Of a stretch of 64,000 nt of DNA, positions 1-64,000 are shown piece by piece; positions within the stretch are counted from its first letter, which is position 1, and the number at the start of each line of letters is the position of its first letter. The notes under the pieces are model-generated. The model saw only the letters and a list, made by a program, of their open reading frames with translations, was not told where the DNA came from and ran no database searches. The DNA is from Actinomycetota bacterium (GTDB lineage: Bacteria > Actinomycetota > Actinomycetes > S36-B12 > UBA5976). The translations under genes and the position numbers were made by a program. The DNA lies in assembly GCA_009698575.1 (NCBI GenBank), contig WLPX01000001.1, positions 190,924-254,923 of the forward strand. The letters are read 5' to 3'.

Positions 1-47
1 GACGCTAAACCTGCTGGTCCAGCACCAATCACACAGTACTTACTCAT
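1..47 (-). CDS. Flavin-dependent monooxygenase, N-terminal fragment (runs off the left edge)
   Basis: Only the first 15 or so codons are inside the window, starting with ATG at 47 and reading leftwards. They encode MSKYCVIGAGPAGLA, which contains the GxGxxG dinucleotide-binding motif that opens FAD-dependent monooxygenases and related flavoproteins. A GGAG ribosome site lies about 8 bases upstream. The gene follows the SDR gene on the same strand after a gap of about 50 bases, so the two may be co-transcribed. Substrate and exact family cannot be judged from so short a piece. Confidence 0.6.
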   Translation of the reverse strand, partial: MSKYCVIGAGPAGLA

Positions 48-99
48 CGTGAGATCTCCGTTTCCACATAACTGCCGTCAAGCCTAGCTTCTGCCTGAA

Positions 100-801
100 T
101 CATCGCATTACATCCGCACCCGAGAGAACTATGGTTTCTCCGTCAACAAACCCAGCTTTTGTTGGGTCGGAAAGTATCCAAACCCACTCCGCTATTTCAG
201 CAGGCTGAGCCACTCGACCAATTGGGATGGACTTGGCAGCTTCTTCCATTCGTCCAGTTGCCGCATTGCCAGGAGTAGCAACCCAGCCTGGTGCAATTCC
301 ATTTACTCGAATCCCTTTTGGAGCTAATTCCAGCGCTAACGATTTGGTAATCATAATTACGGCTGATTTAGATGCGCCATACAACAACTGACCACGGGAA
401 ACTGTAAAGCCATCAACGGATGCAAAGTTCACTACTGCTGAACCTGATTGCATGAATGGCACACACACCGCAGTCACATTCAAAACACCAAGAACATTCA
501 CATCAAAAATAAAACGAAAATTCTCTTCCGTAAAAGTTTCTAGTGTTGTGGGTGGAAAAACGCCTGCAATATTTGCAACTGCATCAATTTGGCCACCAGT
601 TTTAGCAACAATTGGTCCAAGGGCAACCTCAAGCACCTGGCGGTTTCTAACATCTGCAATAACCCAATGAAGATTGTTTGATTCAATGCCAGGGTTAGGA
701 GCAACGTCCACGGCGATAACCGTCCAGTCTCGGCTTAGGTAAAGTTCCGCAGTCGCGCGGCCCATTCCACTGCCTGCACCGGTGATTACTGCAACACCCA
801 T
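100..801 (-). CDS. Short-chain dehydrogenase/reductase (SDR)
   Basis: This is a 233-residue classical SDR, a cytosolic NAD(P)-dependent alcohol/ketone oxidoreductase. The cofactor motif TGAGSGMG is at residues 7-14, the structural NIAG motif lies near residue 78, and the catalytic YGASK sits in the middle with a serine upstream (NFASVDG). The C-terminal part has the usual PGWVATP loop. The ATG at 801 is preceded by a GGAGTGAG ribosome site. A flavoprotein monooxygenase follows on the same strand, so the pair may oxidise and reduce one small molecule. The family is certain; the substrate is not. Confidence 0.88.
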   Translation of the reverse strand: MGVAVITGAGSGMGRATAELYLSRDWTVIAVDVAPNPGIESNNLHWVIADVRNRQVLEVALGPIVAKTGGQIDAVANIAGVFPPTTLETFTEENFRFIFDVNVLGVLNVTAVCVPFMQSGSAVVNFASVDGFTVSRGQLLYGASKSAVIMITKSLALELAPKGIRVNGIAPGWVATPGNAATGRMEEAAKSIPIGRVAQPAEIAEWVWILSDPTKAGFVDGETIVLSGADVMR

Positions 802-979
802 TGCTCACTCCAATTCAAAATCTTGCTTTACTCAGGTAGGTTACGGCAAGAGAAGTTAGGGTTCATGGGTTTTCCTAAATAGTCGCAATGTCGGAAATTG
901 CGTGTCTTGGACCTGTTGCAACCAGAAATATCCTTCAGAAGTAAAATGAAGAAACCGTCCAGTCTTAGTGAGGTACCAA

Positions 980-1471
980 ATGGCTGATTCCAGTATGGAC
1001 ATTGTGAGCAAAGTTGATCGTCAGGAAGCAGATAACGCGCTTGGCCAAGCGGCTAAGGAACTTGCCACTCGCTTTGACTTCAAAGGAACTGAAACTTCAA
1101 TTGAGTGGAAAGGCGAGCTCGGCGTTGAGATCACCTCAAGCACCGAAGATCGCGCTAAGGCTGCGTTAGAAGTATTCCGCGAAAAATTAATTAAGCGTGG
1201 GGTAAGTCTAAAATCTTTCACCGCTGGGGATCCTCGCGTCTCGGGTAAAGATTACAAAATTAACGGCGACTTTAAGGCTGGCATTAGCCAGGAGCAAGCC
1301 AAGAAAATCAGCAAGCTAATTCGCGATGAGGGCCCAAAGAATGCTAAGACCCAAATCCAGGGCGAAGAATTACGGGTAACTGGCAAGAGCCGCGATGACT
1401 TACAAGAAGTGCAGCAACTGCTGAATGAATCTGAATTAGATTTTGCAGTGCAGTTCACAAACTATCGCTAG
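980..1471 (+). CDS. yajQ: YajQ family nucleotide-binding protein
   Basis: The 163-residue product begins [16 protein letters not shown] and matches the YajQ family in length and in its paired ferredoxin-like fold ([20 protein letters not shown] near the middle, [12 protein letters not shown] at the end). Family members have been described as nucleotide- or cyclic-di-GMP-binding proteins; the role in actinobacteria is unclear. I chose the ATG at 980 over the in-frame GTG at 968 because the family starts with M(A)DSS and a GAGG box sits 6 bases upstream. Its stop codon abuts the stop of the convergent ferredoxin gene with no base between. Confidence 0.92.
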
Positions 1472-1876
1472 TTATTTCTTGCGCCGCCCGCTAGGCGGTT
1501 CGTTAATTTGCGGTGCGGAAGTGCCATCATTGCGACGCGCACTTGGCAAGGATGCAGCTAACGCATCAATGCTGTAAATCAACTCAGAACGCGATTGCCC
1601 CGCAGGCATATCGGTGTCCGCCCAGTACAAAGCATCAAATGGGCAAACATCGATGCAGATGCCACACCACATGCACTCACCAAAATCAATTGCGAATGAA
1701 TCCAAAACATTCTTGGTTGCTTGCCGACGTGAGTTGCTGTACTCCGGTGCATCTGGATCAGGCTGCGAATGAGCTTCGATTGTTATGCACCAATCTGGGC
1801 ACTCCCGGACACAGAGCATGCATGATGTGCAGGATGCAGGATGAAGCGCAATTGTCGAATGCTTCATGATTGCCAC
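1472..1876 (-). CDS. NuoI-like two-cluster 4Fe-4S ferredoxin (orphan paralogue)
   Basis: The 134-residue protein has two perfect CxxCxxCxxxCP motifs, CTSCMLCVRECP near residue 16 and CMWCGICIDVCP near residue 68, each able to hold a [4Fe-4S] cluster as in complex I subunit NuoI. It lacks a membrane helix and ends in a basic, proline-rich tail. It is distinct from the true NuoI at 10684-11232. It overlaps the upstream NuoC-like gene by 13 bases and is the last gene of a tight three-gene unit. It probably passes electrons within a small complex with the NuoB-like protein. The partner that supplies or takes electrons is not visible. Confidence 0.82.
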   Translation of the reverse strand: MAIMKHSTIALHPASCTSCMLCVRECPDWCITIEAHSQPDPDAPEYSNSRRQATKNVLDSFAIDFGECMWCGICIDVCPFDALYWADTDMPAGQSRSELIYSIDALAASLPSARRNDGTSAPQINEPPSGRRKK

Positions 1877-2310
1877 TCTGGAAATATTCCTGGTGGTGAT
1901 GCAGGTCGCCGAGTTGCGTTCTCATCTGGTTCAACTGCGCCCGGCCATTCAGTATCCACGCGCGATGCCAAAGCAAAATCTCTGCGCAATGGGAAACCAG
2001 CAAATTCAGTTTCGAATGCCAGCTCGCTAGTGTCGTGTCCAGAAAATGTTAAGCCAAACATTTGAGCAACTTCTCGTTCATGAAACGCCACACTCGGATA
2101 AATCGAAGTCAAACTTTCAACACTTGTATCTACTGCGCTCGAAAATAGAGTACGTTCTGACAAATCAGGCTTTGCTACGCAAAGTGTGACCGTAAAACTC
2201 TCGCCACCATTGTGTGAAGCAGTTAGCCACTCACACCTGGTAAATCCTGCAGCTTTTAACTGCTGTGCATTATCCAGCCACTCTGCCGGTTGGATATTTA
2301 CCTGCGTCAT
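1864..2310 (-). CDS. NuoC-like subunit (orphan paralogue of the complex I 30-kDa subunit)
   Basis: This 148-residue protein carries the family signature HEREVAQMFGLTF followed by FPLRRDF, as in NuoC and in the matching subunit of group 4 hydrogenase-like complexes. It is shorter than the true NuoC (231 residues, 18047-18742). NuoC normally holds together the NuoB and NuoD subunits, yet no NuoD-type gene is nearby. Its start overlaps the stop of the NuoB-like gene by 4 bases (ATGA type) and its end overlaps the ferredoxin gene, so translation of the three is likely coupled. Confidence 0.78.
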   Translation of the reverse strand: MTQVNIQPAEWLDNAQQLKAAGFTRCEWLTASHNGGESFTVTLCVAKPDLSERTLFSSAVDTSVESLTSIYPSVAFHEREVAQMFGLTFSGHDTSELAFETEFAGFPLRRDFALASRVDTEWPGAVEPDENATRRPASPPGIFPEWQS

Positions 2311-2687
2311 GATGCCAGCTCAATTGCTTGTAGCAGAGCAGTAGCAAGCTCTTCTGGACCTGGTGGGCAACCCGGAACATGGATGTCAACCGGAATAATT
2401 TGATCTGCGCCAGGGACCACAGCGTACGAGTCCCAATATGGCCCGCCCGAAATCGCGCACGCTCCAAAGGCAACTACAACTCGTGGCTCCTGCAATGCCT
2501 CGAATGCGGATTTCACAGTTGGGATCAAGGCATGCGTTACGGTACCGGCAATTACCAGGATATTTTGCGCTGCAGAAATCTTTGAAACTGATTCGGTTTG
2601 ATTCCAAGCCGCTTGAACTAATTCAACCGAGCTGGCTTCAACACCGCAACAAGCTAAGCCTGCTTGTAAGACCGAAACTTTGGACAC
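2307..2687 (-). CDS. NuoB-like iron-sulfur subunit (orphan paralogue)
   Basis: The 126-residue protein resembles NuoB and the small subunit of [NiFe]-hydrogenase-like complexes. All four N2-cluster ligands are present: adjacent Cys13-Cys14 (LACCGVE), Cys77 (FGACAISGG) and Cys107 (PGCPPGPEE), with family-like spacing. It therefore probably binds a [4Fe-4S] cluster. The true NuoB is encoded at 18739-19293. This gene heads the orphan B-C-I trio, 9 bases after a RarD-like transporter gene on the same strand. No large catalytic subunit (NuoD or hydrogenase large subunit) is encoded next to it, so its reaction is unknown. Confidence 0.82.
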   Translation of the reverse strand: MSKVSVLQAGLACCGVEASSVELVQAAWNQTESVSKISAAQNILVIAGTVTHALIPTVKSAFEALQEPRVVVAFGACAISGGPYWDSYAVVPGADQIIPVDIHVPGCPPGPEELATALLQAIELAS

Positions 2688-2696
2688 ACTACGACT

Positions 2697-3629
2697 CTAG
2701 TCAAGATCTGGAACCAATGATTTTGTGACGCTACGACGGTTGCGTAAGGCATCAGTTGTCAGCATTACCAAGGCAAACCAAGTAATTACAAAGCCGATCC
2801 ACCGTTCCTGTGGCATTGCTTCTTTAGTCACCCAGACACCAACAAAAAATTGAATGGTCGGCCCGATGTATTGCAACATTCCCAACGTAGTGAACGGAAG
2901 ACGAGTAATTGCTACGCCAAATGCCAACAGTGGAATTGCAGTAACGAAGCCAGCACTTGCCATCCAAATGGTGTGATGAATGCCATTTTCCAGGAAAGTA
3001 TTGCCTCCGTTAAATTGCAGCCAAACTAAGTAACCAATTGCAACCGGAGTCAAAATCAATGTTTCTATCATCAGACTTTCAAGTGCCTGCACATTTGCCA
3101 GCTTCTTTACGTACCCGTACATCGTGAAACTAGTAGAAAGTGACAGTGCTACCCAAGGCACGATTCCCATTGCAATAGTTATATAGAGCACTGCAAGCCC
3201 AGCAATCGAAATAGCAAGCCATTGCATTGGTCGTAATCTTTCCTTAAAGAAGAACACGCCCAGACCAACATTTAATAGTGGCGTTATGTAATACCCGAGA
3301 GATGAGTCCAGCACATGATCATTCATGCTGGCCCAAATAAACAGTCCCCAGTTGATGCAAATCAGTATTGAAGCCACTGTTAGCAATTTCATCTGCCGCG
3401 AATTAGCAAGTACTACCTTTAATGAAACGATTCGCTTTTGATAAATCAAAATGACAGCTACAAAAAGTAAGCTCCATAAAATTCGATGTGCCAAAATTTC
3501 AAGTGGTGTTGCTGGTGCTAAGTATGGCCAATAAAGAATGACAGCGCCCCAGATAATGTAGGCGATAAATCCATTTATCAGACCAATGGAATGTTCTGAT
3601 CGCTTCTCTTTGCCGACTACAGAACTCAT
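2697..3629 (-). CDS. rarD: RarD-like EamA-family permease
   Basis: The 310-residue membrane protein has about ten hydrophobic segments and the RarD hallmarks INWGLFIWASMNDHVLDSSLGYYI and FFKERLRPMQWLAI. RarD proteins belong to the drug/metabolite transporter superfamily; their substrate is not established. It lies 9 bases upstream of the orphan NuoB-like gene and 48 bases downstream of the polyprenyl synthase gene, all on the minus strand, which is more likely compaction than shared function. The family assignment is firm. Confidence 0.87.
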   Translation of the reverse strand: MSSVVGKEKRSEHSIGLINGFIAYIIWGAVILYWPYLAPATPLEILAHRILWSLLFVAVILIYQKRIVSLKVVLANSRQMKLLTVASILICINWGLFIWASMNDHVLDSSLGYYITPLLNVGLGVFFFKERLRPMQWLAISIAGLAVLYITIAMGIVPWVALSLSTSFTMYGYVKKLANVQALESLMIETLILTPVAIGYLVWLQFNGGNTFLENGIHHTIWMASAGFVTAIPLLAFGVAITRLPFTTLGMLQYIGPTIQFFVGVWVTKEAMPQERWIGFVITWFALVMLTTDALRNRRSVTKSLVPDLD

Positions 3630-3677
3630 GATGATTTAAAACTATGGCACTAGGTTGCAACCTAAGCGCTCGGGTGG

Positions 3678-4655
3678 CTAAACCGTTCGGTATGCCACGT
3701 TATCGACTAGCGAAATCATGGCCTGCTTTGCATCACAATCTGGTAGCGCAGTTAGTCGTTCGCGCGCGCGATCGGCCCATTGTTCCAAAACCTCACGTGC
3801 TTGATCCATAGCTGGATGTACCCGTAAGGCGGCAAGTGCTTCGGCATGTTCCGCATCATTTGGCAACGGCCGGCTGAGTAAATCGCGTAATCGCTCCGGA
3901 GTATCTGGATCTGCTAACGCAAACAGCACCGGCAAAGTTCGGATACCTTCTCGCAAATCTGTGCCTGGCGTCTTGCCGGATTCATCAGATTCAATATCCA
4001 ACAAATCATCACTTAACTGGAATGCGATTCCGATACTTTCGCCAAAATCGGCGATTTTGTCAGTTAGTTCTGGTGAAACACCACTCATCATTGCGCCATA
4101 CCGGCCAGCTGCAGCAATTAGAGATCCAGTTTTATCTGCAAGTACTTCTAAATGATGCACAATCGGATCTTCATTACCTTGCGGACCAACGCTTTCGCGC
4201 AGTTGACCAATTACTAATCTCTCAAAAGTTTGGGCCTGCACTCGAACTGCTTCTGGCCCCAAATCTGCAAGTAATTTTGAAGAGCGAGCGAATAAGAAAT
4301 CGCCACTAAGAATTGCAACGGTGTTACCCCAACGACTATTGGCTGACTCTGCGCCGCGTCGAATCGTGGCTTCATCCATCACATCATCGTGATACAAAGT
4401 TGCAAGATGCGTTAGTTCTACAACTACTGCTGCTGGCACGATTCCCTCTGCTTTTGCATCGCCAAAATGTGATGCTAGTAAAACAAGTAATGGGCGAAAG
4501 CGCTTTCCACCGGCTTCAACTAAGTGTCGAGCTGTTATGTCTGCTAGTTCGTAATCGCTAACAATTTCTTCGCGCAGCCGATCCTCAACCGCGGCCAGGC
4601 CAGCAAACAGCTCATCTTCAAGAGCTGCTAGTTCCTCAGGAAATAAAATCGACAC
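3678..4655 (-). CDS. Polyprenyl diphosphate synthase (menaquinone side chain)
   Basis: This 325-residue trans-prenyltransferase has the first aspartate-rich motif (LYHDDVMDEATIRRG, near residue 90) and the second (LSDDLLDIESD, near residue 215), which bind Mg2+ and the diphosphates of the allylic substrate and isopentenyl diphosphate. It builds a long isoprenoid chain in the cytosol or at the membrane face. Position right after nuoN, with menaquinone genes beyond the nuo operon, suggests the menaquinone tail; actinobacteria often have this order. Chain length cannot be read reliably here. The start codon is GTG at 4655, directly before codons for SILFPEE. Confidence 0.88.
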   Translation of the reverse strand: MSILFPEELAALEDELFAGLAAVEDRLREEIVSDYELADITARHLVEAGGKRFRPLLVLLASHFGDAKAEGIVPAAVVVELTHLATLYHDDVMDEATIRRGAESANSRWGNTVAILSGDFLFARSSKLLADLGPEAVRVQAQTFERLVIGQLRESVGPQGNEDPIVHHLEVLADKTGSLIAAAGRYGAMMSGVSPELTDKIADFGESIGIAFQLSDDLLDIESDESGKTPGTDLREGIRTLPVLFALADPDTPERLRDLLSRPLPNDAEHAEALAALRVHPAMDQAREVLEQWADRARERLTALPDCDAKQAMISLVDNVAYRTV

Positions 4656-4698
4656 GTCTTAATCTTTGCACTTTGCGCGCAAAGTTGCGACTTTAGAT

Positions 4699-6267
4699 TT
4701 AACGGAGAAATAAACCAGCATTGATTACTAGGTTCAAAACTGGTTGGGGCGCGATTCCGAGTAGCACCGTAAAAGCCGCACTAATGCCAATGGCTACTGT
4801 GGTTAGGGCACTTGGTACGACCACGCTTGGGCCATCTACAGGTGGTTCAGTAAAGAACATCAACACAATTACTCGGGCGTAGAAGAAGGCCGCAACTGCG
4901 CTAGCAACCACTGCAATTATTACTAGTGGGGTGGCCCCACCTTCAACTGCAGCTGTAAAAACTGCGAACTTGCCGGTGAATCCGCTGGTGAGTGGAATAC
5001 CTGCAAGTGCTAACAAAAACAGGGCAAAGATGCTCGCCATCCAAGGTGACTTCTTGCCTAATCCGGCCCATTGCGACAAATGCGTCGCTTCGCCAGAGGC
5101 ATCTCGAACTAAGCCAACTATCGCAAAGACACCGACTGAAGTGAAGCCATAAGCAAGCAGATAGAACAACGTACTGGACAAGCCGGCAGCGCTAGTGGAA
5201 ACAACACCTAACAAAATAAAACCAGTGTGTGCAACTGATGAGAATGCCAGCATGCGTTTCATATCAGTTTGCGTTACTGCCAAAATCGAACCAACGATCA
5301 TCGATAATGCAGCTACTACCCACATCATCGGACGCCAATCCCAACGCATGCCGCCAAATGCTACGTAAAACACGCGAAGCAGAGCACCAAACGCCGCAAC
5401 CTTAGTTGCAGCACTCATAAATGCAGTTAGTGGAGTTGGCGAACCTTGGTAAACATCTGGCACCCACTGATGGAATGGAACTGCGCCAACCTTGAATAGC
5501 AAGCCGACTGCAATCATGCCGATGCCGGAAATGATCAAGCCATCTAGTGATGAATTCTCCATAGCAACTGCGATGGCGCTAAAACTAACTGATGAAGTTG
5601 CTGCATAAATTAATGCGGCACCGAAAAGGAAGAACGCGCTAGAAAATGAACCCAAGATGAAATACTTCAAGGCTGCCTCTTGACTCAAGAGTCGACGGCG
5701 GCGAGCCATGGTCGCAATTAAGTAAAGCGGTAATGAGAAAACTTCAAGGGCCACAAACATTGTCAAGAAATCATTTGCTACTGGGAACAACAACATGCCA
5801 CCAACGCAGAACAAATAAAGTGGCCAAATTTCAGTCTGTAGCCAGCCTTGCGCGGTGAACTGGCGTTCATCCTCACTACCTGGCAAAGCTGAAGACCTCG
5901 ATGCAAACGCATCACCTTGCGGATCAATTTGGCGTTCTGCCATTAGTAAGGTCGCAACGAATGCAACGAGCAAAATGATTCCCTGAATCACCATGCCTGG
6001 TCCATCAATCGCGACCGAGCCATTGGCTGCGATCTGGCGCAAACCCTTGAGCTGTCCGCCATTTGTCGCTGGGTCACCAGCTAGCGGTGCAGTTGCATTT
6101 ATAACTACGTAGGCAAATGCCAAAACAATTGAGGCCAAAACCAACATGAGTTGGATTGGACGACGAATTGTTCGAGGTAAAAATGCTTCAAGTAAAACCG
6201 ACAGTACGCCAGATGCCAACAAAATGATGATTGGAGCTAGCGCTTGGTATTCAAATGAAACCTTCAT
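4699..6267 (-). CDS. nuoN: NADH-quinone oxidoreductase subunit N
   Basis: The 522-residue antiporter-like membrane subunit of complex I has about 14 hydrophobic segments. It helps pump protons across the cytoplasmic membrane while menaquinone is reduced. The conserved charged-helix region KVGAVPFHQWVPDVYQGSPTPLTAFMSAATK is typical of NuoN. It is the last gene of the 14-gene operon, and its start overlaps the stop of nuoM by 4 bases. Confidence 0.96.
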   Translation of the reverse strand: MKVSFEYQALAPIIILLASGVLSVLLEAFLPRTIRRPIQLMLVLASIVLAFAYVVINATAPLAGDPATNGGQLKGLRQIAANGSVAIDGPGMVIQGIILLVAFVATLLMAERQIDPQGDAFASRSSALPGSEDERQFTAQGWLQTEIWPLYLFCVGGMLLFPVANDFLTMFVALEVFSLPLYLIATMARRRRLLSQEAALKYFILGSFSSAFFLFGAALIYAATSSVSFSAIAVAMENSSLDGLIISGIGMIAVGLLFKVGAVPFHQWVPDVYQGSPTPLTAFMSAATKVAAFGALLRVFYVAFGGMRWDWRPMMWVVAALSMIVGSILAVTQTDMKRMLAFSSVAHTGFILLGVVSTSAAGLSSTLFYLLAYGFTSVGVFAIVGLVRDASGEATHLSQWAGLGKKSPWMASIFALFLLALAGIPLTSGFTGKFAVFTAAVEGGATPLVIIAVVASAVAAFFYARVIVLMFFTEPPVDGPSVVVPSALTTVAIGISAAFTVLLGIAPQPVLNLVINAGLFLR

Positions 6268-7790
6268 GAGCCACTCCCCTCAGGTACAGCCACGGCTTCT
6301 GGATCAGTGAACCCCACGTAGGTTTGAACTTGCTCAACTGCTGGATTAATGTAATTAAGCGCAACCTGTGGCACAAAACCTAGCGCAATCATTATCGCCA
6401 AAAGTGGTACAACTGCAATTAGTTCACGTTTGGAAATCTCAGTGACTGTCTCTTCAACTTCTTGGCTTGGAACTCCAGTCATCGTTCTCTGGTAGAGCCA
6501 AAGAATGTATACCGCGGCCAAAACGATTCCAAAAGTAGCGACGATGGCAGCAGCTGGATTAACTGCATATGTTCCTGTTAATACCAAGAATTCTGAAATG
6601 AAAGTAGACATACCTGGCAGTGCCAGGCCAGACAAGCCAGAAATTAATACCACACCAGTAAGTATTGGTGCGACTTTTTGGACACCACCAAAATCTGCAA
6701 TTCGTTTCGAACCGCGACGGGAAACCAGGTATCCCATTGCTAAGAACAAGGCGCCAGTTGAGAAGCCGTGATTAACCATGTAGAACGATGATCCGCTAAG
6801 TCCTTGTGAGGTCATAACAAAAATTCCCATCACAATAAAACCAAAGTGTGAGATTGAAGTAAATGCAATCAGTCTCATGATGTCCGTTTGGCCAATGGCA
6901 AGTAAGGCACCATAAAAAATACTGATAACCGCGAGAACAATAATTGCGGGGGCATAGAACTTGCTTGCCTCCGGAAAAATTGGCAGCAAAAAGTGCAGCA
7001 TTGCGAAAGTTCCGACTTTATCGAGTACGCCCACCAAAAGAGTTGAGGTACCTGGAGTTGCCTCAGCTGCAGCATCAGGCAGCCAAGTGTGAAATGGCAC
7101 CATAGGTGCCTTAACTGCAAAGGCAAAGAAGAATCCCAAGTACAACAATTTCTGCGTATTTGGATCCATGTTTAATGTGGTTAAAGTTTCAAAATCAAAA
7201 GTTCCCGCACCCAGTTCACGCCCGGCTACAACATAAAGTCCAATTAGTGAGGCCAACATAAATAGGCCACCCACTAATGAGTAAATCAAAAACTTCATTG
7301 CTGCATAAGCGCGTTGTGGGCCACCAAATCTTCCTATTAAGAAGTAGATCGGGAAAAGCATTGCTTCAAAAAAGACATAGAAAAGGAATAAGTCGTTAGC
7401 AGCAAAGACTCCGATGATGAAAACTTCTAACGCAAGAATCAAGGCAAAGTAGCCCTTAACCGATCCTTGACTTGAATTTTCCGCATCCCACCATCCGGCA
7501 ATGATCGCTACTGGTACCAGAATTGCAGACATCACAATCAGTGATGCTGAAATTCCGTTGACACCTAAAGTCCAGGAGATTCCAAAAGCTGGAATCCAAT
7601 CGTAAGACTCAACAAGCTGTAGTCCACCAGATGAATTATCTAGTCCAAGCACCATTAGAACTGAAACAACCAAAGTTACTAGAGCAAATCCAAGTGCGAT
7701 CTGCTTGGCAAGAGCTGCCTTTGCAGCAGGTATCAAGAAAACAACTATTGCTCCCACTAGTGGGATCAGCATCAGCGTCGTTAACAACAT
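6264..7790 (-). CDS. nuoM: NADH-quinone oxidoreductase subunit M
   Basis: The 508-residue antiporter-like proton-pumping subunit of complex I has the hallmark KAPMVPFHTWLPDAAAEATPGTS in the middle and FFEAMLFPIYFLIGRFGG, which carries the conserved glutamate, in an early helix. It lies 2 bases after nuoL and overlaps nuoN. The protein is entirely membrane-embedded, with about 14 helices. Length is normal for the family. Confidence 0.96.
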   Translation of the reverse strand: MLLTTLMLIPLVGAIVVFLIPAAKAALAKQIALGFALVTLVVSVLMVLGLDNSSGGLQLVESYDWIPAFGISWTLGVNGISASLIVMSAILVPVAIIAGWWDAENSSQGSVKGYFALILALEVFIIGVFAANDLFLFYVFFEAMLFPIYFLIGRFGGPQRAYAAMKFLIYSLVGGLFMLASLIGLYVVAGRELGAGTFDFETLTTLNMDPNTQKLLYLGFFFAFAVKAPMVPFHTWLPDAAAEATPGTSTLLVGVLDKVGTFAMLHFLLPIFPEASKFYAPAIIVLAVISIFYGALLAIGQTDIMRLIAFTSISHFGFIVMGIFVMTSQGLSGSSFYMVNHGFSTGALFLAMGYLVSRRGSKRIADFGGVQKVAPILTGVVLISGLSGLALPGMSTFISEFLVLTGTYAVNPAAAIVATFGIVLAAVYILWLYQRTMTGVPSQEVEETVTEISKRELIAVVPLLAIMIALGFVPQVALNYINPAVEQVQTYVGFTDPEAVAVPEGSGS

Positions 7791-7792
7791 GA

Positions 7793-9652
7793 TTAAAGCC
7801 TCACTAATAGGAGTACGAGGGCAATCAAAACTGCGCCACCGAGCATAGTTAATGCATACGACCGGACGTAACCATTTTGCAATCTCCGGGTGCGAGCAGA
7901 TAGACCACCGATAGCAGCAGCTAAGCCACCTATTGAGCCATCAATCGCTTTAGAGTCAAACCAAGTAAGTGAGCGAGTTAAGTATTGCCCTGGACGCATG
8001 AAAACGGCTTCGTTTATAGCATCGCCAAAAGCGTCTGCGCGAGCTGCTTTGGTTAACAAACTAACGTTTGTTGGAGCAACTACTGGCACTGGACGACGTC
8101 CGTAACGCAACCAGGCATAGCCAGCACCGATTAGCACCACAGCGAGCGTTACTGGAATTAGGACTGCATTAGATACTGAATGATCTGGCTGCGCAAAACC
8201 AGTTACTGGTTCAAGCCAATGTTCAATGTCACCCAAAAACAGCATTGCCATGCCACCGAATACTGATCCAAATGCCAAAACCATCATTGGAATGGTCATG
8301 ACTGCGGGCGATTCATGTGGGTGCACATCATCTTCCCAACGCGCTTCACCGAAGAAAGTCATAGCCATCATGCGCGTCATGTAAAACGCGGTCACTCCGG
8401 CACCGAGCAAAGTAGCTAAGCCAATAAACATGCTCTGGCCAAAGGCAGCATGAATGATTTCATCCTTAGACCAAAACCCAGCAAACGGCGGTACGCCAAT
8501 GATTGCCAAGAAGCCAAGTCCAAATGTGGCATAAGTAACTTTCATCATGGTGCGAAGCGCGCCATAGTGCCTCATGTTTACGTCGTCATGCATCCCATGC
8601 ATTACCGAGCCAGCACCCAAGAACAATCCGGCTTTGAACATGCCGTGTGTTAACAGATGGAAAATCGCAAACACATATCCAACCGGTCCCAAGCCCGCAG
8701 CAAGAATCATGTAACCGATCTGGCTCATCGTGGAACCAGCCAGACCCTTCTTAATGTCGTCCTTTGCAGTACCAATAAATGCACCGAGCAGCAGGGTAAT
8801 CGCGCCGACTGCAACTACTGCAGTTCGTGCAGTTTGAGATAAATCAAAAATTGCGTGCGCGCGCACTATTAAATAGACGCCAGCAGTAACCATGGTTGCT
8901 GCGTGAATCAGTGCAGAAACTGGGGTTGGACCTTCCATCGCATCAAGTAGCCAAGATTGCAATGGGAACTGCGCACTCTTGCCACATGCAGCTAGCAATA
9001 ATGCCAGGCCAATCCAGGTGATCGTGGAGGAATTTGCCAATCCAGCTGCTGCATTAACGCCATCGAAAGTTACTGTGCCAAAAGTTACGAACATAAGAAT
9101 GATTGCAAGGGATAGTCCAACGTCACCCACACGGTTAACAATGAATGCTTTCTTGCCCGCAACTGCTGCTGATGGTTTTTGTTGATAAAAACTAATCAGC
9201 AAATATGAAGCAAGGCCAACGCCTTCCCAGCCAACATAAAGTAGGAAGTAGTTGTCAGCCAGGACCAGCAACAACATAGTCGCAACGAATAAGTTCAGAT
9301 ACCCAAAGAATCGGCGACGATTTGGATCGTGTTCCATGTAGCCAATGGAATAAATGTGAATTAAAGTTCCCACACCGGTGATTAGCAAAACAAAGGCAAT
9401 TGAAAGCTGATCTAAGTGCAGTCCAAATGGAACTTGAAAAGCGCCAACTGCAATCCAGTCAAAAAGATGTTGCCCAATTTCGCGCTCTTCTTCAGATTTG
9501 CCAAGCATCTGAATAAACAGTCCAAGTCCAACAAAGAAAGATGCAGCAGACATTGCTACTGCAAGGAAGTGTCCCCAAGCATTGGTGCGACGGCCCCCGA
9601 GCAAGAGCACTGAGGAGCCAAGTAATGGCAAACCAATTAGAGCGGCAATCAT
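7793..9652 (-). CDS. nuoL: NADH-quinone oxidoreductase subunit L
   Basis: This is the largest antiporter-like subunit of complex I (619 residues), with about 16 hydrophobic segments. [18 protein letters not shown] and [37 protein letters not shown] are classic NuoL motifs with the proton-channel lysine and glutamate residues. The C-terminal part contains the long connecting helix region before a final membrane anchor. It starts 10 bases after nuoK. Confidence 0.96.
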
Positions 9653-9662
9653 TTCAATTCCC

Positions 9663-9962
9663 CTAGTACTTCATCAGACTTGCTTCGTCGATCGAGGCCG
9701 ACCTACGGGTACGGAAAATTGTCACAATAATTGCTAGTCCGACTACTACTTCGGCTGCTGCCACCACCATCACAAAGAATGCCGCTATTAATCCATCAAG
9801 AGTTCCGGTGTTACGGGCTGCTGCCACAAACGCCAAATTTGCAGCATTGAGCATGATCTCGACACTCATGAAAACGATGATTGCGTTACGACGTACTAAA
9901 ACTCCATAAGCGCCAATAGTGAACAGGACGGCCGCAAGGACTAAGTAATTGTTTGGATTCAC
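9663..9962 (-). CDS. nuoK: NADH-quinone oxidoreductase subunit K
   Basis: The 99-residue protein has three membrane helices. Two intramembrane glutamates important for proton transfer in NuoK are visible ([11 protein letters not shown] and [13 protein letters not shown]). It sits at the centre of the membrane arm. Its start overlaps the nuoJ stop by 4 bases, so translation is coupled. Confidence 0.96.
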
Positions 9963-10687
9963 TTGCCTGCCTCCTCTATTGCGTTAATTTTTTCTACTTG
10001 ACCTTGGCTGCGGAATGCATTCGGCAGCGAATCTACTGATGTTGTGCCATCTGGCAACAGCGCCGGGGTATCCACTGAGTTATTGCGAGCCATAACACCT
10101 GGCGCCGGCATTGGAGTTACGTGATTACTTAGCGTGCGCTCGCGTTGCAACTGATCCTGGGTTTTCTTTGGAGCCCAGCGTTCATTGTGTGCCAGCACCA
10201 TGGCGCCCATGGCGGCCGTAATCAATAGTGCGGAAGTTGCTTCAAATGCAAATAGATATTGGGTGAATATTAAATGAGCAAGCGCCTGCATGTGGCCACC
10301 GTAGCCAGCATTTGCAATCGCTAACCCGTTGGAAGGCGACGCTTGCGTACTGGCAATCGCTGAAACCAATAGGCCACCAAATGCTAGTGCGAAAAAGCTC
10401 GCCAATAATCTTTGGCCTTTTATCGTTTCAAGAAGTGAGTCTGAAGAATCTACGCCAACGATCATCAATACGAATAAGAACAGCATCATGACTGCTCCGG
10501 TGTAAACGATGATTTGAGTTGTACCCAAAAATGGTGCTTCTAAAGTGAAGTAAAGAATTGCGATGTTAATCATTGCAAACGCAACCCAAAGCGCACTATG
10601 TACTGCCTTGCGAGATACCACCATGCCCAGCGCACCAACAACTGCAAATGTTCCGGACACCCAGAAAACTAGGTTTTCAGCTTTCAA
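9959..10687 (-). CDS. nuoJ: NADH-quinone oxidoreductase subunit J
   Basis: The 242-residue complex I membrane subunit has five hydrophobic segments, including the conserved [21 protein letters not shown] helix. A hydrophilic C-terminal tail of about 80 residues (from NERWAPKK on) extends the protein beyond the minimal family core, as in many actinobacteria. It overlaps nuoI and nuoK by 4 bases each. Confidence 0.95.
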
Positions 10688-11232
10688 TTTTCGTCACCCG
10701 CTTGCGCAGTACTTACTGAAGCTCCGTGAACTTTGCCTTCGTAGTAGTCAATTGCAGTAGTTCCTGGCGCCATGTCATGCGGTGGTAATTCCATTCCAGA
10801 AAGAAGTGGAGCTAGTAAATCTTCCTTGGTGAAAATTAACTTCTCACGGCTGTCATCTGCTAATTCATATTCATTGGTCATTGTCAGCGCACGTGTTGGA
10901 CAAGCTTCGATGCATAGTCCACACAAAATGCAACGTAAGTAGTTGATTTGGTAAGTGCGACCGTAACGCTCGCCTGGTGAAAATCTTTCTTCTTCCGTAT
11001 TGTCGGCACCTTCAACATAAATCGCATCAGCTGGACATGCCCAAGCGCAAAGTTCACAGCCAATACATTTTTCTAAACCATCTGGATGACGATTTAGTTG
11101 ATGACGACCGTGGAACCGAGGCTTTGGTGGATACTTGTCCCGCTCTTCTGGATACTGTTCGGTAGTTACTTTCTTAAACATCGACAAGAAAGTGACACCA
11201 AAACCACGAACGACTTGTGGAACTCGAGACAT
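10684..11232 (-). CDS. nuoI: NADH-quinone oxidoreductase subunit I
   Basis: This 182-residue ferredoxin-like subunit of the peripheral arm has two CxxCxxCxxxCP motifs ([12 protein letters not shown] near residue 57 and [12 protein letters not shown] near residue 100), which hold clusters N6a and N6b and feed electrons to the NuoB cluster. An N-terminal segment anchors it to the membrane arm. It overlaps nuoH by one base and nuoJ by four. Confidence 0.96.
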
Positions 11233-12569
11233 TATTTGTCCTCCGTAGCTTCGGTGGCTATCGCACTAGATGAGACAGTCGATGTGACAGTTAAGTTTGA
11301 TCGGCGTGAGAGTTGAGCAGCTTGACCTGGCATTGGCGGCACAGGGAAACCACCAGCAAATGGATCAAACTCTTGATCTGCTTCCAGCGCTAATCTTTCG
11401 GACTCGACCTCGTCAGCTTTTTTGCGTCGCAAATCAACTACGTAAGAAATCACCACAATAAGAATTAGCACGGCGCTAGCAGCAAACAATAAATTGCGTG
11501 ATTCCAGGCCGCCAGTTGAACGCAAGTAGCGAGCAATCGACACGATCAAAATCCAAACTATGGAAACTGGAATCAAAACTTTCCAGCCAAACTTCATAAA
11601 TTGGTCATAACGCAAACGCGGTAGCGTTCCACGCAGCCAAATGAAGGCGAATAGGAATGCAAAAACTTTTGCAAAGAACCAAAGCATCGGCCACCAGCCC
11701 ACGTTGGCCTGATCCCACAATGAAATTGGCCATGGTGCCCGCCAGCCGCCAAGGAAAAGTGTGGTTGCTAACGCAGAAACGGTCACCATGTTTACGTATT
11801 CCGCTAAGAAGAAGAGTGCGAACTTGAGTGAGGAATACTCAGTGTGGAATCCACCAACAAGTTCACCTTCGGCCTCAGGTAAATCAAACGGAGCTCGGTT
11901 AGTTTCACCAACCATTGCTGTGGTGTAAATGATGAAGGATGGAAGTAGTAGCACGATGTACCACATAGGTTCTTGCGCGGCCACGATTTGTGAGGTTGAC
12001 ATCGATTGTGCGTAAAGGAATACCGCCACAAACGAAAGTCCCATCGCGATTTCATAACTAATCATTTGCGCGGACGAGCGAAGGCCACCAAGTAACGGGT
12101 AGATAGAACCCGAAGACCAACCGGCTAACACAATTCCATAGATACCAATTGAAGCGATTGCGAGCACATACAAAACGGAAACTGGGAAATCTGTCAGTTG
12201 TAATGGAGTCACATGTCCGAACATCGAAACTTCTGGTCCAAGTGGGATTACTGCAAAAGTTAAGAATGCGGTCGTAGCTGCAATCACCGGTGCGATCACA
12301 TAAACGGCTAAGTGAACACCTTTAGGAATAATTTCTTCTTTGAGCGCTAGCTTCACGCCATCCATCAAAGACTGCAATAACCCAAATGGGCCAACGCGGT
12401 TTGGTCCGATACGCATCTGCATGCGTCCAACTACGCGGCGCTCAGCCCAGATAGTCATCAGCGTCATCACAACCATAATGACAAAGATGCCAAGTACTTT
12501 TACGGCAATAACAATGCCTGGGTCGTTACCGAAAATCCCAAGATCACCCTGTGGTCCCATGTGAAGCAT
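11232..12569 (-). CDS. nuoH: NADH-quinone oxidoreductase subunit H
   Basis: The 445-residue membrane subunit forms part of the quinone-binding chamber of complex [36 protein letters not shown] and [26 protein letters not shown] are textbook NuoH motifs. The C-terminus is extended by a charged tail of about 70 residues, as is common in actinobacteria. It overlaps nuoG and nuoI by one base each. Confidence 0.96.
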
Positions 12570-14785
12570 CAGATTTCTCCTCGCGAAACACTAACGACAC
12601 AGCCAGAAGGCAGATTCAAAGAACAACCTTCGCTATTTGCTGGAACCCAAACCACATCATCTGCCATACCTGCAGTCACAATAAGTGGCGCACTTGCACT
12701 TTCGCCACAACAGCTCACAGTTGCGGTACCACCATCAATCAAGTCAAGTTTTTGCGCGGTAGCAGGACTTACTCGAACTACGGCTACTCGTGCTGTTGCT
12801 GCTAAATATGGTTCGCCACTTTGCAGCGCACCCTTATCTAATAAATGTCGCCACGTTGAAAGAACTGCTTGTCCAGAGCCAACTTCAGATGCATCTGCGG
12901 GACTGGCAGCTAAAGCCGGCTTGGTTGCGCTGGCCCAATAATCAATGATTGAAATGGCCTTGTCGAGCTCGCGTGCTAATTCACCCAAAACATCTGCATC
13001 ACTAAGTGCACCTGGGGTTGGTACCACTGCACTAAAGCTGCGATCGCGGCCTTCCCAGTTTCGGAATGTGCCACTCTTTTCGGTTACAACTGCAACCGGG
13101 AATACCACATCGGCATTTGCTGTGACTTCGGTGTGACGTGTCTCGAGAGACACTACGAATTTTGCAGATTCGACAGCAGCAATTAAGTCGCCGTCAACAT
13201 CTTCTGGCGATACGCCACCAATTAACAAACCTTTGATAGCGCTACCGGCTGCTGCCACAATCTCAGTTGTATTGCGGCCACCGATTGGCAGTAATCCAGC
13301 ATCTAAGGCACCGCGGTCACCAGCTCGACGTGGCACCCAAGCTAGCTTTGCACCAGTTTTTTGTGCTAATTCAGAAACGGCATGTAGCGCACCTGGCGTT
13401 TGTACCGCGCGCTCGCCTACCAAAATAATGCTCTCGCCAGTTAAGTGTTCGGCCGCTTTACTAATTGCCGAAACTTCTTGACGTGGCCCAGCAACTAGCA
13501 GGGTGCCCTTCATCTTGGCTAACCCAGCACTTGTGTACGGACCAACTGAATAAACTTTGGTGCTTCCTTTAAGCGCTGCTTTACGAAGTCGCAGAAAAAT
13601 AATTGGAGATTCATCTTCTGGTTCAAAAGCCACAAGCAAAACGCTCTTTGCAGTTTCTAAGTCACCGTAAGTTACATCTAGTGGCTTGCCTGCAACATGG
13701 TTTGCCAAGAACGCGGTTTCTTCATTACTTACTACGCGAGCTCGGAAATCTACATCCTTAGTTCCCAAAACTTCGCGAGCAAATGCCGAATAGGCCTGCG
13801 CATCTTCAACTGTCACGCGGCCACCAGTTAACACTCCGGTTGCAGCACCAGTTCCAGCTAAACCAGCTGCGGCAATTCTTAGTGCTTCTGGCCAAGATGT
13901 TGGAACCAAATTGCCATCGGTATCGCGCACTAGTGGATGTGTTAGTCGAGCCTCGGATGTATATGGGAAAGCAAAGCGACCTTTATCGCAGTTCCATTCT
14001 TCGTTAACTTCCGGAGCATCCCAAGCAAGTCGACGCATCACAGTGCTTCGGCGAACGTCAGTGCGAAGTGCACAGCCACTGGCACAGTGTTCACATGCCG
14101 TCGGGGTGCTAACTAAATCAAATGGTCGGGACCGGAAACGATACTTTGCACTCGTCAAAGCACCTACCGGGCAAATCTGAATCGTGTTTCCTGAGAAGTA
14201 AGAATCAAATGGCTGATCTTCCGAGGTGCCAACTTGTTGCTTCGCGCCACGTTCAAGTAACTCGATAAATGGATCGCCAGCAATTTCGTCTGCGAATCGG
14301 GTGCAACGCGCACATGAAACACAGCGCTCTCGGTCAAGTAAAACTTGGGCGCTGACATTAATTGGCTTGGGGAAAGTTCGCTTAGTGCCTTGGAAGCGAG
14401 TTTCACCTTGGCCATTCGTCATGGCTTGATTTTGTAGTGGACATTCACCGCCCTTGTCACAGATTGGACAATCAAGTGGGTGATTAATCAATAGAAATTC
14501 CATTACGCCAGCTTGAGCTTTTTCTGCCATCTCGCTGGTGTGCTGAGTCTTGATTATCATGCCATCTGCAACGGTTATCGCACATGATGGTTGTGGTTTA
14601 CCTTGGCCTTCAATTTCTACTAAGCACATTCGGCAAGCAGCAACTGGTGCAAGTAATGGGTGATCGCAAAAACGCGGGATCGCAGTTCCCAACATTTCAG
14701 CCACGCGAATAATTAAAGTTCCTGCTGGAACTTCGACAACTACGCCGTCAACTGTGACTGTGACGGTTTGTGTGGTTACAGTCAT
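12569..14785 (-). CDS. nuoG: NADH-quinone oxidoreductase subunit G
   Basis: The 738-residue iron-sulfur subunit has an N-terminal [2Fe-2S] domain ([21 protein letters not shown]), a His/Cys-ligated cluster region ([17 protein letters not shown]), a further cluster motif ([13 protein letters not shown]), and a molybdopterin-oxidoreductase-like C-terminal part beginning with [15 protein letters not shown]. It carries electrons from the NuoF flavin towards NuoI. The C-terminal domain has no catalytic molybdenum role in complex I. Its start overlaps the nuoF stop by 4 bases. Confidence 0.95.
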
Positions 14786-16083
14786 CGGGTCGCTCCTACA
14801 AATACTGTGGCAGCAACTGGATCGAAGGTTTCACTAGCCGGAGAAATTGTTGCTTGCACAAACTCGTCGCGGAAATGCTTAAGGGCTGCCGGGAATGGTG
14901 TTGCAGCCGCATCACCAAGTGCGCAAAATGAGCGACCAGCAATCTGCTCACAAATATCAATTAGCTTGTCCAGGTCTGCTTCGGTGCCGTGACCAGCTTC
15001 AAATCTATGAAGTACATCGCTAAGCCACCAAGTACCTTCACGACAAGGTGTGCACTTGCCACATGACTCATGCTTGTAAAACGAAATCCAGCCGGTAACA
15101 GCACGAACAACAGATGTAGTTTCATCGAAAATCATTGGGGTGCCAGTTCCTAACATGGATCCAGCAGCAGCAATGTCTTCGTAAGTAAGTGGCGTATCAA
15201 GTAAATCTGGTGTCAACATTGGAACGGAAGATCCACCTGGTAACCAGAACTTAACTTTGTGCCCATTGCGAACGCCACCGGCATGCTCGAGTAATTCGCG
15301 CATAGTTATGCCAAGTGGTGCTTCGTAAATGCCAGGACGATTTACATGCCCAGAAACTGCGAACAATTTAAAGCCTGGGGACTTTTCAGTTCCAAATGAC
15401 TTAAACCAATCGACACCGTTATTAACAATGTATGGAATGTTTGCAATGGTCTCGACATTGTTTACACAAGATGGCGACGCATATAGTCCGGCTACCGCTG
15501 GAAATGGTGGCTTTAGGCGTGGCTGGCCACGACGGCCTTCGAGGGAATCAAGTAGCGCAGTTTCTTCGCCACAAATGTAAGCGCCGGCGCCGGCGTGCAG
15601 AACGACTTCCAGATCAAAACCTGATCCCATGATGTTCTTGCCTAAGTAACCCGCAGCATAAGCTTCGCGAATTGCATTATTAACGCGTCGGAATACGTGT
15701 GGCACTTCGCCGCGCACATAAATAAATGCATGGTTAGCGCGCATTGCATAAGACGCAATGATGATGCCTTCGATTAACGCATGTGGATTAGCAAGCATGA
15801 GAGGGATGTCTTTGCAAGCACCTGGCTCTGACTCATCTGCGTTGATTACTAGGTAGTGCGGCTTTCCATCACCTTGTGGAACGAAACTCCACTTCAAACC
15901 TGTTGGGAACCCTGCGCCGCCACGGCCACGCAAACCCGAATCTTTAACCATTGAAATAATGTCATCGGGTCCAGTAGCAAATGCTTTCTTGAAAGCGGTG
16001 TAGCCACCATGACGCATGTAGCCGCCAATTTTGTATGAATCTGCTTCATCCCAATGCGCAGTCAATACTGGAGTTAAAGTCAT
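14782..16083 (-). CDS. nuoF: NADH-quinone oxidoreductase subunit F
   Basis: This 433-residue flavoprotein is the NADH-oxidising subunit. The glycine-rich NADH site GRGGAGFPTGLKWSF is near residue 53, the FMN-binding region (GAGAYICGEETALLDSLEG) follows, and the N3 cluster is held by ESCGKCTPCREG and a later cysteine in RSFCALGD. The protein faces the cytosol. It overlaps nuoE and nuoG by 4 bases each. Confidence 0.96.
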   Translation of the reverse strand: MTLTPVLTAHWDEADSYKIGGYMRHGGYTAFKKAFATGPDDIISMVKDSGLRGRGGAGFPTGLKWSFVPQGDGKPHYLVINADESEPGACKDIPLMLANPHALIEGIIIASYAMRANHAFIYVRGEVPHVFRRVNNAIREAYAAGYLGKNIMGSGFDLEVVLHAGAGAYICGEETALLDSLEGRRGQPRLKPPFPAVAGLYASPSCVNNVETIANIPYIVNNGVDWFKSFGTEKSPGFKLFAVSGHVNRPGIYEAPLGITMRELLEHAGGVRNGHKVKFWLPGGSSVPMLTPDLLDTPLTYEDIAAAGSMLGTGTPMIFDETTSVVRAVTGWISFYKHESCGKCTPCREGTWWLSDVLHRFEAGHGTEADLDKLIDICEQIAGRSFCALGDAAATPFPAALKHFRDEFVQATISPASETFDPVAATVFVGATR

Positions 16084-16727
16084 TTCTTTACCCCCGGTGC
16101 ACTTTGGCCAAGTTCTTTAGCGCGATTTAGGCCAGCTAACATTTCTGCGTCAGCCTGCCCACCTTCATCAACTAGGCCATCGTCAAAGCCAGCAAGTGTT
16201 AGTTCATTTTCTTTGAAAGTTCTGATTCGCGGTCCACGCGTGCTAATTACTTCTTGGCCACTAGCTAACTTCTCAACAACTTCGATGGCAGATTCAATTG
16301 TCATGTTGTCCAAGAATTCCCAGTTCGCAGTCATCACTGGCGCATGAGTACAAGCTGCCTGGCATTCAATACGTTCTAATGAAATTTTTCCATCGGCCGT
16401 AACTTCATCATGTCCGATACCTAAACGATTACTTAGTTTTTCCCAAATCGCATCGCCACCGAGAATGCCACAACCTGGGTTAATGCAAACACCGATGTGA
16501 TACTCGCCTGCTGGTTTTCTGTGGTACATCGTGTAGAACGTTGCTACGGCAGCAACTTCGGCGGTTGTCAAGGAAAGTTCTTCGGCACACAGCGAAATCC
16601 CGTCGGCACTCACGTAGCCTTCTTCGGATTGAACTAAATGCAACATTGGCAATAGTGCAGAACGAGCCTGCGGATAGCGAGAAATAATTTCCCGTGCCTG
16701 TTCCCGAGTTTGTTGTGACAAAGACAT
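16080..16727 (-). CDS. nuoE: NADH-quinone oxidoreductase subunit E
   Basis: The 215-residue thioredoxin-fold [2Fe-2S] subunit has its cluster ligands in CINPGC and CQAAC. It works beside NuoF at the tip of the peripheral arm. The N-terminal helical region (REIISRYPQARSALLPMLHLVQ) is typical of the family. It abuts nuoD directly and overlaps nuoF. The acidic C-terminal tail of about 40 residues is longer than in enterobacteria. Confidence 0.95.
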   Translation of the reverse strand: MSLSQQTREQAREIISRYPQARSALLPMLHLVQSEEGYVSADGISLCAEELSLTTAEVAAVATFYTMYHRKPAGEYHIGVCINPGCGILGGDAIWEKLSNRLGIGHDEVTADGKISLERIECQAACTHAPVMTANWEFLDNMTIESAIEVVEKLASGQEVISTRGPRIRTFKENELTLAGFDDGLVDEGGQADAEMLAGLNRAKELGQSAPGVKK

Positions 16728-18047
16728 TTAGCGGTCAACGCCTCCCATAACAGGATCGATGGACGCAACTGCTGCAATTACATCTGCGATTTGGCCACCT
16801 TCACACATCGCTGCAACTGCTTGCAGGTTTGTGAACGAAGGATCGCGGTAATGAACTCGATATGGTCGAGTACTGCCGTCCGAAACAATGTGCACACCGA
16901 GTTCTCCACGTGGGGATTCAACTGCGCTGTAAACCTGACCAGCTGGGACTTGGAAACCTTCAGTTACTAACTTGAAGTGATGGATTAGGGCCTCCATGGA
17001 TTCGCCCATGATGTGTCGAATATGATCTAGCGAATTACCTTGACCATCGGAGCCAATCGAAAGCTGAGCTGGCCAAGCAATCTTTTTATCTTCAACCATT
17101 ACTGGACCTGGCTGTAATCGATCTAGACACTGTTCCACGATGTTTAGTGACTGTCCCATTTCCGTTAGGCGAATCAAGAAACGGCCATATGAATCAGCGG
17201 TGGTTTGTGTCATGACATCAAACTCATAGTTTTCGTAGCCACTGTATGGGGCACTCTTGCGAAGATCTTGCGGCAATCCAGTTGCTCGCAAAACTGGACC
17301 AGTTACCCCAAGTGCCATACAGCCAGCTAAATCAAGTTTGCCAATTCCAGATGTGCGTGCCATCCAGATTGAGTTATCAACCAACATGTCCGCAGTGTCT
17401 TTCATTCGACGCGGCAAAGCCATGATGGTGTCGCGAATTTGCTTTTCGGCACCTGCCGGAAGATCTTGGGCCACGCCACCTGGACGAATGTAAGCACTAT
17501 TCATACGCAACCCAGTTACTAATTCAAATAGATCGAGAACTGATTCGCGCTCGCGGAACCCAAAGATCATTGCGGTTAGGGCGCCAAGTTCCATACCGCC
17601 GGTCGCTAGTGCTACCAAGTGGGACGAGACGCGATTGAGTTCCATCATCATTACTCGAATGATTTGTGCACGTTCTGGAATTTGGTCTGTTATTCCAAGA
17701 AGTTTTTCGACACCGAGGCAGTATGCAGTTTCATTGAAAAATGGTGACAAGTAATCCATGCGCGTAACAAAAGTTACGCCTTGGGTCCAAGTACGGTATT
17801 CCAAATTCTTTTCAATTCCGGTATGCAAGTAACCAATGCCGCAACGAGCTTCGGTAACGGTTTCACCTTCGAGTTCCAAAATTAATCGCAGTACGCCATG
17901 CGTTGATGGGTGCTGTGGTCCCATGTTTACGACAACACGTTCGGCCTGGCCTTGTGCAGCACCAAGTACTGAATCCCAGTCTTGGCCCATAACGGTATGC
18001 ACGCGACCTTCGGTAGTTTCATAAGTTGGAGCGTAAGTATCAGACAT
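16728..18047 (-). CDS. nuoD: NADH-quinone oxidoreductase subunit D
   Basis: The 439-residue 49-kDa subunit of complex I lines the quinone pocket together with NuoB. The conserved [22 protein letters not shown] and [14 protein letters not shown] are present, the latter containing the region implicated in quinone binding. It is the only NuoD-type protein in the window, so the orphan NuoB/C/I paralogues at 1472-2687 have no dedicated D partner here. It overlaps nuoC by one base. Confidence 0.97.
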
Positions 18048-18742
18048 TAGCTGTACGACCTCCGAGTATCTGGTGGCGGAATTGTCGCGCCTTTGTATTC
18101 AACTGGAACGCCACCGAGTGGATAGTCCTTACGTTGTGGGTGTCCCTGCCAATCATCCGGCATCATGATGCGAATCAAATGCGGGTGACCATCAAAAATA
18201 ATTCCGAAGAAGTCATAGGTTTCGCGTTCATGCCAATCGTTAGTTGGATAAATCGACATGATTGATGGCACGTGTGGATTTGAATCTGGAACCGAAACTT
18301 CAACTCGAACTAGTCGGTTATGGGTGATCGATCGGAATTGATATACCGCGTGCATTTCACGGCCATCATGTCCTGGGTAGTGCACGCCACTAACGCCCAA
18401 ACACAACTCGAACCTTAAGCCTGGTTCATCGCGAAGAGTTTTTGCTACTGCAACAAGTTCACTCGGACGCACATGCAAAGTAAGTTCATCTCGATCTACA
18501 ACTACTTTTTCAATTGCCTTATCCCAAGTGGAATCAAAATCCGGAAGTGCAGCCTGCAATTCATCAGCGATGACATCAAAGTAGCTACCAAATGGTCGGG
18601 CCGAAGCAACTGGGACTGGAACTACTGTTACTAATCCACCAAAACCCGAAGTATCTCCAGAGCCTGAAGCTCCAAACATTCCTTGGTTTACAGCAGTTAC
18701 TTCTAAAAGTGGTTGGCCTGCTGGCACGACAACTTCACTCAT
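18047..18742 (-). CDS. nuoC: NADH-quinone oxidoreductase subunit C
   Basis: The 231-residue 30-kDa subunit has the family signature ([23 protein letters not shown], then RKDYPLGG). It connects NuoB and NuoD in the peripheral arm. The first 50 residues are a poorly conserved glycine/valine-rich extension. The start overlaps nuoB by 4 bases. Confidence 0.96.
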
Positions 18743-19293
18743 CGCAGTAGACCTTTCTGCGCCGTCACAGGTGTGGCCATTAGTGCAGCTTGCTCTAATT
18801 CAACAATTTCGCGTTTGCGATTTGAACCTAATTTTGTATCACCAATTTGTTCGTGCAATTTGAGAAGGGCATCAATTAGCATTTCGGGGCGAGGTGGGCA
18901 GCCTGGCAAATAAATGTCAACAGGTACTACGTGATCGACGCCCTGAACAATTGCATAGTTGTTAAACATGCCGCCGGACGATGCGCAGGCACCCATGGCA
19001 AGTACCCATTTAGGTTCTGGCATTTGATCATAAATTTGGCGAAGTACCGGAGCCATTTTTTGACTAACTCGACCAGCAACGATCATTAAATCTGCTTGGC
19101 GAGGTGAGGCCCGAAAAACTTCCATACCAAATCGAGCTAAGTCATAACGTCCAGCTCCAGAGGCCATCATTTCGATCGCGCAGCATGCAAGTCCAAAGGT
19201 GGCGGGCCACAATGAATTCTTACGTGCGTACCCAGCTAGACCTTCTACCGTAGTGAGTAGAACTCCACTAGGTAATTTTTCTTCTAAGCCCAT
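18739..19293 (-). CDS. nuoB: NADH-quinone oxidoreductase subunit B
   Basis: The 184-residue subunit carries the terminal N2 [4Fe-4S] cluster of complex I. The ligands are the adjacent cysteines of [10 protein letters not shown], then [10 protein letters not shown] and LPGCPPRPE. The signature [25 protein letters not shown] is intact. It follows nuoA after 21 bases. Confidence 0.97.
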
Positions 19294-19314
19294 TTCCCGT
19301 CTACCTCAAACTTC

Positions 19315-19683
19315 TTAATCCCACTCAAGTCCGCCGCGACGCCACACGAATGCGTACGCAACTAGAACTGTGAGCACAAAAATAATCATTTCAATTAAGC
19401 CAAAGAGGCCAAGTGCATCAAAGGAAACTGCCCATGGATACAAAAAGACAATTTCAATGTCGAACACAATAAACAACATCGCAGTTATGTAGTACTTGAC
19501 GGGAAAGCGACCGCCGCCAAGTTGAATTTGCGCCGGTTGGATACCGCATTCATAGGCATCAACTTTTGCCCGGTTGTAACGTTTTGGTCCCGTGATGGAC
19601 GAAATGGCAACTGAAAAAGCGGCAAAACCAAAAGCCAATAGACCTAAGAAAAGTATGGGTAGGTAGACGTTGCCCTGTCCCAC
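19315..19683 (-). CDS. nuoA: NADH-quinone oxidoreductase subunit A
   Basis: The 122-residue membrane protein has three helices and the loop YECGIQPAQIQLGGGRFPVKYY, whose cysteine is conserved in NuoA. It is the first gene of the nuo operon. The likely start is GTG at 19683. About 90 bases upstream is a near-perfect Rex operator, so the operon is probably controlled by the NADH/NAD+ ratio through the Rex protein encoded at 39677-40390. Confidence 0.95.
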   Translation of the reverse strand: MGQGNVYLPILFLGLLAFGFAAFSVAISSITGPKRYNRAKVDAYECGIQPAQIQLGGGRFPVKYYITAMLFIVFDIEIVFLYPWAVSFDALGLFGLIEMIIFVLTVLVAYAFVWRRGGLEWD

Positions 19684-19770
19684 TGTGAGGCCACCCTTCG
19701 CTCGTGCTAACTGTTGGCGCTAACCAATCCTAGGTCCGAAAAGACCTTTGAAATTACAGCATTTGTGCGT

Positions 19771-19788
19771 TTGTGAATTATTTCACTA
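19771..19788. promoter_or_regulatory. Rex operator in the nuo promoter region
   Basis: TTGTGAATTATTTCACTA matches the Rex consensus TTGTGAA-N4-TTCACAA except for one base. It lies between menG and nuoA, 88 bases before the nuoA start. A rex gene is present in the same window. A possible minus-strand -10 box (TAGGAT, 19727-19732) lies between the operator and nuoA. Confidence 0.8.
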
Positions 19789-19855
19789 ACGCGTACTTAG
19801 TTTATTTGAACCCGATCTAGATACTTGGCTTTGGGTCTAACTATGAGCGAATTTG

Positions 19856-20545
19856 CTACTTAGTAGCTCGATGAAGTGCCACAATTCCGCCCGTTAAATC
19901 TCGGAATTCACAGGTGTCCCAGCCGGACGCCAAAATATCCGCGCTTAATTCACTCTGATTTGGCCAGGCTCTGATTGACTCTGCGAGGTAAATATAAGCA
20001 TCGGGGTTACTAGACATCTTGCTAGCGACTGCAGGTAATGCCTTCATCAGATATTCCATATAAACCGTCCGAAATGGCGACCATGTCGGATGACTAAATT
20101 CACAGACTACGAGGCGGCCGCCAGGGCGGGTAACTCTAGACATTTCCGAAAGTGCCCGCTTTGGATCTTGGACATTTCTTAGCCCAAACGAAATTGTTAC
20201 TGCATCAAAACTGTTGTCTTTAAATGGCAAATTCATGGCATCGCCTTGCACAAAATTTAAGTGCGGGAATTGGTTGCGCCCAACTTCAATCATGCCGGGA
20301 CTGAAATCGCACGCAGTAGGAATCGCACCTGCTTCATAAAACGGCTGGGTGCTAGTTCCAGTTCCAGCAGCTAAGTCCAAAATTAGCTCGCCAGTCTTTG
20401 GCGCTACCGCAGAAACTACTGCTTTGCGCCAACTCTTTGTTTGACCTAATGAAAGCACGTCGTTTGTGATGTCATATTTCTTTGCCACAGCGTCGAACAT
20501 TGCAGCCACTTCATGAGGCTCTTTGTTCAAGTTAGCGCGGGACAT
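19856..20545 (-). CDS. menG: Demethylmenaquinone methyltransferase (MenG/UbiE)
   Basis: This is a 229-residue SAM-dependent methyltransferase with motif [11 protein letters not shown], the UbiE signatures [22 protein letters not shown] and [23 protein letters not shown], and normal length. It carries out the last step of menaquinone synthesis, methylating demethylmenaquinone. It stands alone on the minus strand, upstream of nuo and 171 bases from nuoA. In several actinobacteria a geranylgeranyl-reductase-like gene (menJ type) lies close to menG; none is seen here. Confidence 0.94.
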
Positions 20546-20586
20546 GTTTCTAGTCTGCCAGTATTTCGGGCAAGCGCATCACGGGG

Positions 20587-21993
20587 TTAATCAATTGCAG
20601 CTCGCAGTTTAGTTTCGACTGATTTCCAAATAGCAATTACGCTCGAAAGTACCTCACTCAATTTTTGACCATTTCCAGTCACCGTCAGATCCTGTAGCAT
20701 CACGCTTGCCGTAGTTGGGGAATGCCCAATATCACCAGCGAATAGCGATTTCCAGATATTTTCTTCTAAAGCACGGAGAGCTTCAAGTTCCTTTAGGGAA
20801 ATTCGTAATTCCAAAGCTTGCATCTGCAATTCAGCTCGGTGAATCTGAGTCGAATGCAAGATGCCACCGGTTACTGATGCTCCGTTAAATAGCAGAAACG
20901 GAATTATGGCATTGACCAAAGCAGTACTGTATGAACTTGAACTGTCGCCTGCAATAAAACCCAGCAGTAGTAACCAGAAAAATAGATAAGTAATTAAAAG
21001 TAACTCAAAACATATGACTCGAAATACTAATGAAAGTCTCAGCAACTTGGGTGCTACCAGTTTTATATAAATCCAAAAAATTGCATAACCTATCAGGCTT
21101 AAAGCCGAGCCCCAGAAAAAAACACTTCGGGTATCAACGAAGTAACCGAGCCAAGTGCCAAGACCAAAAAGAGAAATGACTGCCATCGCAATTGGTAGAT
21201 AACTGTTTTCTCTTTTTACGTTATCGATCATGAAACTTAGTGAGTTGTACTTTCCAGAAATTTGTCTTAGCCCGCTGGCACGGTTTGGGAGTGCCTTAGT
21301 TTTATATCGCACACTTTCTTCAATCTTAGAAAGTGAAAGTTTCAAAGATTCAAAGTTCAATAAGTCTGATGCGGCAATTTCGTATTTTGATTCACATAAC
21401 TCGATCGCTGCGCGCGATGCTTCGACTTCAAGAGATATCTCTCTCCCTGCAAAATTTCGACCATCATTTATTGTTTGGATTAAGCGTTGGCGTTCCCGAA
21501 ATAGTTCATCCACAATCTCCCGAGCTGTTGTAACTTGATATAGATTTGCAGAAATGAAATGCCCAACCCAGCTAAAGCCCAAGAATATGAAAGTTGTGAA
21601 AATTATATTCAGCAAAATTTGCCATGTTGGGGGTGAAACCTGATCTATATTCCAGGATTGAAATAGCCACTTTATGATTTCATTTGCCAGAATCGTGGCA
21701 ATGAAATATGCAGTAATCACTAATGTTGTCCGCACTGCAAGGTTCGCTACCTGCAAGATACCTTTTCCAGCAAAGACTAAGACGACGAATGCGATCATTT
21801 GCGACAAAATCACAGCGCTTGCCACATAGATCACTGGGTCAGAATCCTCAAACGCAATCACGGAAATTCTGTTGAGAGTTACGAATGTCGTGGCCAATAA
21901 CAAGGAAGTTACGCTAAAGGCGCGTGGTCCACTTATCTGACTGGCAAGTTCTGAAAACCTTGAGAAATCAATGACGCGCGCGCGATTAGTCAC
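20587..21993 (-). CDS. Unrecognised multi-pass membrane protein with central and C-terminal helical cytoplasmic parts
   Basis: I do not recognise this 468-residue protein. It has about four hydrophobic helices (residues 25-150), a charged helical stretch (about 165-240, with REIVDELFRERQRLIQ), a second group of about four helices (about 265-365), and a C-terminal coiled-coil-like region (about 385-468). The last part (ALRALEENIWKSLFAGDIGHSPTTASVML) faintly resembles a degenerate dimerisation helix of sensor kinases, but there is no ATPase domain. The GTG at 21993 is preceded by TAGACT and six bases, so it is probably leaderless. Its bases are more AT-rich to the eye than its neighbours. Confidence 0.75.
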   Translation of the reverse strand: MTNRARVIDFSRFSELASQISGPRAFSVTSLLLATTFVTLNRISVIAFEDSDPVIYVASAVILSQMIAFVVLVFAGKGILQVANLAVRTTLVITAYFIATILANEIIKWLFQSWNIDQVSPPTWQILLNIIFTTFIFLGFSWVGHFISANLYQVTTAREIVDELFRERQRLIQTINDGRNFAGREISLEVEASRAAIELCESKYEIAASDLLNFESLKLSLSKIEESVRYKTKALPNRASGLRQISGKYNSLSFMIDNVKRENSYLPIAMAVISLFGLGTWLGYFVDTRSVFFWGSALSLIGYAIFWIYIKLVAPKLLRLSLVFRVICFELLLITYLFFWLLLLGFIAGDSSSSYSTALVNAIIPFLLFNGASVTGGILHSTQIHRAELQMQALELRISLKELEALRALEENIWKSLFAGDIGHSPTTASVMLQDLTVTGNGQKLSEVLSSVIAIWKSVETKLRAAID

Positions 21994-21999
21994 AGCGTA

Positions 22000-22005
22000 A
22001 GTCTA
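22000..22005 (-). promoter_or_regulatory. -10 box of a probable leaderless promoter (20587-21993 gene)
   Basis: TAGACT on the minus strand ends six bases before the GTG start at 21993, and no ribosome site precedes that start. Transcription would begin at the start codon. Confidence 0.6.
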
Positions 22006-22059
22006 AGTGGCTTTGCTGCATATGCTAAGAAACTCAAGGGGCCGTAGGCTTAAGTGGTT

Positions 22060-23322
22060 ATGACTTCAGCAGCATTTGATCCAACCGCGACTCTGTTCGT
22101 CCGGACTTCTGAGTTACCGGATATTCCGCATTTGTTGTCGCTGCTTCCGGCCGAAGGTGGTCTGGCTTGGGTACACGGACCAGCGACGGATCAAACTGGA
22201 GTTATTGGGCTAGGCGAAGTTACTCGAATAACGATTTCTGGACCAGAACGATTTAGCCGCGCGCAGCGTTGGTGGTCTCAGCAGTGCGCTCTATCAGAGG
22301 GTGGCAATCCCATTGCGTTTGCCTCATTTGCTTTTGATAAGCAGCCCGGAACTTCTGTTGTAGTTGTGCCAAACATCGTGGTACGTCGAATCAATTCCAA
22401 AACTACGCTGTCAGTGATTAGTGAGACTCCAATTACTGACGCTCAAGTGACCAAAGTTGTTGGTCAAATCAATCGGCCCCATTCACTCACTCATGGGATC
22501 AACCAAGTGCAATACCTAGACGGCTCTCGTCCAGTGGCAGATTGGCAAGCGGCAGTAGACACTGCAGTTTCTCGAATCAATACCGGCGAGCTAGACAAAG
22601 TTGTGCTTGCCCGTGACATTGTGGCGCAACTCGATGAACCGTTACACATTGGTGCACTACTAATGCGGTTAAACGAATCATTTCCTGAATGCTGGACCTT
22701 TAGCGTCGATGGCTTAATAGGTGCAACGCCAGAATTGTTGATTAAACGAGATGGTGAGCATGTCACAAGTCGAGTGCTAGCTGGCACTATGCGCCGAAGC
22801 AGCAATATAGATAGAGACGGTCAGTTGGCAGCTGAACTCCTCGGTTCTGACAAGGATCAAGAAGAGCATATGTATGCCGTTGAATCTGTAGCTGCTGCGT
22901 TAGCTACACATTGCACCGACTTAAATGTTCCTGATCGTCCATTCATCTTGCGACTAGCAAACGTTCAACACTTGGCGACCGATGTCACTGGTGAACTTGT
23001 GGACGCTGCTCCTGCGCTTGCACTTGCTGCCTCACTTCATCCAACAGCCGCTGTTTGTGGCACGCCTACTGAGCGCGCATCACAAGTGATTCGAGAACTT
23101 GAAGGTATGGATCGCGGCCGATACTCAGCGCCAATAGGTTGGATCGCAGCCAACGGTGATGGTGAATTTGGAATTGCCTTACGTTGTGCCTTAATCGAAA
23201 ATGACGAGCGAACTAAATTGCGACTGTACGCGGGCTGTGGCATTGTTTCCGGATCAACTGGAGAATCCGAAGTTGCTGAATCTCAGGCAAAATTTGCTGC
23301 GATGCGCTCAGCGCTGGATTAG
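22060..23322 (+). CDS. menF: Isochorismate synthase (MenF-type)
   Basis: The product of about 420 residues belongs to the chorismate-binding family. The C-terminal catalytic domain is clear: GELDKVVLARDI, PECWTFSVDGLIGATPELL, VLAGTMRR, HPTAAVCGTPTE and RGRYSAPIGWI. It converts chorismate to isochorismate, the first step of menaquinone synthesis; an EntC-like siderophore role is less likely given menB/C/D/E/A nearby. The start is uncertain: GTG at 22054 or ATG at 22060. TAGGCT at 22045-22050 suggests a transcript starting close to either codon. It ends 3 bases from the stop of the convergent P450 gene. Confidence 0.92.
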   Translation: MTSAAFDPTATLFVRTSELPDIPHLLSLLPAEGGLAWVHGPATDQTGVIGLGEVTRITISGPERFSRAQRWWSQQCALSEGGNPIAFASFAFDKQPGTSVVVVPNIVVRRINSKTTLSVISETPITDAQVTKVVGQINRPHSLTHGINQVQYLDGSRPVADWQAAVDTAVSRINTGELDKVVLARDIVAQLDEPLHIGALLMRLNESFPECWTFSVDGLIGATPELLIKRDGEHVTSRVLAGTMRRSSNIDRDGQLAAELLGSDKDQEEHMYAVESVAAALATHCTDLNVPDRPFILRLANVQHLATDVTGELVDAAPALALAASLHPTAAVCGTPTERASQVIRELEGMDRGRYSAPIGWIAANGDGEFGIALRCALIENDERTKLRLYAGCGIVSGSTGESEVAESQAKFAAMRSALD

Positions 23323-23325
23323 CAA

Positions 23326-24525
23326 CTAATTTTTTGCGGGAATTGTTTCCCAGCCACGCAATACAAAAGTTGGTCGCTGCACCGGCTCGCCTGCTAATTG
23401 CAAATTTGGAAATCTCTCAAACAACATTGGTAGTGAATTTTGCATTTCTAATCGAGCCAACGGCGCACCAATGCAAAAATGAATGCCGGCACCAAAGGCA
23501 ATATGTGGATTATGTTCGCGTGTGACATCAAACGTATCTGGATTTTCGAAAACTTCCTCATCTCTATTTGCCGACCCAAGCATTGCCACAACTTTTTGCC
23601 CTACCTGGACGGTAGTTTTTCCAATTACAGTTTCTGAGGTTGCAGTGCGTTCAAACATATGTAGTGGTGAATCAAACCTCATCATTTCTTCCAGAGCAGT
23701 TACGGTATTTTTCCGTGCCGAACTTTTCATCAAATCCAATTGGTCAGAATTTCTAAACATTGCAACCATGCCATTGCCAAAACCATTGACTGAGGCTTCA
23801 TGGCCCGCATTTAAAAGCAAAACGCACATTGCAATTAATTCATGTTCATTCAATTTCTCGCCTTGTTCTTCAACTTCAACCAAGGCCGTAATTAGATCCG
23901 ATTTTGGCTCAAGTTTTCGAAGTGCGGCCAACTCAGCAATGTAAGAACTGAATTCAAAGCCTGATTTTTGCGCAGCTAATTCTTGTTCGCGAGTGCGTCC
24001 ATACTCATACATTTTCACAATATCTTGAGACCAGCGCCGCAGGTCATTTGCTTTTTCGCGAGGCACGCCAAGCAGATCTGCAATTACCAGAACCGGAAGT
24101 GGTTCAGCGAAATCTGCGAGCACATCAAAGCTGCCCTGAGCTTGTAACTTAGCCTGAGCTTTGTCGAGCAAGCCGTTACAAATGTCAATGATGTTTGGTT
24201 CCAGCGCAGCTATTCGCCCAGGCGTAAATGCCTTTTGCACTAAGGCGCGTAGCCTGGTGTGTTTTGGCGGCTCGCTGTCCAAAATGGAATCAGAATGCAA
24301 CCAATTAAATATTTCCCATTGATCGAAAGGTTCTTGTGGTTCGTAAATTCGGCCCAGGCTCTTGGTTCGCAATGTGGCATTTGCAGTTTCATGCGTAGGG
24401 GCTAACCACAATCCCAAGCGTTCGCTCCAAACTAAATCTCGACTTGCTCTTAGCTCGCGATAAATGTCATATGGATTAGCTACAACTCGTGGATCACGAG
24501 TATCCAAAATGTCAGCCGTACTCAT
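23326..24525 (-). CDS. Cytochrome P450 (CYP107-like)
   Basis: The 399-residue soluble P450 has an I-helix motif AGHEAS at residues 240-245 (serine where threonine is usual), ExxR at 280-283 and the heme-ligand loop FGAGIHFCIGAP with Cys351. It resembles CYP107-type bacterial monooxygenases. It sits among menaquinone genes and is coupled to a four-helix membrane protein gene upstream. A 29-base tandem duplication covers its start, so an upstream copy of the start opens a 10-codon reading frame that ends on the P450 ATG. No ferredoxin or reductase is adjacent; the small ferredoxin at 56459 could serve it. Substrate unknown. Confidence 0.9.
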   Translation of the reverse strand: MSTADILDTRDPRVVANPYDIYRELRASRDLVWSERLGLWLAPTHETANATLRTKSLGRIYEPQEPFDQWEIFNWLHSDSILDSEPPKHTRLRALVQKAFTPGRIAALEPNIIDICNGLLDKAQAKLQAQGSFDVLADFAEPLPVLVIADLLGVPREKANDLRRWSQDIVKMYEYGRTREQELAAQKSGFEFSSYIAELAALRKLEPKSDLITALVEVEEQGEKLNEHELIAMCVLLLNAGHEASVNGFGNGMVAMFRNSDQLDLMKSSARKNTVTALEEMMRFDSPLHMFERTATSETVIGKTTVQVGQKVVAMLGSANRDEEVFENPDTFDVTREHNPHIAFGAGIHFCIGAPLARLEMQNSLPMLFERFPNLQLAGEPVQRPTFVLRGWETIPAKN

Positions 24526-24559
24526 GCGCTTTCCAAAATGTCAGCCGTACTCATGCGCT
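24503..24559. repeat. 29-base tandem duplication at the P450 start
   Basis: The 28 bases at 24503-24530 recur exactly at 24532-24559, a period of 29. Each copy contains, on the minus strand, GCGCATGAGTACGG, i.e. an ATGA start/stop overlap. The copy nearer the membrane-protein gene holds that gene's stop codon; the other holds the P450 start. Confidence 0.93.
24522..24554 (-). CDS. Ten-codon minicistron made by the duplication (MSTADILESA)
   Basis: The duplicated start at 24554 opens a 10-residue frame that copies the first seven residues of the P450 and then stops with TGA overlapping the true P450 ATG (ATGA at 24525-24522). Its own ATG overlaps the TGA of the upstream membrane-protein gene. 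It may keep translational coupling running from one gene to the next. No function of the peptide is implied. Confidence 0.4.
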   Translation of the reverse strand: MSTADILESA

Positions 24560-24967
24560 AGTAGTTAAATCTTCCTTATACCCAATTGATTTAATCGGCA
24601 AGGTGATCACATAAAGCGCAGCAAAGCCCGCTCCAATGCCAACAAAAATCCAACGTCCGGTAGTTGCGGTACCTGGAGCTAAATATGTAAGCGCCGATAA
24701 AGCGGCTGATACAAAAACCATTACTACCGCAGCTCGGCGAAATGCTGGGTCAGCAGCATTTCTGGAAGTTGTCGCCATGTGAGTTGCTAATGCAATCAAT
24801 AAAATCGCGGTCAGTCTAAATGACCACACAAGAGACTCGTTTGCAGTCAGTCCGATGTAATCAACAAATGCAGTCGGATCAAACAGCAAGGCTGCGGCGC
24901 TTAGCGCAAAAACAATAGAACCAATAATCATTACTAGGCGTGAATATCGGTACCTCGAGTTTCGCAT
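24551..24967 (-). CDS. Small four-helix membrane protein, function unknown
   Basis: The 138-residue protein has four hydrophobic segments (about residues 12-30, 45-63, 78-96 and 105-124) joined by short loops and a basic N-terminus. I recognise no family. Its TGA stop overlaps the first of two duplicated ATG codons leading into the P450 gene, so the two are probably one unit. The ATG at 24967 is preceded by TACACT and six bases and lacks a ribosome site, which suggests a leaderless mRNA. Confidence 0.75.
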   Translation of the reverse strand: MRNSRYRYSRLVMIIGSIVFALSAAALLFDPTAFVDYIGLTANESLVWSFRLTAILLIALATHMATTSRNAADPAFRRAAVVMVFVSAALSALTYLAPGTATTGRWIFVGIGAGFAALYVITLPIKSIGYKEDLTTSA

Positions 24968-24973
24968 GTTCTT

Positions 24974-24979
24974 AGTGTA
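24974..24979 (-). promoter_or_regulatory. -10 box of a probable leaderless promoter (membrane protein-P450 unit)
   Basis: TACACT on the minus strand lies exactly six bases before the ATG at 24967. Confidence 0.6.
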
Positions 24980-25009
24980 GAACCGAGCTATCTGATTGGC
25001 CTGCTTGGA

Positions 25010-25867
25010 CTACTTATGCAACAGTCCAGCACTAGTTAATTGGGTATCACAATCTGTGGAGCCAGGGATCGGAGCTTCAGGTGTGCGAGCTGGACAAACT
25101 CGTTCGAAGGCACAGTAATCACACAATCTAGATACTCGTGCTTCCCACGACGAACTCGCTACATCTGATTCGGAGCCTGCCCGCATTTGAGCTAACTTTT
25201 CACCTTGCGCAATTACTAAGCCTGAATCAGCAGGTCGTCGCACAACCTCTTTAGCATTTAAGAAAATGAGTTCAACTTCATCAACATCGATATCGTGTTG
25301 GGTTTTAAAACCAAGTGCATACAAATATGGTTGCGCCAATTTATCGTCGATAAATTTTCCAGGACTTTTCCCAGTTTTATAATCCGTTACTCGATTAACA
25401 CCATCTACTGTGAATCGATCTACTTTGCCAAAAAAGTTTACGCCATTAATTTTGACACTTAATTCCATCTCCAGATGCTCGGGCTGGACCACTACTTCTT
25501 TCGGGTCTTCTACGACAAACAAGTTTTCGATTGCTTCCTTAACGCTATGTTTCATCTTCATGTCAGATTCAAATGGCTTGTATTCAGTAGCTTTGAGCAT
25601 TCGTGGTCCATGCTCACGCAGCAAGTCCATTGCTGCTTCAAGTGTTCGATCATTTGGCGAGAGTCGATATAGATGTTCAACAACTTCGTGAGTGATCGAA
25701 CCACCAGCTAGTGCTGAGGTTGGTGGTTCGCGCCAACCATCGATGTAAGAAAAGAAATACTTCAATCCGCACTGTTGGTACAACGACATTTGAGAGTACG
25801 AAACGCGTTTTGGCAAACTAGCGGTTGTGGGTTGCTCAACATCAACTCGCAAAGATTTATCGGCCAC
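25010..25867 (-). CDS. RecB-family (PD-(D/E)XK) exonuclease with Fe-S cysteines
   Basis: The 285-residue protein matches the RecB-type nuclease domain: VSYSQMSLYQQCGLKYFFSYI at the start, GGSITHEVVEHLY, the catalytic core with VDRFTVDGVNRVTDYKTGKSP, and a C-terminal LCDYCAFERVCPA. The first cysteine (residue 33) and the three near the end form the iron-sulfur pattern seen in Cas4/AddB-like nucleases. It probably trims DNA ends during repair. A stand-alone form like this is common in actinobacteria. The GTG start at 25867 has an AAGG box upstream. Confidence 0.87.
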   Translation of the reverse strand: MADKSLRVDVEQPTTASLPKRVSYSQMSLYQQCGLKYFFSYIDGWREPPTSALAGGSITHEVVEHLYRLSPNDRTLEAAMDLLREHGPRMLKATEYKPFESDMKMKHSVKEAIENLFVVEDPKEVVVQPEHLEMELSVKINGVNFFGKVDRFTVDGVNRVTDYKTGKSPGKFIDDKLAQPYLYALGFKTQHDIDVDEVELIFLNAKEVVRRPADSGLVIAQGEKLAQMRAGSESDVASSSWEARVSRLCDYCAFERVCPARTPEAPIPGSTDCDTQLTSAGLLHK

Positions 25868-25923
25868 TGGGTTACCTTTCGTATTGCCCCAACCGTACTT
25901 GTCACATCTGACAAATTACGGTT

Positions 25924-27045
25924 TTAGCGCTTGTTAAGTCGAGATTTAACTTGATCGTGTGGCAAGGCATAGGAAGTATTGCCATCTCGGCCAATCATTG
26001 TGGCGTTATTAACCAAAGCATTCACAACCGCTTCCTCTACAGCTTGGACAACTGCTGTGTAAAACGCATCAAGGTAATTCCACGGCACAAACTCAAGGGA
26101 ATTTAAATGTGCTGTTGCCTTAGTCGGGAAGCCACTTGATAACGGCCCTGGCTGAGCAGTAGAAAAAGCTAAGAATATATCGCCGCTGAAATGGCCACCT
26201 GCTGTTCCGGTCCGTGCCAAACCAAGTGGTACCCGACGCGCTAGCGCTCGACATTGATCCGGCAATAACGGCGCGTCGGTAGCAATAATCACAATTACCG
26301 AGCCAGCTCCGCCAGGCACCGAACGCGAACGATCCTTGTTAATCCAAGCCGAGTCATCCATAGGATTTGGCACATCAAGATCAGACATATCAATGCCATT
26401 TATCCGCAGTTCTTCTCGGCTACCAAAGTTTGCCTGGAGAAATGCACCTACAACATATTCCTTGCCCGCAAACGGAACCATTCTTGACGCAGTTCCATTA
26501 CCACCTTTAAACCCATAGCAATTCATTCCAGTGCCACCACCAAACGAACCTTCGGAAACTGGCCCAGAACTTGCGCTATCTATAGCCGTGATCGCATGTT
26601 CAGTTGTGACGTGTGGGCCATTTATATCGTTTAGATAGCCATCCCAAGTTTCCGCGACCACTGGTAGTAACCACTCCATTGCAGCTTCGGGATGATTTTG
26701 CTTAACCCATTCGATAACACCTCGGTGCACCGTTCCCACCGCATGCGTATTTGTAATCATGACTGGGCCAGATAGGCCACCAGTTTCAGTTATCCAATGT
26801 GATCCGGTCATTTCGCCGTTTCCATTTAACGAATAAATACCTGCTGGAATAGATTGCTGGATTTTTTCGCGCCCAACAGGCAGGATCGCAGTCACACCAG
26901 TTCTGACGGGTCCACTATCGGCAACTAGATCGCCATCGCCAGAAATTAACGTGACCATGCCAACTTGCAAGTTGGAAACATCGGTGATCGCATTTAAGGT
27001 TCCTGGAGTTCCGCCAAAAGATATTCCAAGTTCGCGTGCTCGCAT
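25924..27045 (-). CDS. P1-family (DmpA-type) aminopeptidase
   Basis: This 373-residue N-terminal nucleophile hydrolase resembles DmpA (L-aminopeptidase/D-amidase/esterase). The autocleavage site is visible at Gly248-Ser249 in GGAGSVIVIIATDAPLLPDQ; the serine becomes the nucleophile of the beta subunit. Other family motifs are NTHAVGTVHRGVIEW and GSFGGGTGMNCYGFKGG. It would release N-terminal residues from small peptides or amides in the cytosol. It follows menD on the same strand with 11 bases between, probably in one transcript but without a clear link to menaquinone. Confidence 0.9.
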   Translation of the reverse strand: MRARELGISFGGTPGTLNAITDVSNLQVGMVTLISGDGDLVADSGPVRTGVTAILPVGREKIQQSIPAGIYSLNGNGEMTGSHWITETGGLSGPVMITNTHAVGTVHRGVIEWVKQNHPEAAMEWLLPVVAETWDGYLNDINGPHVTTEHAITAIDSASSGPVSEGSFGGGTGMNCYGFKGGNGTASRMVPFAGKEYVVGAFLQANFGSREELRINGIDMSDLDVPNPMDDSAWINKDRSRSVPGGAGSVIVIIATDAPLLPDQCRALARRVPLGLARTGTAGGHFSGDIFLAFSTAQPGPLSSGFPTKATAHLNSLEFVPWNYLDAFYTAVVQAVEEAVVNALVNNATMIGRDGNTSYALPHDQVKSRLNKR

Positions 27046-27056
27046 AATTAGAATCC

Positions 27057-28709
27057 TTAACTATTTTGTATTTGCGAAACTATTTGCTTAATCAAATCAT
27101 TCTCGTCTTTACGGTCACCTGTCAGGCAAACAATAACTTTTAGACCAGAAACTTTTTCAAAGTTTGTTAACGCAAAAGCCAGTTCCGACTTTGTTGTTAC
27201 TTGCTTGGCAGGAACCCCCAAAGATTCAGCGATTACCCATAAGTCTTTGCCATGTGGCGTCCCAAAAACTTTTTCGTAATGCTCTTGGTACTCATCAGCA
27301 CCTTGTTCGAGTTGACTAAATATGCCACTGCCATTGTTATCCATAACCACAATGGTTAAGTCCGGCTCAACTTGATCGCTACCTATGTTCAAACCACCCA
27401 AGTCATGCAGGAATGCAATGTCACCAAGCAGTAAGTAGGTGCGTGTAGCCCCGCCAATTGCCACGCCTGCTGCAGTGGAGATTAAGCCATCAATGCCATT
27501 GGCGCCCCGATTACCAAAAACTGTAAGTCCATCTCGATTTGCAGCATAAGCCTCTAGATGACGAACTGGCCAAGAAGCTGCCACGAACAATTGATCGTTG
27601 GCTCCTGCGAAATTCCAAAGTGTTTGTGCCGCGCTTGGACCAGTCAAAGTGTCAGGGTTCAGCGCTTTGGTAATTACTGCTTCTGCTTTTGCATTCAATT
27701 CTTGCCACTGCAATAACCAAGAACTATCTGGCGTATTTGTAAGTTGCGGAACAGTTTCTAGAACTTGAGCAGCACTTGATACTGGATCTGGGATATCGAA
27801 ACCAGCGCTTTGACTATGGATCGCAAGGTGAGTCTGCGTCGCTGTTAGTAACCGCAGTACTGCGCGGGAAAGTCCAACTGCGCCAAGTGTCACCACTATG
27901 TCAGGCATCGGTGCGACTTCGGCTTGCAGTAACGCAACACCGTGAGCAATCGAATTATCCAAACTGTGCGCATTAGCTGACGGCTCACAAATAACGGGCC
28001 AACCCAATTGGTGGGAAAGCAAATCAATTTCTTTTACCGCAGCTACATCCGAATTATCTCCGATGATAAATAGTCCATGCGCAGATGCAGCTATCTGGCG
28101 ACCTGTGTCTCGTTGCCTCGAAATTTCCGGAACTAACTGAACTTGTGGTTGCCAGTCAATGTATTCAACATCTGGCATCAGAGGTAACTCAAACTGCGCA
28201 TTGATTTGAATTGGAGCACTTCGCTGGGTCAAACTTTCTGCCAACGCCTTAGCTACTTTGCCTGAACCTAAGTCCTCTGCTGAAATATCGATGCAGGTTT
28301 TTACAAAGCTTCCAAATATGCCAACTTGATTGATGGTCTGCGGCGCGCTGTGTCCCCGCGATGTTGCTGGTCGATCGGCACTTAATATCACAATTGGAAT
28401 TCCGCTATGAAAACCTTCAACTACTGCTGGCAACAGATTTGCTACGGCTGAACCCGAAGTAACAACCACTGGCACCGGCTTATTAGTCGCCTTTGAAATT
28501 CCCAGCGCTAAAAATCCAGCATCCCGTTCATCAATACGCACATGAAGTGTGACTAAGCCGGCTTTCTCCGCTTGGGCAAAAGCCCAAGACAAGGGAGCAT
28601 TACGTGAGCCAGGTGCAATCACGACATGTTTAGTTCCATGATTTAGGCAAGTCTGAACAATTTCTCGAGCAAGTTGAGTTGCTGAGTTTGGCAATGCGCT
28701 ACTAGTCAT
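27057..28709 (-). CDS. menD: SEPHCHC synthase (MenD)
   Basis: The 550-residue thiamine-diphosphate enzyme joins 2-oxoglutarate to isochorismate in menaquinone synthesis. The N-terminal APGSRNAPLSWAF and IDERDAGFLALGISKATNKPVPVV, and the thiamine-binding region LLGDIAFLHDLGGLNIG followed by VVMDNNGSGIFSQLEQ, are typical of MenD. It overlaps the menC stop by 4 bases, giving a menB-menC-menD run on the minus strand. Confidence 0.95.
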   Translation of the reverse strand: MTSSALPNSATQLAREIVQTCLNHGTKHVVIAPGSRNAPLSWAFAQAEKAGLVTLHVRIDERDAGFLALGISKATNKPVPVVVTSGSAVANLLPAVVEGFHSGIPIVILSADRPATSRGHSAPQTINQVGIFGSFVKTCIDISAEDLGSGKVAKALAESLTQRSAPIQINAQFELPLMPDVEYIDWQPQVQLVPEISRQRDTGRQIAASAHGLFIIGDNSDVAAVKEIDLLSHQLGWPVICEPSANAHSLDNSIAHGVALLQAEVAPMPDIVVTLGAVGLSRAVLRLLTATQTHLAIHSQSAGFDIPDPVSSAAQVLETVPQLTNTPDSSWLLQWQELNAKAEAVITKALNPDTLTGPSAAQTLWNFAGANDQLFVAASWPVRHLEAYAANRDGLTVFGNRGANGIDGLISTAAGVAIGGATRTYLLLGDIAFLHDLGGLNIGSDQVEPDLTIVVMDNNGSGIFSQLEQGADEYQEHYEKVFGTPHGKDLWVIAESLGVPAKQVTTKSELAFALTNFEKVSGLKVIVCLTGDRKDENDLIKQIVSQIQNS

Positions 28710-29758
28710 GCACCTACCGCCTCTCGAACTTGCGCACTAACCAAATCACTGGCTCCTGCTTGCCATGCTCGCACAATGCGTTGCTGCCACCAAAGTCGAT
28801 CCGCATTCGAGACTCGATTTGCTGAGGTGGAAAGTAGATGGGCATCAGGTGAACTTCGTCTAACTTGCAGTTCGCCATTTTCGGGCAAGGTGGTTTCGGT
28901 GACTAAATCTTGGGCAAAAAGTGTGCCAGTGCCAAGTCCACAGGCCCCATAAAGTTGCGGAATACTCGCAGCCAATGCAATCGCACTAGAAAGTCCGACG
29001 GAGGTATCAAGCGATCCACTGACTACGGTCGGGAGCCCGATTTCCATAACGATGTCTAATGCGCGCTGTACCCCACCCAATGGAATTGCTTTTACGACCG
29101 CCACATCAGCAATTTCTCGGATGCTTGCCAAATCAATTTGGTCGGACATTCGGATTGATTCATCAATAGCAATTGGGACTGGCTCGGACCAATTCTGCAT
29201 AGCCGTTTTTAGAATTCTTAATTCAGAAAGTTCTCTACATGGCTGCTCTGCATAATCCAAGCTGCCAACAACTTCTGTAATTCGCTGCAGCGCCACGATC
29301 GCCTGTTCTGCAGTCCAGGCGCCGTTGACATCAATTCTGATTTTTCCTTCGATGCCAAGTTCATTGAACACTGACTGGGTAGCAGCGATCCGCGCCAAAT
29401 CATTAGCCAAAGATTCCGGCGTTCCATCCGCAACCTTAAGTTTTATGGTGGTCATTCCATGCTTTGTGATTGCTGTTGATACAGCTTCCTTTGTCTCGAG
29501 CTCACTCAACATTGGAATGATCGCATTAACTGGAATTGCGGTTCGAATCCGATCGGGAAATTTTCCGAAGGCTGCCTCTAATGCGCCAGCTAGCCAGCGC
29601 GCGGAGATCTTGTCGTAGTATTCCGGAAACGGAGCGAACTCGCCCCAGCCGGAAGATCCACTAATTAATACGCCGGTTCGAATGTCTGTACTTCGAAATT
29701 TTGCATTCATGTCAAGTGCGAACGGCACTGACTGTTCGGCAATTTCGGCAATCGACAT
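28706..29758 (-). CDS. menC: o-Succinylbenzoate synthase (MenC)
   Basis: This 350-residue enolase-superfamily enzyme dehydrates SHCHC to o-succinylbenzoate. Catalytic lysines appear in MTTIKLKVADG and VAVVKAIPLGG; metal ligands in RIDVNGAW, LDYAEQPC and IAIDESIRM. It lies between menB (23 bases upstream) and menD (4-base overlap). The length is in the upper part of the family range because of a C-terminal extension (SADRLWWQQRIVRAWQ...). Confidence 0.93.
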   Translation of the reverse strand: MSIAEIAEQSVPFALDMNAKFRSTDIRTGVLISGSSGWGEFAPFPEYYDKISARWLAGALEAAFGKFPDRIRTAIPVNAIIPMLSELETKEAVSTAITKHGMTTIKLKVADGTPESLANDLARIAATQSVFNELGIEGKIRIDVNGAWTAEQAIVALQRITEVVGSLDYAEQPCRELSELRILKTAMQNWSEPVPIAIDESIRMSDQIDLASIREIADVAVVKAIPLGGVQRALDIVMEIGLPTVVSGSLDTSVGLSSAIALAASIPQLYGACGLGTGTLFAQDLVTETTLPENGELQVRRSSPDAHLLSTSANRVSNADRLWWQQRIVRAWQAGASDLVSAQVREAVGA

Positions 29759-29781
29759 CGAGGTAACTAACTAAAACGAAA

Positions 29782-30714
29782 CTAGGGACGCTTCGGGAAT
29801 TGCGAGAAGTCCGGGCGGCGCTTTTCTTTGTAAGCATTGCGCCCTTCTTGCGCTTCTTCACTCATGTAGAAAAGTAAAGTTGCATCGCCCGCTAATTGCT
29901 GGATCCCTGCCAATCCATCATCAGCTGCATTGTGGCTTGCCTTTAGCATCCGAAGTGAAAGCGGTGAGAGTCGAAGCATCTCGCGACACCATTGCACAGT
30001 TTCAATTTCTAAATCTTGCAACGGCACAACGGAGTTCACTAGTCCCCAGTCATACGCTTGCTCGGCGCCGTACTGCCGACATAGGAACCAAATTTCGCGA
30101 GCGCGTTTTTGTCCAATGTGTCGGGCAAGTAATCCGGAACCATATCCACCATCGAACGAGCCCACAATCGGACCGGTCTGACCAAAGCGTGCATTGTCAG
30201 CAGCAATCGTTAAATCGCAAACCACATGCAGCACGTGACCGCCACCAATTGAGTAACCAGCGACCATTGCGATAACTGGCTTTGGAATTCTCCGAATGGC
30301 AATTTGTAAATCCAATACGTTTAATCGACCAACGCCAGCTTGCGCAACGGCATCATCACCGATGTAACCGTCATCGCCACGAATCATTTGGTCGCCGCCG
30401 CTACAAAAAGCCCAGTCACCTTGGCCGGTCAGAATCACAACACCAACACTTGGGTCATCACGTACGACATCAAACGCATGAATAAGTTCTTGCACAGTTT
30501 GTGGCCGGAAGGCATTGCGCTTTTCTGGGCGATTGATAGTGATCTTGGCAATTCCAGAGTCTTCGCCAGTTGAGCGTTCCAAAATTATGTCGGTGTAGTC
30601 ACCAGTGCGAACCCAATTGGCGGCAAGGGTGATTGAGGAGTGACTTGGATCCTTCTTGGCTGGGCTGTCATCTGCAACCACTGGCGGAAGGACGTACTTT
30701 GTGCGGGTATCCAT
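29782..30714 (-). CDS. menB: 1,4-Dihydroxy-2-naphthoyl-CoA synthase (MenB)
   Basis: The 310-residue crotonase-family enzyme closes the naphthoate ring. [71 protein letters not shown] and the C-terminal [10 protein letters not shown] are MenB signatures. The N-terminus is about 25 residues longer than in enterobacteria. A TAAGGT box five bases before the ATG at 30714 suggests a leaderless start, divergent from menE. Confidence 0.95.
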
Positions 30715-30754
30715 AACAAACCTTAGGAAAGTATTGAGTAATAGTTCTTCGCTC

Positions 30755-30760
30755 TAGGCT
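30755..30760 (+). promoter_or_regulatory. -10 box of a probable leaderless promoter (menE)
   Basis: TAGGCT lies seven bases before the ATG at 30768 with no ribosome site between. Confidence 0.55.
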
Positions 30761-30767
30761 AGTCTCG

Positions 30768-32069
30768 ATGACCCAATCTGACACATTCAAGGAAAACCCG
30801 ATACCCCGGAAATTGACCGCGGTTACGGTGCCTGCTGGCATGGGCGGAGTTCTAAAGTTGGCATCGGTCATCGGCCCAGCCCTTGCAGGCACTGGGCCAG
30901 CGATTCTTCCCATGGCTGCAGAACCAGAATTTCTAGTTAGCCAAACGCGTAATGCGCTTAAACCAGATGACCAAAATTTCCCGCTGGAATCTTCAGATGT
31001 TGCGATTGTGTGCGCCACTTCCGGATCAACGGGATCACCTCGCGGAGTGTTGCTTAAGGAGTCGGCCCTAGCTGCAGCTGCCAGCGCATTTGGGTCCCGC
31101 TTTGGAACTAACAACCGCTGGGTTATTTCTATGCCAGCCCATCGAATTGCCGGAATTATGGTTCTTGTTCGATCTTGGTACCACGGCAGTCCATACGAAA
31201 TTGATCCAAGTGTTGGTGGGGCCAGGCAATTTGAAGCCGCCACTTTTGCGGCAACAACTATGCGCGCAGTTCGTGAGAGTGAAAAAGATGGCCGCGCATT
31301 GATGGTTTCATTAGTCCCAACACAAATCGCTCGCTTATTAGAAGCTGGCAGTGTTGGCATCGAAGCGTTGCAGTCTTATGACTTAGTTCTCAGTGGCGCT
31401 GCCGCTACGCCACAACCCATGCTGCAGCGACTGCGCGAACTTGGCGTTAAAGTTTCCGTTTCTTATGGCATGACCGAAACTTGTGGTGGCTGTGTATTTG
31501 ATGGCAGCCCACTTGATGGCGTGGCGATCTCTTTAGGTACTAAGGATGATGTTGAGCCGGGGCGCATCACAATTTCTGGGCCAGTTGCTGCAAGTGGGTA
31601 TCGCCTCAGGCCAGACCTTGATGCAATTAGTTTCATCTCAGGTCGGGTTCAAACGCATGATGTTGGCAAGCTTGATGCAAGCGGCCTGTTACATATTTTG
31701 GGGCGACTCGATGATGTCGTTACGGTTGGTGGCGTCAATGTTGCGCTCAGTGCTGTTGAGTCATTAATGCGCCACCACCCGGCAATCGAAGATGTCGCAG
31801 TTATCGATGTGCAAGATGAACTTTGGGGATCCATTCCAATTGCTTACGTAGTTAGTCGGCTACATCTATCAAATACTTCAAGTTTGATCGATGAGCTCCA
31901 AAGCACAGTGCGAAACCAAATCGGCCGTTCCGCAGTTCCTCGAACTATTCAATTTGTGGAAGCGCTACCCATGCTCGACTCGGGAAAGATTGATCGGATA
32001 AGTTTGCGCATGCAAGCTTCTACTGATCTGACACAACGCCGGTTCCCACATCCAGGCGCTTCAAGCTAA
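30768..32069 (+). CDS. menE: o-Succinylbenzoate-CoA ligase (MenE)
   Basis: The 433-residue adenylate-forming enzyme activates o-succinylbenzoate with ATP and CoA. The P-loop-like ATSGSTGSPRGVLL is near residue 83, with VSYGMTETCGGCVFDG, the GRLDDVVTVGGVNV hinge region and a C-terminal lysine region (PMLDSGKIDRISL). It is shorter than general acyl-CoA synthetases, as is usual for actinobacterial MenE. It is divergent from menB and followed by menA after 8 bases. Confidence 0.94.
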   Translation: MTQSDTFKENPIPRKLTAVTVPAGMGGVLKLASVIGPALAGTGPAILPMAAEPEFLVSQTRNALKPDDQNFPLESSDVAIVCATSGSTGSPRGVLLKESALAAAASAFGSRFGTNNRWVISMPAHRIAGIMVLVRSWYHGSPYEIDPSVGGARQFEAATFAATTMRAVRESEKDGRALMVSLVPTQIARLLEAGSVGIEALQSYDLVLSGAAATPQPMLQRLRELGVKVSVSYGMTETCGGCVFDGSPLDGVAISLGTKDDVEPGRITISGPVAASGYRLRPDLDAISFISGRVQTHDVGKLDASGLLHILGRLDDVVTVGGVNVALSAVESLMRHHPAIEDVAVIDVQDELWGSIPIAYVVSRLHLSNTSSLIDELQSTVRNQIGRSAVPRTIQFVEALPMLDSGKIDRISLRMQASTDLTQRRFPHPGASS

Positions 32070-32077
32070 GGATTTAA

Positions 32078-32971
32078 ATGGCAACGCGTGATGAATGGAA
32101 AGCTGGCGCCCGGCCTAAAACTTTGCCGGCAGCAATTGCGCCAGTAATTGTTGGCAGTGCGATTGCCGAATTTGAAGGCTCCTTTAGACCCGTGATTGCT
32201 TGCTTGGCTCTAGTCGTAGCACTGGGATTACAAATCGGCGTTAACTATGCCAATGATTACAGCGACGGAATTCGCGGCACTGACGATGATCGTGTTGGGC
32301 CAGTTCGGTTAGTTGGCCAAGGACTTGCTACGCCAGAACAAGTTAAGAAAGCAGCACTACTTTCATTTGCAGTAAGTGTTGTGGCTGGACTTGGGATGGT
32401 ACTGATTAGCCAGGTTTGGCTACTGATTCCAGTTGGTATCGCATCAATCGCTGCTGCTTGGTTTTATACCGGAGGTTCAAAACCTTATGGCTATTCCGGC
32501 TACGGTGAACTTTTTGTTTTTGTATTTTTTGGGTTAGTTGCAGTTGCCGGAACTAGCGCAAGCCAAACCGGCCAAGTTACTCCCCTGGCATTACTAGGCG
32601 GAGTTTCATGTGGCGCATTATCTGCGGCAATTTTGGTGGCAAACAATTTAAGAGATTTACCAACCGACAAGTTAGCTGGAAAGAAAACTTTGGCAGTGCG
32701 TTTGGGCGATGCCAAAACCAGAGAGTTGTATCGAATCTGCATTGTGGTTGGTTTCATGATGCCGTTGGCAATGAATTTCTTAGCTAACGGTCCAGTAAGT
32801 GCATACATTGGACTATTTGCGATCTTAAGTGCTCGTCGGCCGTTACAGGCGGTACGCGCTGGGGCAACTGGGCCAGACCTCATACCAGTGTTAGCCGATA
32901 CCGCTAGGTTACTTTTACTGTTTGCGGGATTGCTGTCGGTTTCTATTTCGTTATCGCCAAACGGACTTTAA
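32078..32971 (+). CDS. menA: 1,4-Dihydroxy-2-naphthoate polyprenyltransferase (MenA)
   Basis: The 297-residue UbiA-family membrane enzyme attaches the isoprenoid tail. The aspartate-rich site NYANDYSDGIRGTDDDRVGPVRLVG is near residue 60 and the second, NNLRDLPTDKLAGKKTLAVRLG, near residue 190; about eight hydrophobic helices surround them. Its tail substrate is probably made by the polyprenyl synthase at 3678-4655. It is in an operon with menE and ends 3 bases from the stop of the convergent DUF4229 gene. Confidence 0.95.
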   Translation: MATRDEWKAGARPKTLPAAIAPVIVGSAIAEFEGSFRPVIACLALVVALGLQIGVNYANDYSDGIRGTDDDRVGPVRLVGQGLATPEQVKKAALLSFAVSVVAGLGMVLISQVWLLIPVGIASIAAAWFYTGGSKPYGYSGYGELFVFVFFGLVAVAGTSASQTGQVTPLALLGGVSCGALSAAILVANNLRDLPTDKLAGKKTLAVRLGDAKTRELYRICIVVGFMMPLAMNFLANGPVSAYIGLFAILSARRPLQAVRAGATGPDLIPVLADTARLLLLFAGLLSVSISLSPNGL

Positions 32972-32974
32972 TTT

Positions 32975-33220
32975 TTATTCGTCAGTGTCTTCTTTGCGAG
33001 TGTTCGCATCGATCTTTGCATTTAAGTTTGAAAAGTAACCAGCGATGCGGCCACCAAGTTGGGATCGCTGCTTGTTAAGTAAAACGAATGACACAATTCC
33101 CGAACCCAAGAAACCTAGAATGAGCAGAATTACGCCACGTAACCCTGCCACGTAACCAATTCCTAGCGTCAGGACAAGTAGGCCAAATCTGGCCAAGGTG
33201 TAGGAAATAAATGGGCTCAC
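32975..33220 (-). CDS. DUF4229-type small membrane protein
   Basis: The 81-residue protein starts with SPFISYTLARFGLLVLTLGIGYVAG, has two hydrophobic helices, and ends in a charged tail (LNKQRSQLGGRIAGYFSNLN...), matching the DUF4229 family found beside menA in many actinobacteria. Its function is not known. I prefer the GTG at 33220 to the GTG at 33223 because TAAACT lies exactly six bases before it. It is divergent from the PLDc_N-like gene. Confidence 0.8.
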   Translation of the reverse strand: MSPFISYTLARFGLLVLTLGIGYVAGLRGVILLILGFLGSGIVSFVLLNKQRSQLGGRIAGYFSNLNAKIDANTRKEDTDE

Positions 33221-33226
33221 CACTTA

Positions 33227-33232
33227 AGTTTA
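33227..33232 (-). promoter_or_regulatory. -10 box of a probable leaderless promoter (DUF4229 gene)
   Basis: TAAACT on the minus strand lies six bases before the GTG at 33220. Confidence 0.55.
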
Positions 33233-33262
33233 GACAGGTTCGCGATCTTTCATATTCTGACT

Positions 33263-33268
33263 TACCCT
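33263..33268 (+). promoter_or_regulatory. -10 box of a probable leaderless promoter (PLDc_N-like gene)
   Basis: TACCCT lies exactly six bases before the ATG at 33275; no ribosome site is present. Confidence 0.6.
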
Positions 33269-33274
33269 TGAAGT

Positions 33275-33532
33275 ATGCCTCGCTTTGTTTTATCGGTATT
33301 AATCGTCGGACTCTCGGTCTACGCGTTCGTCGATTGTTTGCAAACACCTAACCCAAAAGCGCTGCCAAAAATTGTTTGGATCTTTATAATTGTTGGGCTA
33401 CCAATCCTGGGGCCAGTGCTATGGATATTGTTTGGACGTGCAAATGGCCGAGGTTGGGGTCGCGACGATGACGATGTGTTCGCGCCTGATGATGACCCTA
33501 GTTTTTTGCGAGACTTGTCACCTAAGCGTTAA
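33275..33532 (+). CDS. PLDc_N-domain small membrane protein
   Basis: The 85-residue protein has two hydrophobic helices (about residues 4-22 and 34-52), with WIFIIVGLPILGPVLWILFGR typical of the phospholipase-D-nuclease N-terminal domain family, then an acidic tail (DDDDVFAPDDD). Such proteins are common beside menaquinone/cytochrome genes in actinobacteria; their role is unknown. It is probably translated from a leaderless mRNA. Confidence 0.82.
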   Translation: MPRFVLSVLIVGLSVYAFVDCLQTPNPKALPKIVWIFIIVGLPILGPVLWILFGRANGRGWGRDDDDVFAPDDDPSFLRDLSPKR

Positions 33533-33545
33533 CAATCAGGCTTGG

Positions 33546-33575
33546 CTTACAAACCTGAAAACTTACAAACCTGAA
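33546..33575. repeat. 16-base tandem duplication over the ccsB stop codon
   Basis: CTTACAAACCTGAA occurs at 33546-33559 and again at 33562-33575, a period of 16. The second copy contains the end of the ccsB coding region (minus strand, TTCAGGTTTGTAAG), so the last codons and stop of ccsB are repeated once downstream of the gene. Confidence 0.9.
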
Positions 33576-34567
33576 TAAGAGTGCAGTCCTTGCACGTACA
33601 TATTCACAATGAAGTAATTGAAAATAATTGCGCCGTATCCAGCAATCGCCACAAAAGCTGCTTTGCGTCCACGCCAACCGGCAGTTGCTCGGGCATGCAA
33701 GTAGGCAGCATAAATTACCCACGTAATAAATGCCCAAGTTTCTTTTGGATCCCAACCCCAATACCGACCCCAAGCTGCTTCTGCCCAAATTGCGCCAGCA
33801 ATAACTGCAAAGGTCCAGATTGGAAACATGAAGGCATGGATTCGATATGCCATTAGATCCAGACGATCAGCTGATGGAATTCGCTGCGCTAGTGCTGCGC
33901 TTCGCCCTGGTTCCAGTCCGGCAGCAACTCGGTCTTCGGCAGCCTGCGCTACTAAATACAAACCCGAAAGTGCAGCGCCTACTGTAAACGCACCCATGCA
34001 CACAGTTGCAGCTGTGACGTGGATAGCTAGCCAGTAGGAATTAAGTGCGGGAACTAACTGAGCACTATCGGTATAAAGCACTGTGATTGCCAGTCCCAAA
34101 TCAAGCAGCACTGGCATCGTTATGAAAACTCCCAGCCAACGCAAATCACGCGTTAGCGACAACAGGCAATAAGCAAGCGAAACTGCAAAGCCCGCGGCTA
34201 GCGAAAACTCATACATATTTCCAATCGGTGGCCGGCCAGCTGAAAGTCCACGAAAAACAATTCCCGTTCCCAGCAATATTGTGCCGAGCCAAGTTAGCGA
34301 CATGCCGATATTTCCAGCACGCCGACCTTCACCTCGGCCAGCTTCATCAGATACAGATGTTGATACGGCAGGTCGGTCAAGAGTTGCTGTGGCACCCATG
34401 CGAACTTGGTGTGAAGCACTACTTCTTTCAACTGAAGTTTCTAAAGTTTCTAGTCTGCGGCCTTTGGCCAGCGAAATACTAAAGGCCACCATCGCGCCAG
34501 TAAATGCAGTCATTGATCCATAGACCATGGCATTGCTTGCTTGCGCCAATGTTTCATTAACGGTCAT
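33563..34567 (-). CDS. ccsB: Cytochrome c biogenesis protein CcsB/CcsA (heme handling)
   Basis: The 334-residue membrane protein carries the WWD-type heme-handling motif WAEAAWGRYWGWDPKETWAFITW near residue 265, plus conserved histidines in membrane helices (SYWLAIHV, RIHAFMF). It exports and attaches heme to apocytochrome c together with ResB. It overlaps the upstream resB by 11 bases and closes the minus-strand ccdA-resB-ccsB set. Naming of CcsA/CcsB/ResC differs between organisms. Confidence 0.92.
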   Translation of the reverse strand: MTVNETLAQASNAMVYGSMTAFTGAMVAFSISLAKGRRLETLETSVERSSASHQVRMGATATLDRPAVSTSVSDEAGRGEGRRAGNIGMSLTWLGTILLGTGIVFRGLSAGRPPIGNMYEFSLAAGFAVSLAYCLLSLTRDLRWLGVFITMPVLLDLGLAITVLYTDSAQLVPALNSYWLAIHVTAATVCMGAFTVGAALSGLYLVAQAAEDRVAAGLEPGRSAALAQRIPSADRLDLMAYRIHAFMFPIWTFAVIAGAIWAEAAWGRYWGWDPKETWAFITWVIYAAYLHARATAGWRGRKAAFVAIAGYGAIIFNYFIVNMYVQGLHSYSGL

Positions 34568-36050
34568 TAGTTTCCTCCGGTGCAGGTACTAGTTTGGCAA
34601 GTTGCAAAATCTCATTTGCTAAGCCAGGAGCTTCAGTTTTTGATAGGCCAGCAACTTCAATCAGATTACCTTCACTCGGAGTTGATGTCACTCGCAGCCA
34701 AGCCCGGCGCCTCGGGATCAATAGTGAAAGTGACAGACCAACTATGGATGCAATTGCAGCTCCAAGTGCCCAGCCCTTGCCAGGGTCTCGAGTGATAGCA
34801 AACGATGCCCACTCTCGATAACCCGAGAATTCAACAGTTACGCCAGAGTTTGGTAATTTCCAAGTTTCACCGGGAGACAATTCTTCGATTCCAATTCGTT
34901 TCATGTTTTCGGTATCTAGGCGATAAACACTTTGCGGCATTCCAGAATCGAGACCTAAATCACCGATCCAGGCACTGAGGTAAACCTGCGGATTATCTGC
35001 AGCTGGAAACTTTGATTTGGGTCCATGGCTAAAGTCACCTGAGGCGGTGGGTAAGAAAAATCCTTGGATGCCAAGTTGGGGAACTGTGTCAGGAACCTTT
35101 ACTACACCACTTGATGTGAACGCCCCGTCTTGCGGCAAAAATACTGCAGCGTCTTGCCAAACTATATTTCCCTTGGCATCGCGAATCGTAAATTCCGGTG
35201 CATAGCCATGACCAACTAAGTAGGCCGTAATTCCTGAAGTTCGTAGCGGATCATTAACTTCAATCCGCAAATCCCGCGGTTGTGCATCCTGGTTGTCTTT
35301 AACAGCTATGTCTGCAAAAAATTCGCGCGGTGCACCATTTTGTCGCCCGCCGCGTTGATATGTCGCACCAAAATCTTTTAGCAAAAAGGAGATAGGCGGC
35401 AACTGGTCTGGCCCGAACATTCGTCCTGGTGCAAAAGTGTCATACTGCGTGACATTGTTTGCAAAGCCCGAACCCTCTCGAACAATTACCGTGCCACGGA
35501 AACCCACTGCGCCTCCCACACCAACTGCAACCAACAAAACAAGCAACGCAAGATGAAAAATTAAATTTCCAGTTTCGCGGGAATAGCCTTTTTCCGCAGA
35601 AATCCAACCATCACCGGTACGAACTCTCCAACCCCGCTTTTTCCACGCTTGTTGGGTTTCAGCAATTATTTCTTCTGCTGGCCTGGTGCTGTAACACTGT
35701 TGATGTGCCGGTAAACGACTTAAGTTTTTAGGAGCTACTGGAGGCAAACTGCGGATCTCTTTGTAATGTTCAAGTGCCCGCGGTAAAACACACCCTGTTA
35801 ACGAAATGAAAAGTAATAGGTAAATTGCCGCAAACCAAGGTGAGGCAAAAACATCGAACATGTAAAGCCGATCCAGAATTGGACCGCTAGTTGGATTATC
35901 TTGCAGAAACTCTTTTACTCGGAGTGGCGAAGTTCCGCGCTGTGGGAAAAGTGATCCCGGCACGCTTGCCAATGCCAATAAAAATAGCAAGATCAAGGCG
36001 ATGCGCATGCTCGTTAATTGCCGCCATAACCAGCGCAAATTTGCCATCAC
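34557..36050 (-). CDS. resB: Cytochrome c biogenesis protein ResB
   Basis: The 497-residue protein has the ResB signature at the start (RIALILLFLLALASVPGSLFPQRG), a few N-terminal helices, a large extracytoplasmic domain (about residues 190-430) and a final membrane helix. It works with CcsB in system II cytochrome c maturation. It is preceded by ccdA after 20 bases. Confidence 0.92.
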   Translation of the reverse strand: MMANLRWLWRQLTSMRIALILLFLLALASVPGSLFPQRGTSPLRVKEFLQDNPTSGPILDRLYMFDVFASPWFAAIYLLLFISLTGCVLPRALEHYKEIRSLPPVAPKNLSRLPAHQQCYSTRPAEEIIAETQQAWKKRGWRVRTGDGWISAEKGYSRETGNLIFHLALLVLLVAVGVGGAVGFRGTVIVREGSGFANNVTQYDTFAPGRMFGPDQLPPISFLLKDFGATYQRGGRQNGAPREFFADIAVKDNQDAQPRDLRIEVNDPLRTSGITAYLVGHGYAPEFTIRDAKGNIVWQDAAVFLPQDGAFTSSGVVKVPDTVPQLGIQGFFLPTASGDFSHGPKSKFPAADNPQVYLSAWIGDLGLDSGMPQSVYRLDTENMKRIGIEELSPGETWKLPNSGVTVEFSGYREWASFAITRDPGKGWALGAAIASIVGLSLSLLIPRRRAWLRVTSTPSEGNLIEVAGLSKTEAPGLANEILQLAKLVPAPEETNDR

Positions 36051-36070
36051 TTATTCACCACAAAATTCAC

Positions 36071-36832
36071 TTAAATCGGAACTCCCCATTCGGCTGCCCA
36101 AACTCGCAACCCAATAGTTAAGTCATTCCAATAACCCGTAACTAGAAGTAACCCAATCACGATAAGCATGACGCCACCGAAATACATAATTCCTTTGGAG
36201 TGCCGGCGTAATACTTTCACAGTGCGGATACTGCGCTCAAAGAATAGGGCGAGCAAAATAAACGGTAGCCCTAGTCCAATGCAGTAAGCCGCACTCAAAA
36301 TTGCGCCGCGAGCTGCGCTGGCTTCGGTTAGTGCCATGCCTTGCACGGCTGCCAAAGTAGGACCAATGCAAGGTGTCCAACCAATCGCAAATAGCGCACC
36401 GAGCATGAAGGCGCCAAGCAAAGTTCCGGTTGGTACCCGATGAATTCTGATGTCGCGCTGAATCGCCGGAATCGCGCCTAAAAATCCCAAGCCTAAAATC
36501 ACGACAACAACACCCATAACCATTTGAATGATGCGCTGATACTCAAGCAGCACTTGTCCGATTCCACCAAAAAGTGCGCCATAGGAAATAAATACCAAGG
36601 AAAATCCAGCAACAAAAACTACGGATCCCCAGACTGCCCGAGAACGCGACACTGATGTTCGTTGTGCGGTAGCTCTGGCGCCCGCTACTCCAGTTATGTA
36701 GGAGAGATATCCAGGAACTAGTGGCAATACACAAGGCGATAAAAATGAAACTAACCCGGCAGCCATGGCAAGCGGAATTGCCAGGAGCAAAGATCCTGAC
36801 GTAACGGTTTCAACCACTCCGAATGTAAGCAT
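36071..36832 (-). CDS. ccdA: Cytochrome c biogenesis protein CcdA (thiol-disulfide electron carrier)
   Basis: The 253-residue DsbD-type membrane protein has six helices. The redox cysteines are in FLSPCVLPLVPGYLSYITG (first helix) and IGWTPCIGPTL (fourth helix). It moves reducing power from cytosolic thioredoxin to extracytoplasmic thiols, here most likely to the ResA-like lipoprotein encoded directly upstream; the two genes share one base. Confidence 0.94.
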   Translation of the reverse strand: MLTFGVVETVTSGSLLLAIPLAMAAGLVSFLSPCVLPLVPGYLSYITGVAGARATAQRTSVSRSRAVWGSVVFVAGFSLVFISYGALFGGIGQVLLEYQRIIQMVMGVVVVILGLGFLGAIPAIQRDIRIHRVPTGTLLGAFMLGALFAIGWTPCIGPTLAAVQGMALTEASAARGAILSAAYCIGLGLPFILLALFFERSIRTVKVLRRHSKGIMYFGGVMLIVIGLLLVTGYWNDLTIGLRVWAAEWGVPI

Positions 36833-37401
36833 CAGTTGTCACTTTCGATGACTGCGTCTAAGACCACACGAAGTTCGGACTCGGTTGTTGGGCCAAGTAT
36901 GCGGGCAGCGACTCGACCTTTTGAATCCAAAATAATTGTCGACGGCGTAGCTGCCGGCCCTAAATTTCCAAATGCCAAAGTTAGTTGGCCATCTTTATCT
37001 TGAATCGATGGATACGAGGTTTTGAAACGTGCCGTAAAGGCGCGGGCTGCTGCCAGGCCATCACGAGTATTTAGGCCCAAAAATTTAACATTTTTATCTT
37101 TGAACTGTTGGTTAACGATTTCTAAGTCAGCTGCTTCAGATCGACAAGGCCCACACCAAGACGCCCAGAGATTAACTACTACCGGACTTCCTTGCCAATC
37201 CTTAATGTCTAGAGATTTTCCGTCAAGCGTTTCCCCGGCGAGTGAAATTGCCTCGCCTCGGTCTTCGGGCGAAACCAAAACTGTTGAACCATCACCAGAT
37301 ATGTAACCAGTGTCGGAGTTGTTGGCTGGGGTACTCCCACTACAACCCGCAAGCAAAATAGCGCAACATATCGCAAGCCCAGCAGCAGTAACTTTACGCA
37401 C
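36832..37401 (-). CDS. resA: ResA/TlpA-like thioredoxin lipoprotein
   Basis: The 189-residue protein starts with a lipoprotein signal (MRKVTAAGLAICCAILLAGC; lipobox LLAGC) and a TlpA-like thioredoxin fold with the active site WCGPC (NLWASWCGPCRSEAADLE). It reduces the heme-binding cysteines of apocytochrome c outside the membrane. It is followed directly by ccdA, its likely reductant, and overlaps the upstream phosphatase gene by 8 bases. Confidence 0.92.
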   Translation of the reverse strand: MRKVTAAGLAICCAILLAGCSGSTPANNSDTGYISGDGSTVLVSPEDRGEAISLAGETLDGKSLDIKDWQGSPVVVNLWASWCGPCRSEAADLEIVNQQFKDKNVKFLGLNTRDGLAAARAFTARFKTSYPSIQDKDGQLTLAFGNLGPAATPSTIILDSKGRVAARILGPTTESELRVVLDAVIESDN

Positions 37402-38029
37402 CGGCGATCTTGCTCGCTTTCGCTAACAAGTCAGCACTTGGCTCGGTGTATAGGACTGCAACTAGTTCATCGTCATCAAAAGTTAATGAGGTTAACGAAG
37501 CCAAACTGCACTGGCGTTTCCTAGGATCATGTGGAAATCTGCGATCTTCAAAATCTAGGCGACTAATCCAAATTGGAAGCTGATGACTAACCAATACGGC
37601 TTCGTGACCGCGAGCAGCTTCACGGGCGCGGGTAACGGCTTGCCGCATTCGATTTGCTACCACTACATACGGCTCACCCCACGATGGGCGAATCGGGTTG
37701 TATAGATGTCGCCAGGCTTTAGGTTGTCGCAGCACACCATCGCCTACTGCAACTCGCTGGCCTTCAAAAACATTGTCGGCTTCAATCAAATCTTCGTCAG
37801 TGCCAATCGTTAGGCCATGATGCCCGGCAATTGGAGCAGCAGTTTGCTGTGCTCGTTCCAGCGGCGAAGAAATTACGGCAGCTATGTCGCGATTAGCTAA
37901 CGTTTCAGCAGCTCGTTGCGCCATTTCGTGCCCAAGTTCGGAAAGCCGATAACCCGGCAACCGTCCATAAAGAACCTTGTCCGGGTTATGAACTTCACCG
38001 TGACGCAGTAAGTGAACAGTTGTCCGCAT
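37394..38029 (-). CDS. Histidine phosphatase (phosphoglycerate-mutase-like) protein
   Basis: The product has 211 residues from the ATG at 38029, which places the catalytic LLRHGEV motif right at the N-terminus as in the family; a longer frame from 38137 would run into the hemD gene and adds no conserved sequence. Further residues are ISSPLERAQQTA and the second histidine in VLVSHQLPIWI. Proteins of this kind lie between hemL and resA in many actinobacteria; the substrate is unknown. Confidence 0.87.
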   Translation of the reverse strand: MRTTVHLLRHGEVHNPDKVLYGRLPGYRLSELGHEMAQRAAETLANRDIAAVISSPLERAQQTAAPIAGHHGLTIGTDEDLIEADNVFEGQRVAVGDGVLRQPKAWRHLYNPIRPSWGEPYVVVANRMRQAVTRAREAARGHEAVLVSHQLPIWISRLDFEDRRFPHDPRKRQCSLASLTSLTFDDDELVAVLYTEPSADLLAKASKIAGA

Positions 38030-38042
38030 ACTACTAATCAGA

Positions 38043-39629
38043 TCACGTGGCGCGACGTCGTGCAGCAGAGCGCTTGCGAGATGGGCGCCAACCGACTGAG
38101 CCGGATGATGCTGCTTCGTCGCGAAGCGCACCACCATGCACTGCTAACGCATTAGCTAACGCAGTGATTGTGGCTTCTTCTGGAAGTACATCGACTCGAA
38201 GTCCGTGCTCTTGTGCAGTCTTTGCAGTAGCTGGACCAATGCAGGCAATGATCGTGGTTGGATGCGGCTTACCGGCAATTCCAACCAAGTTACGAACTGT
38301 GCTGCTTGAGGTGAAGATGACGGCGTCAAAGCCACCGCTCTTGATTGCTTCGCGAGTTTCAACTGCAGGAGGCGCAGCGCGAACTGTGCGGAATGCTGTG
38401 ACGTCTTCGACTTCCCAACCAAGTGCAGTCAGCCCGGCAACCAAAGTGTCAGTTGCAATGTCTGCGCGCGGCAAGAAGATGCGATTGATTGGATCATTGA
38501 TGGAATCAAACTCTGGCCACTCTTCGAGCAAGCTAGCAGTTGTTTGTTCTTCTTCTGGAATCAAATCTGGTCGCACGCCCATTGCGATTAACGCATTGAC
38601 GGTGTCTTCACCAATTGCTGCAATTCGAATTCCCGATAACGAACGAGCATCAAGGCCATACTCTTCGAAGCGTTCGCGAATTGCCCGAACTGCATTCAAG
38701 CTAGTGAATACAACCCACTCGTAGCGACCGGAAACTAAGCCATGTACTGCTCGTTCCATTTGCTGTGGAGTTCGTGGCGGTTCAACCGACATTGTTGGGA
38801 CTTCAAATGGCACTGCGCCGAATGAAATCATTTGATCTTGTAAATCTTCAGTTGAATCTTTAGTGCGCGGAACTAGAACTCGCCAACCATGCAGTGGACG
38901 GTTTTCAAACCAAGCGGTACGTTCACCGACAGTGTCACCGATGATTACGATGCCAGCGCCACTTTGCTTTGCGAGCTTTGCAGCATTTGATACTGACTCC
39001 AAAGTTGAGTGCAAGGAACGCTGTTCCACAGTTGCGCCATCGCGCACGATTGCTACTGGAGTGTTTGCTTCCCGACCAGCTTTGATCAGCGCCTTGGAAA
39101 CTTCAGCCACGCGATCGGCAGCATTATGAACCACCAAAGTAATTAATGGATCTACGTGTGCTGCCCAATCCACCATCGGTGAATCGGCATCAATAATGCG
39201 AACTTCTCGGGTCCGACCACCAGTTAGCGAAACGCCAACATGGGCTGCTACCGCTGTCAGTGGCGAAACTCCTGCCGCTACTTCAAAAGCATGGCCAGCT
39301 TTTGCTAGAGACGCAGTCTCCATAGCTAATCTGCCATCAAGAACTGGATCTCCAGAAAGTAGTCGAACTACTTGAAGTCCATCTTTACGGGCATCTGTCA
39401 AGACTTTGGTGCGCGCAGCCAGAGATAGCGGGGCGCCAACATTGTCAATTGCTACCAAAACTTGTCCGGAAGAAACCAACTCCGCTAATCGGGTGATCTC
39501 TTCGTCAACAACTACGACGTCTGCGGCTTGTAAGAGCCGATGTGCGCGCATTGTTAACAAATCTGGGTCGCCTGGACCGGCAACCACAAAAGACACTCCG
39601 ACAGCAGCAGATACCTGCGAGCTAGCCAT
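38043..39629 (-). CDS. hemD: Uroporphyrinogen-III C-methyltransferase / uroporphyrinogen-III synthase fusion
   Basis: The 528-residue fusion is typical of actinobacteria. Residues 1-240 resemble a SUMT/CobA domain (VVAGPGDPDLLTMRAHRLLQ, GVSLTGG), although several SUMT motifs are weak, so methyltransferase activity is uncertain. Residues about 250-500 are a HemD domain (WRVLVPRTKDSTEDLQDQM, FTSLNAVRAIRERFEEYGLD, VIFTSSSTVRNLVGIAGKPH), which cyclises hydroxymethylbilane to uroporphyrinogen III. It follows rex. The genes that often accompany it (hemA, hemC, hemB, hemL) are absent here. The C-terminus is a basic tail rich in arginine. Confidence 0.9.
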   Translation of the reverse strand: MASSQVSAAVGVSFVVAGPGDPDLLTMRAHRLLQAADVVVVDEEITRLAELVSSGQVLVAIDNVGAPLSLAARTKVLTDARKDGLQVVRLLSGDPVLDGRLAMETASLAKAGHAFEVAAGVSPLTAVAAHVGVSLTGGRTREVRIIDADSPMVDWAAHVDPLITLVVHNAADRVAEVSKALIKAGREANTPVAIVRDGATVEQRSLHSTLESVSNAAKLAKQSGAGIVIIGDTVGERTAWFENRPLHGWRVLVPRTKDSTEDLQDQMISFGAVPFEVPTMSVEPPRTPQQMERAVHGLVSGRYEWVVFTSLNAVRAIRERFEEYGLDARSLSGIRIAAIGEDTVNALIAMGVRPDLIPEEEQTTASLLEEWPEFDSINDPINRIFLPRADIATDTLVAGLTALGWEVEDVTAFRTVRAAPPAVETREAIKSGGFDAVIFTSSSTVRNLVGIAGKPHPTTIIACIGPATAKTAQEHGLRVDVLPEEATITALANALAVHGGALRDEAASSGSVGWRPSRKRSAARRRAT

Positions 39630-39676
39630 TTACACACCTACCTTGTTTGTGTACTTGCAGCTTTGGGAAGTCATTT

Positions 39677-40390
39677 TTATCCTGCATTCGCTTGAGTTAA
39701 CGCAGCTTGTGATTTGCGTTGCTCGTGGAATGCAAGAATCTGTAGTTCGGTCGCAAGGTCTACGCGACGCACATCAACACCTGTAGGTACTTCGATCAAT
39801 ACTGGTGCAAAATTCAAAATACTTGTCACACCATTGCGAACCATCAGGTCGCATACTTCTTGGGCTGCTGATTCTGGAGTTGCAATAACTCCAATAGCTG
39901 CTCCAGTACTCAAGACAACTTGTGGCAGTTTGGTAATGTCCTGAACTTCAAGTGCCTTGCCCGCAACTACAACTGATTCACCAACGCGTTGCTTGTCGGT
40001 GTCAAACAAACCAACTACAGAAAATCCGCGCGAAGCAAAACCTGGGTAGCCAGCTAAGGCATGACCCAGGTTTCCAATACCAACTATGACTACTGGCCAC
40101 TCTTGGGTCAGACCTAATGCGCGCGCAATTTGGTAAAGCAAAAATTCAACGTCATAGCCAACGCCGCGAGTTCCATATGAACCAAGGAAAGAAAGATCCT
40201 TGCGAAGTTTTGCGCTAGACACACCACTGGCCTCGGCCAACTCTTCGGACGAGACCAGGATTACACCACGGGAAGCTAACGAAACCAGGCTGCGGTGATA
40301 CATCGGAAGACGACTAACGGTCGCGTCAGGAATCACACCACGCGCACTTACGTGCGATTTCGGTGTCTGTGACAGCGGCATGAAAACCAC
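39677..40390 (-). CDS. rex: Redox-sensing transcriptional repressor Rex
   Basis: The 237-residue regulator has an N-terminal winged helix (VSRLPMYHRSLVSLASRGVILVSSEELAEASGVSSAKLRKDLSFLG) and a Rossmann domain (VIVGIGNLGHALAGYPGFASRGF) that senses NADH/NAD+. Rex leaves its operators when NADH rises. A near-consensus operator lies upstream of nuoA (19771-19788). The start has an AGAAGGGTGG ribosome site. hemD follows after 47 bases. Confidence 0.95.
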   Translation of the reverse strand: MVFMPLSQTPKSHVSARGVIPDATVSRLPMYHRSLVSLASRGVILVSSEELAEASGVSSAKLRKDLSFLGSYGTRGVGYDVEFLLYQIARALGLTQEWPVVIVGIGNLGHALAGYPGFASRGFSVVGLFDTDKQRVGESVVVAGKALEVQDITKLPQVVLSTGAAIGVIATPESAAQEVCDLMVRNGVTSILNFAPVLIEVPTGVDVRRVDLATELQILAFHEQRKSQAALTQANAG

Positions 40391-40519
40391 CCTTCTTGTG
40401 ACCGTATGGCGATCAGGTTATGCGGTTATTCGCCCTATGCAAAATTGGCGCGAAACCCCTAGTTCGTGCTAGGGAAATCAAGGTTTTTTGGTGTTACAAA
40501 CGTGACTGGTGTGACTTGA

Positions 40520-40540
40520 CGACTGAAAGATTTTTAGTCG
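40520..40540 (+). terminator. Hairpin plus T-run (terminator-like on the plus strand)
   Basis: CGACTGAAA and TTTTAGTCG pair with a 3-base loop (one G-T pair) and are followed by eight T. The geometry fits a plus-strand intrinsic terminator, yet the neighbouring genes are on the minus strand and the T-run is the lysine codons of the glutaredoxin gene. It may be chance or the end of a short unannotated plus-strand transcript. Confidence 0.35.
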
Positions 40541-40782
40541 TTTTTTTTCATTAAAGCAGCACGTAATCGAGATTCATCAACGCGCCATTTGTCATGCACT
40601 TTGCCATCAACCAAAGTAACTGGGATCGATTCGAAGTATTGGTCTGCTAACTGCGGGTCTTCCAAAATGGACTGTTCACGCCAAGTTTCGCCAAGTTCAT
40701 CGCACACTTTAGCGATTATTAACCTGGCGTTTTCGCACAAATGGCACTCTGGTTTTCCAATGAGTACAACACGAGAGTCCAT
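40534..40782 (-). CDS. Glutaredoxin-like protein
   Basis: The 82-residue glutaredoxin-family protein has a CHLC active site near the N-terminus (VVLIGKPECHLCENARL) and the cis-proline region SIPVTLVDGK. It probably reduces disulfides or mixed thiols in the cytosol. I start it at the ATG at 40782, which has an AAGGAAGG box upstream; the longer frame to 40935 adds unconserved sequence and runs into the divergent HAD gene. Confidence 0.85.
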   Translation of the reverse strand: MDSRVVLIGKPECHLCENARLIIAKVCDELGETWREQSILEDPQLADQYFESIPVTLVDGKVHDKWRVDESRLRAALMKKND

Positions 40783-40831
40783 TTTTTTATTACCTTCCTT
40801 GTGTAACCAGTGTGGCACATTGCATGCGCAG

Positions 40832-40837
40832 TACCCT
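40832..40837 (+). promoter_or_regulatory. -10 box of a probable leaderless promoter (HAD gene)
   Basis: TACCCT lies exactly six bases before the GTG at 40844, with no ribosome site. Confidence 0.6.
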
Positions 40838-40843
40838 ATAAAC

Positions 40844-41668
40844 GTGGGTTCAAATCCAGGACAGTCATCGGCTATCGGAGCTCCTCCAGAGCCACAAAAC
40901 ATTGGCGCCTTTTTTGACATTGATAACACCATCATGCGCGGCGCCAGTATCTATCACCTAGCTCGAGGTTTGTTCGCTCGAAAAATTCTGAGTGCCACAG
41001 ACTTGGCGAACTTCGCAATTGCGCAAGGCAAGTTCCTAACTTATGGCTCAGAAAATCTATCGGACATGGCGCGGATTACCGAGAATGCCTTGTCATTTGT
41101 AACTGGTCGAAACGTAGACGAAGTTACTGCGCTATCTGAGGATATTTATGACGAAATCATGGCTGACAAAGTATGGCCTGGGACAGTGCAACTAGCCCAC
41201 ATGCATCGAGCTGCTGGGCACCAAGTTTGGTTAGTGTCAGCGGCACCAATTGAGCTAGCAAACATAATTGCAAACAAGCTGGGTTTGTCAGGTGCGATTG
41301 CAACTGTCAGCGAAATTGAAAATGGCATCTACACCGGGCGACTAAAAAACCCTCCGATGCACGGTGAGCAAAAAGCATTAGCCGTCGCACAATTGGCACG
41401 CGAGCACGATTTAGTTTTGGACCATAGTTTCGCCTACTCAGATTCGAGTAATGACATTCCGTTACTTAACAGCGTCGGTAACCCAACTGCCATAAATCCA
41501 GATTCGTCTCTGCGCACCTATGCCAATGAACATGGCTGGCCAGTGCACGATTTTCGTAGGCAGCGCTTAGTTAAGCGATACGGGATTCCAGCTGGGGCGA
41601 CTGCGATTGCATTAGTAGGCGCGGGTGCCGGGCTTGCAATAGCTGCAACCCGACGCTCCCGCGCCTGA
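40844..41668 (+). CDS. HAD-superfamily (SerB1-like, subclass IB) hydrolase
   Basis: The product has about 274 residues. The HAD motif I is AFFDIDNTIMRGAS, motif II lies in WLVSAAPIELA, and motif III/IV in HSFAYSDSSNDIPLL. It ends with a hydrophobic segment (ATAIALVGAGAGLAIAATRR), perhaps a membrane anchor. Such HAD-IB proteins include phosphoserine phosphatases, but the substrate is not proven. I chose the GTG at 40844 because a TACCCT box sits six bases before it; the frame from 40589 overlaps the glutaredoxin gene on the other strand and is not conserved. Confidence 0.85.
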   Translation: MGSNPGQSSAIGAPPEPQNIGAFFDIDNTIMRGASIYHLARGLFARKILSATDLANFAIAQGKFLTYGSENLSDMARITENALSFVTGRNVDEVTALSEDIYDEIMADKVWPGTVQLAHMHRAAGHQVWLVSAAPIELANIIANKLGLSGAIATVSEIENGIYTGRLKNPPMHGEQKALAVAQLAREHDLVLDHSFAYSDSSNDIPLLNSVGNPTAINPDSSLRTYANEHGWPVHDFRRQRLVKRYGIPAGATAIALVGAGAGLAIAATRRSRA

Positions 41669-41681
41669 AGTTCTAAAGGGT

Positions 41682-41783
41682 TTATTTACCCTTATTGCGA
41701 CGCTGTGAACGCGTCTTCTTTAACATCTTGCGATGCTTCTTCTTGGCCATGCGCTTGCGGCGCTTCTTGATCACCGAGCCCAT
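41682..41783 (-). CDS. Small ribosomal subunit protein bS22 (AURKAIP1/COX24-domain peptide)
   Basis: The 33-residue, very basic peptide begins MGSVIKKRRKRMAKKKHRKM and ends QRRNKGK. It matches the short 30S-associated protein bS22 of actinobacteria, which also sits beside a BldC-like gene and close to proC in mycobacteria. The ATG at 41783 has an AGGTGG-like site upstream. No other product can reasonably be assigned. Confidence 0.93.
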   Translation of the reverse strand: MGSVIKKRRKRMAKKKHRKMLKKTRSQRRNKGK

Positions 41784-41869
41784 TTGGACCACCTTTACAT
41801 CTGTTGTTACTTAAGAGTCTACGCACTTACTTTGGGACGAAAAACTGCGGTGTCGCAGTACTTCGAAAA

Positions 41870-42076
41870 TTACCCAGCTTCTACAAAAGATTCCTGTAGG
41901 TAAGTGTGAACTGCTTGCTCTGGAATTCGGAACGAACGACCAACTTGAACCGCTGGTAATTCTCCGTTGTGTACCAAGCGATACACAGTCATTTTTGAAA
42001 CGCGCATTGCTGTTGCTACTTCAGCAACAGTTAAGAATCGAACCTCTCCTAGAGGACGTTCATTCGCTGCACCCAT
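41870..42076 (-). CDS. BldC-like helix-turn-helix DNA-binding protein
   Basis: The 68-residue protein is a single MerR-type/excisionase-like winged helix (FLTVAEVATAMRVSKMTVYRLVHNGELPAVQVGRSFRIPEQAVHTYL). It is the size and sequence type of BldC, a developmental regulator in Streptomyces; in plankton it must control something else. Upstream lies bS22 and then proC. The long upstream region contains two inverted repeats. Confidence 0.9.
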   Translation of the reverse strand: MGAANERPLGEVRFLTVAEVATAMRVSKMTVYRLVHNGELPAVQVGRSFRIPEQAVHTYLQESFVEAG

Positions 42077-42202
42077 AGGTCACCAAAACCATTCTGTGTG
42101 GGCTAAGCACCGGCTTCCCCTCCGGGCTGAACTTCACACTCATTCGTAGATGTTTACACTAGTGGCGAATGGGGCTCAAGTGAAAGTCGATTCAGAAACT
42201 AG

Positions 42203-42228
42203 CTCAAATTACACGTGTGTAATTTGAG
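42203..42228. repeat. Perfect 12-base inverted repeat between proC and the BldC-like gene
   Basis: CTCAAATTACAC and GTGTAATTTGAG are separated by two bases. There is no T-run after it on either strand. It could be an operator for the BldC-like gene or a weak terminator/processing site downstream of proC. Confidence 0.7.
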
Positions 42229-42229
42229 T

Positions 42230-42318
42230 TATTGCATACCCAGTTCTAATTGCTACCGCAAACGATTTTGAGCAGTATTCATTAGCTCAAAAGAACTGGC
42301 TATTGCATACCCAGTTCT
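42230..42318. repeat. Direct repeat copying the last codons of proC
   Basis: TATTGCATACCCAGTTCT at 42230-42247 recurs at 42301-42318. On the minus strand both copies read GAA-CTG-GGT-ATG-CAA-stop (ELGMQ, stop), the true proC end and a downstream relic. TTTTGAGC at 42266-42273 matches the bases flanking the proC copy, so the relic is interrupted by about 18 bases. Confidence 0.85.
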
Positions 42319-42325
42319 TTTGAGC
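42285..42325. terminator. Long hairpin at the 3' end of proC with the stop codon in the loop
   Basis: GCTCAAAAGAACTGG (42285-42299) pairs perfectly with CCAGTTCTTTTGAGC (42311-42325), leaving an 11-base loop that contains the proC stop codon. Stability is high for this genome, but no U-run follows on the minus strand, so it is more likely a 3'-protecting or attenuating structure than a classic intrinsic terminator. Confidence 0.55.
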
Positions 42326-43097
42326 GATCACGAGCTGCTTCCATCGCGCTCAAAAATGCAGCTCTGACTTTAAAGTCATCAAACTGTCGAAGCGCTGCCA
42401 CTGTCGTGCCACCTGGTGAAGTTACTTGCTCCCGTAACACTGTTGGGTGTTCCCCAGTCTCTCGCAACATAGTGGCTGCGCCGTAAACGGTTTGCAGTAC
42501 TAATTCATTAGCGACATCTCTTGGCAGACCCAGCATCACGCCACCTTCGATCATGGCTTCAACTACATAAAAGATATAAGCCGGACCTGATCCGGAGATT
42601 GCAGTGATTGCGTCTTGGTACTTCTCTGGTACCCGCACAACTTGACCAACACTGCGAAGTAAAGTTTCGGCAGTCTCCAGGTGCGTTTCAGTAGAAAGCG
42701 ATCCTGCACTTATGGCTGCCATTCCTTCATCAACAAGAGCAGGTGTATTTGGCATTACCCGAATTACTGGCGTACCGGCTGGCAATAAGTTTTCGATGAA
42801 ACTTGTAGTTATTCCCGCTGCTAGAGATACAACTAATGCGTCAGGTTTAATGGCATCGCTGATTTCACCCAGAACGATAGCCATGTCTTGTGGCTTAACG
42901 ACTAGAACAACGGTGTCTGCGTTGCTGACAACTTCTTGATTGGTGCCATTGCTGACTCCATGCTTTTCAGTCACTTCTGCAGAGCGCTCAATTCGACGAT
43001 CGGCAATTAGCAAATCCTTTTTCGAAACGCCGGCTCGCAGCAGTCCGGCTAAAAGGGTTTCGCCCATGACGCCAGCTCCGATGATGGCGGTAGTCAT
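42300..43097 (-). CDS. proC: Pyrroline-5-carboxylate reductase
   Basis: The 265-residue protein has the N-terminal Rossmann motif IIGAGVMGETLLAGLL and the family signature toward the C-terminus (REQVTSPGGTTVAALRQFDD). It makes proline from pyrroline-5-carboxylate with NAD(P)H. It follows the proline dehydrogenase gene by 9 bases on the same strand, an unusual pairing of synthesis and breakdown in one unit. The ATG has an AGGAAAAC ribosome site. Its last codons lie in a perfect hairpin. Confidence 0.94.
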   Translation of the reverse strand: MTTAIIGAGVMGETLLAGLLRAGVSKKDLLIADRRIERSAEVTEKHGVSNGTNQEVVSNADTVVLVVKPQDMAIVLGEISDAIKPDALVVSLAAGITTSFIENLLPAGTPVIRVMPNTPALVDEGMAAISAGSLSTETHLETAETLLRSVGQVVRVPEKYQDAITAISGSGPAYIFYVVEAMIEGGVMLGLPRDVANELVLQTVYGAATMLRETGEHPTVLREQVTSPGGTTVAALRQFDDFKVRAAFLSAMEAARDRSKELGMQ

Positions 43098-43106
43098 AAT
43101 GTTTTC

Positions 43107-44036
43107 CTAACTCTTTGAAACCAGGGACCGTAAAAATAGCGATAAGTTTGCGGGCTTTTCGGCCATCCGTCGCATTAAGTACGGATACCACTGGTCGCCA
43201 TAAGGCACATAAATTCGGACTTTGTGACCAAGGTCAGCTAAGCGAAGTTGCTCTTCGGGACGCACTCCTAAAAGCATTTGGAACTCGAACGTCTCTTTCT
43301 TGCGACCACTACGTAACGCTAACGCTTGGCCAATTTGAATCAGTCGTGGATCATGTGTGGCCAACATTGGATAAGCACTTGATTCAATTAAGGCTCGCAT
43401 GCTTCGGACATAAGCTTTATCGATTTCCCCGCGTTCAACGAAGGCCACATCAGCGGCTTCCGCGTAGGCGCCTTTACATAGTCGAATCCGTGAATCAGCA
43501 TATGAATAAGCAGCTACGTCATCTTCGGTGCGATGCAATTGCGCCTGCAGCACGCCACCAGTTGTTGGAAATGCCTTTCGAACTGCGGTCAAAATTCGCA
43601 GAGTTGAATCGATAGTTGTGTGGTCTTCCATGTCAAAAGTAACCGTGGTGCCCACTTCTTTAGCTATCGCGCAAATCGTTAAGGCGTTTTCCAGCGCGAT
43701 ACTTTCGCCATCGGCACCAAGGGCCTGTCCCACTGCCGAAAGTTTGACGGAAACTTCGGCACTTGATGTTAATCCAGCATTAGAAATCGCTCGGAGCACA
43801 TCTTTGTAATCCGAAACTGTTGCGTCTGCGGCGGCTCGATCCAGGGTGTCCTCACCAAGGCGATCGACAGTTGCAAGTAATCCGTTGTCGTGCAGATTTT
43901 GAACCGTTGAAACTACGTCAGCAGTAGTGGTGCCGGCGACAAATCTATTAACTACGCCACGGCTAAGCGGTGAAGTAGAAACTAGATGTTCTAACTTCTC
44001 GCTGCGTGATGCCGAAACTAATAACTCGCGAAGCAT
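43107..44036 (-). CDS. Proline dehydrogenase (monofunctional)
   Basis: The product has about 309 residues, PutA/PruB type, a FAD beta-alpha barrel that oxidises proline to pyrroline-5-carboxylate. Signatures are the C-terminal VRIYVPYGDQWYPYLMRRMAEKP and FQMLLGVRPEEQ and the central RLCKGAYAE. I start at the ATG at 44036, which has a GGGAG box 5 bases upstream; the frame from the GTG at 44078 adds 14 unconserved residues. The electrons probably go to menaquinone. Confidence 0.92.
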   Translation of the reverse strand: MLRELLVSASRSEKLEHLVSTSPLSRGVVNRFVAGTTTADVVSTVQNLHDNGLLATVDRLGEDTLDRAAADATVSDYKDVLRAISNAGLTSSAEVSVKLSAVGQALGADGESIALENALTICAIAKEVGTTVTFDMEDHTTIDSTLRILTAVRKAFPTTGGVLQAQLHRTEDDVAAYSYADSRIRLCKGAYAEAADVAFVERGEIDKAYVRSMRALIESSAYPMLATHDPRLIQIGQALALRSGRKKETFEFQMLLGVRPEEQLRLADLGHKVRIYVPYGDQWYPYLMRRMAEKPANLSLFLRSLVSKS

Positions 44037-44098
44037 GGCTCTCCCACTTTTGACGATCCAAATAATGGATCTAGTCACAACTTTACGCGGTATTTGGC

Positions 44099-45034
44099 TT
44101 ACTCGGAATCGTCAGCAAACCAGTCAAGGCGGCGCAGGATAATTCCTTCGCGCAGCGCCCATGGGCAGATCTCAAGTGACGTTAAGTTGAAAAATTTCAT
44201 AGTTTCTTGCGCCACAATTGCCCCAGCCAATAATTGCTCGGCTCTGCCTGCAGACACACCTGGTAACTGGGCTCTTTGAGCAACTGTCATTCCAGTTAAC
44301 TTGGGAACCCATTCATCCAGACCTAATAGCGTTAGGTTTCGCTGTACTCGCTGGCCTTCACTCGATGGCGCAGCTCCACTTAGACGAGCAAGTTGCTTGA
44401 ATGTCTTACTAGTCGCAACTGCATGATCAAAGTCACCTTGGATCAAATCTGCAAAATCAGTAACCAGGGTTTTTTGCACATACTTTCGAAGTGCTTTTAT
44501 CTCATCCGCATCCGGAACTTCGGAACCAAAAAAGTCTCTGGTCAATCGACCCGCACCTAGTGGTGTGGATTTAGCTAATTCGGGATGCTCATCAGATCCC
44601 ATTGCAACTTCTAATGACCCGCCGCCAATGTCAGCAACTAAGAGTCGGCCGGAGGACCAGCCAAACCATCGACGAACTGCTAAAAATGTCAGAACTGCTT
44701 CATGCTCACCATCGAGCACCTGCAGTTCAATCCCGGTTTCTTGCTTGATTTTCTTTAAGGTCTCATCTGAATTGCTAGATTCCCGAATGGCTGAAGTGGC
44801 AAAGGCCAGCAACTCGTCGCAGTCATGGTCAGCGATGAAGGTATTACATTCATGTAGGACGTCAATCAAGGACTTAACCGATGACTTCTTTAATGAGCCA
44901 TCGTCCTTTAGCTGTTCGGATAGGCGAAGCTCATATTTCTGGGACATGGCTGGGATCGGAGCCGCACCCGCATGTGCATCGACGATGAGTAGGTGAACAG
45001 TGTTTGAACCTACGTCTAACACTCCCAATCGCAT
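44099..45034 (-). CDS. Exopolyphosphatase/guanosine pentaphosphate phosphatase family protein (Ppx/GppA)
   Basis: The product has about 311 residues, an ASKHA-fold phosphatase: LGVLDVGSNTVHLLIVDAH, EGEHEAVLTFLAVRRWFG-like region and LLVADIGGGSLEVAMG. It degrades polyphosphate or pppGpp in the cytosol. It is a short version like mycobacterial Ppx1. I start at the ATG at 45034; TACCCT seven bases before it suggests a leaderless mRNA and a start there rather than at 45088. Confidence 0.88.
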   Translation of the reverse strand: MRLGVLDVGSNTVHLLIVDAHAGAAPIPAMSQKYELRLSEQLKDDGSLKKSSVKSLIDVLHECNTFIADHDCDELLAFATSAIRESSNSDETLKKIKQETGIELQVLDGEHEAVLTFLAVRRWFGWSSGRLLVADIGGGSLEVAMGSDEHPELAKSTPLGAGRLTRDFFGSEVPDADEIKALRKYVQKTLVTDFADLIQGDFDHAVATSKTFKQLARLSGAAPSSEGQRVQRNLTLLGLDEWVPKLTGMTVAQRAQLPGVSAGRAEQLLAGAIVAQETMKFFNLTSLEICPWALREGIILRRLDWFADDSE

Positions 45035-45041
45035 ACAGGAA

Positions 45042-45047
45042 AGGGTA
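45042..45047 (-). promoter_or_regulatory. -10 box of a probable leaderless promoter (ppx/gppA)
   Basis: TACCCT on the minus strand lies seven bases before the ATG at 45034. Confidence 0.5.
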
Positions 45048-45090
45048 CTCGTGCAACGAGTGCTGTGTACGGAAGCGGCGCCAAGCATAT

Positions 45091-45096
45091 TAAGAT
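45091..45096 (+). promoter_or_regulatory. -10 box of a probable leaderless promoter (Rv0495c-type gene)
   Basis: TAAGAT lies exactly six bases before the GTG at 45103, with no ribosome site. Confidence 0.6.
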
Positions 45097-45102
45097 TTAC
45101 TC

Positions 45103-45882
45103 GTGGTTGAAAAGAATCTTGATTTTCCTCGTGCCTGGGTGGAGTTCGTTGATCCCGAGGACGATACGAATTTGTATCGCTGTGATCTAACTTGGTTGAC
45201 GAGTCGCTGGATGTGTATCTGGGGTAACGGCTGTAAAGGTATCGACAAAGAAAATCCCGATGTTGGTTGTTGCAACCTCGGAGCGCACTTGGCTGACAAA
45301 GAAGATCTGAAAAATACTAAAAAGTATGCCGAGATGCTAACTCCCGAAATTTGGCAAAACCATAAAGAAGGCCACAAGAACGGCATGTTCGAAAAAGATG
45401 ATGAAGGAACAAAAAAGACTCGTGCTTTTAAGGGCGCCTGCATCTTCCATAACCGAAATGGTTTCGAAGGTGGCGACGGATGCTCACTTCACATTCTTGC
45501 CGGACAACTTGGCGTAAATCCATTGGTTACAAAACCACAGGTTTGTTGGGAACTTCCAATTCGTCGAACTTTCGAAGAAGTTAAGCGCCCAGATGACGTC
45601 GACATAATCGTGATCGGTATCGAAGAATACAATCGTCGCGGCTGGGGTCCTGGCGGTGCTGACTTGGATTGGTACTGCACAACGGCAACTGAAGCCCACG
45701 TTGGTGCGCGGGCCGTGTATGAGTCTTATGAACCAGAGCTAACTGCACTTATGGGCAAGAAGGCTTACAAAATTTTGGCAGAACATTGCAAGGTTCGCGA
45801 AGAAACAATTGCGGCCGCAAAGGCTTCTGATGACACTCGTGCTATTAAGTATTTGGCGATTCATCCAGCCACACCTAAATAG
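45103..45882 (+). CDS. Cysteine-rich conserved protein of unknown function (Rv0495c type)
   Basis: The 259-residue protein contains ten cysteines, eight of them in its first 150 residues (CIWGNGCKG, VGCCNLGAHLAD, GACIFHNRNGFEGGDGCSLHIL, KPQVCWELP). The pattern resembles the YkgJ/DUF3109-like cysteine clusters thought to bind zinc or iron-sulfur. Proteins like this lie beside Ppx in mycobacteria and other actinobacteria, as here, divergent from it. No catalytic role is established. GTG is the only sensible start, with TAAGAT six bases upstream. Confidence 0.8.
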   Translation: MVEKNLDFPRAWVEFVDPEDDTNLYRCDLTWLTSRWMCIWGNGCKGIDKENPDVGCCNLGAHLADKEDLKNTKKYAEMLTPEIWQNHKEGHKNGMFEKDDEGTKKTRAFKGACIFHNRNGFEGGDGCSLHILAGQLGVNPLVTKPQVCWELPIRRTFEEVKRPDDVDIIVIGIEEYNRRGWGPGGADLDWYCTTATEAHVGARAVYESYEPELTALMGKKAYKILAEHCKVREETIAAAKASDDTRAIKYLAIHPATPK

Positions 45883-45933
45883 CCAACGCGTCAAGCCTGT
45901 GCACCAACTGATTACATTGTCGGACTAAGCGCG

Positions 45934-45939
45934 TAACCT
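45934..45939 (+). promoter_or_regulatory. -10 box of a probable leaderless promoter (radA)
   Basis: TAACCT lies exactly six bases before the radA ATG at 45946. Confidence 0.5.
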
Positions 45940-45945
45940 AAAGGC

Positions 45946-47319
45946 ATGGCTAAAGCAACACGCGCCACCTTTAAATGCACTGAGTGTGGGTGGACCGGAC
46001 ACAAGTGGGTTGGTCGCTGTCCCGAATGCCAAGCCTGGAGTTCAGTTGCCGAGTCTTCAGTATCTGCAAGTAGTGCTGGATTACGAACTTCCACAACAGG
46101 GGTTGCGCCCGGTCGACCAGCTCGACCCGTCAAAGAAATTCCACTCGGTGAAGTTGAGCGCACATCAACTGGCATCGAAGAGTTTGACCGCGTGCTTGGT
46201 GGTGGCTTAGTTGCTGGGCAATGTGTCTTGGTTGCGGGTGAGCCTGGCGTTGGTAAATCAACTCTGTTATTAGAGGCCGCCGATAAGTTTGCCCGAGCCG
46301 GAAGTAAGCCCCGCAAAGTTTTATACATTTCTGGCGAAGAATCTGCCGAACAAATTGGAATTCGCGCCCGCCGCATTGGCGTCAATGCCGAGACTTTGTT
46401 AATTGCCGATGAAACAGATCTGGCAGTTTTATTAGGACACGTTGAAGACGTTGATCCTGATTTACTAATTGTCGACAGCGTACAAACCATTGCTTCCGCA
46501 GAATTAGATGGTCGCGCTGGCGGTGTTGCCCAAGTTCATGAAGTCACCCAAGTTTTAACCAGAGCTGCCAAAGGTCGCCGGATGCCACTGTTACTAATTG
46601 GCCAATCCACTCGCGACAACTCCGTCGCTGGCCCGCGTTCGCTTGAGCACCTAGTGGATACCGTTCTAACTTTCGAAGGTGATCGGGGCACCCCGCTTCG
46701 TCTATTGCGCGCCAACAAGAATCGCTATGGTCCCGCCGATGAAGTTGCTTGCTTTGAACAAGCTGACGATGGCTTGCGCCAAGTCACAGATCCTTCAGCC
46801 CTATTTAGATCGCAACGCGATCAAGCAATACCTGGAACTTGCATTGCTATTACGTTGGAAGGTCGGCGCGCACTTCTAGTTGAAGTTCAAGCACTGACAA
46901 CAACTAGTCCGGGCAACAATCCAATGCGTCGCACTACCGGCTTTGATAACGCGCGAGCTGCAATGTTGATTGCGGTCACCGAGCGAGCGGCCCGATTAAA
47001 GCTTTGGGATAAGGACGTTTATCTAGCCACTGTCGCAGGTGCCAAAATCTCAGATCCGGGAGCGGACTTAGCAATGTGCCTGGCTATTACATCCGCTGCT
47101 CGCGACTCCGCGCTGCCCATAGATCTAGTTGCCATCGGTGAGGTAGCCCTGAGTGGAGATGTGCGCCCGGTTCCTGGCATGAACCAGCGGTTAAGCGAAG
47201 CTGCCCGAATTGGATTCAAGACTGCGTTGGTGCCAAAAGGTACCCGCCTACCATCTGGGGTTAAAGGTTTGCGATTGATCGAAGTCAGCTCCTTGGCTGA
47301 CGCGGTTAACGCAATCTAA
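45946..47319 (+). CDS. radA: DNA repair protein RadA
   Basis: The 457-residue protein has an N-terminal zinc finger (Cys11, 14, 25, 28 in CTECGWTGHKWVGRCPEC), a RecA-like ATPase with Walker A GEPGVGKST and the RadA-specific KNRYG motif, and a C-terminal Lon-protease-like domain. It promotes branch migration during recombination. disA follows on the same strand, a common actinobacterial and firmicute pairing of repair and DNA-integrity signalling. Confidence 0.95.
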   Translation: MAKATRATFKCTECGWTGHKWVGRCPECQAWSSVAESSVSASSAGLRTSTTGVAPGRPARPVKEIPLGEVERTSTGIEEFDRVLGGGLVAGQCVLVAGEPGVGKSTLLLEAADKFARAGSKPRKVLYISGEESAEQIGIRARRIGVNAETLLIADETDLAVLLGHVEDVDPDLLIVDSVQTIASAELDGRAGGVAQVHEVTQVLTRAAKGRRMPLLLIGQSTRDNSVAGPRSLEHLVDTVLTFEGDRGTPLRLLRANKNRYGPADEVACFEQADDGLRQVTDPSALFRSQRDQAIPGTCIAITLEGRRALLVEVQALTTTSPGNNPMRRTTGFDNARAAMLIAVTERAARLKLWDKDVYLATVAGAKISDPGADLAMCLAITSAARDSALPIDLVAIGEVALSGDVRPVPGMNQRLSEAARIGFKTALVPKGTRLPSGVKGLRLIEVSSLADAVNAI

Positions 47320-47392
47320 ATTCTTTTTCAATCCGATACATTTTGCAGGTTTCGACATAGACTCATGTCAACTCCAGTGAGAAAGAATTGTC

Positions 47393-48484
47393 GTGGCTAC
47401 CAAAGAGCAAGTTGACTCAGCCGAGGTTTTACGATCAGTACTTGCCCAAGTAGCTCCAGGAACTGCGCTTCGCGACGGACTGGAACGAATTCTTCGCGGC
47501 AGCACTGGTGCATTGATCGTATTAGGCCAAGATAAAACAATTAATGCCATCAGCAGTGGTGGTTTTGATGTGAACATCGAATTTTCCGCCACTCGACTTC
47601 GCGAGCTCGCCAAAATGGATGGCGCAGTTATCTGTGACCGAGATGCCACCCAGATTATTTCTGCTGCAGTTCAATTGCTGCCAGACCCACGCATACCAAC
47701 TGATGAGCAAGGTACTCGCCATCGCACCGCAGATCGTGTTTCGCGCCAATCAAACTTGCCTGTGATTAGTGTGAGCAAGTCAATGAACATTATTGCGCTG
47801 TATCTTGATGGCCGACGTTATGTATTAGAAGACTCCGCAACCATACTTTCTAAAGCAAATCAAGCATTGGCAACTTTAGAGCGATACCGAGCTCGTCTCG
47901 ACGAAGTTGCTGGATCACTTTCCACATTGGAAATCGAAGATCTGGTTACTGCGCGCGACGTTTCAACTGTGGTACAGCGTCATGAAATGGTTCGACGAAT
48001 TTCAAATGAAATTTCTGCGTACGTAATTGAGCTGGGTACTGACGGTCGATTGCTGTCGTTGCAACTTGAGGAATTAGTTTCAGGTACCGCGGCGGACTTG
48101 GGCTTTGTGATTCGGGATTATATGCCGCTGGGTGGGCGAAAAGCCAACAAATCTGAGGCCATCTTGCAGGGAATTAGTGACATAGATGCCACATCCCTAT
48201 TGGATGTTTCCAACATAGCCGAGATTATTGGGCTGCCTAGTGACACTGAATCACTTGATAACACAGTTCATCCCCGAGGATTCCGCTTGTTGGCAAAAGT
48301 TCCGAGACTGCCAGAACAAATCTTTGAAAATTTGATTTCCCACTTCGGCAGCCTGCAACACTTACTTTCTGCTTCCGCTGAAGAACTTCGCGATGTCGAA
48401 GGCGTTGGAGAAACTCGAGCTCGAGCAATTCGGGAGAACTTATCTAGAGTTGCCGAAGCTAGCTTGCTAGAACGTTACGTCTAA
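47393..48484 (+). CDS. disA: DNA integrity scanning diadenylate cyclase DisA
   Basis: The 363-residue protein makes c-di-AMP. The N-terminal DAC domain shows MDGAVICDRDATQIISAAVQLLPDP and GTRHRTADRVSRQ (DGA and RHR motifs); the C-terminal part has the helix-hairpin-helix DNA-binding region (VEGVGETRARAIRENLSRV). It links DNA structure to c-di-AMP level. GTG start at 47393 with a GAGAAAG site upstream. Its stop abuts the stop of the convergent gene. Confidence 0.95.
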   Translation: MATKEQVDSAEVLRSVLAQVAPGTALRDGLERILRGSTGALIVLGQDKTINAISSGGFDVNIEFSATRLRELAKMDGAVICDRDATQIISAAVQLLPDPRIPTDEQGTRHRTADRVSRQSNLPVISVSKSMNIIALYLDGRRYVLEDSATILSKANQALATLERYRARLDEVAGSLSTLEIEDLVTARDVSTVVQRHEMVRRISNEISAYVIELGTDGRLLSLQLEELVSGTAADLGFVIRDYMPLGGRKANKSEAILQGISDIDATSLLDVSNIAEIIGLPSDTESLDNTVHPRGFRLLAKVPRLPEQIFENLISHFGSLQHLLSASAEELRDVEGVGETRARAIRENLSRVAEASLLERYV

Positions 48485-49138
48485 TTACTGAACGACAAAC
48501 TTAACGCCATCACTATTTAGGCTGGAATTCCTACCGTGAGCCCAATAAGCACCGGGTTTTGCCATATTTCTGACTTTGCAACCTTTAGCTGTTTGTTTTC
48601 CAATCCAAACCACGTTGACGCTCCACTCTTGACCTGGAGCAAGTTCTACTAAATCTTTTTCGGTACTTGGATTGCAATGATCCGTTGACCAAATAAGTGC
48701 TGGACCAGAAATAACTGTTACTTCATTGGCGCCGCTTCCCACATCGCGTTTGCAGGCTACCGTTGAAATATTCTTTACGATCATTTTGATGTGAACTCCT
48801 TCGCCAACTGCTGTGGTTTCACGATCAACTTCTACTCGAATCGAAGTGTCCGCATCTGAACATTCGCCTTCACCGACAACTGGCACGGTTGGTTGCGCTG
48901 TCGGTTGCAGTGCAATTGGCGTTGGCGATGCTAGTACTACGGTTGGAGCCGGAGTTGCCCCAGTAGTTATCTGATCTGTCGCAACAGGTGATGCAGCCGC
49001 GGCCGGGGCATCACCGCCTCCCGTGAAGCTACGAACAATCACAATCAGGGTGATCAAGGCAGCCAAGGCAAATATGAGTCGGCGACGCCAATAAACCTGA
49101 GGTTCCTCAGGTCCAACTGGATGTACAACGCCGGTCAC
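48485..49138 (-). CDS. Membrane-anchored extracytoplasmic protein of unknown function
   Basis: The 217-residue protein has a short cytosolic start, one membrane helix (about residues 16-36), an Ala/Thr/Pro-rich linker (about 42-90) and a folded outer domain with five cysteines (ECSDADTSIRVEVDRETT ... TVACKRDVGSG ... DHCNP ... KGCKVRN). The domain looks like an Ig-like beta fold. Positional counterparts sit convergent to disA in mycobacteria. I do not recognise the function. Confidence 0.75.
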   Translation of the reverse strand: MTGVVHPVGPEEPQVYWRRRLIFALAALITLIVIVRSFTGGGDAPAAAASPVATDQITTGATPAPTVVLASPTPIALQPTAQPTVPVVGEGECSDADTSIRVEVDRETTAVGEGVHIKMIVKNISTVACKRDVGSGANEVTVISGPALIWSTDHCNPSTEKDLVELAPGQEWSVNVVWIGKQTAKGCKVRNMAKPGAYWAHGRNSSLNSDGVKFVVQ

Positions 49139-49204
49139 AAGTTCACGGTATTAAGCATTTGGCATAAATTGCTTTAGGCGCGAGCAAGTAGATTCTGCGC
49201 AGCA

Positions 49205-49244
49205 CAAAAAAGAAAGGGCTACCGTTTCCGGTAGCCCTTTCTTT
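49205..49244 (-). terminator. Intrinsic terminator after the APC permease
   Basis: A perfect 16-base stem (AAAGAAAGGGCTACCG at 49209-49224 with CGGTAGCCCTTTCTTT at 49229-49244) closes a TTTC loop. On the minus strand it is followed by a run of T (49205-49210 read in reverse). It ends the minus-strand permease transcript and isolates the catabolic island from the radA-disA region. Confidence 0.92.
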
Positions 49245-49252
49245 ATAGTCAA

Positions 49253-50767
49253 CTAGCTAACAAGGTCCTTAATGGCCGATTCATTTTCCTTGCGAGCTAC
49301 ACCAATGATGTAACCGACAACAAGGGCAATGAATGGGACCGCCATCAAGACTGTTCCAGTCATGCTTTGTGCCCAGGCAGTGACTGTTGGGTCAACATCT
49401 GGAGCTGTAGTACCAGCAAGCAAGGCAAAGCGAGACATCAGCAAGTATTCACCGAATGCCAAACCTAATGCTGCAAGTACAGGTGCAATAACACGAGTAA
49501 ACAATCCTTCATCAATCTTGTTCTTAGCGAAGAAGGCTATTACCGCGATGCTAACTAGAATTTCAACTAGCACAATTGCGATTACTGATGTTGCGCTCAA
49601 CCAATAGAACAAGTTCAGAATTGGATCAAGAGCGTTGATCTGGAAGTAAAGGATCACAATTATTGCCAGCACAGATGTAACTAGAGCTGCATTCTGTGGG
49701 GCACCGCGACCATTAACTTTTGCCATTGACTTTGGTAAAACTCCGCCACGACCCATTGCGTAAAGATAGCGACTTGCTGAGTTCTGGAATGCCACAGTTG
49801 CAGCAAACAGGCTGGAAAGAATTAACCAGCCCATCAAAGTTCCTAACCAAGTACCGACGTAAGTATTGGCGACTGTGATCAAAACGTTTGCTGGGTTTGC
49901 CAATGGCACACCGTCAACAGTTGACCATTCCACGGTCTTGGCCACAGCTTCTGATGCACCCATAGCGGTAACCATTGCGAATGTAACCAACACGAATACT
50001 GCTGTGATGATTCCAACTGCAAGGTAAGTTGCTCGGGGAACTGCACGCTTTGGATCTTTAGATTCTTCACCATAAATAGCTGTTGCTTCAAATCCAATAA
50101 ATGATGCGAATGCGAATGCGAATGCAATGCCGGCAGTACCTAACAACCCACCAGCAAAGATATTGCTTGGCGAGAATGAGGCACCGAAGTTCAAGCCTTC
50201 TGGTCCGCCATCAATCAATGCGGCAAGTGAAGTAATAATCAAAGATGTCATTTCAGCAATCATGAGAACGCCGAGTACCTTGGCACCGACATCAACACTA
50301 AGCAGCGAAAGCACGGTGGCGATTACGAGCGCAATTAATGCCCACACATACCAAGCAAGATCGATACCAAATTGTGCCGACATTTGGCCAGCCATAACTG
50401 CGCCAAAGAATCCATAGATTGCCCACTGAACAGTCAAGTAAGCGACCATCGATACCAATGCTGAACCAACACCGGCATTAGTTCCCAAGCCTCGGCCAAC
50501 ATATGCAAAGAACGCACCAGCGTTAGTAACGCGGTGAGTCATTGCTGCGTAGCCAACGCTAAACAGAAGCAGCACAAGGCCAACCAAGAGGTAAGCACCA
50601 GGAGTACCTGATCCACTTCCGAGAACAATTGCAACTGGTGCAGCGCCGGTCATACCAGCAAGTGGTGCAGCAGCAGCTACAACGAAGAAGACAATGCCAA
50701 GTACACCAATGGTGCCTTTACGCAAGCCTTCCTTTTGTGCTTCATGACCTGAATCATGTGTTGCCAT
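49253..50767 (-). CDS. APC-family amino acid/amine permease
   Basis: The 504-residue transporter has about 12 membrane helices, the start VFFVVAAAAPLAGMTGAAPVAIVLGSG and the conserved GFEATAIYGEESKDPKRAVPRA after helix 6, matching the amino acid-polyamine-organocation superfamily. A strong GGAGGAG site precedes the ATG at 50767. It is downstream of ADH and P450 genes on the same strand, separated from the P450 by a hairpin. In this context it most likely imports the amine or amino acid degraded by the island; the substrate is not proven. Confidence 0.9.
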   Translation of the reverse strand: MATHDSGHEAQKEGLRKGTIGVLGIVFFVVAAAAPLAGMTGAAPVAIVLGSGSGTPGAYLLVGLVLLLFSVGYAAMTHRVTNAGAFFAYVGRGLGTNAGVGSALVSMVAYLTVQWAIYGFFGAVMAGQMSAQFGIDLAWYVWALIALVIATVLSLLSVDVGAKVLGVLMIAEMTSLIITSLAALIDGGPEGLNFGASFSPSNIFAGGLLGTAGIAFAFAFASFIGFEATAIYGEESKDPKRAVPRATYLAVGIITAVFVLVTFAMVTAMGASEAVAKTVEWSTVDGVPLANPANVLITVANTYVGTWLGTLMGWLILSSLFAATVAFQNSASRYLYAMGRGGVLPKSMAKVNGRGAPQNAALVTSVLAIIVILYFQINALDPILNLFYWLSATSVIAIVLVEILVSIAVIAFFAKNKIDEGLFTRVIAPVLAALGLAFGEYLLMSRFALLAGTTAPDVDPTVTAWAQSMTGTVLMAVPFIALVVGYIIGVARKENESAIKDLVS

Positions 50768-50797
50768 GGGCTCCTCCTAGAGTCCTTCAGTTACTTC

Positions 50798-50828
50798 AGT
50801 AGTTGTAAGCGCGATGCGAACAACTACT
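50798..50828. other. Hairpin between the P450 and permease genes
   Basis: AGTAGTTGT (50798-50806) pairs with ACAACTACT (50820-50828) around a 13-base loop. There is no T-run in the minus-strand direction. It could slow or stabilise the transcript between P450 and permease, or be an operator. Confidence 0.45.
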
Positions 50829-50834
50829 TCTTGC

Positions 50835-52079
50835 TTATCCAGCCTGTGTGACACGGGCTGGAAGACTTAAGACCCCGTTCACGAAATTCGAACGGGTCCT
50901 AACGATTTTTCCAGTTCTTTCCAGAAAAATCCGTCTTTTTTGCATTTCTTCCAGCAAAATTTTTATTTCTAGGCGTGCCAGTGAGGCTCCAATGCAGTGA
51001 TGCGGGCCTTGGGCGCCAAAAGCTAGGTGCTTTGGGCGTGTCGGGCGAGAAACACTGAAATCTAGTGGATTTTCAAAGAATTCTTCGTCAAAGTTAGATG
51101 AGGCGTACCACATCACAACCTTGTCCCCAGCAGCAATTGGGTGACCATCTATCTGGGTATCTTTGGTTGCGGTCCGGCGGAAATGCAGCACCGGTGTGGC
51201 GTACCTGATGATTTCTTCCACGGCGTTTTCGATCAAATCAGGATTGTCATAAAACTTTTGCAGCTGATCTGGGTTGTCCATAAAAGCATGCAGTCCATTT
51301 GAAATAGCCGTGCGTGTAGTTTCGTTGCCTGCGAAAACTAAGACTTGGAAAAAGTTTGCAAATTCCGCTTCAGTTAGGTGCTCACCATCAACTTGAGAAT
51401 GCACCAAAGTGCTTACGACGTCATCATGTGGATTGGCTCGACGCTCGTCTCCTAACTTTCGGCCATATTCAAAGAGTGCGAATGCTGCTGGGCTATTGAA
51501 TGGCAAAAGTTCAAGTGGAGTTTTATTCCCATAAGCATCTGGTACCAGCGGCTCACCTGTTGTGCCCTCAACTAAGTGATCACTGAGCTCAACCATGTAG
51601 GCGGTATCTTCACTAGGTACGCCAAGAATGTTTACAATCACTTGAATTGGAAGTGGCGATGATATTGCTGTAACCAAATCCACATTCGAATCATTAACTG
51701 CAGCATCGAGAAGAGTGGCGGCGATCTTTCGAGTTGCAGCCTCGTAATCAGCTACTTTGCGCAAAGTAAACGGTGGCATCGCAAGTTTGCGTAGCCGAGC
51801 ATGAATTGGCGGATCGCTTTCAATAATGGAGCGTCTGGCCTCCATGGCTTCATCTGACAGATCCCAAAGGTTTACCATCTTTTTGGCAGATGAAAAAGTT
51901 TCCCAGTCTCTGGTTACTTGAATTACGTCGTTATATCTAGTTACCGCCCAGAAGTCGCCGTCCGCATACTCGTGACGATAAACCGGAGCATTGTGGCGCA
52001 TCCATTTAAAAGTTTCGTGCGGGATACCTTGTTCATAAATTGCCGGATCGACGATATTTAGATCTTTAGTCTGAGTCAT
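50835..52079 (-). CDS. Cytochrome P450 (second, catabolic island)
   Basis: This soluble P450 has about 414 residues from the ATG at 52079 (a TTG three codons earlier is possible). The I-helix motif AGNETT is at about 250-255, ExxR at 289-292 and the heme loop FGAQGPHHCIGASLARLE with Cys362. It resembles bacterial CYP124/125/142-type or terpene/steroid-type P450s. It follows the zinc alcohol dehydrogenase gene by 23 bases and precedes the permease, so it probably oxidises the imported substrate. The [3Fe-4S]-type ferredoxin at 56459 is the likely electron donor. Confidence 0.92.
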   Translation of the reverse strand: MTQTKDLNIVDPAIYEQGIPHETFKWMRHNAPVYRHEYADGDFWAVTRYNDVIQVTRDWETFSSAKKMVNLWDLSDEAMEARRSIIESDPPIHARLRKLAMPPFTLRKVADYEAATRKIAATLLDAAVNDSNVDLVTAISSPLPIQVIVNILGVPSEDTAYMVELSDHLVEGTTGEPLVPDAYGNKTPLELLPFNSPAAFALFEYGRKLGDERRANPHDDVVSTLVHSQVDGEHLTEAEFANFFQVLVFAGNETTRTAISNGLHAFMDNPDQLQKFYDNPDLIENAVEEIIRYATPVLHFRRTATKDTQIDGHPIAAGDKVVMWYASSNFDEEFFENPLDFSVSRPTRPKHLAFGAQGPHHCIGASLARLEIKILLEEMQKRRIFLERTGKIVRTRSNFVNGVLSLPARVTQAG

Positions 52080-52102
52080 TTTGGTCAATCCAAATTTCTT
52101 AG

Positions 52103-53059
52103 TTAGGGAACTAGCGCTATTCGGCCAGCAACGGTGCCGGCAATTAGTCGTTCGTGTGCTTCCTGTGCATTAGCCAGAGGAATAGCTTCGACTGAATGTT
52201 TGAGCTCATGCTTGTTAGCCAGGTCAAGTAGTTCACCTAGTTGACCTTGCGTTCCCCAAATACTTGTCATGAATCGTGCTTCATGCGGCACAGCGCCAAA
52301 ACCAAATGGGATCTTGCCACCAAAAATTCCAACCAATACCGCGATGCCTTGACGTGCAACAAGCTTTGCCATTAACTCAAGCGTGTTCTGGGCGCCAACA
52401 AAGTCAACAATCGCATCAAAAGTTCCGTCTAGCTCTGTCGGGCTGGCAACTTCATCTGCACCGACAGCCAGTGCGCGCTGAAGTTTGTCGCTCGACAAAT
52501 CAGTTGCAATCACTTTGGCATCTGACTGAATTTTTAAGAATTGAATTCCAAACTGCCCAAGTCCACCAGCGCCAATAACTAGTACGCGACTCTTCTTGGT
52601 TAAGTTTGGCAAAGTATGACTGACTGCGCGATAAGCAGTAAGCCCCCCGCAGGCAAGTGGTGCAGCAGACAAAGGATCTAGGTCTCCAAGTGGAATTAGG
52701 TACGACTTGTTTTTAATTAGCATTTTCTCGGCATAACCACCGTTGCGAAAAAGTCCGGCTTCGGTAGCATTCGGGCAAATCATTTCCTGGCCACTTGAAC
52801 AGGCCCAGCAATCTGCTTTCAAGCATCCCCAACATGGATAAACCATTACCGGACCTAGTTCGTCGTGGATACCAACAACTTCATGTCCCATGATCATTGG
52901 CAATGGGCTTGGGTAAATACCCTCAACTACGTGCAAATCCGAGTGACAAACTCCACAAGCAGTAACCGTAATCACGGTTTCTGAGCCCTTGGGGCTTGGA
53001 TCTGGATAATCCAAGTAACTCAGCTTCGCACCGACTTCATTTAAAACTACGGCCTTCAT
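52103..53059 (-). CDS. Zinc-dependent alcohol dehydrogenase (MDR family)
   Basis: The product has 318 residues from the ATG at 53059, which has a GGAAG box; the longer frame from 53137 is unlikely. The catalytic zinc region is ACGVCHSDLHVVEGIYPSPLPMIMGHEVVG, the structural zinc cysteines are in CWGCLKADCWACSSGQEMIC, and the NAD site is VIGAGGLGQFG. It would oxidise an alcohol formed by the P450, or reduce an aldehyde. It heads the ADH-P450-permease unit, divergent from the first glutamine-synthetase-like gene. Confidence 0.92.
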   Translation of the reverse strand: MKAVVLNEVGAKLSYLDYPDPSPKGSETVITVTACGVCHSDLHVVEGIYPSPLPMIMGHEVVGIHDELGPVMVYPCWGCLKADCWACSSGQEMICPNATEAGLFRNGGYAEKMLIKNKSYLIPLGDLDPLSAAPLACGGLTAYRAVSHTLPNLTKKSRVLVIGAGGLGQFGIQFLKIQSDAKVIATDLSSDKLQRALAVGADEVASPTELDGTFDAIVDFVGAQNTLELMAKLVARQGIAVLVGIFGGKIPFGFGAVPHEARFMTSIWGTQGQLGELLDLANKHELKHSVEAIPLANAQEAHERLIAGTVAGRIALVP

Positions 53060-53180
53060 TGGCGAAACTTCCTTTCGGGTATTTATCAACTGAGAACAAT
53101 TTCGATCGTAAATCACATACATCCAATCCCAACGCACAATACTCTTAATGAATATCCAAAACCTAACTTTGGGGGAATTC

Positions 53181-54503
53181 GTGTCGCACGATAATGTCGC
53201 TCAATTGAAGCAAGTTGCAGAACTCTGCGAAAAGCACAACATCCATACCGTCGAATGCATAATTGTCGACAACTGGGGAGTGCCTCGAGGTAAGCGCTTA
53301 CCAACTGAACAATTTTTGCGCAACGAAGGCTACGGAATTGCAAATGTTGTGCATACTTGGCAACCACGATGTGAAATTGAAATCACTCCAGTCCAGGAGA
53401 TTAAAGATATTCACGTACAACCAGACTTGAGTTCATTCCGAGTTGCTGGTTGGGCTGAGGGAATTGGTGTCGTCTTGTGCGATACCTTCACCACTGATAC
53501 CCATCAGCCGGTAGACATTGACCCTCGCCAAATGCTGAAAACCACTCTGAAAAAATTCTCAGACCTGGGTTACACCGTAAATGCCGCCACAGAACTTGAG
53601 TTTTATTTATTCAACCCAGATGGAACGCCGCTTTTCACTTCATTGCAGTGTTACGGAATCAACAAGGGCGCCGAGCTAGAGCCGATAATTTTAGAAATTC
53701 GAGAGGCTCTGAGAAAAACCGGGATGCTTGTTGAGGCAAGCAACGTCGAATATGGACCATCTCAAATTGAAATCAATTTGCGTTATAGCGAAGCGATGAA
53801 AATGGCCGACGATACTGTTTTGTATAAATACATTGTTCGGTTGGTTGCTCAGAAACATGGATTAGTAGCGAGCTTCATGGCTAAACCAATGCTGGGTGAA
53901 TCTGGCTGCGGAATGCATGTGCATCAAAGTTTGGTTACCAAAGATGGCAAGAATGCTTTCGATGCAACTGATGGAAAAGGTGTTCTTGATTCAGCATTGA
54001 TGGAAAAGTACCTTGCCGGATTGATGGCGTACACCAAAGACTTACAGGTAGTTAACACTCCAACCATAAATGGGTACAAGCGATTAGTGGATTACAGTTT
54101 CTCGCCAACACAAGTTACTTGGGGACTTGATAATCGCTTGGTTGGAGTTCGTTGTATTAACGGCGCCAAGGGTTCTAATCGAATTGAGTGGCGTTGGGCT
54201 GCTGCGGATGCGCACCCTTACTTAGTTCTAAACGGTGCCCTAGCTGCTGGTTACGAAGGACTAACGAATGATTTGCCATTGCCAGAAATGGTTACTGGTG
54301 ACCCACACCCTGAAGATAAATGGGATCGGCTTCCAAATCATCCGGCTGAAGCTATCGACAATTGGGAAGCCAGTGCATTTGCTCGGCGGGCATTTAGTGA
54401 CGCATTTGTAGATATGTGGGCTGCTGTCCAACGTGTCGAATTAGCAACATTTGCATCACAAGTCACTGATTGGGAACTTGCTCGTTACAAAGAGATTATT
54501 TAA
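53181..54503 (+). CDS. Glutamine-synthetase-like ligase 1 (gamma-glutamyl amide forming)
   Basis: The product has 440 residues from the GTG at 53181, which follows a strong GGGGGA box; the ATG at 53148 lies too close to a likely -10 (TACTCT, 53140-53145). It has the GS-I fold: a beta-grasp start (IHTVECIIVDNWGVPRGKRLP), the ATP/glutamate part (TELEFYLFN, VEYGPSQIEINLRY, GCGMHVHQSL) and NPYL-like HPYLVLNGALAAGYEG. GlnA-type adenylylation and dodecamer features are not obvious. Relatives that glutamylate amines include PuuA, IpuC and AtdA1. It is followed after 3 bases by an amidotransferase-like gene, the same pair as AtdA1-AtdA2 of aniline degradation. Confidence 0.87.
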   Translation: MSHDNVAQLKQVAELCEKHNIHTVECIIVDNWGVPRGKRLPTEQFLRNEGYGIANVVHTWQPRCEIEITPVQEIKDIHVQPDLSSFRVAGWAEGIGVVLCDTFTTDTHQPVDIDPRQMLKTTLKKFSDLGYTVNAATELEFYLFNPDGTPLFTSLQCYGINKGAELEPIILEIREALRKTGMLVEASNVEYGPSQIEINLRYSEAMKMADDTVLYKYIVRLVAQKHGLVASFMAKPMLGESGCGMHVHQSLVTKDGKNAFDATDGKGVLDSALMEKYLAGLMAYTKDLQVVNTPTINGYKRLVDYSFSPTQVTWGLDNRLVGVRCINGAKGSNRIEWRWAAADAHPYLVLNGALAAGYEGLTNDLPLPEMVTGDPHPEDKWDRLPNHPAEAIDNWEASAFARRAFSDAFVDMWAAVQRVELATFASQVTDWELARYKEII

Positions 54504-54506
54504 ATT

Positions 54507-55205
54507 ATGCGCACCTTGTTGATAAGTCATGAAGAAGCCGGTCGGCCCGGTGTGATCGGCGAAATTCTGAAATCACGCGGCATCGAAACGCAGCGACACA
54601 TAATTCTTGGCGAAGATGGCGAATTAAACTTGAATTTTCCTGATCCGTCTGAATTTGATTTCATAATTTCATTTGGATCTTTTTACAGTGCGTTTGATCC
54701 CGAGGTTGCTACTTGGGTAGACGCTGAAGAAGAGTTAATCAATCGCACATTTGATCAGGAAGTTCCGTTTCTTGGTGTTTGCTTCGGCGGCCAAGTGCTT
54801 GCCAAAGCAGTCGGTGGCAGCGTGGAAAAATCTGATGAACTTGAACTGGGCGAACTGCACATCAAGGAAACCTCACTCGGTTTACCATTTCCGGAAGGAC
54901 CTTGGTTTTCTTGGCACAGTGACCGAATGATCCTGCCTGATCACATTGAAGTTTTGGCCGAGACGCCATCGGCTGTGCAAGTCTTTCGGCACAAATCCGC
55001 AGTTGGACTCCAGTTTCATCCTGAGGCTACAACTGACTTAGTTCAAGCCTGGTTGGACATCGGTGGAGCTAACTATTTACCTACTGGAATGACTACCGAA
55101 ATATTGATGTCTGAGGTAGCTGCAATCTCTGATGACACTGCGCAAAACTGCGAAGTCTTAGTCGATTGGTTTATTTCAGAATATGTAAACGCCAAGAAGT
55201 CTTAA
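54507..55205 (+). CDS. Class I glutamine amidotransferase-like protein 1 (AtdA2-like)
   Basis: The 232-residue protein has the catalytic triad of class I amidotransferases: Cys92 in LGVCFGGQ, His171 and Glu173 in LQFHPEA. It has no synthase domain, so it probably acts as an amidohydrolase or partner of the GS-like ligase three bases upstream. AtdA2 in aniline pathways is of this type, though its exact job is debated. Its stop codon overlaps that of the convergent acyl-CoA dehydrogenase gene. Confidence 0.85.
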   Translation: MRTLLISHEEAGRPGVIGEILKSRGIETQRHIILGEDGELNLNFPDPSEFDFIISFGSFYSAFDPEVATWVDAEEELINRTFDQEVPFLGVCFGGQVLAKAVGGSVEKSDELELGELHIKETSLGLPFPEGPWFSWHSDRMILPDHIEVLAETPSAVQVFRHKSAVGLQFHPEATTDLVQAWLDIGGANYLPTGMTTEILMSEVAAISDDTAQNCEVLVDWFISEYVNAKKS

Positions 55206-56356
55206 TAAGACTTAGGCAAGCCCAACACATGCTGACCGATGTAGGCCATAACTAAGTTGTTGTTAATCGGAGCAACTTGATAAAGCCTGGTTTCACGGAA
55301 CTTGCGCTCAATGTCGTACTCTTCTGCAAATCCCATGCCACCATGGGTATCGATCGACGCATTTCCAGCTGCCCAAGACGCTTCGGCAGCCAAGAACTTC
55401 GCAGTGTTTGCTTGCGCGCCACAATCTTCGCCAGCATCAAATCGAGCTGCAGCATCGAACCTGACTAAATCGGCGGCTCGAAGTTGCATGTACGACCGGG
55501 CTAATGGAAATTGCACACCTTGATTCTTTCCAATTGGGCCACCAAATATTTCTCTGCTATTAGCATAAGCAACCGCCCGGTCTAGGAAAAATCTGCCATC
55601 GCCAATGCACTCAGCTGCGATCAAAATTCTTTCGGCATTCATGCCATCCAAAATGTATTTGAAGCCTCTTCCCTCTTCGCCAATGAGCGAATTTTCAGGA
55701 ATAACGACGTTGTCGAAAAATACTTCAGTGGTGTTGTGATTCATCATGGTTTTGATCGGGCGAATCGTTAATCCTTCAAGATTTCGCATATCGAAAATGA
55801 ACACAGACATACCAGCGGATGGTTTACCGCTTTCATCAAACGGTGAGGTTCGCGCCAGCAATAACATCAAGTCAGAATGAAGTGCGCGCGAAGTCCAAAT
55901 TTTTTGGCCATTAATCTTCCAACCGCCATCAACTCGCTCTGCCTTGGTGCGAATCTTGGTGGTTTCTGAACCAGCACCTGGCTCCGTTACTGCAAAAGCC
56001 TGGAGTCGCAATTCACCCGCGGCAATTTTTGGAAGGTATTGCTGCTTTTGCGCATCACTTCCGTGACGCAACAAAGTCCCCATCACATACATCTGGGCAT
56101 GGCACGCACTTGGATTACCACCAGAGGCAGAAATTTCTTCCAAGATGATTGAGGCTTCAGTTAAGGTCGCCCCACCCCCACCAAACTCTTCTGGGATTAG
56201 GACGGATAGCCAGCCATTTTTTGTCAGGGTTGATACAAATTCCTCTGGATATTTATCTGGCTCCAGTGATCGCCAGTACTCACCTGGGTAATCTGCGCAA
56301 ACTGCAGAGATAGCTGAGCGCAAATCGTCATGACCCGTACTTGTCATCAAATCCAC
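55202..56356 (-). CDS. Acyl-CoA dehydrogenase family protein
   Basis: The 384-residue flavoenzyme has the FAD/substrate signatures FAVTEPGAGSETTKIRTKAERVDGGWKINGQKIWTSRA and DTHGGMGFAEEYDIERKFRETRLYQVAPINNNLV. The usual catalytic glutamate near the C-terminus is not clearly in its standard place, so it could be an atypical dehydrogenase acting on an acyl-CoA or another substrate. It stands divergent from the ferredoxin gene and would introduce a double bond in a side chain derived from the amine. Confidence 0.88.
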   Translation of the reverse strand: MDLMTSTGHDDLRSAISAVCADYPGEYWRSLEPDKYPEEFVSTLTKNGWLSVLIPEEFGGGGATLTEASIILEEISASGGNPSACHAQMYVMGTLLRHGSDAQKQQYLPKIAAGELRLQAFAVTEPGAGSETTKIRTKAERVDGGWKINGQKIWTSRALHSDLMLLLARTSPFDESGKPSAGMSVFIFDMRNLEGLTIRPIKTMMNHNTTEVFFDNVVIPENSLIGEEGRGFKYILDGMNAERILIAAECIGDGRFFLDRAVAYANSREIFGGPIGKNQGVQFPLARSYMQLRAADLVRFDAAARFDAGEDCGAQANTAKFLAAEASWAAGNASIDTHGGMGFAEEYDIERKFRETRLYQVAPINNNLVMAYIGQHVLGLPKSY

Positions 56357-56458
56357 ACACTATTTGTATCACTTATTAAAGTTCCCTGTGGAATGAGCCA
56401 TTTTGCACGGCTTTGTTACTGGGCAGCACGTCATAATTGAGTAACGAAAGTAGATGAC

Positions 56459-56650
56459 ATGAAAATTGAAATAGACCTTGATAAGTGCCAGGGTTATGCG
56501 CAATGCGTCCTTGAAGCTCCGGAAATTTTCGAATTAAACGAATCAGGTCTGGCACAAACTCTCGCAGCAGGTGTCACCAGTGAAAATGAAAAGTACGCAC
56601 TTGCGGCGGCTGACCTTTGCCCAATGCAGGCAATTTCTATAAATAATTAA
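56459..56650 (+). CDS. Single-cluster ferredoxin of the P450-partner type
   Basis: The 63-residue ferredoxin has cluster ligands Cys10, Cys16 and Cys54 (KCQGYAQC ... LCP), with tyrosine at the position of a fourth cysteine. This is the [3Fe-4S] (or unusual [4Fe-4S]) type that supplies electrons to bacterial P450s. Three P450 genes lie in the window, two of them in this island. No ferredoxin reductase gene is seen, so that partner must be elsewhere. Confidence 0.93.
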   Translation: MKIEIDLDKCQGYAQCVLEAPEIFELNESGLAQTLAAGVTSENEKYALAAADLCPMQAISINN

Positions 56651-56655
56651 CTAAT

Positions 56656-56671
56656 CTTTCGTGCCCTAACG
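56656..56671. promoter_or_regulatory. Operator copy 1 (CGTTMGGGTAYGAACG motif) before the acetoacetate-decarboxylase-like gene
   Basis: CTTTCGTGCCCTAACG here reads CGTTAGGGCACGAAAG on the minus strand. It shares the 16-base motif with sites at 58865, 60944 and 62300. It lies 12 bases before the -10 box of the following gene. A second small palindrome (ACGAATATTTCGT, 56669-56681) overlaps it. Confidence 0.75.
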
Positions 56672-56683
56672 AATATTTCGTAC

Positions 56684-56689
56684 TACGAT
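56684..56689 (+). promoter_or_regulatory. -10 box of a probable leaderless promoter (ADC-like gene)
   Basis: TACGAT lies exactly six bases before the ATG at 56696, with no ribosome site. Confidence 0.6.
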
Positions 56690-56695
56690 AGTCGC

Positions 56696-57505
56696 ATGTC
56701 TGAACTACATGGATTCCTACCTCCGCTCACTCCAACTGGCAAAAGCAACCTCGTGCCAGAAATGCCCTGGTATTACAGCGGCACGTTGTTAACAGTTGAG
56801 TACTTGACTGACCCCGCCAATGTGCGCGCGCTATTGCCAGCCGACATTGACTTAGCGCCTGAAGAACCAGGCGCTGTGGCCTTTATTTGGGCTGACTGGC
56901 AATCATGTAGTGAAGGTGGCGCTGAGTTACTAGATCCGATTCGTTCCCAGTACCTAGAAACTTTTGCAGTTGTGCGCTGCTCCTACGAAGGTGTTACTTA
57001 CAGTCGCTGCGTTGCCATTTGGGTAACGAAGGATTTTGCGCTTGCCCGTGGTTGGTTCCAAGGATATCCAAAGAAAATTGGCTCGGCACATGTCACCCGA
57101 ATTTTTAATCGCGGTAAAGCATCGCCTCGCCTCGAAGCTGGTGCAAAACTTGGAGCGACTTTGTCGGCATACGATCATCGACTGGCCTCCGCAGTCGTGA
57201 CGCTGCGCGAACCATCGGAGACTAATGGATTTGTAAATGGTCACGCGATGCTACACAGCCGTTTCATGCCATCCATTACAAAAGATGCAGGGCTATCTAT
57301 GGATCAATTGATAACCATGCATGGCATTGATGTCGATTTAGGTCAAGCCTGGAAGGGCGATGCTGAACTTGTATTAGGTGATTCGCAATGGGACGAACTC
57401 GGTTCAATACTTCCAGTTAAGAAAATACTTGGTGGCTACTACCGCGAAGTTGGAGTTACCTTCGCTGGTGGCAAATTAATTGCTGACCGTTCAAATCCGG
57501 TCTAG
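56696..57505 (+). CDS. Acetoacetate decarboxylase-family protein
   Basis: The 269-residue protein has the ADC-fold motif ARGWFQGYPKKIGSAHV with Lys126/Lys127, the lysine pair that forms the Schiff base in acetoacetate decarboxylase. Substrate residues differ elsewhere, and many members have other reactions (aldolase or dehydratase type). It has its own leaderless promoter under the MarR-type operator, and its stop overlaps that of the convergent GS-like gene. In the island it could decarboxylate or condense a ketone-acid intermediate; this is an inference. Confidence 0.82.
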   Translation: MSELHGFLPPLTPTGKSNLVPEMPWYYSGTLLTVEYLTDPANVRALLPADIDLAPEEPGAVAFIWADWQSCSEGGAELLDPIRSQYLETFAVVRCSYEGVTYSRCVAIWVTKDFALARGWFQGYPKKIGSAHVTRIFNRGKASPRLEAGAKLGATLSAYDHRLASAVVTLREPSETNGFVNGHAMLHSRFMPSITKDAGLSMDQLITMHGIDVDLGQAWKGDAELVLGDSQWDELGSILPVKKILGGYYREVGVTFAGGKLIADRSNPV

Positions 57506-58848
57506 TAATCCCAAATATATTCATCTAGTTCCCAAGCGGTGATCTCGCGAGTACTTGGATCTGGAACTTCTGCTTCGTAGCGTTCAATTTCATCACGCTT
57601 CAAAGTTAAGTGAGTCGAAACCACAATTGGTCCCATTAACTCTGCAAAGAGTGGGTCCGCATCAAGGGCATCTAGTGCCGCAGTAAATGTAAGTGGTAGT
57701 AACGGATCTGATTCATCCTCGTAGGCCCAACCTTCTGAAGCTTTATTAGGTTTCATCTTCTGCTTTATTCCATCTAAGCCAGCAGCCAAGACTGAAGCAA
57801 CCATCAAGTAAGGATTCGCTGCGCCATCACCGATTCGAATCTCTAGTCGAGTGCCTTCGCCACGCTCAGGTGGCACTCGAAGCAAAGTTGCCCGATTGTC
57901 ATAACCCCAGTTAGCGCGACTAGGCGCCAAAGTATCTGGACCAAGGCGCTTAAACGCATTGATTGTTGGATTGGCAAATGCGGTCAGAGCGTTTGCATGG
58001 CTTAGGATTCCAGCGATCATGTGGTTTGCAACTTCAGATAGCTCTTCGCCGTCATGCATTTGGTTCTTGCCCTTGGCATCCACCACTGAGAAGTGCAAGT
58101 GGAAGCCACTACCTTCAGATTCGGCCCAAGGCTTTCCTAGGAACGTTGCGTTATAGCCGCGACGGACTGCAATATCTTTAATTGCAGTCTTGAACAAGAA
58201 AGTTCTATCTGTAGATTCCAAAGCTTCGCCATGCCACAAGTTAATTTCATATTGGGCTGGGGCAAACTCATGATTACCTGCAAAGACGCCAATTGCCATC
58301 TGGTCTAGCATGCGCAAAATGTGTAAGAACGTGCCATCCGGATCAACAATTGCTCCAGTCGTGTAAACCCGACCAGTTCGATGTAGTGCTCGTACCCATA
58401 CATTGTTTTCTTGCTTGGCTAGGTAGAACTCAAGCTCTGGCCCGATTACCGGAGTCAGCCCAATTTTTTCGTACTCTTTCAATACCCGCTGTAACGCAGT
58501 GCGAGGCGCAACTGGATTGTCATCACCATTTGGTTCAAACGCATCGACAATTGCATAAGCAACTCCTGGTTCCCACGGCAGTTTACGAATCGTGCTGGGA
58601 TCAATCCGGCTAACGAAGTCGGATAAGCCATCGGAAATACTGCCATGTCCATCCAGCACGCCACCGCGAGTGGTGGTAACCCATACGCCTTGACAAAAAG
58701 CTGGCCCATGTGCGGCAGCCTTTTCCATTTGGCTAACAACTAAGTCTTTGGATCGTGGAATACCCAACACGTCTGCGTAAACTAATCGCAAAATATCAAT
58801 GTTTTCACTCTGCAGTTGGGCGCGAAGTGCAGAAAGATCGAGAGACAT
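57502..58848 (-). CDS. Glutamine-synthetase-like ligase 2
   Basis: This 448-residue GS-I-fold protein has the beta-grasp start (IDILRLVYADVLGIPRSKDLV), PELEFYLAKQ, EFAPAQYEINLWH, GSGFHLHFSV and the C-terminal ANPYLMVASVLAAGLDG. It is distinct from ligase 1, with different substrate-side residues, and like it probably makes a gamma-glutamyl amide rather than glutamine. A GGAGGA site precedes the ATG at 58848. A TACCCT -10 box (58869-58874, minus) lies inside the operator at 58865. It is divergent from its amidotransferase partner gene at 58956. Confidence 0.87.
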   Translation of the reverse strand: MSLDLSALRAQLQSENIDILRLVYADVLGIPRSKDLVVSQMEKAAAHGPAFCQGVWVTTTRGGVLDGHGSISDGLSDFVSRIDPSTIRKLPWEPGVAYAIVDAFEPNGDDNPVAPRTALQRVLKEYEKIGLTPVIGPELEFYLAKQENNVWVRALHRTGRVYTTGAIVDPDGTFLHILRMLDQMAIGVFAGNHEFAPAQYEINLWHGEALESTDRTFLFKTAIKDIAVRRGYNATFLGKPWAESEGSGFHLHFSVVDAKGKNQMHDGEELSEVANHMIAGILSHANALTAFANPTINAFKRLGPDTLAPSRANWGYDNRATLLRVPPERGEGTRLEIRIGDGAANPYLMVASVLAAGLDGIKQKMKPNKASEGWAYEDESDPLLPLTFTAALDALDADPLFAELMGPIVVSTHLTLKRDEIERYEAEVPDPSTREITAWELDEYIWDY

Positions 58849-58864
58849 GCTTCCTCCGAATATT

Positions 58865-58880
58865 CGTTAGGGTATGAACG
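58865..58880. promoter_or_regulatory. Operator copy 2 (CGTTAGGGTATGAACG), shared promoter region of GS-like 2 and amidotransferase 2
   Basis: The motif CGTT-A-GGGTA-T-GAACG lies 17 bases from the GS-like 2 start and overlaps its -10 box (TACCCT, minus), ideal for repression. A flanking CGAATATTCG palindrome also occurs near copy 1, on the same side. Confidence 0.8.
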
Positions 58881-58955
58881 ATTTTTTTATTTTAATCGCT
58901 TGGGGAGCTTTTTAGGGCAGAATAGTAGAAATTCTGACTGGAAAATGAGGTAGCC

Positions 58956-59663
58956 ATGCGAGTTCTCATAATTGCGCATGACCATGTCAGCCCACCTGGG
59001 CCAGTCGCAGAGCGCTTTCGCCATCATGGCTTTGAAGTGGATGAGTTTTTGGTAGTACCGGAAGCAGATTTTCGCGAACCCAACATAGTTCGAGAATTCC
59101 CAGATCTTGCCGACTACGACGTAATTGTTCCGATGGGCGCCCCTTGGGGAGCTTGGGATGATGATCGTATTGGTAACTGGCTCGAGCCTGAGTTGGAATT
59201 CTTAACCAAGGCAATTACGCAAGATACCCCAATTTTTGGAATCTGTTTTGGTGGACAATTACTTGCCCGCGCTTTGGGCGGTAGCGTAGCGCCGGGTCCT
59301 AAACCTGAAATTGGTTGGACAGTTGTTCATACCGATCGTCCTGATCTTGTTTCCGCCGGCCCGTGGTTTCAGTTTCACTACGACAGATGGCAATTGCCCG
59401 GATCTGCCTTAGAAGTAGCTCGGAACTCGGCTGCAAGCCAGGCATTTACTAACGCACGAAATCTAGGGGTTCAATTTCATCCGGAGTTAACGGTTGAAAT
59501 GCTCACTGGCTGGCTAAACAATGGCGGTCGTGACTTAGTGATCAAAGACGGTCAAGACCCAGATGTGTTACTTGCTCACACTGCGGCTGAGCAAGTTAAT
59601 GCAAAAGAACGCACCAACCAACTGGTTGATGCGTTCCTGCGCGATATTGCTAAATTGATTTAG
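58956..59663 (+). CDS. Class I glutamine amidotransferase-like protein 2
   Basis: The 235-residue relative of the protein at 54507 has catalytic Cys97 (FGICFGGQ), His175 and Glu177 (VQFHPEL). It is divergent from GS-like ligase 2, mirroring the ligase 1-amidotransferase 1 pair. It may hydrolyse gamma-glutamyl or amide bonds in the pathway. A GAGGTAG site precedes the ATG. It ends directly beside the stop of the convergent P450 gene. Confidence 0.87.
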   Translation: MRVLIIAHDHVSPPGPVAERFRHHGFEVDEFLVVPEADFREPNIVREFPDLADYDVIVPMGAPWGAWDDDRIGNWLEPELEFLTKAITQDTPIFGICFGGQLLARALGGSVAPGPKPEIGWTVVHTDRPDLVSAGPWFQFHYDRWQLPGSALEVARNSAASQAFTNARNLGVQFHPELTVEMLTGWLNNGGRDLVIKDGQDPDVLLAHTAAEQVNAKERTNQLVDAFLRDIAKLI

Positions 59664-60914
59664 CTACTTCAGCGTTACCTCGACTGGAAAACGCTTAATG
59701 CCATTTACGAAATTACTGCGCAGCCGCTCTACTTCGCCGACTCGCTTGATATTCGAAATTCTGGGCAGCAATTCCTCGAACATGATTTTGATTTCAAGTC
59801 GAGCTAGTGAATTACCTAAGCACATGTGTGGCCCGCCTCGACCAAATGTCATGTGCTCATTTGGGTTTCGCGTGACATCCATTCGATATGGGTCTTTGAA
59901 TACTTCTGGATCACGATTCCCAGCAGCAAACCAGGTGACAACTTTGTCGCCTTCCTTGATGGCTTGACCATTGATTTCAGTATCCTTCGAGGCAGTGCGA
60001 CGGAAATGATAAACCGGGCTGGCCATACGAAGCATTTCTTCTACACCCCATTCGATTAACTCTGGGCGCTCCTGCATCAATGCCATCTGATCTGGATTAT
60101 CAATCAAGTAGTTCATGCTGTGGCTAATTGTGTGTCGCGTGGTTTCGTTTCCAGCAACAATTAAAAGTAAGAAGTAGGCATGGAAATCCCGAGTCGAAAG
60201 TGGCAGTCCATCAATTGGGGTTTGATTGATCAGCGTAGAAACAATGTCTACGCCTTTCCCGCCTAGCCTTTGCTTTGCTAAGTCATCGCCATAAGCCCAA
60301 ACTTCCAACGCTGCAGGTGAACGAAATGGCAACATTCGGTATTTTTCTGATTCTGGAGAGTCCAACAAAACATCGGCATGTTCTGGGTCAGTATTTCCCA
60401 CCATGCGGTTTCCCCAAGCAATTAACTTGTCAATGTCCGTGTCGGGAACATCCATAAGTCGAGCTAGAACTCGAATTGGAAAGTCTGCGGCAACTTCTTT
60501 CACGAAGTCAAAGGATCCTTTTGCGAAAGCATCATCTAGCGTGCTTGCAGTTAATCCACGAAGGAAAGTTTCATACCCAGCTACTGCTTTTGGGGTAAAG
60601 GAATCCTGCATTAATTTACGCAAAGCGCGGTGACGAATACCGTCAGTCTCGATCATCGACTTACGTGCTTCCATCTGCTCTTCGTCGAGCTCTTCCAGAT
60701 TTACAGTGCCCTTTTCGCTTGAATAGGTTTCAGTATCACGCAGCACACGAACAATATCGTGATAGCGAGTCAACGACCAGAATCCAGAGTTAGGAGCAGG
60801 TTCGTCACTCCAGTGCACAGGATTATTCGCACGCAATTCGTCAAAAGTTTGCCATGGAATCTGCGCTTCGAATAAATCTAAGTTTGCCAAGCTGACATCT
60901 GTAGCGGCTGACAT
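59664..60914 (-). CDS. Cytochrome P450 (third, catabolic island)
   Basis: The 416-residue P450 has AGNETT at 254-259, ExxR at 293-296 and the heme loop FGRGGPHMCLGNSLARLE with Cys365. It resembles the P450 at 50835 (both have RYxDxxxVxRD-x-ETxSS and F-R-R-T-A near the K/K' region), so the two may be paralogues or act in sequence. Its promoter contains operator copy 3. It is divergent from marR. Confidence 0.93.
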   Translation of the reverse strand: MSAATDVSLANLDLFEAQIPWQTFDELRANNPVHWSDEPAPNSGFWSLTRYHDIVRVLRDTETYSSEKGTVNLEELDEEQMEARKSMIETDGIRHRALRKLMQDSFTPKAVAGYETFLRGLTASTLDDAFAKGSFDFVKEVAADFPIRVLARLMDVPDTDIDKLIAWGNRMVGNTDPEHADVLLDSPESEKYRMLPFRSPAALEVWAYGDDLAKQRLGGKGVDIVSTLINQTPIDGLPLSTRDFHAYFLLLIVAGNETTRHTISHSMNYLIDNPDQMALMQERPELIEWGVEEMLRMASPVYHFRRTASKDTEINGQAIKEGDKVVTWFAAGNRDPEVFKDPYRMDVTRNPNEHMTFGRGGPHMCLGNSLARLEIKIMFEELLPRISNIKRVGEVERLRSNFVNGIKRFPVEVTLK

Positions 60915-60943
60915 TAACTCACCTCACACCAAGTTGGATTAAT

Positions 60944-60959
60944 CGTTCGGGTACGAACA
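60944..60959. promoter_or_regulatory. Operator copy 3 (CGTTCGGGTACGAACA), between the third P450 and marR
   Basis: This is the best copy: half-sites CGTTCG and CGAACA around GGTA. It lies between the divergent P450 and marR starts, just upstream of TAAGAT (60964-60969), the likely marR -10 box. This fits autoregulation by the MarR protein. Confidence 0.82.
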
Positions 60960-61047
60960 GTTTTAAGATACCTGATTCTGACCCATCTCGCGATCATTTT
61001 CAAGAAAGCCGATAAAGTTGCCTTAGGTTCTAGAAAATTGAGGTTCC

Positions 61048-61554
61048 ATGGCCGGTCAGCACACGTTAGACGAAACTGAACGCCAAGTTCAAGCTCGTCT
61101 CGGAGATCTGAAAATAGATTTCGAGGCCATGGCAGTTACCTCTAACCTTTTCCGCGCTGCAAACGCAGTCCGCAATTATTTAGAGCGCACGGTGCTTGCG
61201 GAGCATGATTTATCTTGGACGGCATTTGTGGTCCTTTGGGTGGTCTGGATCTGGGAACCAGTTGAATCCCGTGTCATTGCTGAAGAGGGTGGATTTTCCA
61301 AAGCGACCTTGACTGGCGTTATGCAGACCCTGGAAGGTCGAGGGCTCATAACTCGAACTCGCAGCAGTAAAGATGGGCGATTAGTTTTGGTAAAACTAAC
61401 TGCCAAGGGCCGCAAAATGATGAAGCAGTTATTCCCGGAATTTAACAAAGGTGAACGGCTAGCCTTAGCTGATTTAAAGCGATCAGATTTGGGTTCATTT
61501 GCAGATCTACTTAGAGCAGTCACACTTACTGTGGATGCCCAAAAAACAAACTAA
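61048..61554 (+). CDS. MarR-family transcriptional regulator
   Basis: The 168-residue protein has a winged-helix region (VIAEEGGFSKATLTGVMQTLEGRGLITRTRSSKDGRLVLVKLTAKGRKMMKQ) and helical dimerisation ends, typical of MarR. These bind palindromes of 16-20 bases and often leave on contact with an aromatic or related ligand. It lies in the middle of the catabolic island beside operator copy 3, so it is the best candidate for controlling the four sites. A GAGG site precedes the ATG at 61048. Confidence 0.93.
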   Translation: MAGQHTLDETERQVQARLGDLKIDFEAMAVTSNLFRAANAVRNYLERTVLAEHDLSWTAFVVLWVVWIWEPVESRVIAEEGGFSKATLTGVMQTLEGRGLITRTRSSKDGRLVLVKLTAKGRKMMKQLFPEFNKGERLALADLKRSDLGSFADLLRAVTLTVDAQKTN

Positions 61555-62231
61555 GCGCTTGCTTCTATAACTAACCGCGCAAATAGTCCGCTCTGGTTTA
61601 CATCTGATTTTGCCTTATCTTCCGGGTGCCATTGCACTCCGCGAGCCCAACCAGTTGATTCAATTCCAACGGCTTCGATAGTTCCATCAGGTCCACGACC
61701 CAGTACTTCTAACCCGGTACCGATTTTATCGATTGCTTGGTGGTGGTAGCACGAAGTACCTACTAGCTCTGTTGTAAATCCAAAGGATTCATAATCACTG
61801 ACTTTTACTTCTTGCACCACGTGGCGATGATTAACTGGCATGTCTTGGGTCAAGGTTCCACCGCGAACTATGTTTACGACATGTAAGCCGCGACATACTG
61901 CCAAGGTAGGTATCCCCTGTTGCAATACGTACTCGGTCATTCCAAAATCTGAATCATCTTGAAGATCGTCTACGTCATAGACGCTGGCATCCGGTGCTTG
62001 ACCGTACCTGGCGGGATTAATGTCGCCGCCGCCTGCAAGCAAGACACCTTGGTAACCCTGAAGTCGCTGCTGCCAGTCACTTTCTGGCGCAGCCAACAGG
62101 GTTACTGGATCAGCTCCCGCATCCCAGAGTGATTCCAGCAACGCTCGCGAACTGACGACTCCGGCATATCTAAGTGCCGAAGCCGAGTTTGTAAACCGCC
62201 CTATTAGTGCGATTTTGGGACGTAACGACAT
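61551..62231 (-). CDS. PuuD-type gamma-glutamyl amide hydrolase (peptidase C26)
   Basis: The 226-residue protein has catalytic Cys113 (TLAVCRGLHVVNI), His202 and Glu204 (GVQWHPED), and the start signature PKIALIGRF. PuuD cleaves gamma-glutamyl-GABA to glutamate and GABA in the putrescine pathway; here the product may be a glutamyl-amine derivative from the two GS-like ligases. It supports the idea that glutamylation is temporary. It is divergent from the aldehyde dehydrogenase gene, with operator copy 4 between them. Confidence 0.9.
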   Translation of the reverse strand: MSLRPKIALIGRFTNSASALRYAGVVSSRALLESLWDAGADPVTLLAAPESDWQQRLQGYQGVLLAGGGDINPARYGQAPDASVYDVDDLQDDSDFGMTEYVLQQGIPTLAVCRGLHVVNIVRGGTLTQDMPVNHRHVVQEVKVSDYESFGFTTELVGTSCYHHQAIDKIGTGLEVLGRGPDGTIEAVGIESTGWARGVQWHPEDKAKSDVNQSGLFARLVIEASA

Positions 62232-62299
62232 TTCACCAGCCTAATGAAAGAATTACCTAAATTTGGTTCCCAAATCACTAGATTTAACGTATCGTAATT

Positions 62300-62315
62300 C
62301 GTTAGTACCCGAACG
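62300..62315. promoter_or_regulatory. Operator copy 4 (CGTTAGTACCCGAACG), between puuD-type gene and aldehyde dehydrogenase
   Basis: Read on the minus strand this is CGTTCGGGTACTAACG, the same motif as copies 2 and 3. It sits 17 bases before the aldehyde dehydrogenase start, in the divergent region. Confidence 0.8.
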
Positions 62316-62332
62316 ACTTTTCAGGGGATGGC

Positions 62333-63796
62333 ATGACAATGGCAACAGTTGCTGGGGTTGAAGTTGATACTCGGCATTTCATCGGCGGTAAGCGGGTTGC
62401 CTCCGATTCCACATTCGCGGATCATTCCCCAATAGATGGCACTTTTCTGGCGGACATTTCCCGCGGTGGAAAACGTGAAGTTGATTTAGCTGTTGCGGCC
62501 GCAAAAGCTGCCTTTCCAATTTGGTCACAAATGTCGCCAGCTGAACGTGGCGCTATTTTAAATCGGGTCGCAGACATTATCGAGTCACGGATCGAAGACT
62601 TAGCAATAGTTGAAACCACCGACAATGGCTCGCTGCTTCGATCACATCGTCGTGGTGTTATGCCCCGCGTTGCCATGAACTTTAGATTCTTTGCTGACTA
62701 CGCGATGAATCAACTGAACTACCCAGACTTTGAAACGCGCGGACATACCAATCACGTAACTTGGGATCCAGCAGGTGTTACCGGAATCATCACGCCTTGG
62801 AATGCGCCACTTATGCTCGCGTCTTGGCGAATCGGTCCAGCCCTTGCAGCTGGCGATACCGTCGTAGCAAAACCACCTGAGTGGGCACCGCTAACTGCTT
62901 CCCTACTTGCAGACATAACTGTGGAGGCAGGTATGCCACCAGGGGTTTTCAATGTGGTTCAAGGTTTTGGCGAAGAAGCTGGCGCAGCCTTAACTGCGCA
63001 CCCAGATTTATCTCGCATTTCATTTACTGGTTCAGTACCGACCGCAAAACTTGTCGCTAAAGCAGCAGCCGAAAATCTTGTGCCATGTTCATTCGAACTT
63101 GGTGGCAAAAGTCCGCTCATCATCACTGACGATGCGGACTTAGATATCGCAGTCACTGTTGCCGTTGAGCAGTATGACAATGCTGGACAAGTTTGTTTGT
63201 CAGGTACTCGGTTCTTGGTGCAACGTGGAATTGCCGACAAGTTCAAAGCAGCATTTATCGAGCGAGCTAAGCAAATCAAACAGGGCGACCCGCGAGATGA
63301 AGCTACTGACATTGGGCCGCAAATTCATCCTGAACATTTTTCTCGCGTAAAGGGATTCGTTGATCGCGCAGTAGCCGAAGGTCAGACCGTAGTTTTGGGT
63401 GGCGGGCCTAATTCAGAGTTGGGCGGAAACTTCTTCTTGCCTACTTTGATTGATAATCCAACAGTTGGCAGCGAAATCGTAACGCAAGAAGTTTTTGGCC
63501 CAGTTCTATCTATGCAGCAATTCGATACTGATGCCGAAGCAATTGAAATGGCTAACGGAACAGAATTTGGATTAGCCGCAGTGGTTGTTTGTGGAAACAA
63601 AAAACGTGCCCAAGCAATTACTGACCGACTCGTCGCTGGCACGATTTGGGTTAACTGCTTCTTTGTACGCGATCTTGGTGCGCCATTTGGTGGTTCTAAG
63701 AAATCAGGTATTGGCCGTGAAGGCGGAATCTGGTCATTTGATTTTTATGCAGACGTAAAGAACACGGTCTTTGCGCCTAACGGTTGGAAGGAATAA
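62333..63796 (+). CDS. hpaE: Aldehyde dehydrogenase, HpaE-like (5-carboxymethyl-2-hydroxymuconate semialdehyde dehydrogenase)
   Basis: The 487-residue aldehyde dehydrogenase has Glu255 (FELGGKSP) and the nucleophile Cys288 (GQVCLSGTRF), plus TPWNAPLM and FGPVLS motifs. The end (FFVRDLGAPFGGSKKSGIGREGGIWSFDFYADVKN) matches HpaE of the homoprotocatechuate meta-cleavage path, which acts right after the dioxygenase encoded next. It could also be another pathway ALDH, but the pairing with an HpaD-like gene supports HpaE. Good AGGGGA ribosome site. Confidence 0.85.
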   Translation: MTMATVAGVEVDTRHFIGGKRVASDSTFADHSPIDGTFLADISRGGKREVDLAVAAAKAAFPIWSQMSPAERGAILNRVADIIESRIEDLAIVETTDNGSLLRSHRRGVMPRVAMNFRFFADYAMNQLNYPDFETRGHTNHVTWDPAGVTGIITPWNAPLMLASWRIGPALAAGDTVVAKPPEWAPLTASLLADITVEAGMPPGVFNVVQGFGEEAGAALTAHPDLSRISFTGSVPTAKLVAKAAAENLVPCSFELGGKSPLIITDDADLDIAVTVAVEQYDNAGQVCLSGTRFLVQRGIADKFKAAFIERAKQIKQGDPRDEATDIGPQIHPEHFSRVKGFVDRAVAEGQTVVLGGGPNSELGGNFFLPTLIDNPTVGSEIVTQEVFGPVLSMQQFDTDAEAIEMANGTEFGLAAVVVCGNKKRAQAITDRLVAGTIWVNCFFVRDLGAPFGGSKKSGIGREGGIWSFDFYADVKNTVFAPNGWKE

Positions 63797-63799
63797 ATC

Positions 63800-64000
63800 A
63801 TGGGTGAAATTGTTGGAGCGGGCCTGTTGGCACATGTGCCGACCATTGTCTTGCCACTTGAGATTCGTAAGGAACTCAACAACGGCAAAGACTTCACGCT
63901 GGTCGCTGGTTTAGAACAACTTCGCAAAGACGTATTTGAGACTGTCGACTACGACACAGTCATAGTCTTTGATTCCCACTGGGCGACCACAGTTGAGTTC
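63800..64000 (+). CDS. hpaD: HpaD-like extradiol dioxygenase, N-terminal part (runs off the right edge)
   Basis: The first 67 codons encode a LigB/HpcB-type (class III) extradiol dioxygenase: His12 in LLAHVPT and His60 in VIVFDSHW match homoprotocatechuate 2,3-dioxygenase, where the early histidine helps bind the active-site metal. It opens the ring of 3,4-dihydroxyphenylacetate or a similar catechol. A GGAAGGA box precedes the ATG at 63800, 3 bases after hpaE. The rest of the gene is outside the window, so the assignment is provisional. Confidence 0.78.
   Translation, partial: MGEIVGAGLLAHVPTIVLPLEIRKELNNGKDFTLVAGLEQLRKDVFETVDYDTVIVFDSHWATTVEF

Follow-up and report, generated by a model that had tools for sequence, protein, structure and literature searches.

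A membrane-protein-like gene and a cytochrome P450 gene meet at positions 24503-24559 of a 64,000-nt stretch of DNA (the window) from an uncultured freshwater bacterium, whose genome is labelled G000. Both genes are encoded on the minus strand, and the junction between them carries a 29-nt tandem duplication that gives rise to a ten-codon reading frame, here called the minicistron. The features are as follows.

24551-24967, minus strand: upstream gene, ORF of 138 aa, membrane-protein-like by eye, ending in GC-ATGA, matched in 21 of the 23 genomes of the genus
24551-24554, minus strand: first ATGA, overlap of membrane-gene stop and minicistron start, corresponding in the alignment to the one ATGA that ten single-copy relatives have
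24532-24559, minus strand: upstream repeat copy, 28 nt, from direct reading of the sequence and Tandem Repeats Finder
24503-24531, minus strand: downstream repeat copy, 29 nt with an extra A at 24531, a 29-column insertion relative to the ten relatives
24522-24554, minus strand: minicistron ATGAGT...GCATGA, ten codons, MSTADILESA* from ORF reading, and MSTADVLEDA* at locus L053 of genome G018
24530-24534, minus strand: GGAAA, weak Shine-Dalgarno (SD)-like stretch 5' of the P450 start that owes its position to the duplication, -3.3 kcal/mol with an assumed anti-SD
24522-24525, minus strand: second ATGA, overlap of minicistron stop and P450 start, the same in L053
23326-24525, minus strand: downstream gene, cytochrome P450 of 399 aa (Pfam PF00067, E 8e-28)

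The 138-aa upstream ORF has no match in Pfam or NCBIfam. Read along the transcript, the TGA of the membrane gene overlaps the ATG of the minicistron, and the TGA of the minicistron overlaps the ATG of the P450 gene, both links being ATGA. Residues 1-7 of the minicistron are a copy of the P450 N-terminus. The distance from the membrane-gene stop to the P450 start is 25 nt and was put there by the duplication. The initial annotation had described a duplicated ATGA junction that creates a doubly overlapping chain, and this description is borne out by the sequence, the ORFs and Tandem Repeats Finder. At a score of at least 50, this program returned one array in the 64-kb window, located at 24503-24559 with a period of 29, 2.0 copies, a match of 100% and a score of 114. 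In transcript order, the first copy comprises 28 nt and the second consists of the same 28 nt preceded by one A (24531). Had the single-copy-type sequence simply been duplicated over 29 nt, a T would be expected at this position, so that either one substitution or a 28-nt duplication with one inserted base probably accounts for the A.

Mycobacterial interspersed repetitive units (MIRUs) are described as short units, located at the start of a gene, with an ORF coupled to that gene at -4 nt, and their insertion is said to spare the expression of the flanking gene (PMC12548453). The unit in the window likewise has an ORF with a -4 overlap to a flanking gene, a likeness that extends to the overlap only. 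MIRUs are reported to be repetitive and apparently mobile (PMC12548453), whereas the window unit exists as two adjacent copies at a single locus and was copied from the junction itself. With up to three mismatches allowed, the 25-nt repeat core occurs at these two adjacent sites and nowhere else in the 1.70-Mb assembly. The repeat was also not found outside the P450 junction locus in the 23 genus genomes, the lone match in G003 being that genome's own single P450 start. Since the unit is furthermore built from the local junction and the first P450 codons, the insertion of a mobile MIRU-like repeat at the start codon has next to no probability.

The distribution of the duplication was analysed in 23 genomes of the genus, 21 of which contain the membrane gene. 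The duplication is present in two of these 21 genomes and a single ATGA in ten, while the P450 gene is spaced differently in six and the other three lack a P450-length frame within 250 nt. Three of the six genomes with other spacings are tightly arranged, with a 12-nt overlap, a longer overlap with an uncertain start, and a TAA directly followed by ATG (one each); the remaining three have a 50-nt gap ahead of the P450 gene. The two carriers of the duplication are G000 and its nearest genus member, G018, and their P450s are 94% identical. At L053, G018 contains the same 29-nt insertion with diverged copies, both ATGA links and its own version of the minicistron. In the alignment with the ten single-copy relatives, the 29-column insertion is confined to these two loci. 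A comparison with close relatives had been proposed in the initial annotation, which named single copies in all other strains as the outcome that would speak against the duplication. Instead, the duplication turned out to be common to two species, with diverged copies in the second one.

The same observation bears on the quality of the assembly. A wrongly expanded repeat would be suggested by the identity of the window copies over 28 nt and by the fact that the relatives in the collection are metagenome assemblies. However, G018 is a separate genome that carries the insertion with mutually different copies, located well within a contig, 4.5 kb into its 12.6 kb. An assembly artefact is therefore highly improbable.

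In a midpoint-rooted P450 tree of 18 rows, the window and L053 form a group with a support of 99/98, and the distribution of the duplication requires one change of state. One sequence in the P450 comparison, L060 (CAMBGF010000008.1), comes from a record titled Bifidobacterium breve; its P450 is 83% identical to that of the window and groups with the freshwater genus, and the record is probably a mislabelled MAG. Over the first 23 bases, counted by eye, copy 1 of G018 differs from copy 1 of the window at one position and from copy 2 of G018 at four. Few differences between the first copies of the two species and more between the two copies of G018 are the pattern predicted for a duplication older than the split. 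Most simply, judging from these sequences, the duplication is a derived state common to the two species. A 29-nt tandem duplication over the -4 (ATGA) overlap of membrane gene and P450 gene would thus have become fixed before the window species and G018 separated. The divergence of G000 and G018 is uneven across loci, with 0.44 at fourfold sites of the P450 and membrane genes (104/235) and 0.12 at those of an aldehyde dehydrogenase gene (19/157), which suggests recombination or uneven rates.

The formation of the chain can be understood from frame arithmetic. With a duplicated length of 3k+2, the first ATG and the second TGA fall into one frame. In simulated tandem duplications of 8-90 nt across the ATGA of the ten single-copy relatives, a relay, i.e. 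a frame linked to both genes, arose in 97.8% of 12,740 cases with 3k+2 lengths and in none of 25,440 cases with 3k and 3k+1 lengths. Duplications of 3k length (13,020) led to an N-terminal extension in 31.7% and to a stop before the second start in 68.3%, and 84.3% of those with 3k+1 length (12,420) run out of frame into the P450 gene. Lengths of 3k+2 thus preserve both links almost by default, and chance enters through the length class, which is one of three. In the initial annotation, the stop codon was said to restore coupling by chance, in a situation where a length not divisible by three would otherwise have disconnected the genes. The restored chain exists, but it follows almost automatically from the length. 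The supposed disconnection is not supported in that form, as the membrane gene and the P450 gene are in different frames anyway and the P450 gene has its own start regardless.

After terminating at the TGA of the membrane gene, ribosomes could reinitiate on the overlapping ATG and synthesise the ten-residue peptide MSTADILESA; termination at the second TGA would then allow them to begin the P450 gene at its ATG. The relay would then act as a spacer that moves post-termination ribosomes across the 25 nt inserted between the two genes, and the peptide would most likely have no function of its own. That the genes are co-transcribed, that the minicistron is translated, that ribosomes reinitiate at each link and how far the P450 level is affected are all inferred. 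Overall, the reading that a derived 29-nt duplication created a three-step relay that carries ribosomes, with a most likely functionless peptide, is favoured with a probability of roughly 0.6.

Work on reporter pairs provides the main argument for such a role. Gaps of about 20 nt are reported to have almost abolished coupling in three pairs from E. coli and three from H. volcanii (Huber et al. 2023, PMC10666635). In the E. coli pairs, which have a native overlap of -1 rather than -4, the addition of 38 nt reportedly removed 80-90% of the coupling in two pairs and all of it in the third, and with 14 additional nt 60% of the coupling was left in one pair and less than 20% in another (PMC10666635). 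Judging from these reporters, most of the coupling would be lost across a gap of 25 nt, and the relay plausibly preserves it. In addition, the relay has been kept in L053 although both flanking genes differ from those of the window at 44% of fourfold sites, which counts in its favour.

The SD-like sequences give a more divided picture. The energies given here rest on the standard anti-SD sequence, which was assumed because no 16S rRNA gene was found in G000 or in any of the 23 genus genomes. In E. coli, the removal of the SD sequence is reported to lower reinitiation by 60-90% or wholly in four of five pairs (PMC6728339). The stretch at the P450 start scores -3.3 kcal/mol, compared with -1.9 in seven and +0.6 in one of eight single-copy relatives scored. 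Among 34 sampled ATGA junctions the median is -5.6, and 82% score as strong as the P450 site or stronger. At the first link, the start of the minicistron, there is no good SD sequence (+0.6 kcal/mol), which counts against the relay, as do the weakness of the site ahead of the P450 gene and the restriction of the duplication to two species. A search for sigma-70-like promoters, the only type covered, gave no match in 24300-25300, with 1.8 matches expected from shuffled sequences; this is a point in favour of the relay reading.

A different explanation is that the duplication is a neutral scar that drifted to fixation, with the P450 gene starting mainly de novo from the weak GGAAA or through another entry and negligible translation of the minicistron. 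This explanation is possible, but it falls short of being probable. It is favoured by the 3k+2 length, which gives the relay nearly automatically, and by simulations with indels ignored, in which drift alone keeps the minicistron frame free of stops with a probability of 0.76-0.94. In modelled mRNA structures, the accessibility of the P450 start is 0.55 in the window, 0.27 in L053 and 0.23-0.63 in the ten single-copy relatives; the absence of a consistent predicted change with the duplication is likewise in line with a scar. Furthermore, three relatives have the 50-nt gap in front of the P450 gene, and tight coupling is therefore not essential in the genus. On the other hand, an ATGA with the stop inside is located directly at the P450 start in 12 of 18 genomes with an adjoining P450 gene (10 single, 2 duplicated), and coupling is reported for four of the five overlapping E. 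coli pairs tested (PMC6728339). The weakness of the SD-like site also speaks against predominant de novo initiation.

The minicistron itself contains no clean sign of purifying selection on peptide or frame. Between G000 and G018, 4 of its 25 free bases differ, which is below the fourfold rate (p 0.003), with 74/162 fourfold sites differing in the P450 gene and 30/73 in the membrane gene. Two of the ten codons are changed, both non-synonymously (I/V and S/D), and there is no synonymous change, let alone an excess, as would be compatible with the neutral explanation. The neighbouring 43-nt spacer is as conserved as the minicistron (5/43 differ). As the spacer is equally conserved and drift is likely to keep the frame open, the low divergence is not clean evidence for selection.

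These data also bear on the idea that the minicistron is a regulatory leader or encodes a functional peptide, for example one that tunes P450 synthesis. The retention of ten codons in two species agrees with this idea, and a precedent exists in ORF27-iraD of E. coli, where the next gene is described as controlled through repression of a short overlapping ORF (PMC5574718). However, the peptide begins with seven residues copied from the P450 N-terminus, and both codon differences between the species change the residue. A regulatory or peptide function is accordingly considered very unlikely. Like the minicistron, ORF27 is short and ends in a stop that overlaps the start of iraD, whose translation it couples; it differs in its leader position, its own SD sequence and its CsrA sites, as described in the source, while the minicistron lacks a good SD sequence and follows another gene (PMC5574718).

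Returning to the ribosome-carrying relay, several known systems share parts of its design. The RTGA-linked coupled small ORFs of mycobacteria are likewise short ORFs with a TGA overlapping the next start (Shell et al. 2015, PMC4633059). The defining overlap, a TGA on the RTG start of the next gene, is found in the window and also in L053. In the mycobacterial example, coupling is reported to persist without conservation of the peptide sequence (PMC4633059). These small ORFs are described at the beginning of leaderless transcripts, whereas the minicistron of the window is located inside a gene pair, overlaps the upstream gene and originated by local duplication (PMC4633059). Overlapping termination-reinitiation pairs have the same co-directed stop/start overlap (PMC6728339, PMC10666635). 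An overlap of -4 or -1 characterises this class, and the window contains two successive ATGA, adding an interposed minicistron to the pairs as described.

In the bicistronic design developed for C. glutamicum, a short fore-cistron ends on the target start and has an SD-like site inside its end, as is the case here (PMC10367133). That design is engineered, with a strong SD sequence and a TAATG link, as opposed to the weak site (-3.3 kcal/mol, assumed anti-SD) and the ATGA link in the window (PMC10367133). For the txe minigenes, the distance between minigene stop and gene start is reported to have mattered more than the length of the minigene (PMC8708949). Among the literature matches listed, there is no report of a minicistron born by duplication of a junction. 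What sets the minicistron apart from these known systems is that it arose from a copy of the junction and is placed within a gene pair.

The relay in the window is real, common to two species, mechanistically plausible and small in consequence, and it changes no known principle of translation. Its value lies in being a natural doubly overlapping minicistron that arose in a single step and can be compared with single-copy relatives. This allows a before-and-after comparison of how two successive stop/start overlaps and a single one pass ribosomes on. A further prediction is that surviving duplications over ATGA junctions are enriched for lengths of 3k+2.

A second relay before an aldehyde dehydrogenase gene is a lead in the same genome. 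At C1:15063-15104 of G000 (L077), a 13-codon frame joins the ATGA of an M20-peptidase-like gene to the ATGA of the aldehyde dehydrogenase gene, both named by eye. Matches occur in all 23 genomes, paralogues included, and the 16 loci with the highest identity were examined, one per genome (L099-L114). The upstream gene is present at 13 of these loci and a relay at eight of the 13, seven via ATGA and one via GTGA. The eight relays have 11-13 codons, with 35 or 38 nt from start to start (2 mod 3 in every case), and they exit through a TGA or TAA on the dehydrogenase start (ATGA or TAATG). The retention of these distances counts in favour of the relay reading. These eight loci are related, and G000 has an in-frame alternative start 87 nt upstream. 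The other five of the 13 loci have TAA or TAG stops, which offer no start.

A survey of the frequency of relay chains covered 1.264 Mb sampled from five genomes of the genus (G000 and G013-G016), with frames of at least 120 codons and ATG second starts only. Two chains were found among 138 ATGA stops and two among 270 C/G/TTGA pseudo-start controls; for short frames the counts were 2/37 and 2/171 (p 0.15), which is not a significant excess. A recurrent genome-wide use of the relay design is not supported by these counts. It has further been considered that tandem duplication of ATGA junctions is a general birth route of relay minicistrons, that selection for coupling lets 3k+2 lengths survive between species, and that such relays, including the one before the aldehyde dehydrogenase, form a recurrent selected operon element of the genus; this broader proposal is doubtful.

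Tandem repeats were listed for the same 1.264 Mb. Of the 46 rows, two reach into a stop/start overlap where a long frame ends, namely the array at 24503-24559 and a 29-nt array in G015. The latter (G015:C3:347559-347624, in L146) has 2.3 copies with a match of 97%, and its unit contains GCCGGAATGATTTCGGC. It was rejected as a relay: it is located at a gene end, just behind a gene judged by eye to be secA-like, two frames converge there, and a five-codon frame has no coupled gene behind it.

An initial survey had covered 464 kb with frames of at least 100 codons and had also allowed T(A/G)ATG first links. A third candidate relay, of 15 codons at position 34559 of the window, was dismissed, since an in-frame ATG lies upstream and the downstream gene, judged by eye, most likely starts earlier. 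The candidate lies where two frames that look cytochrome-c-biogenesis-like by eye meet on the minus strand (around 33565-36050).
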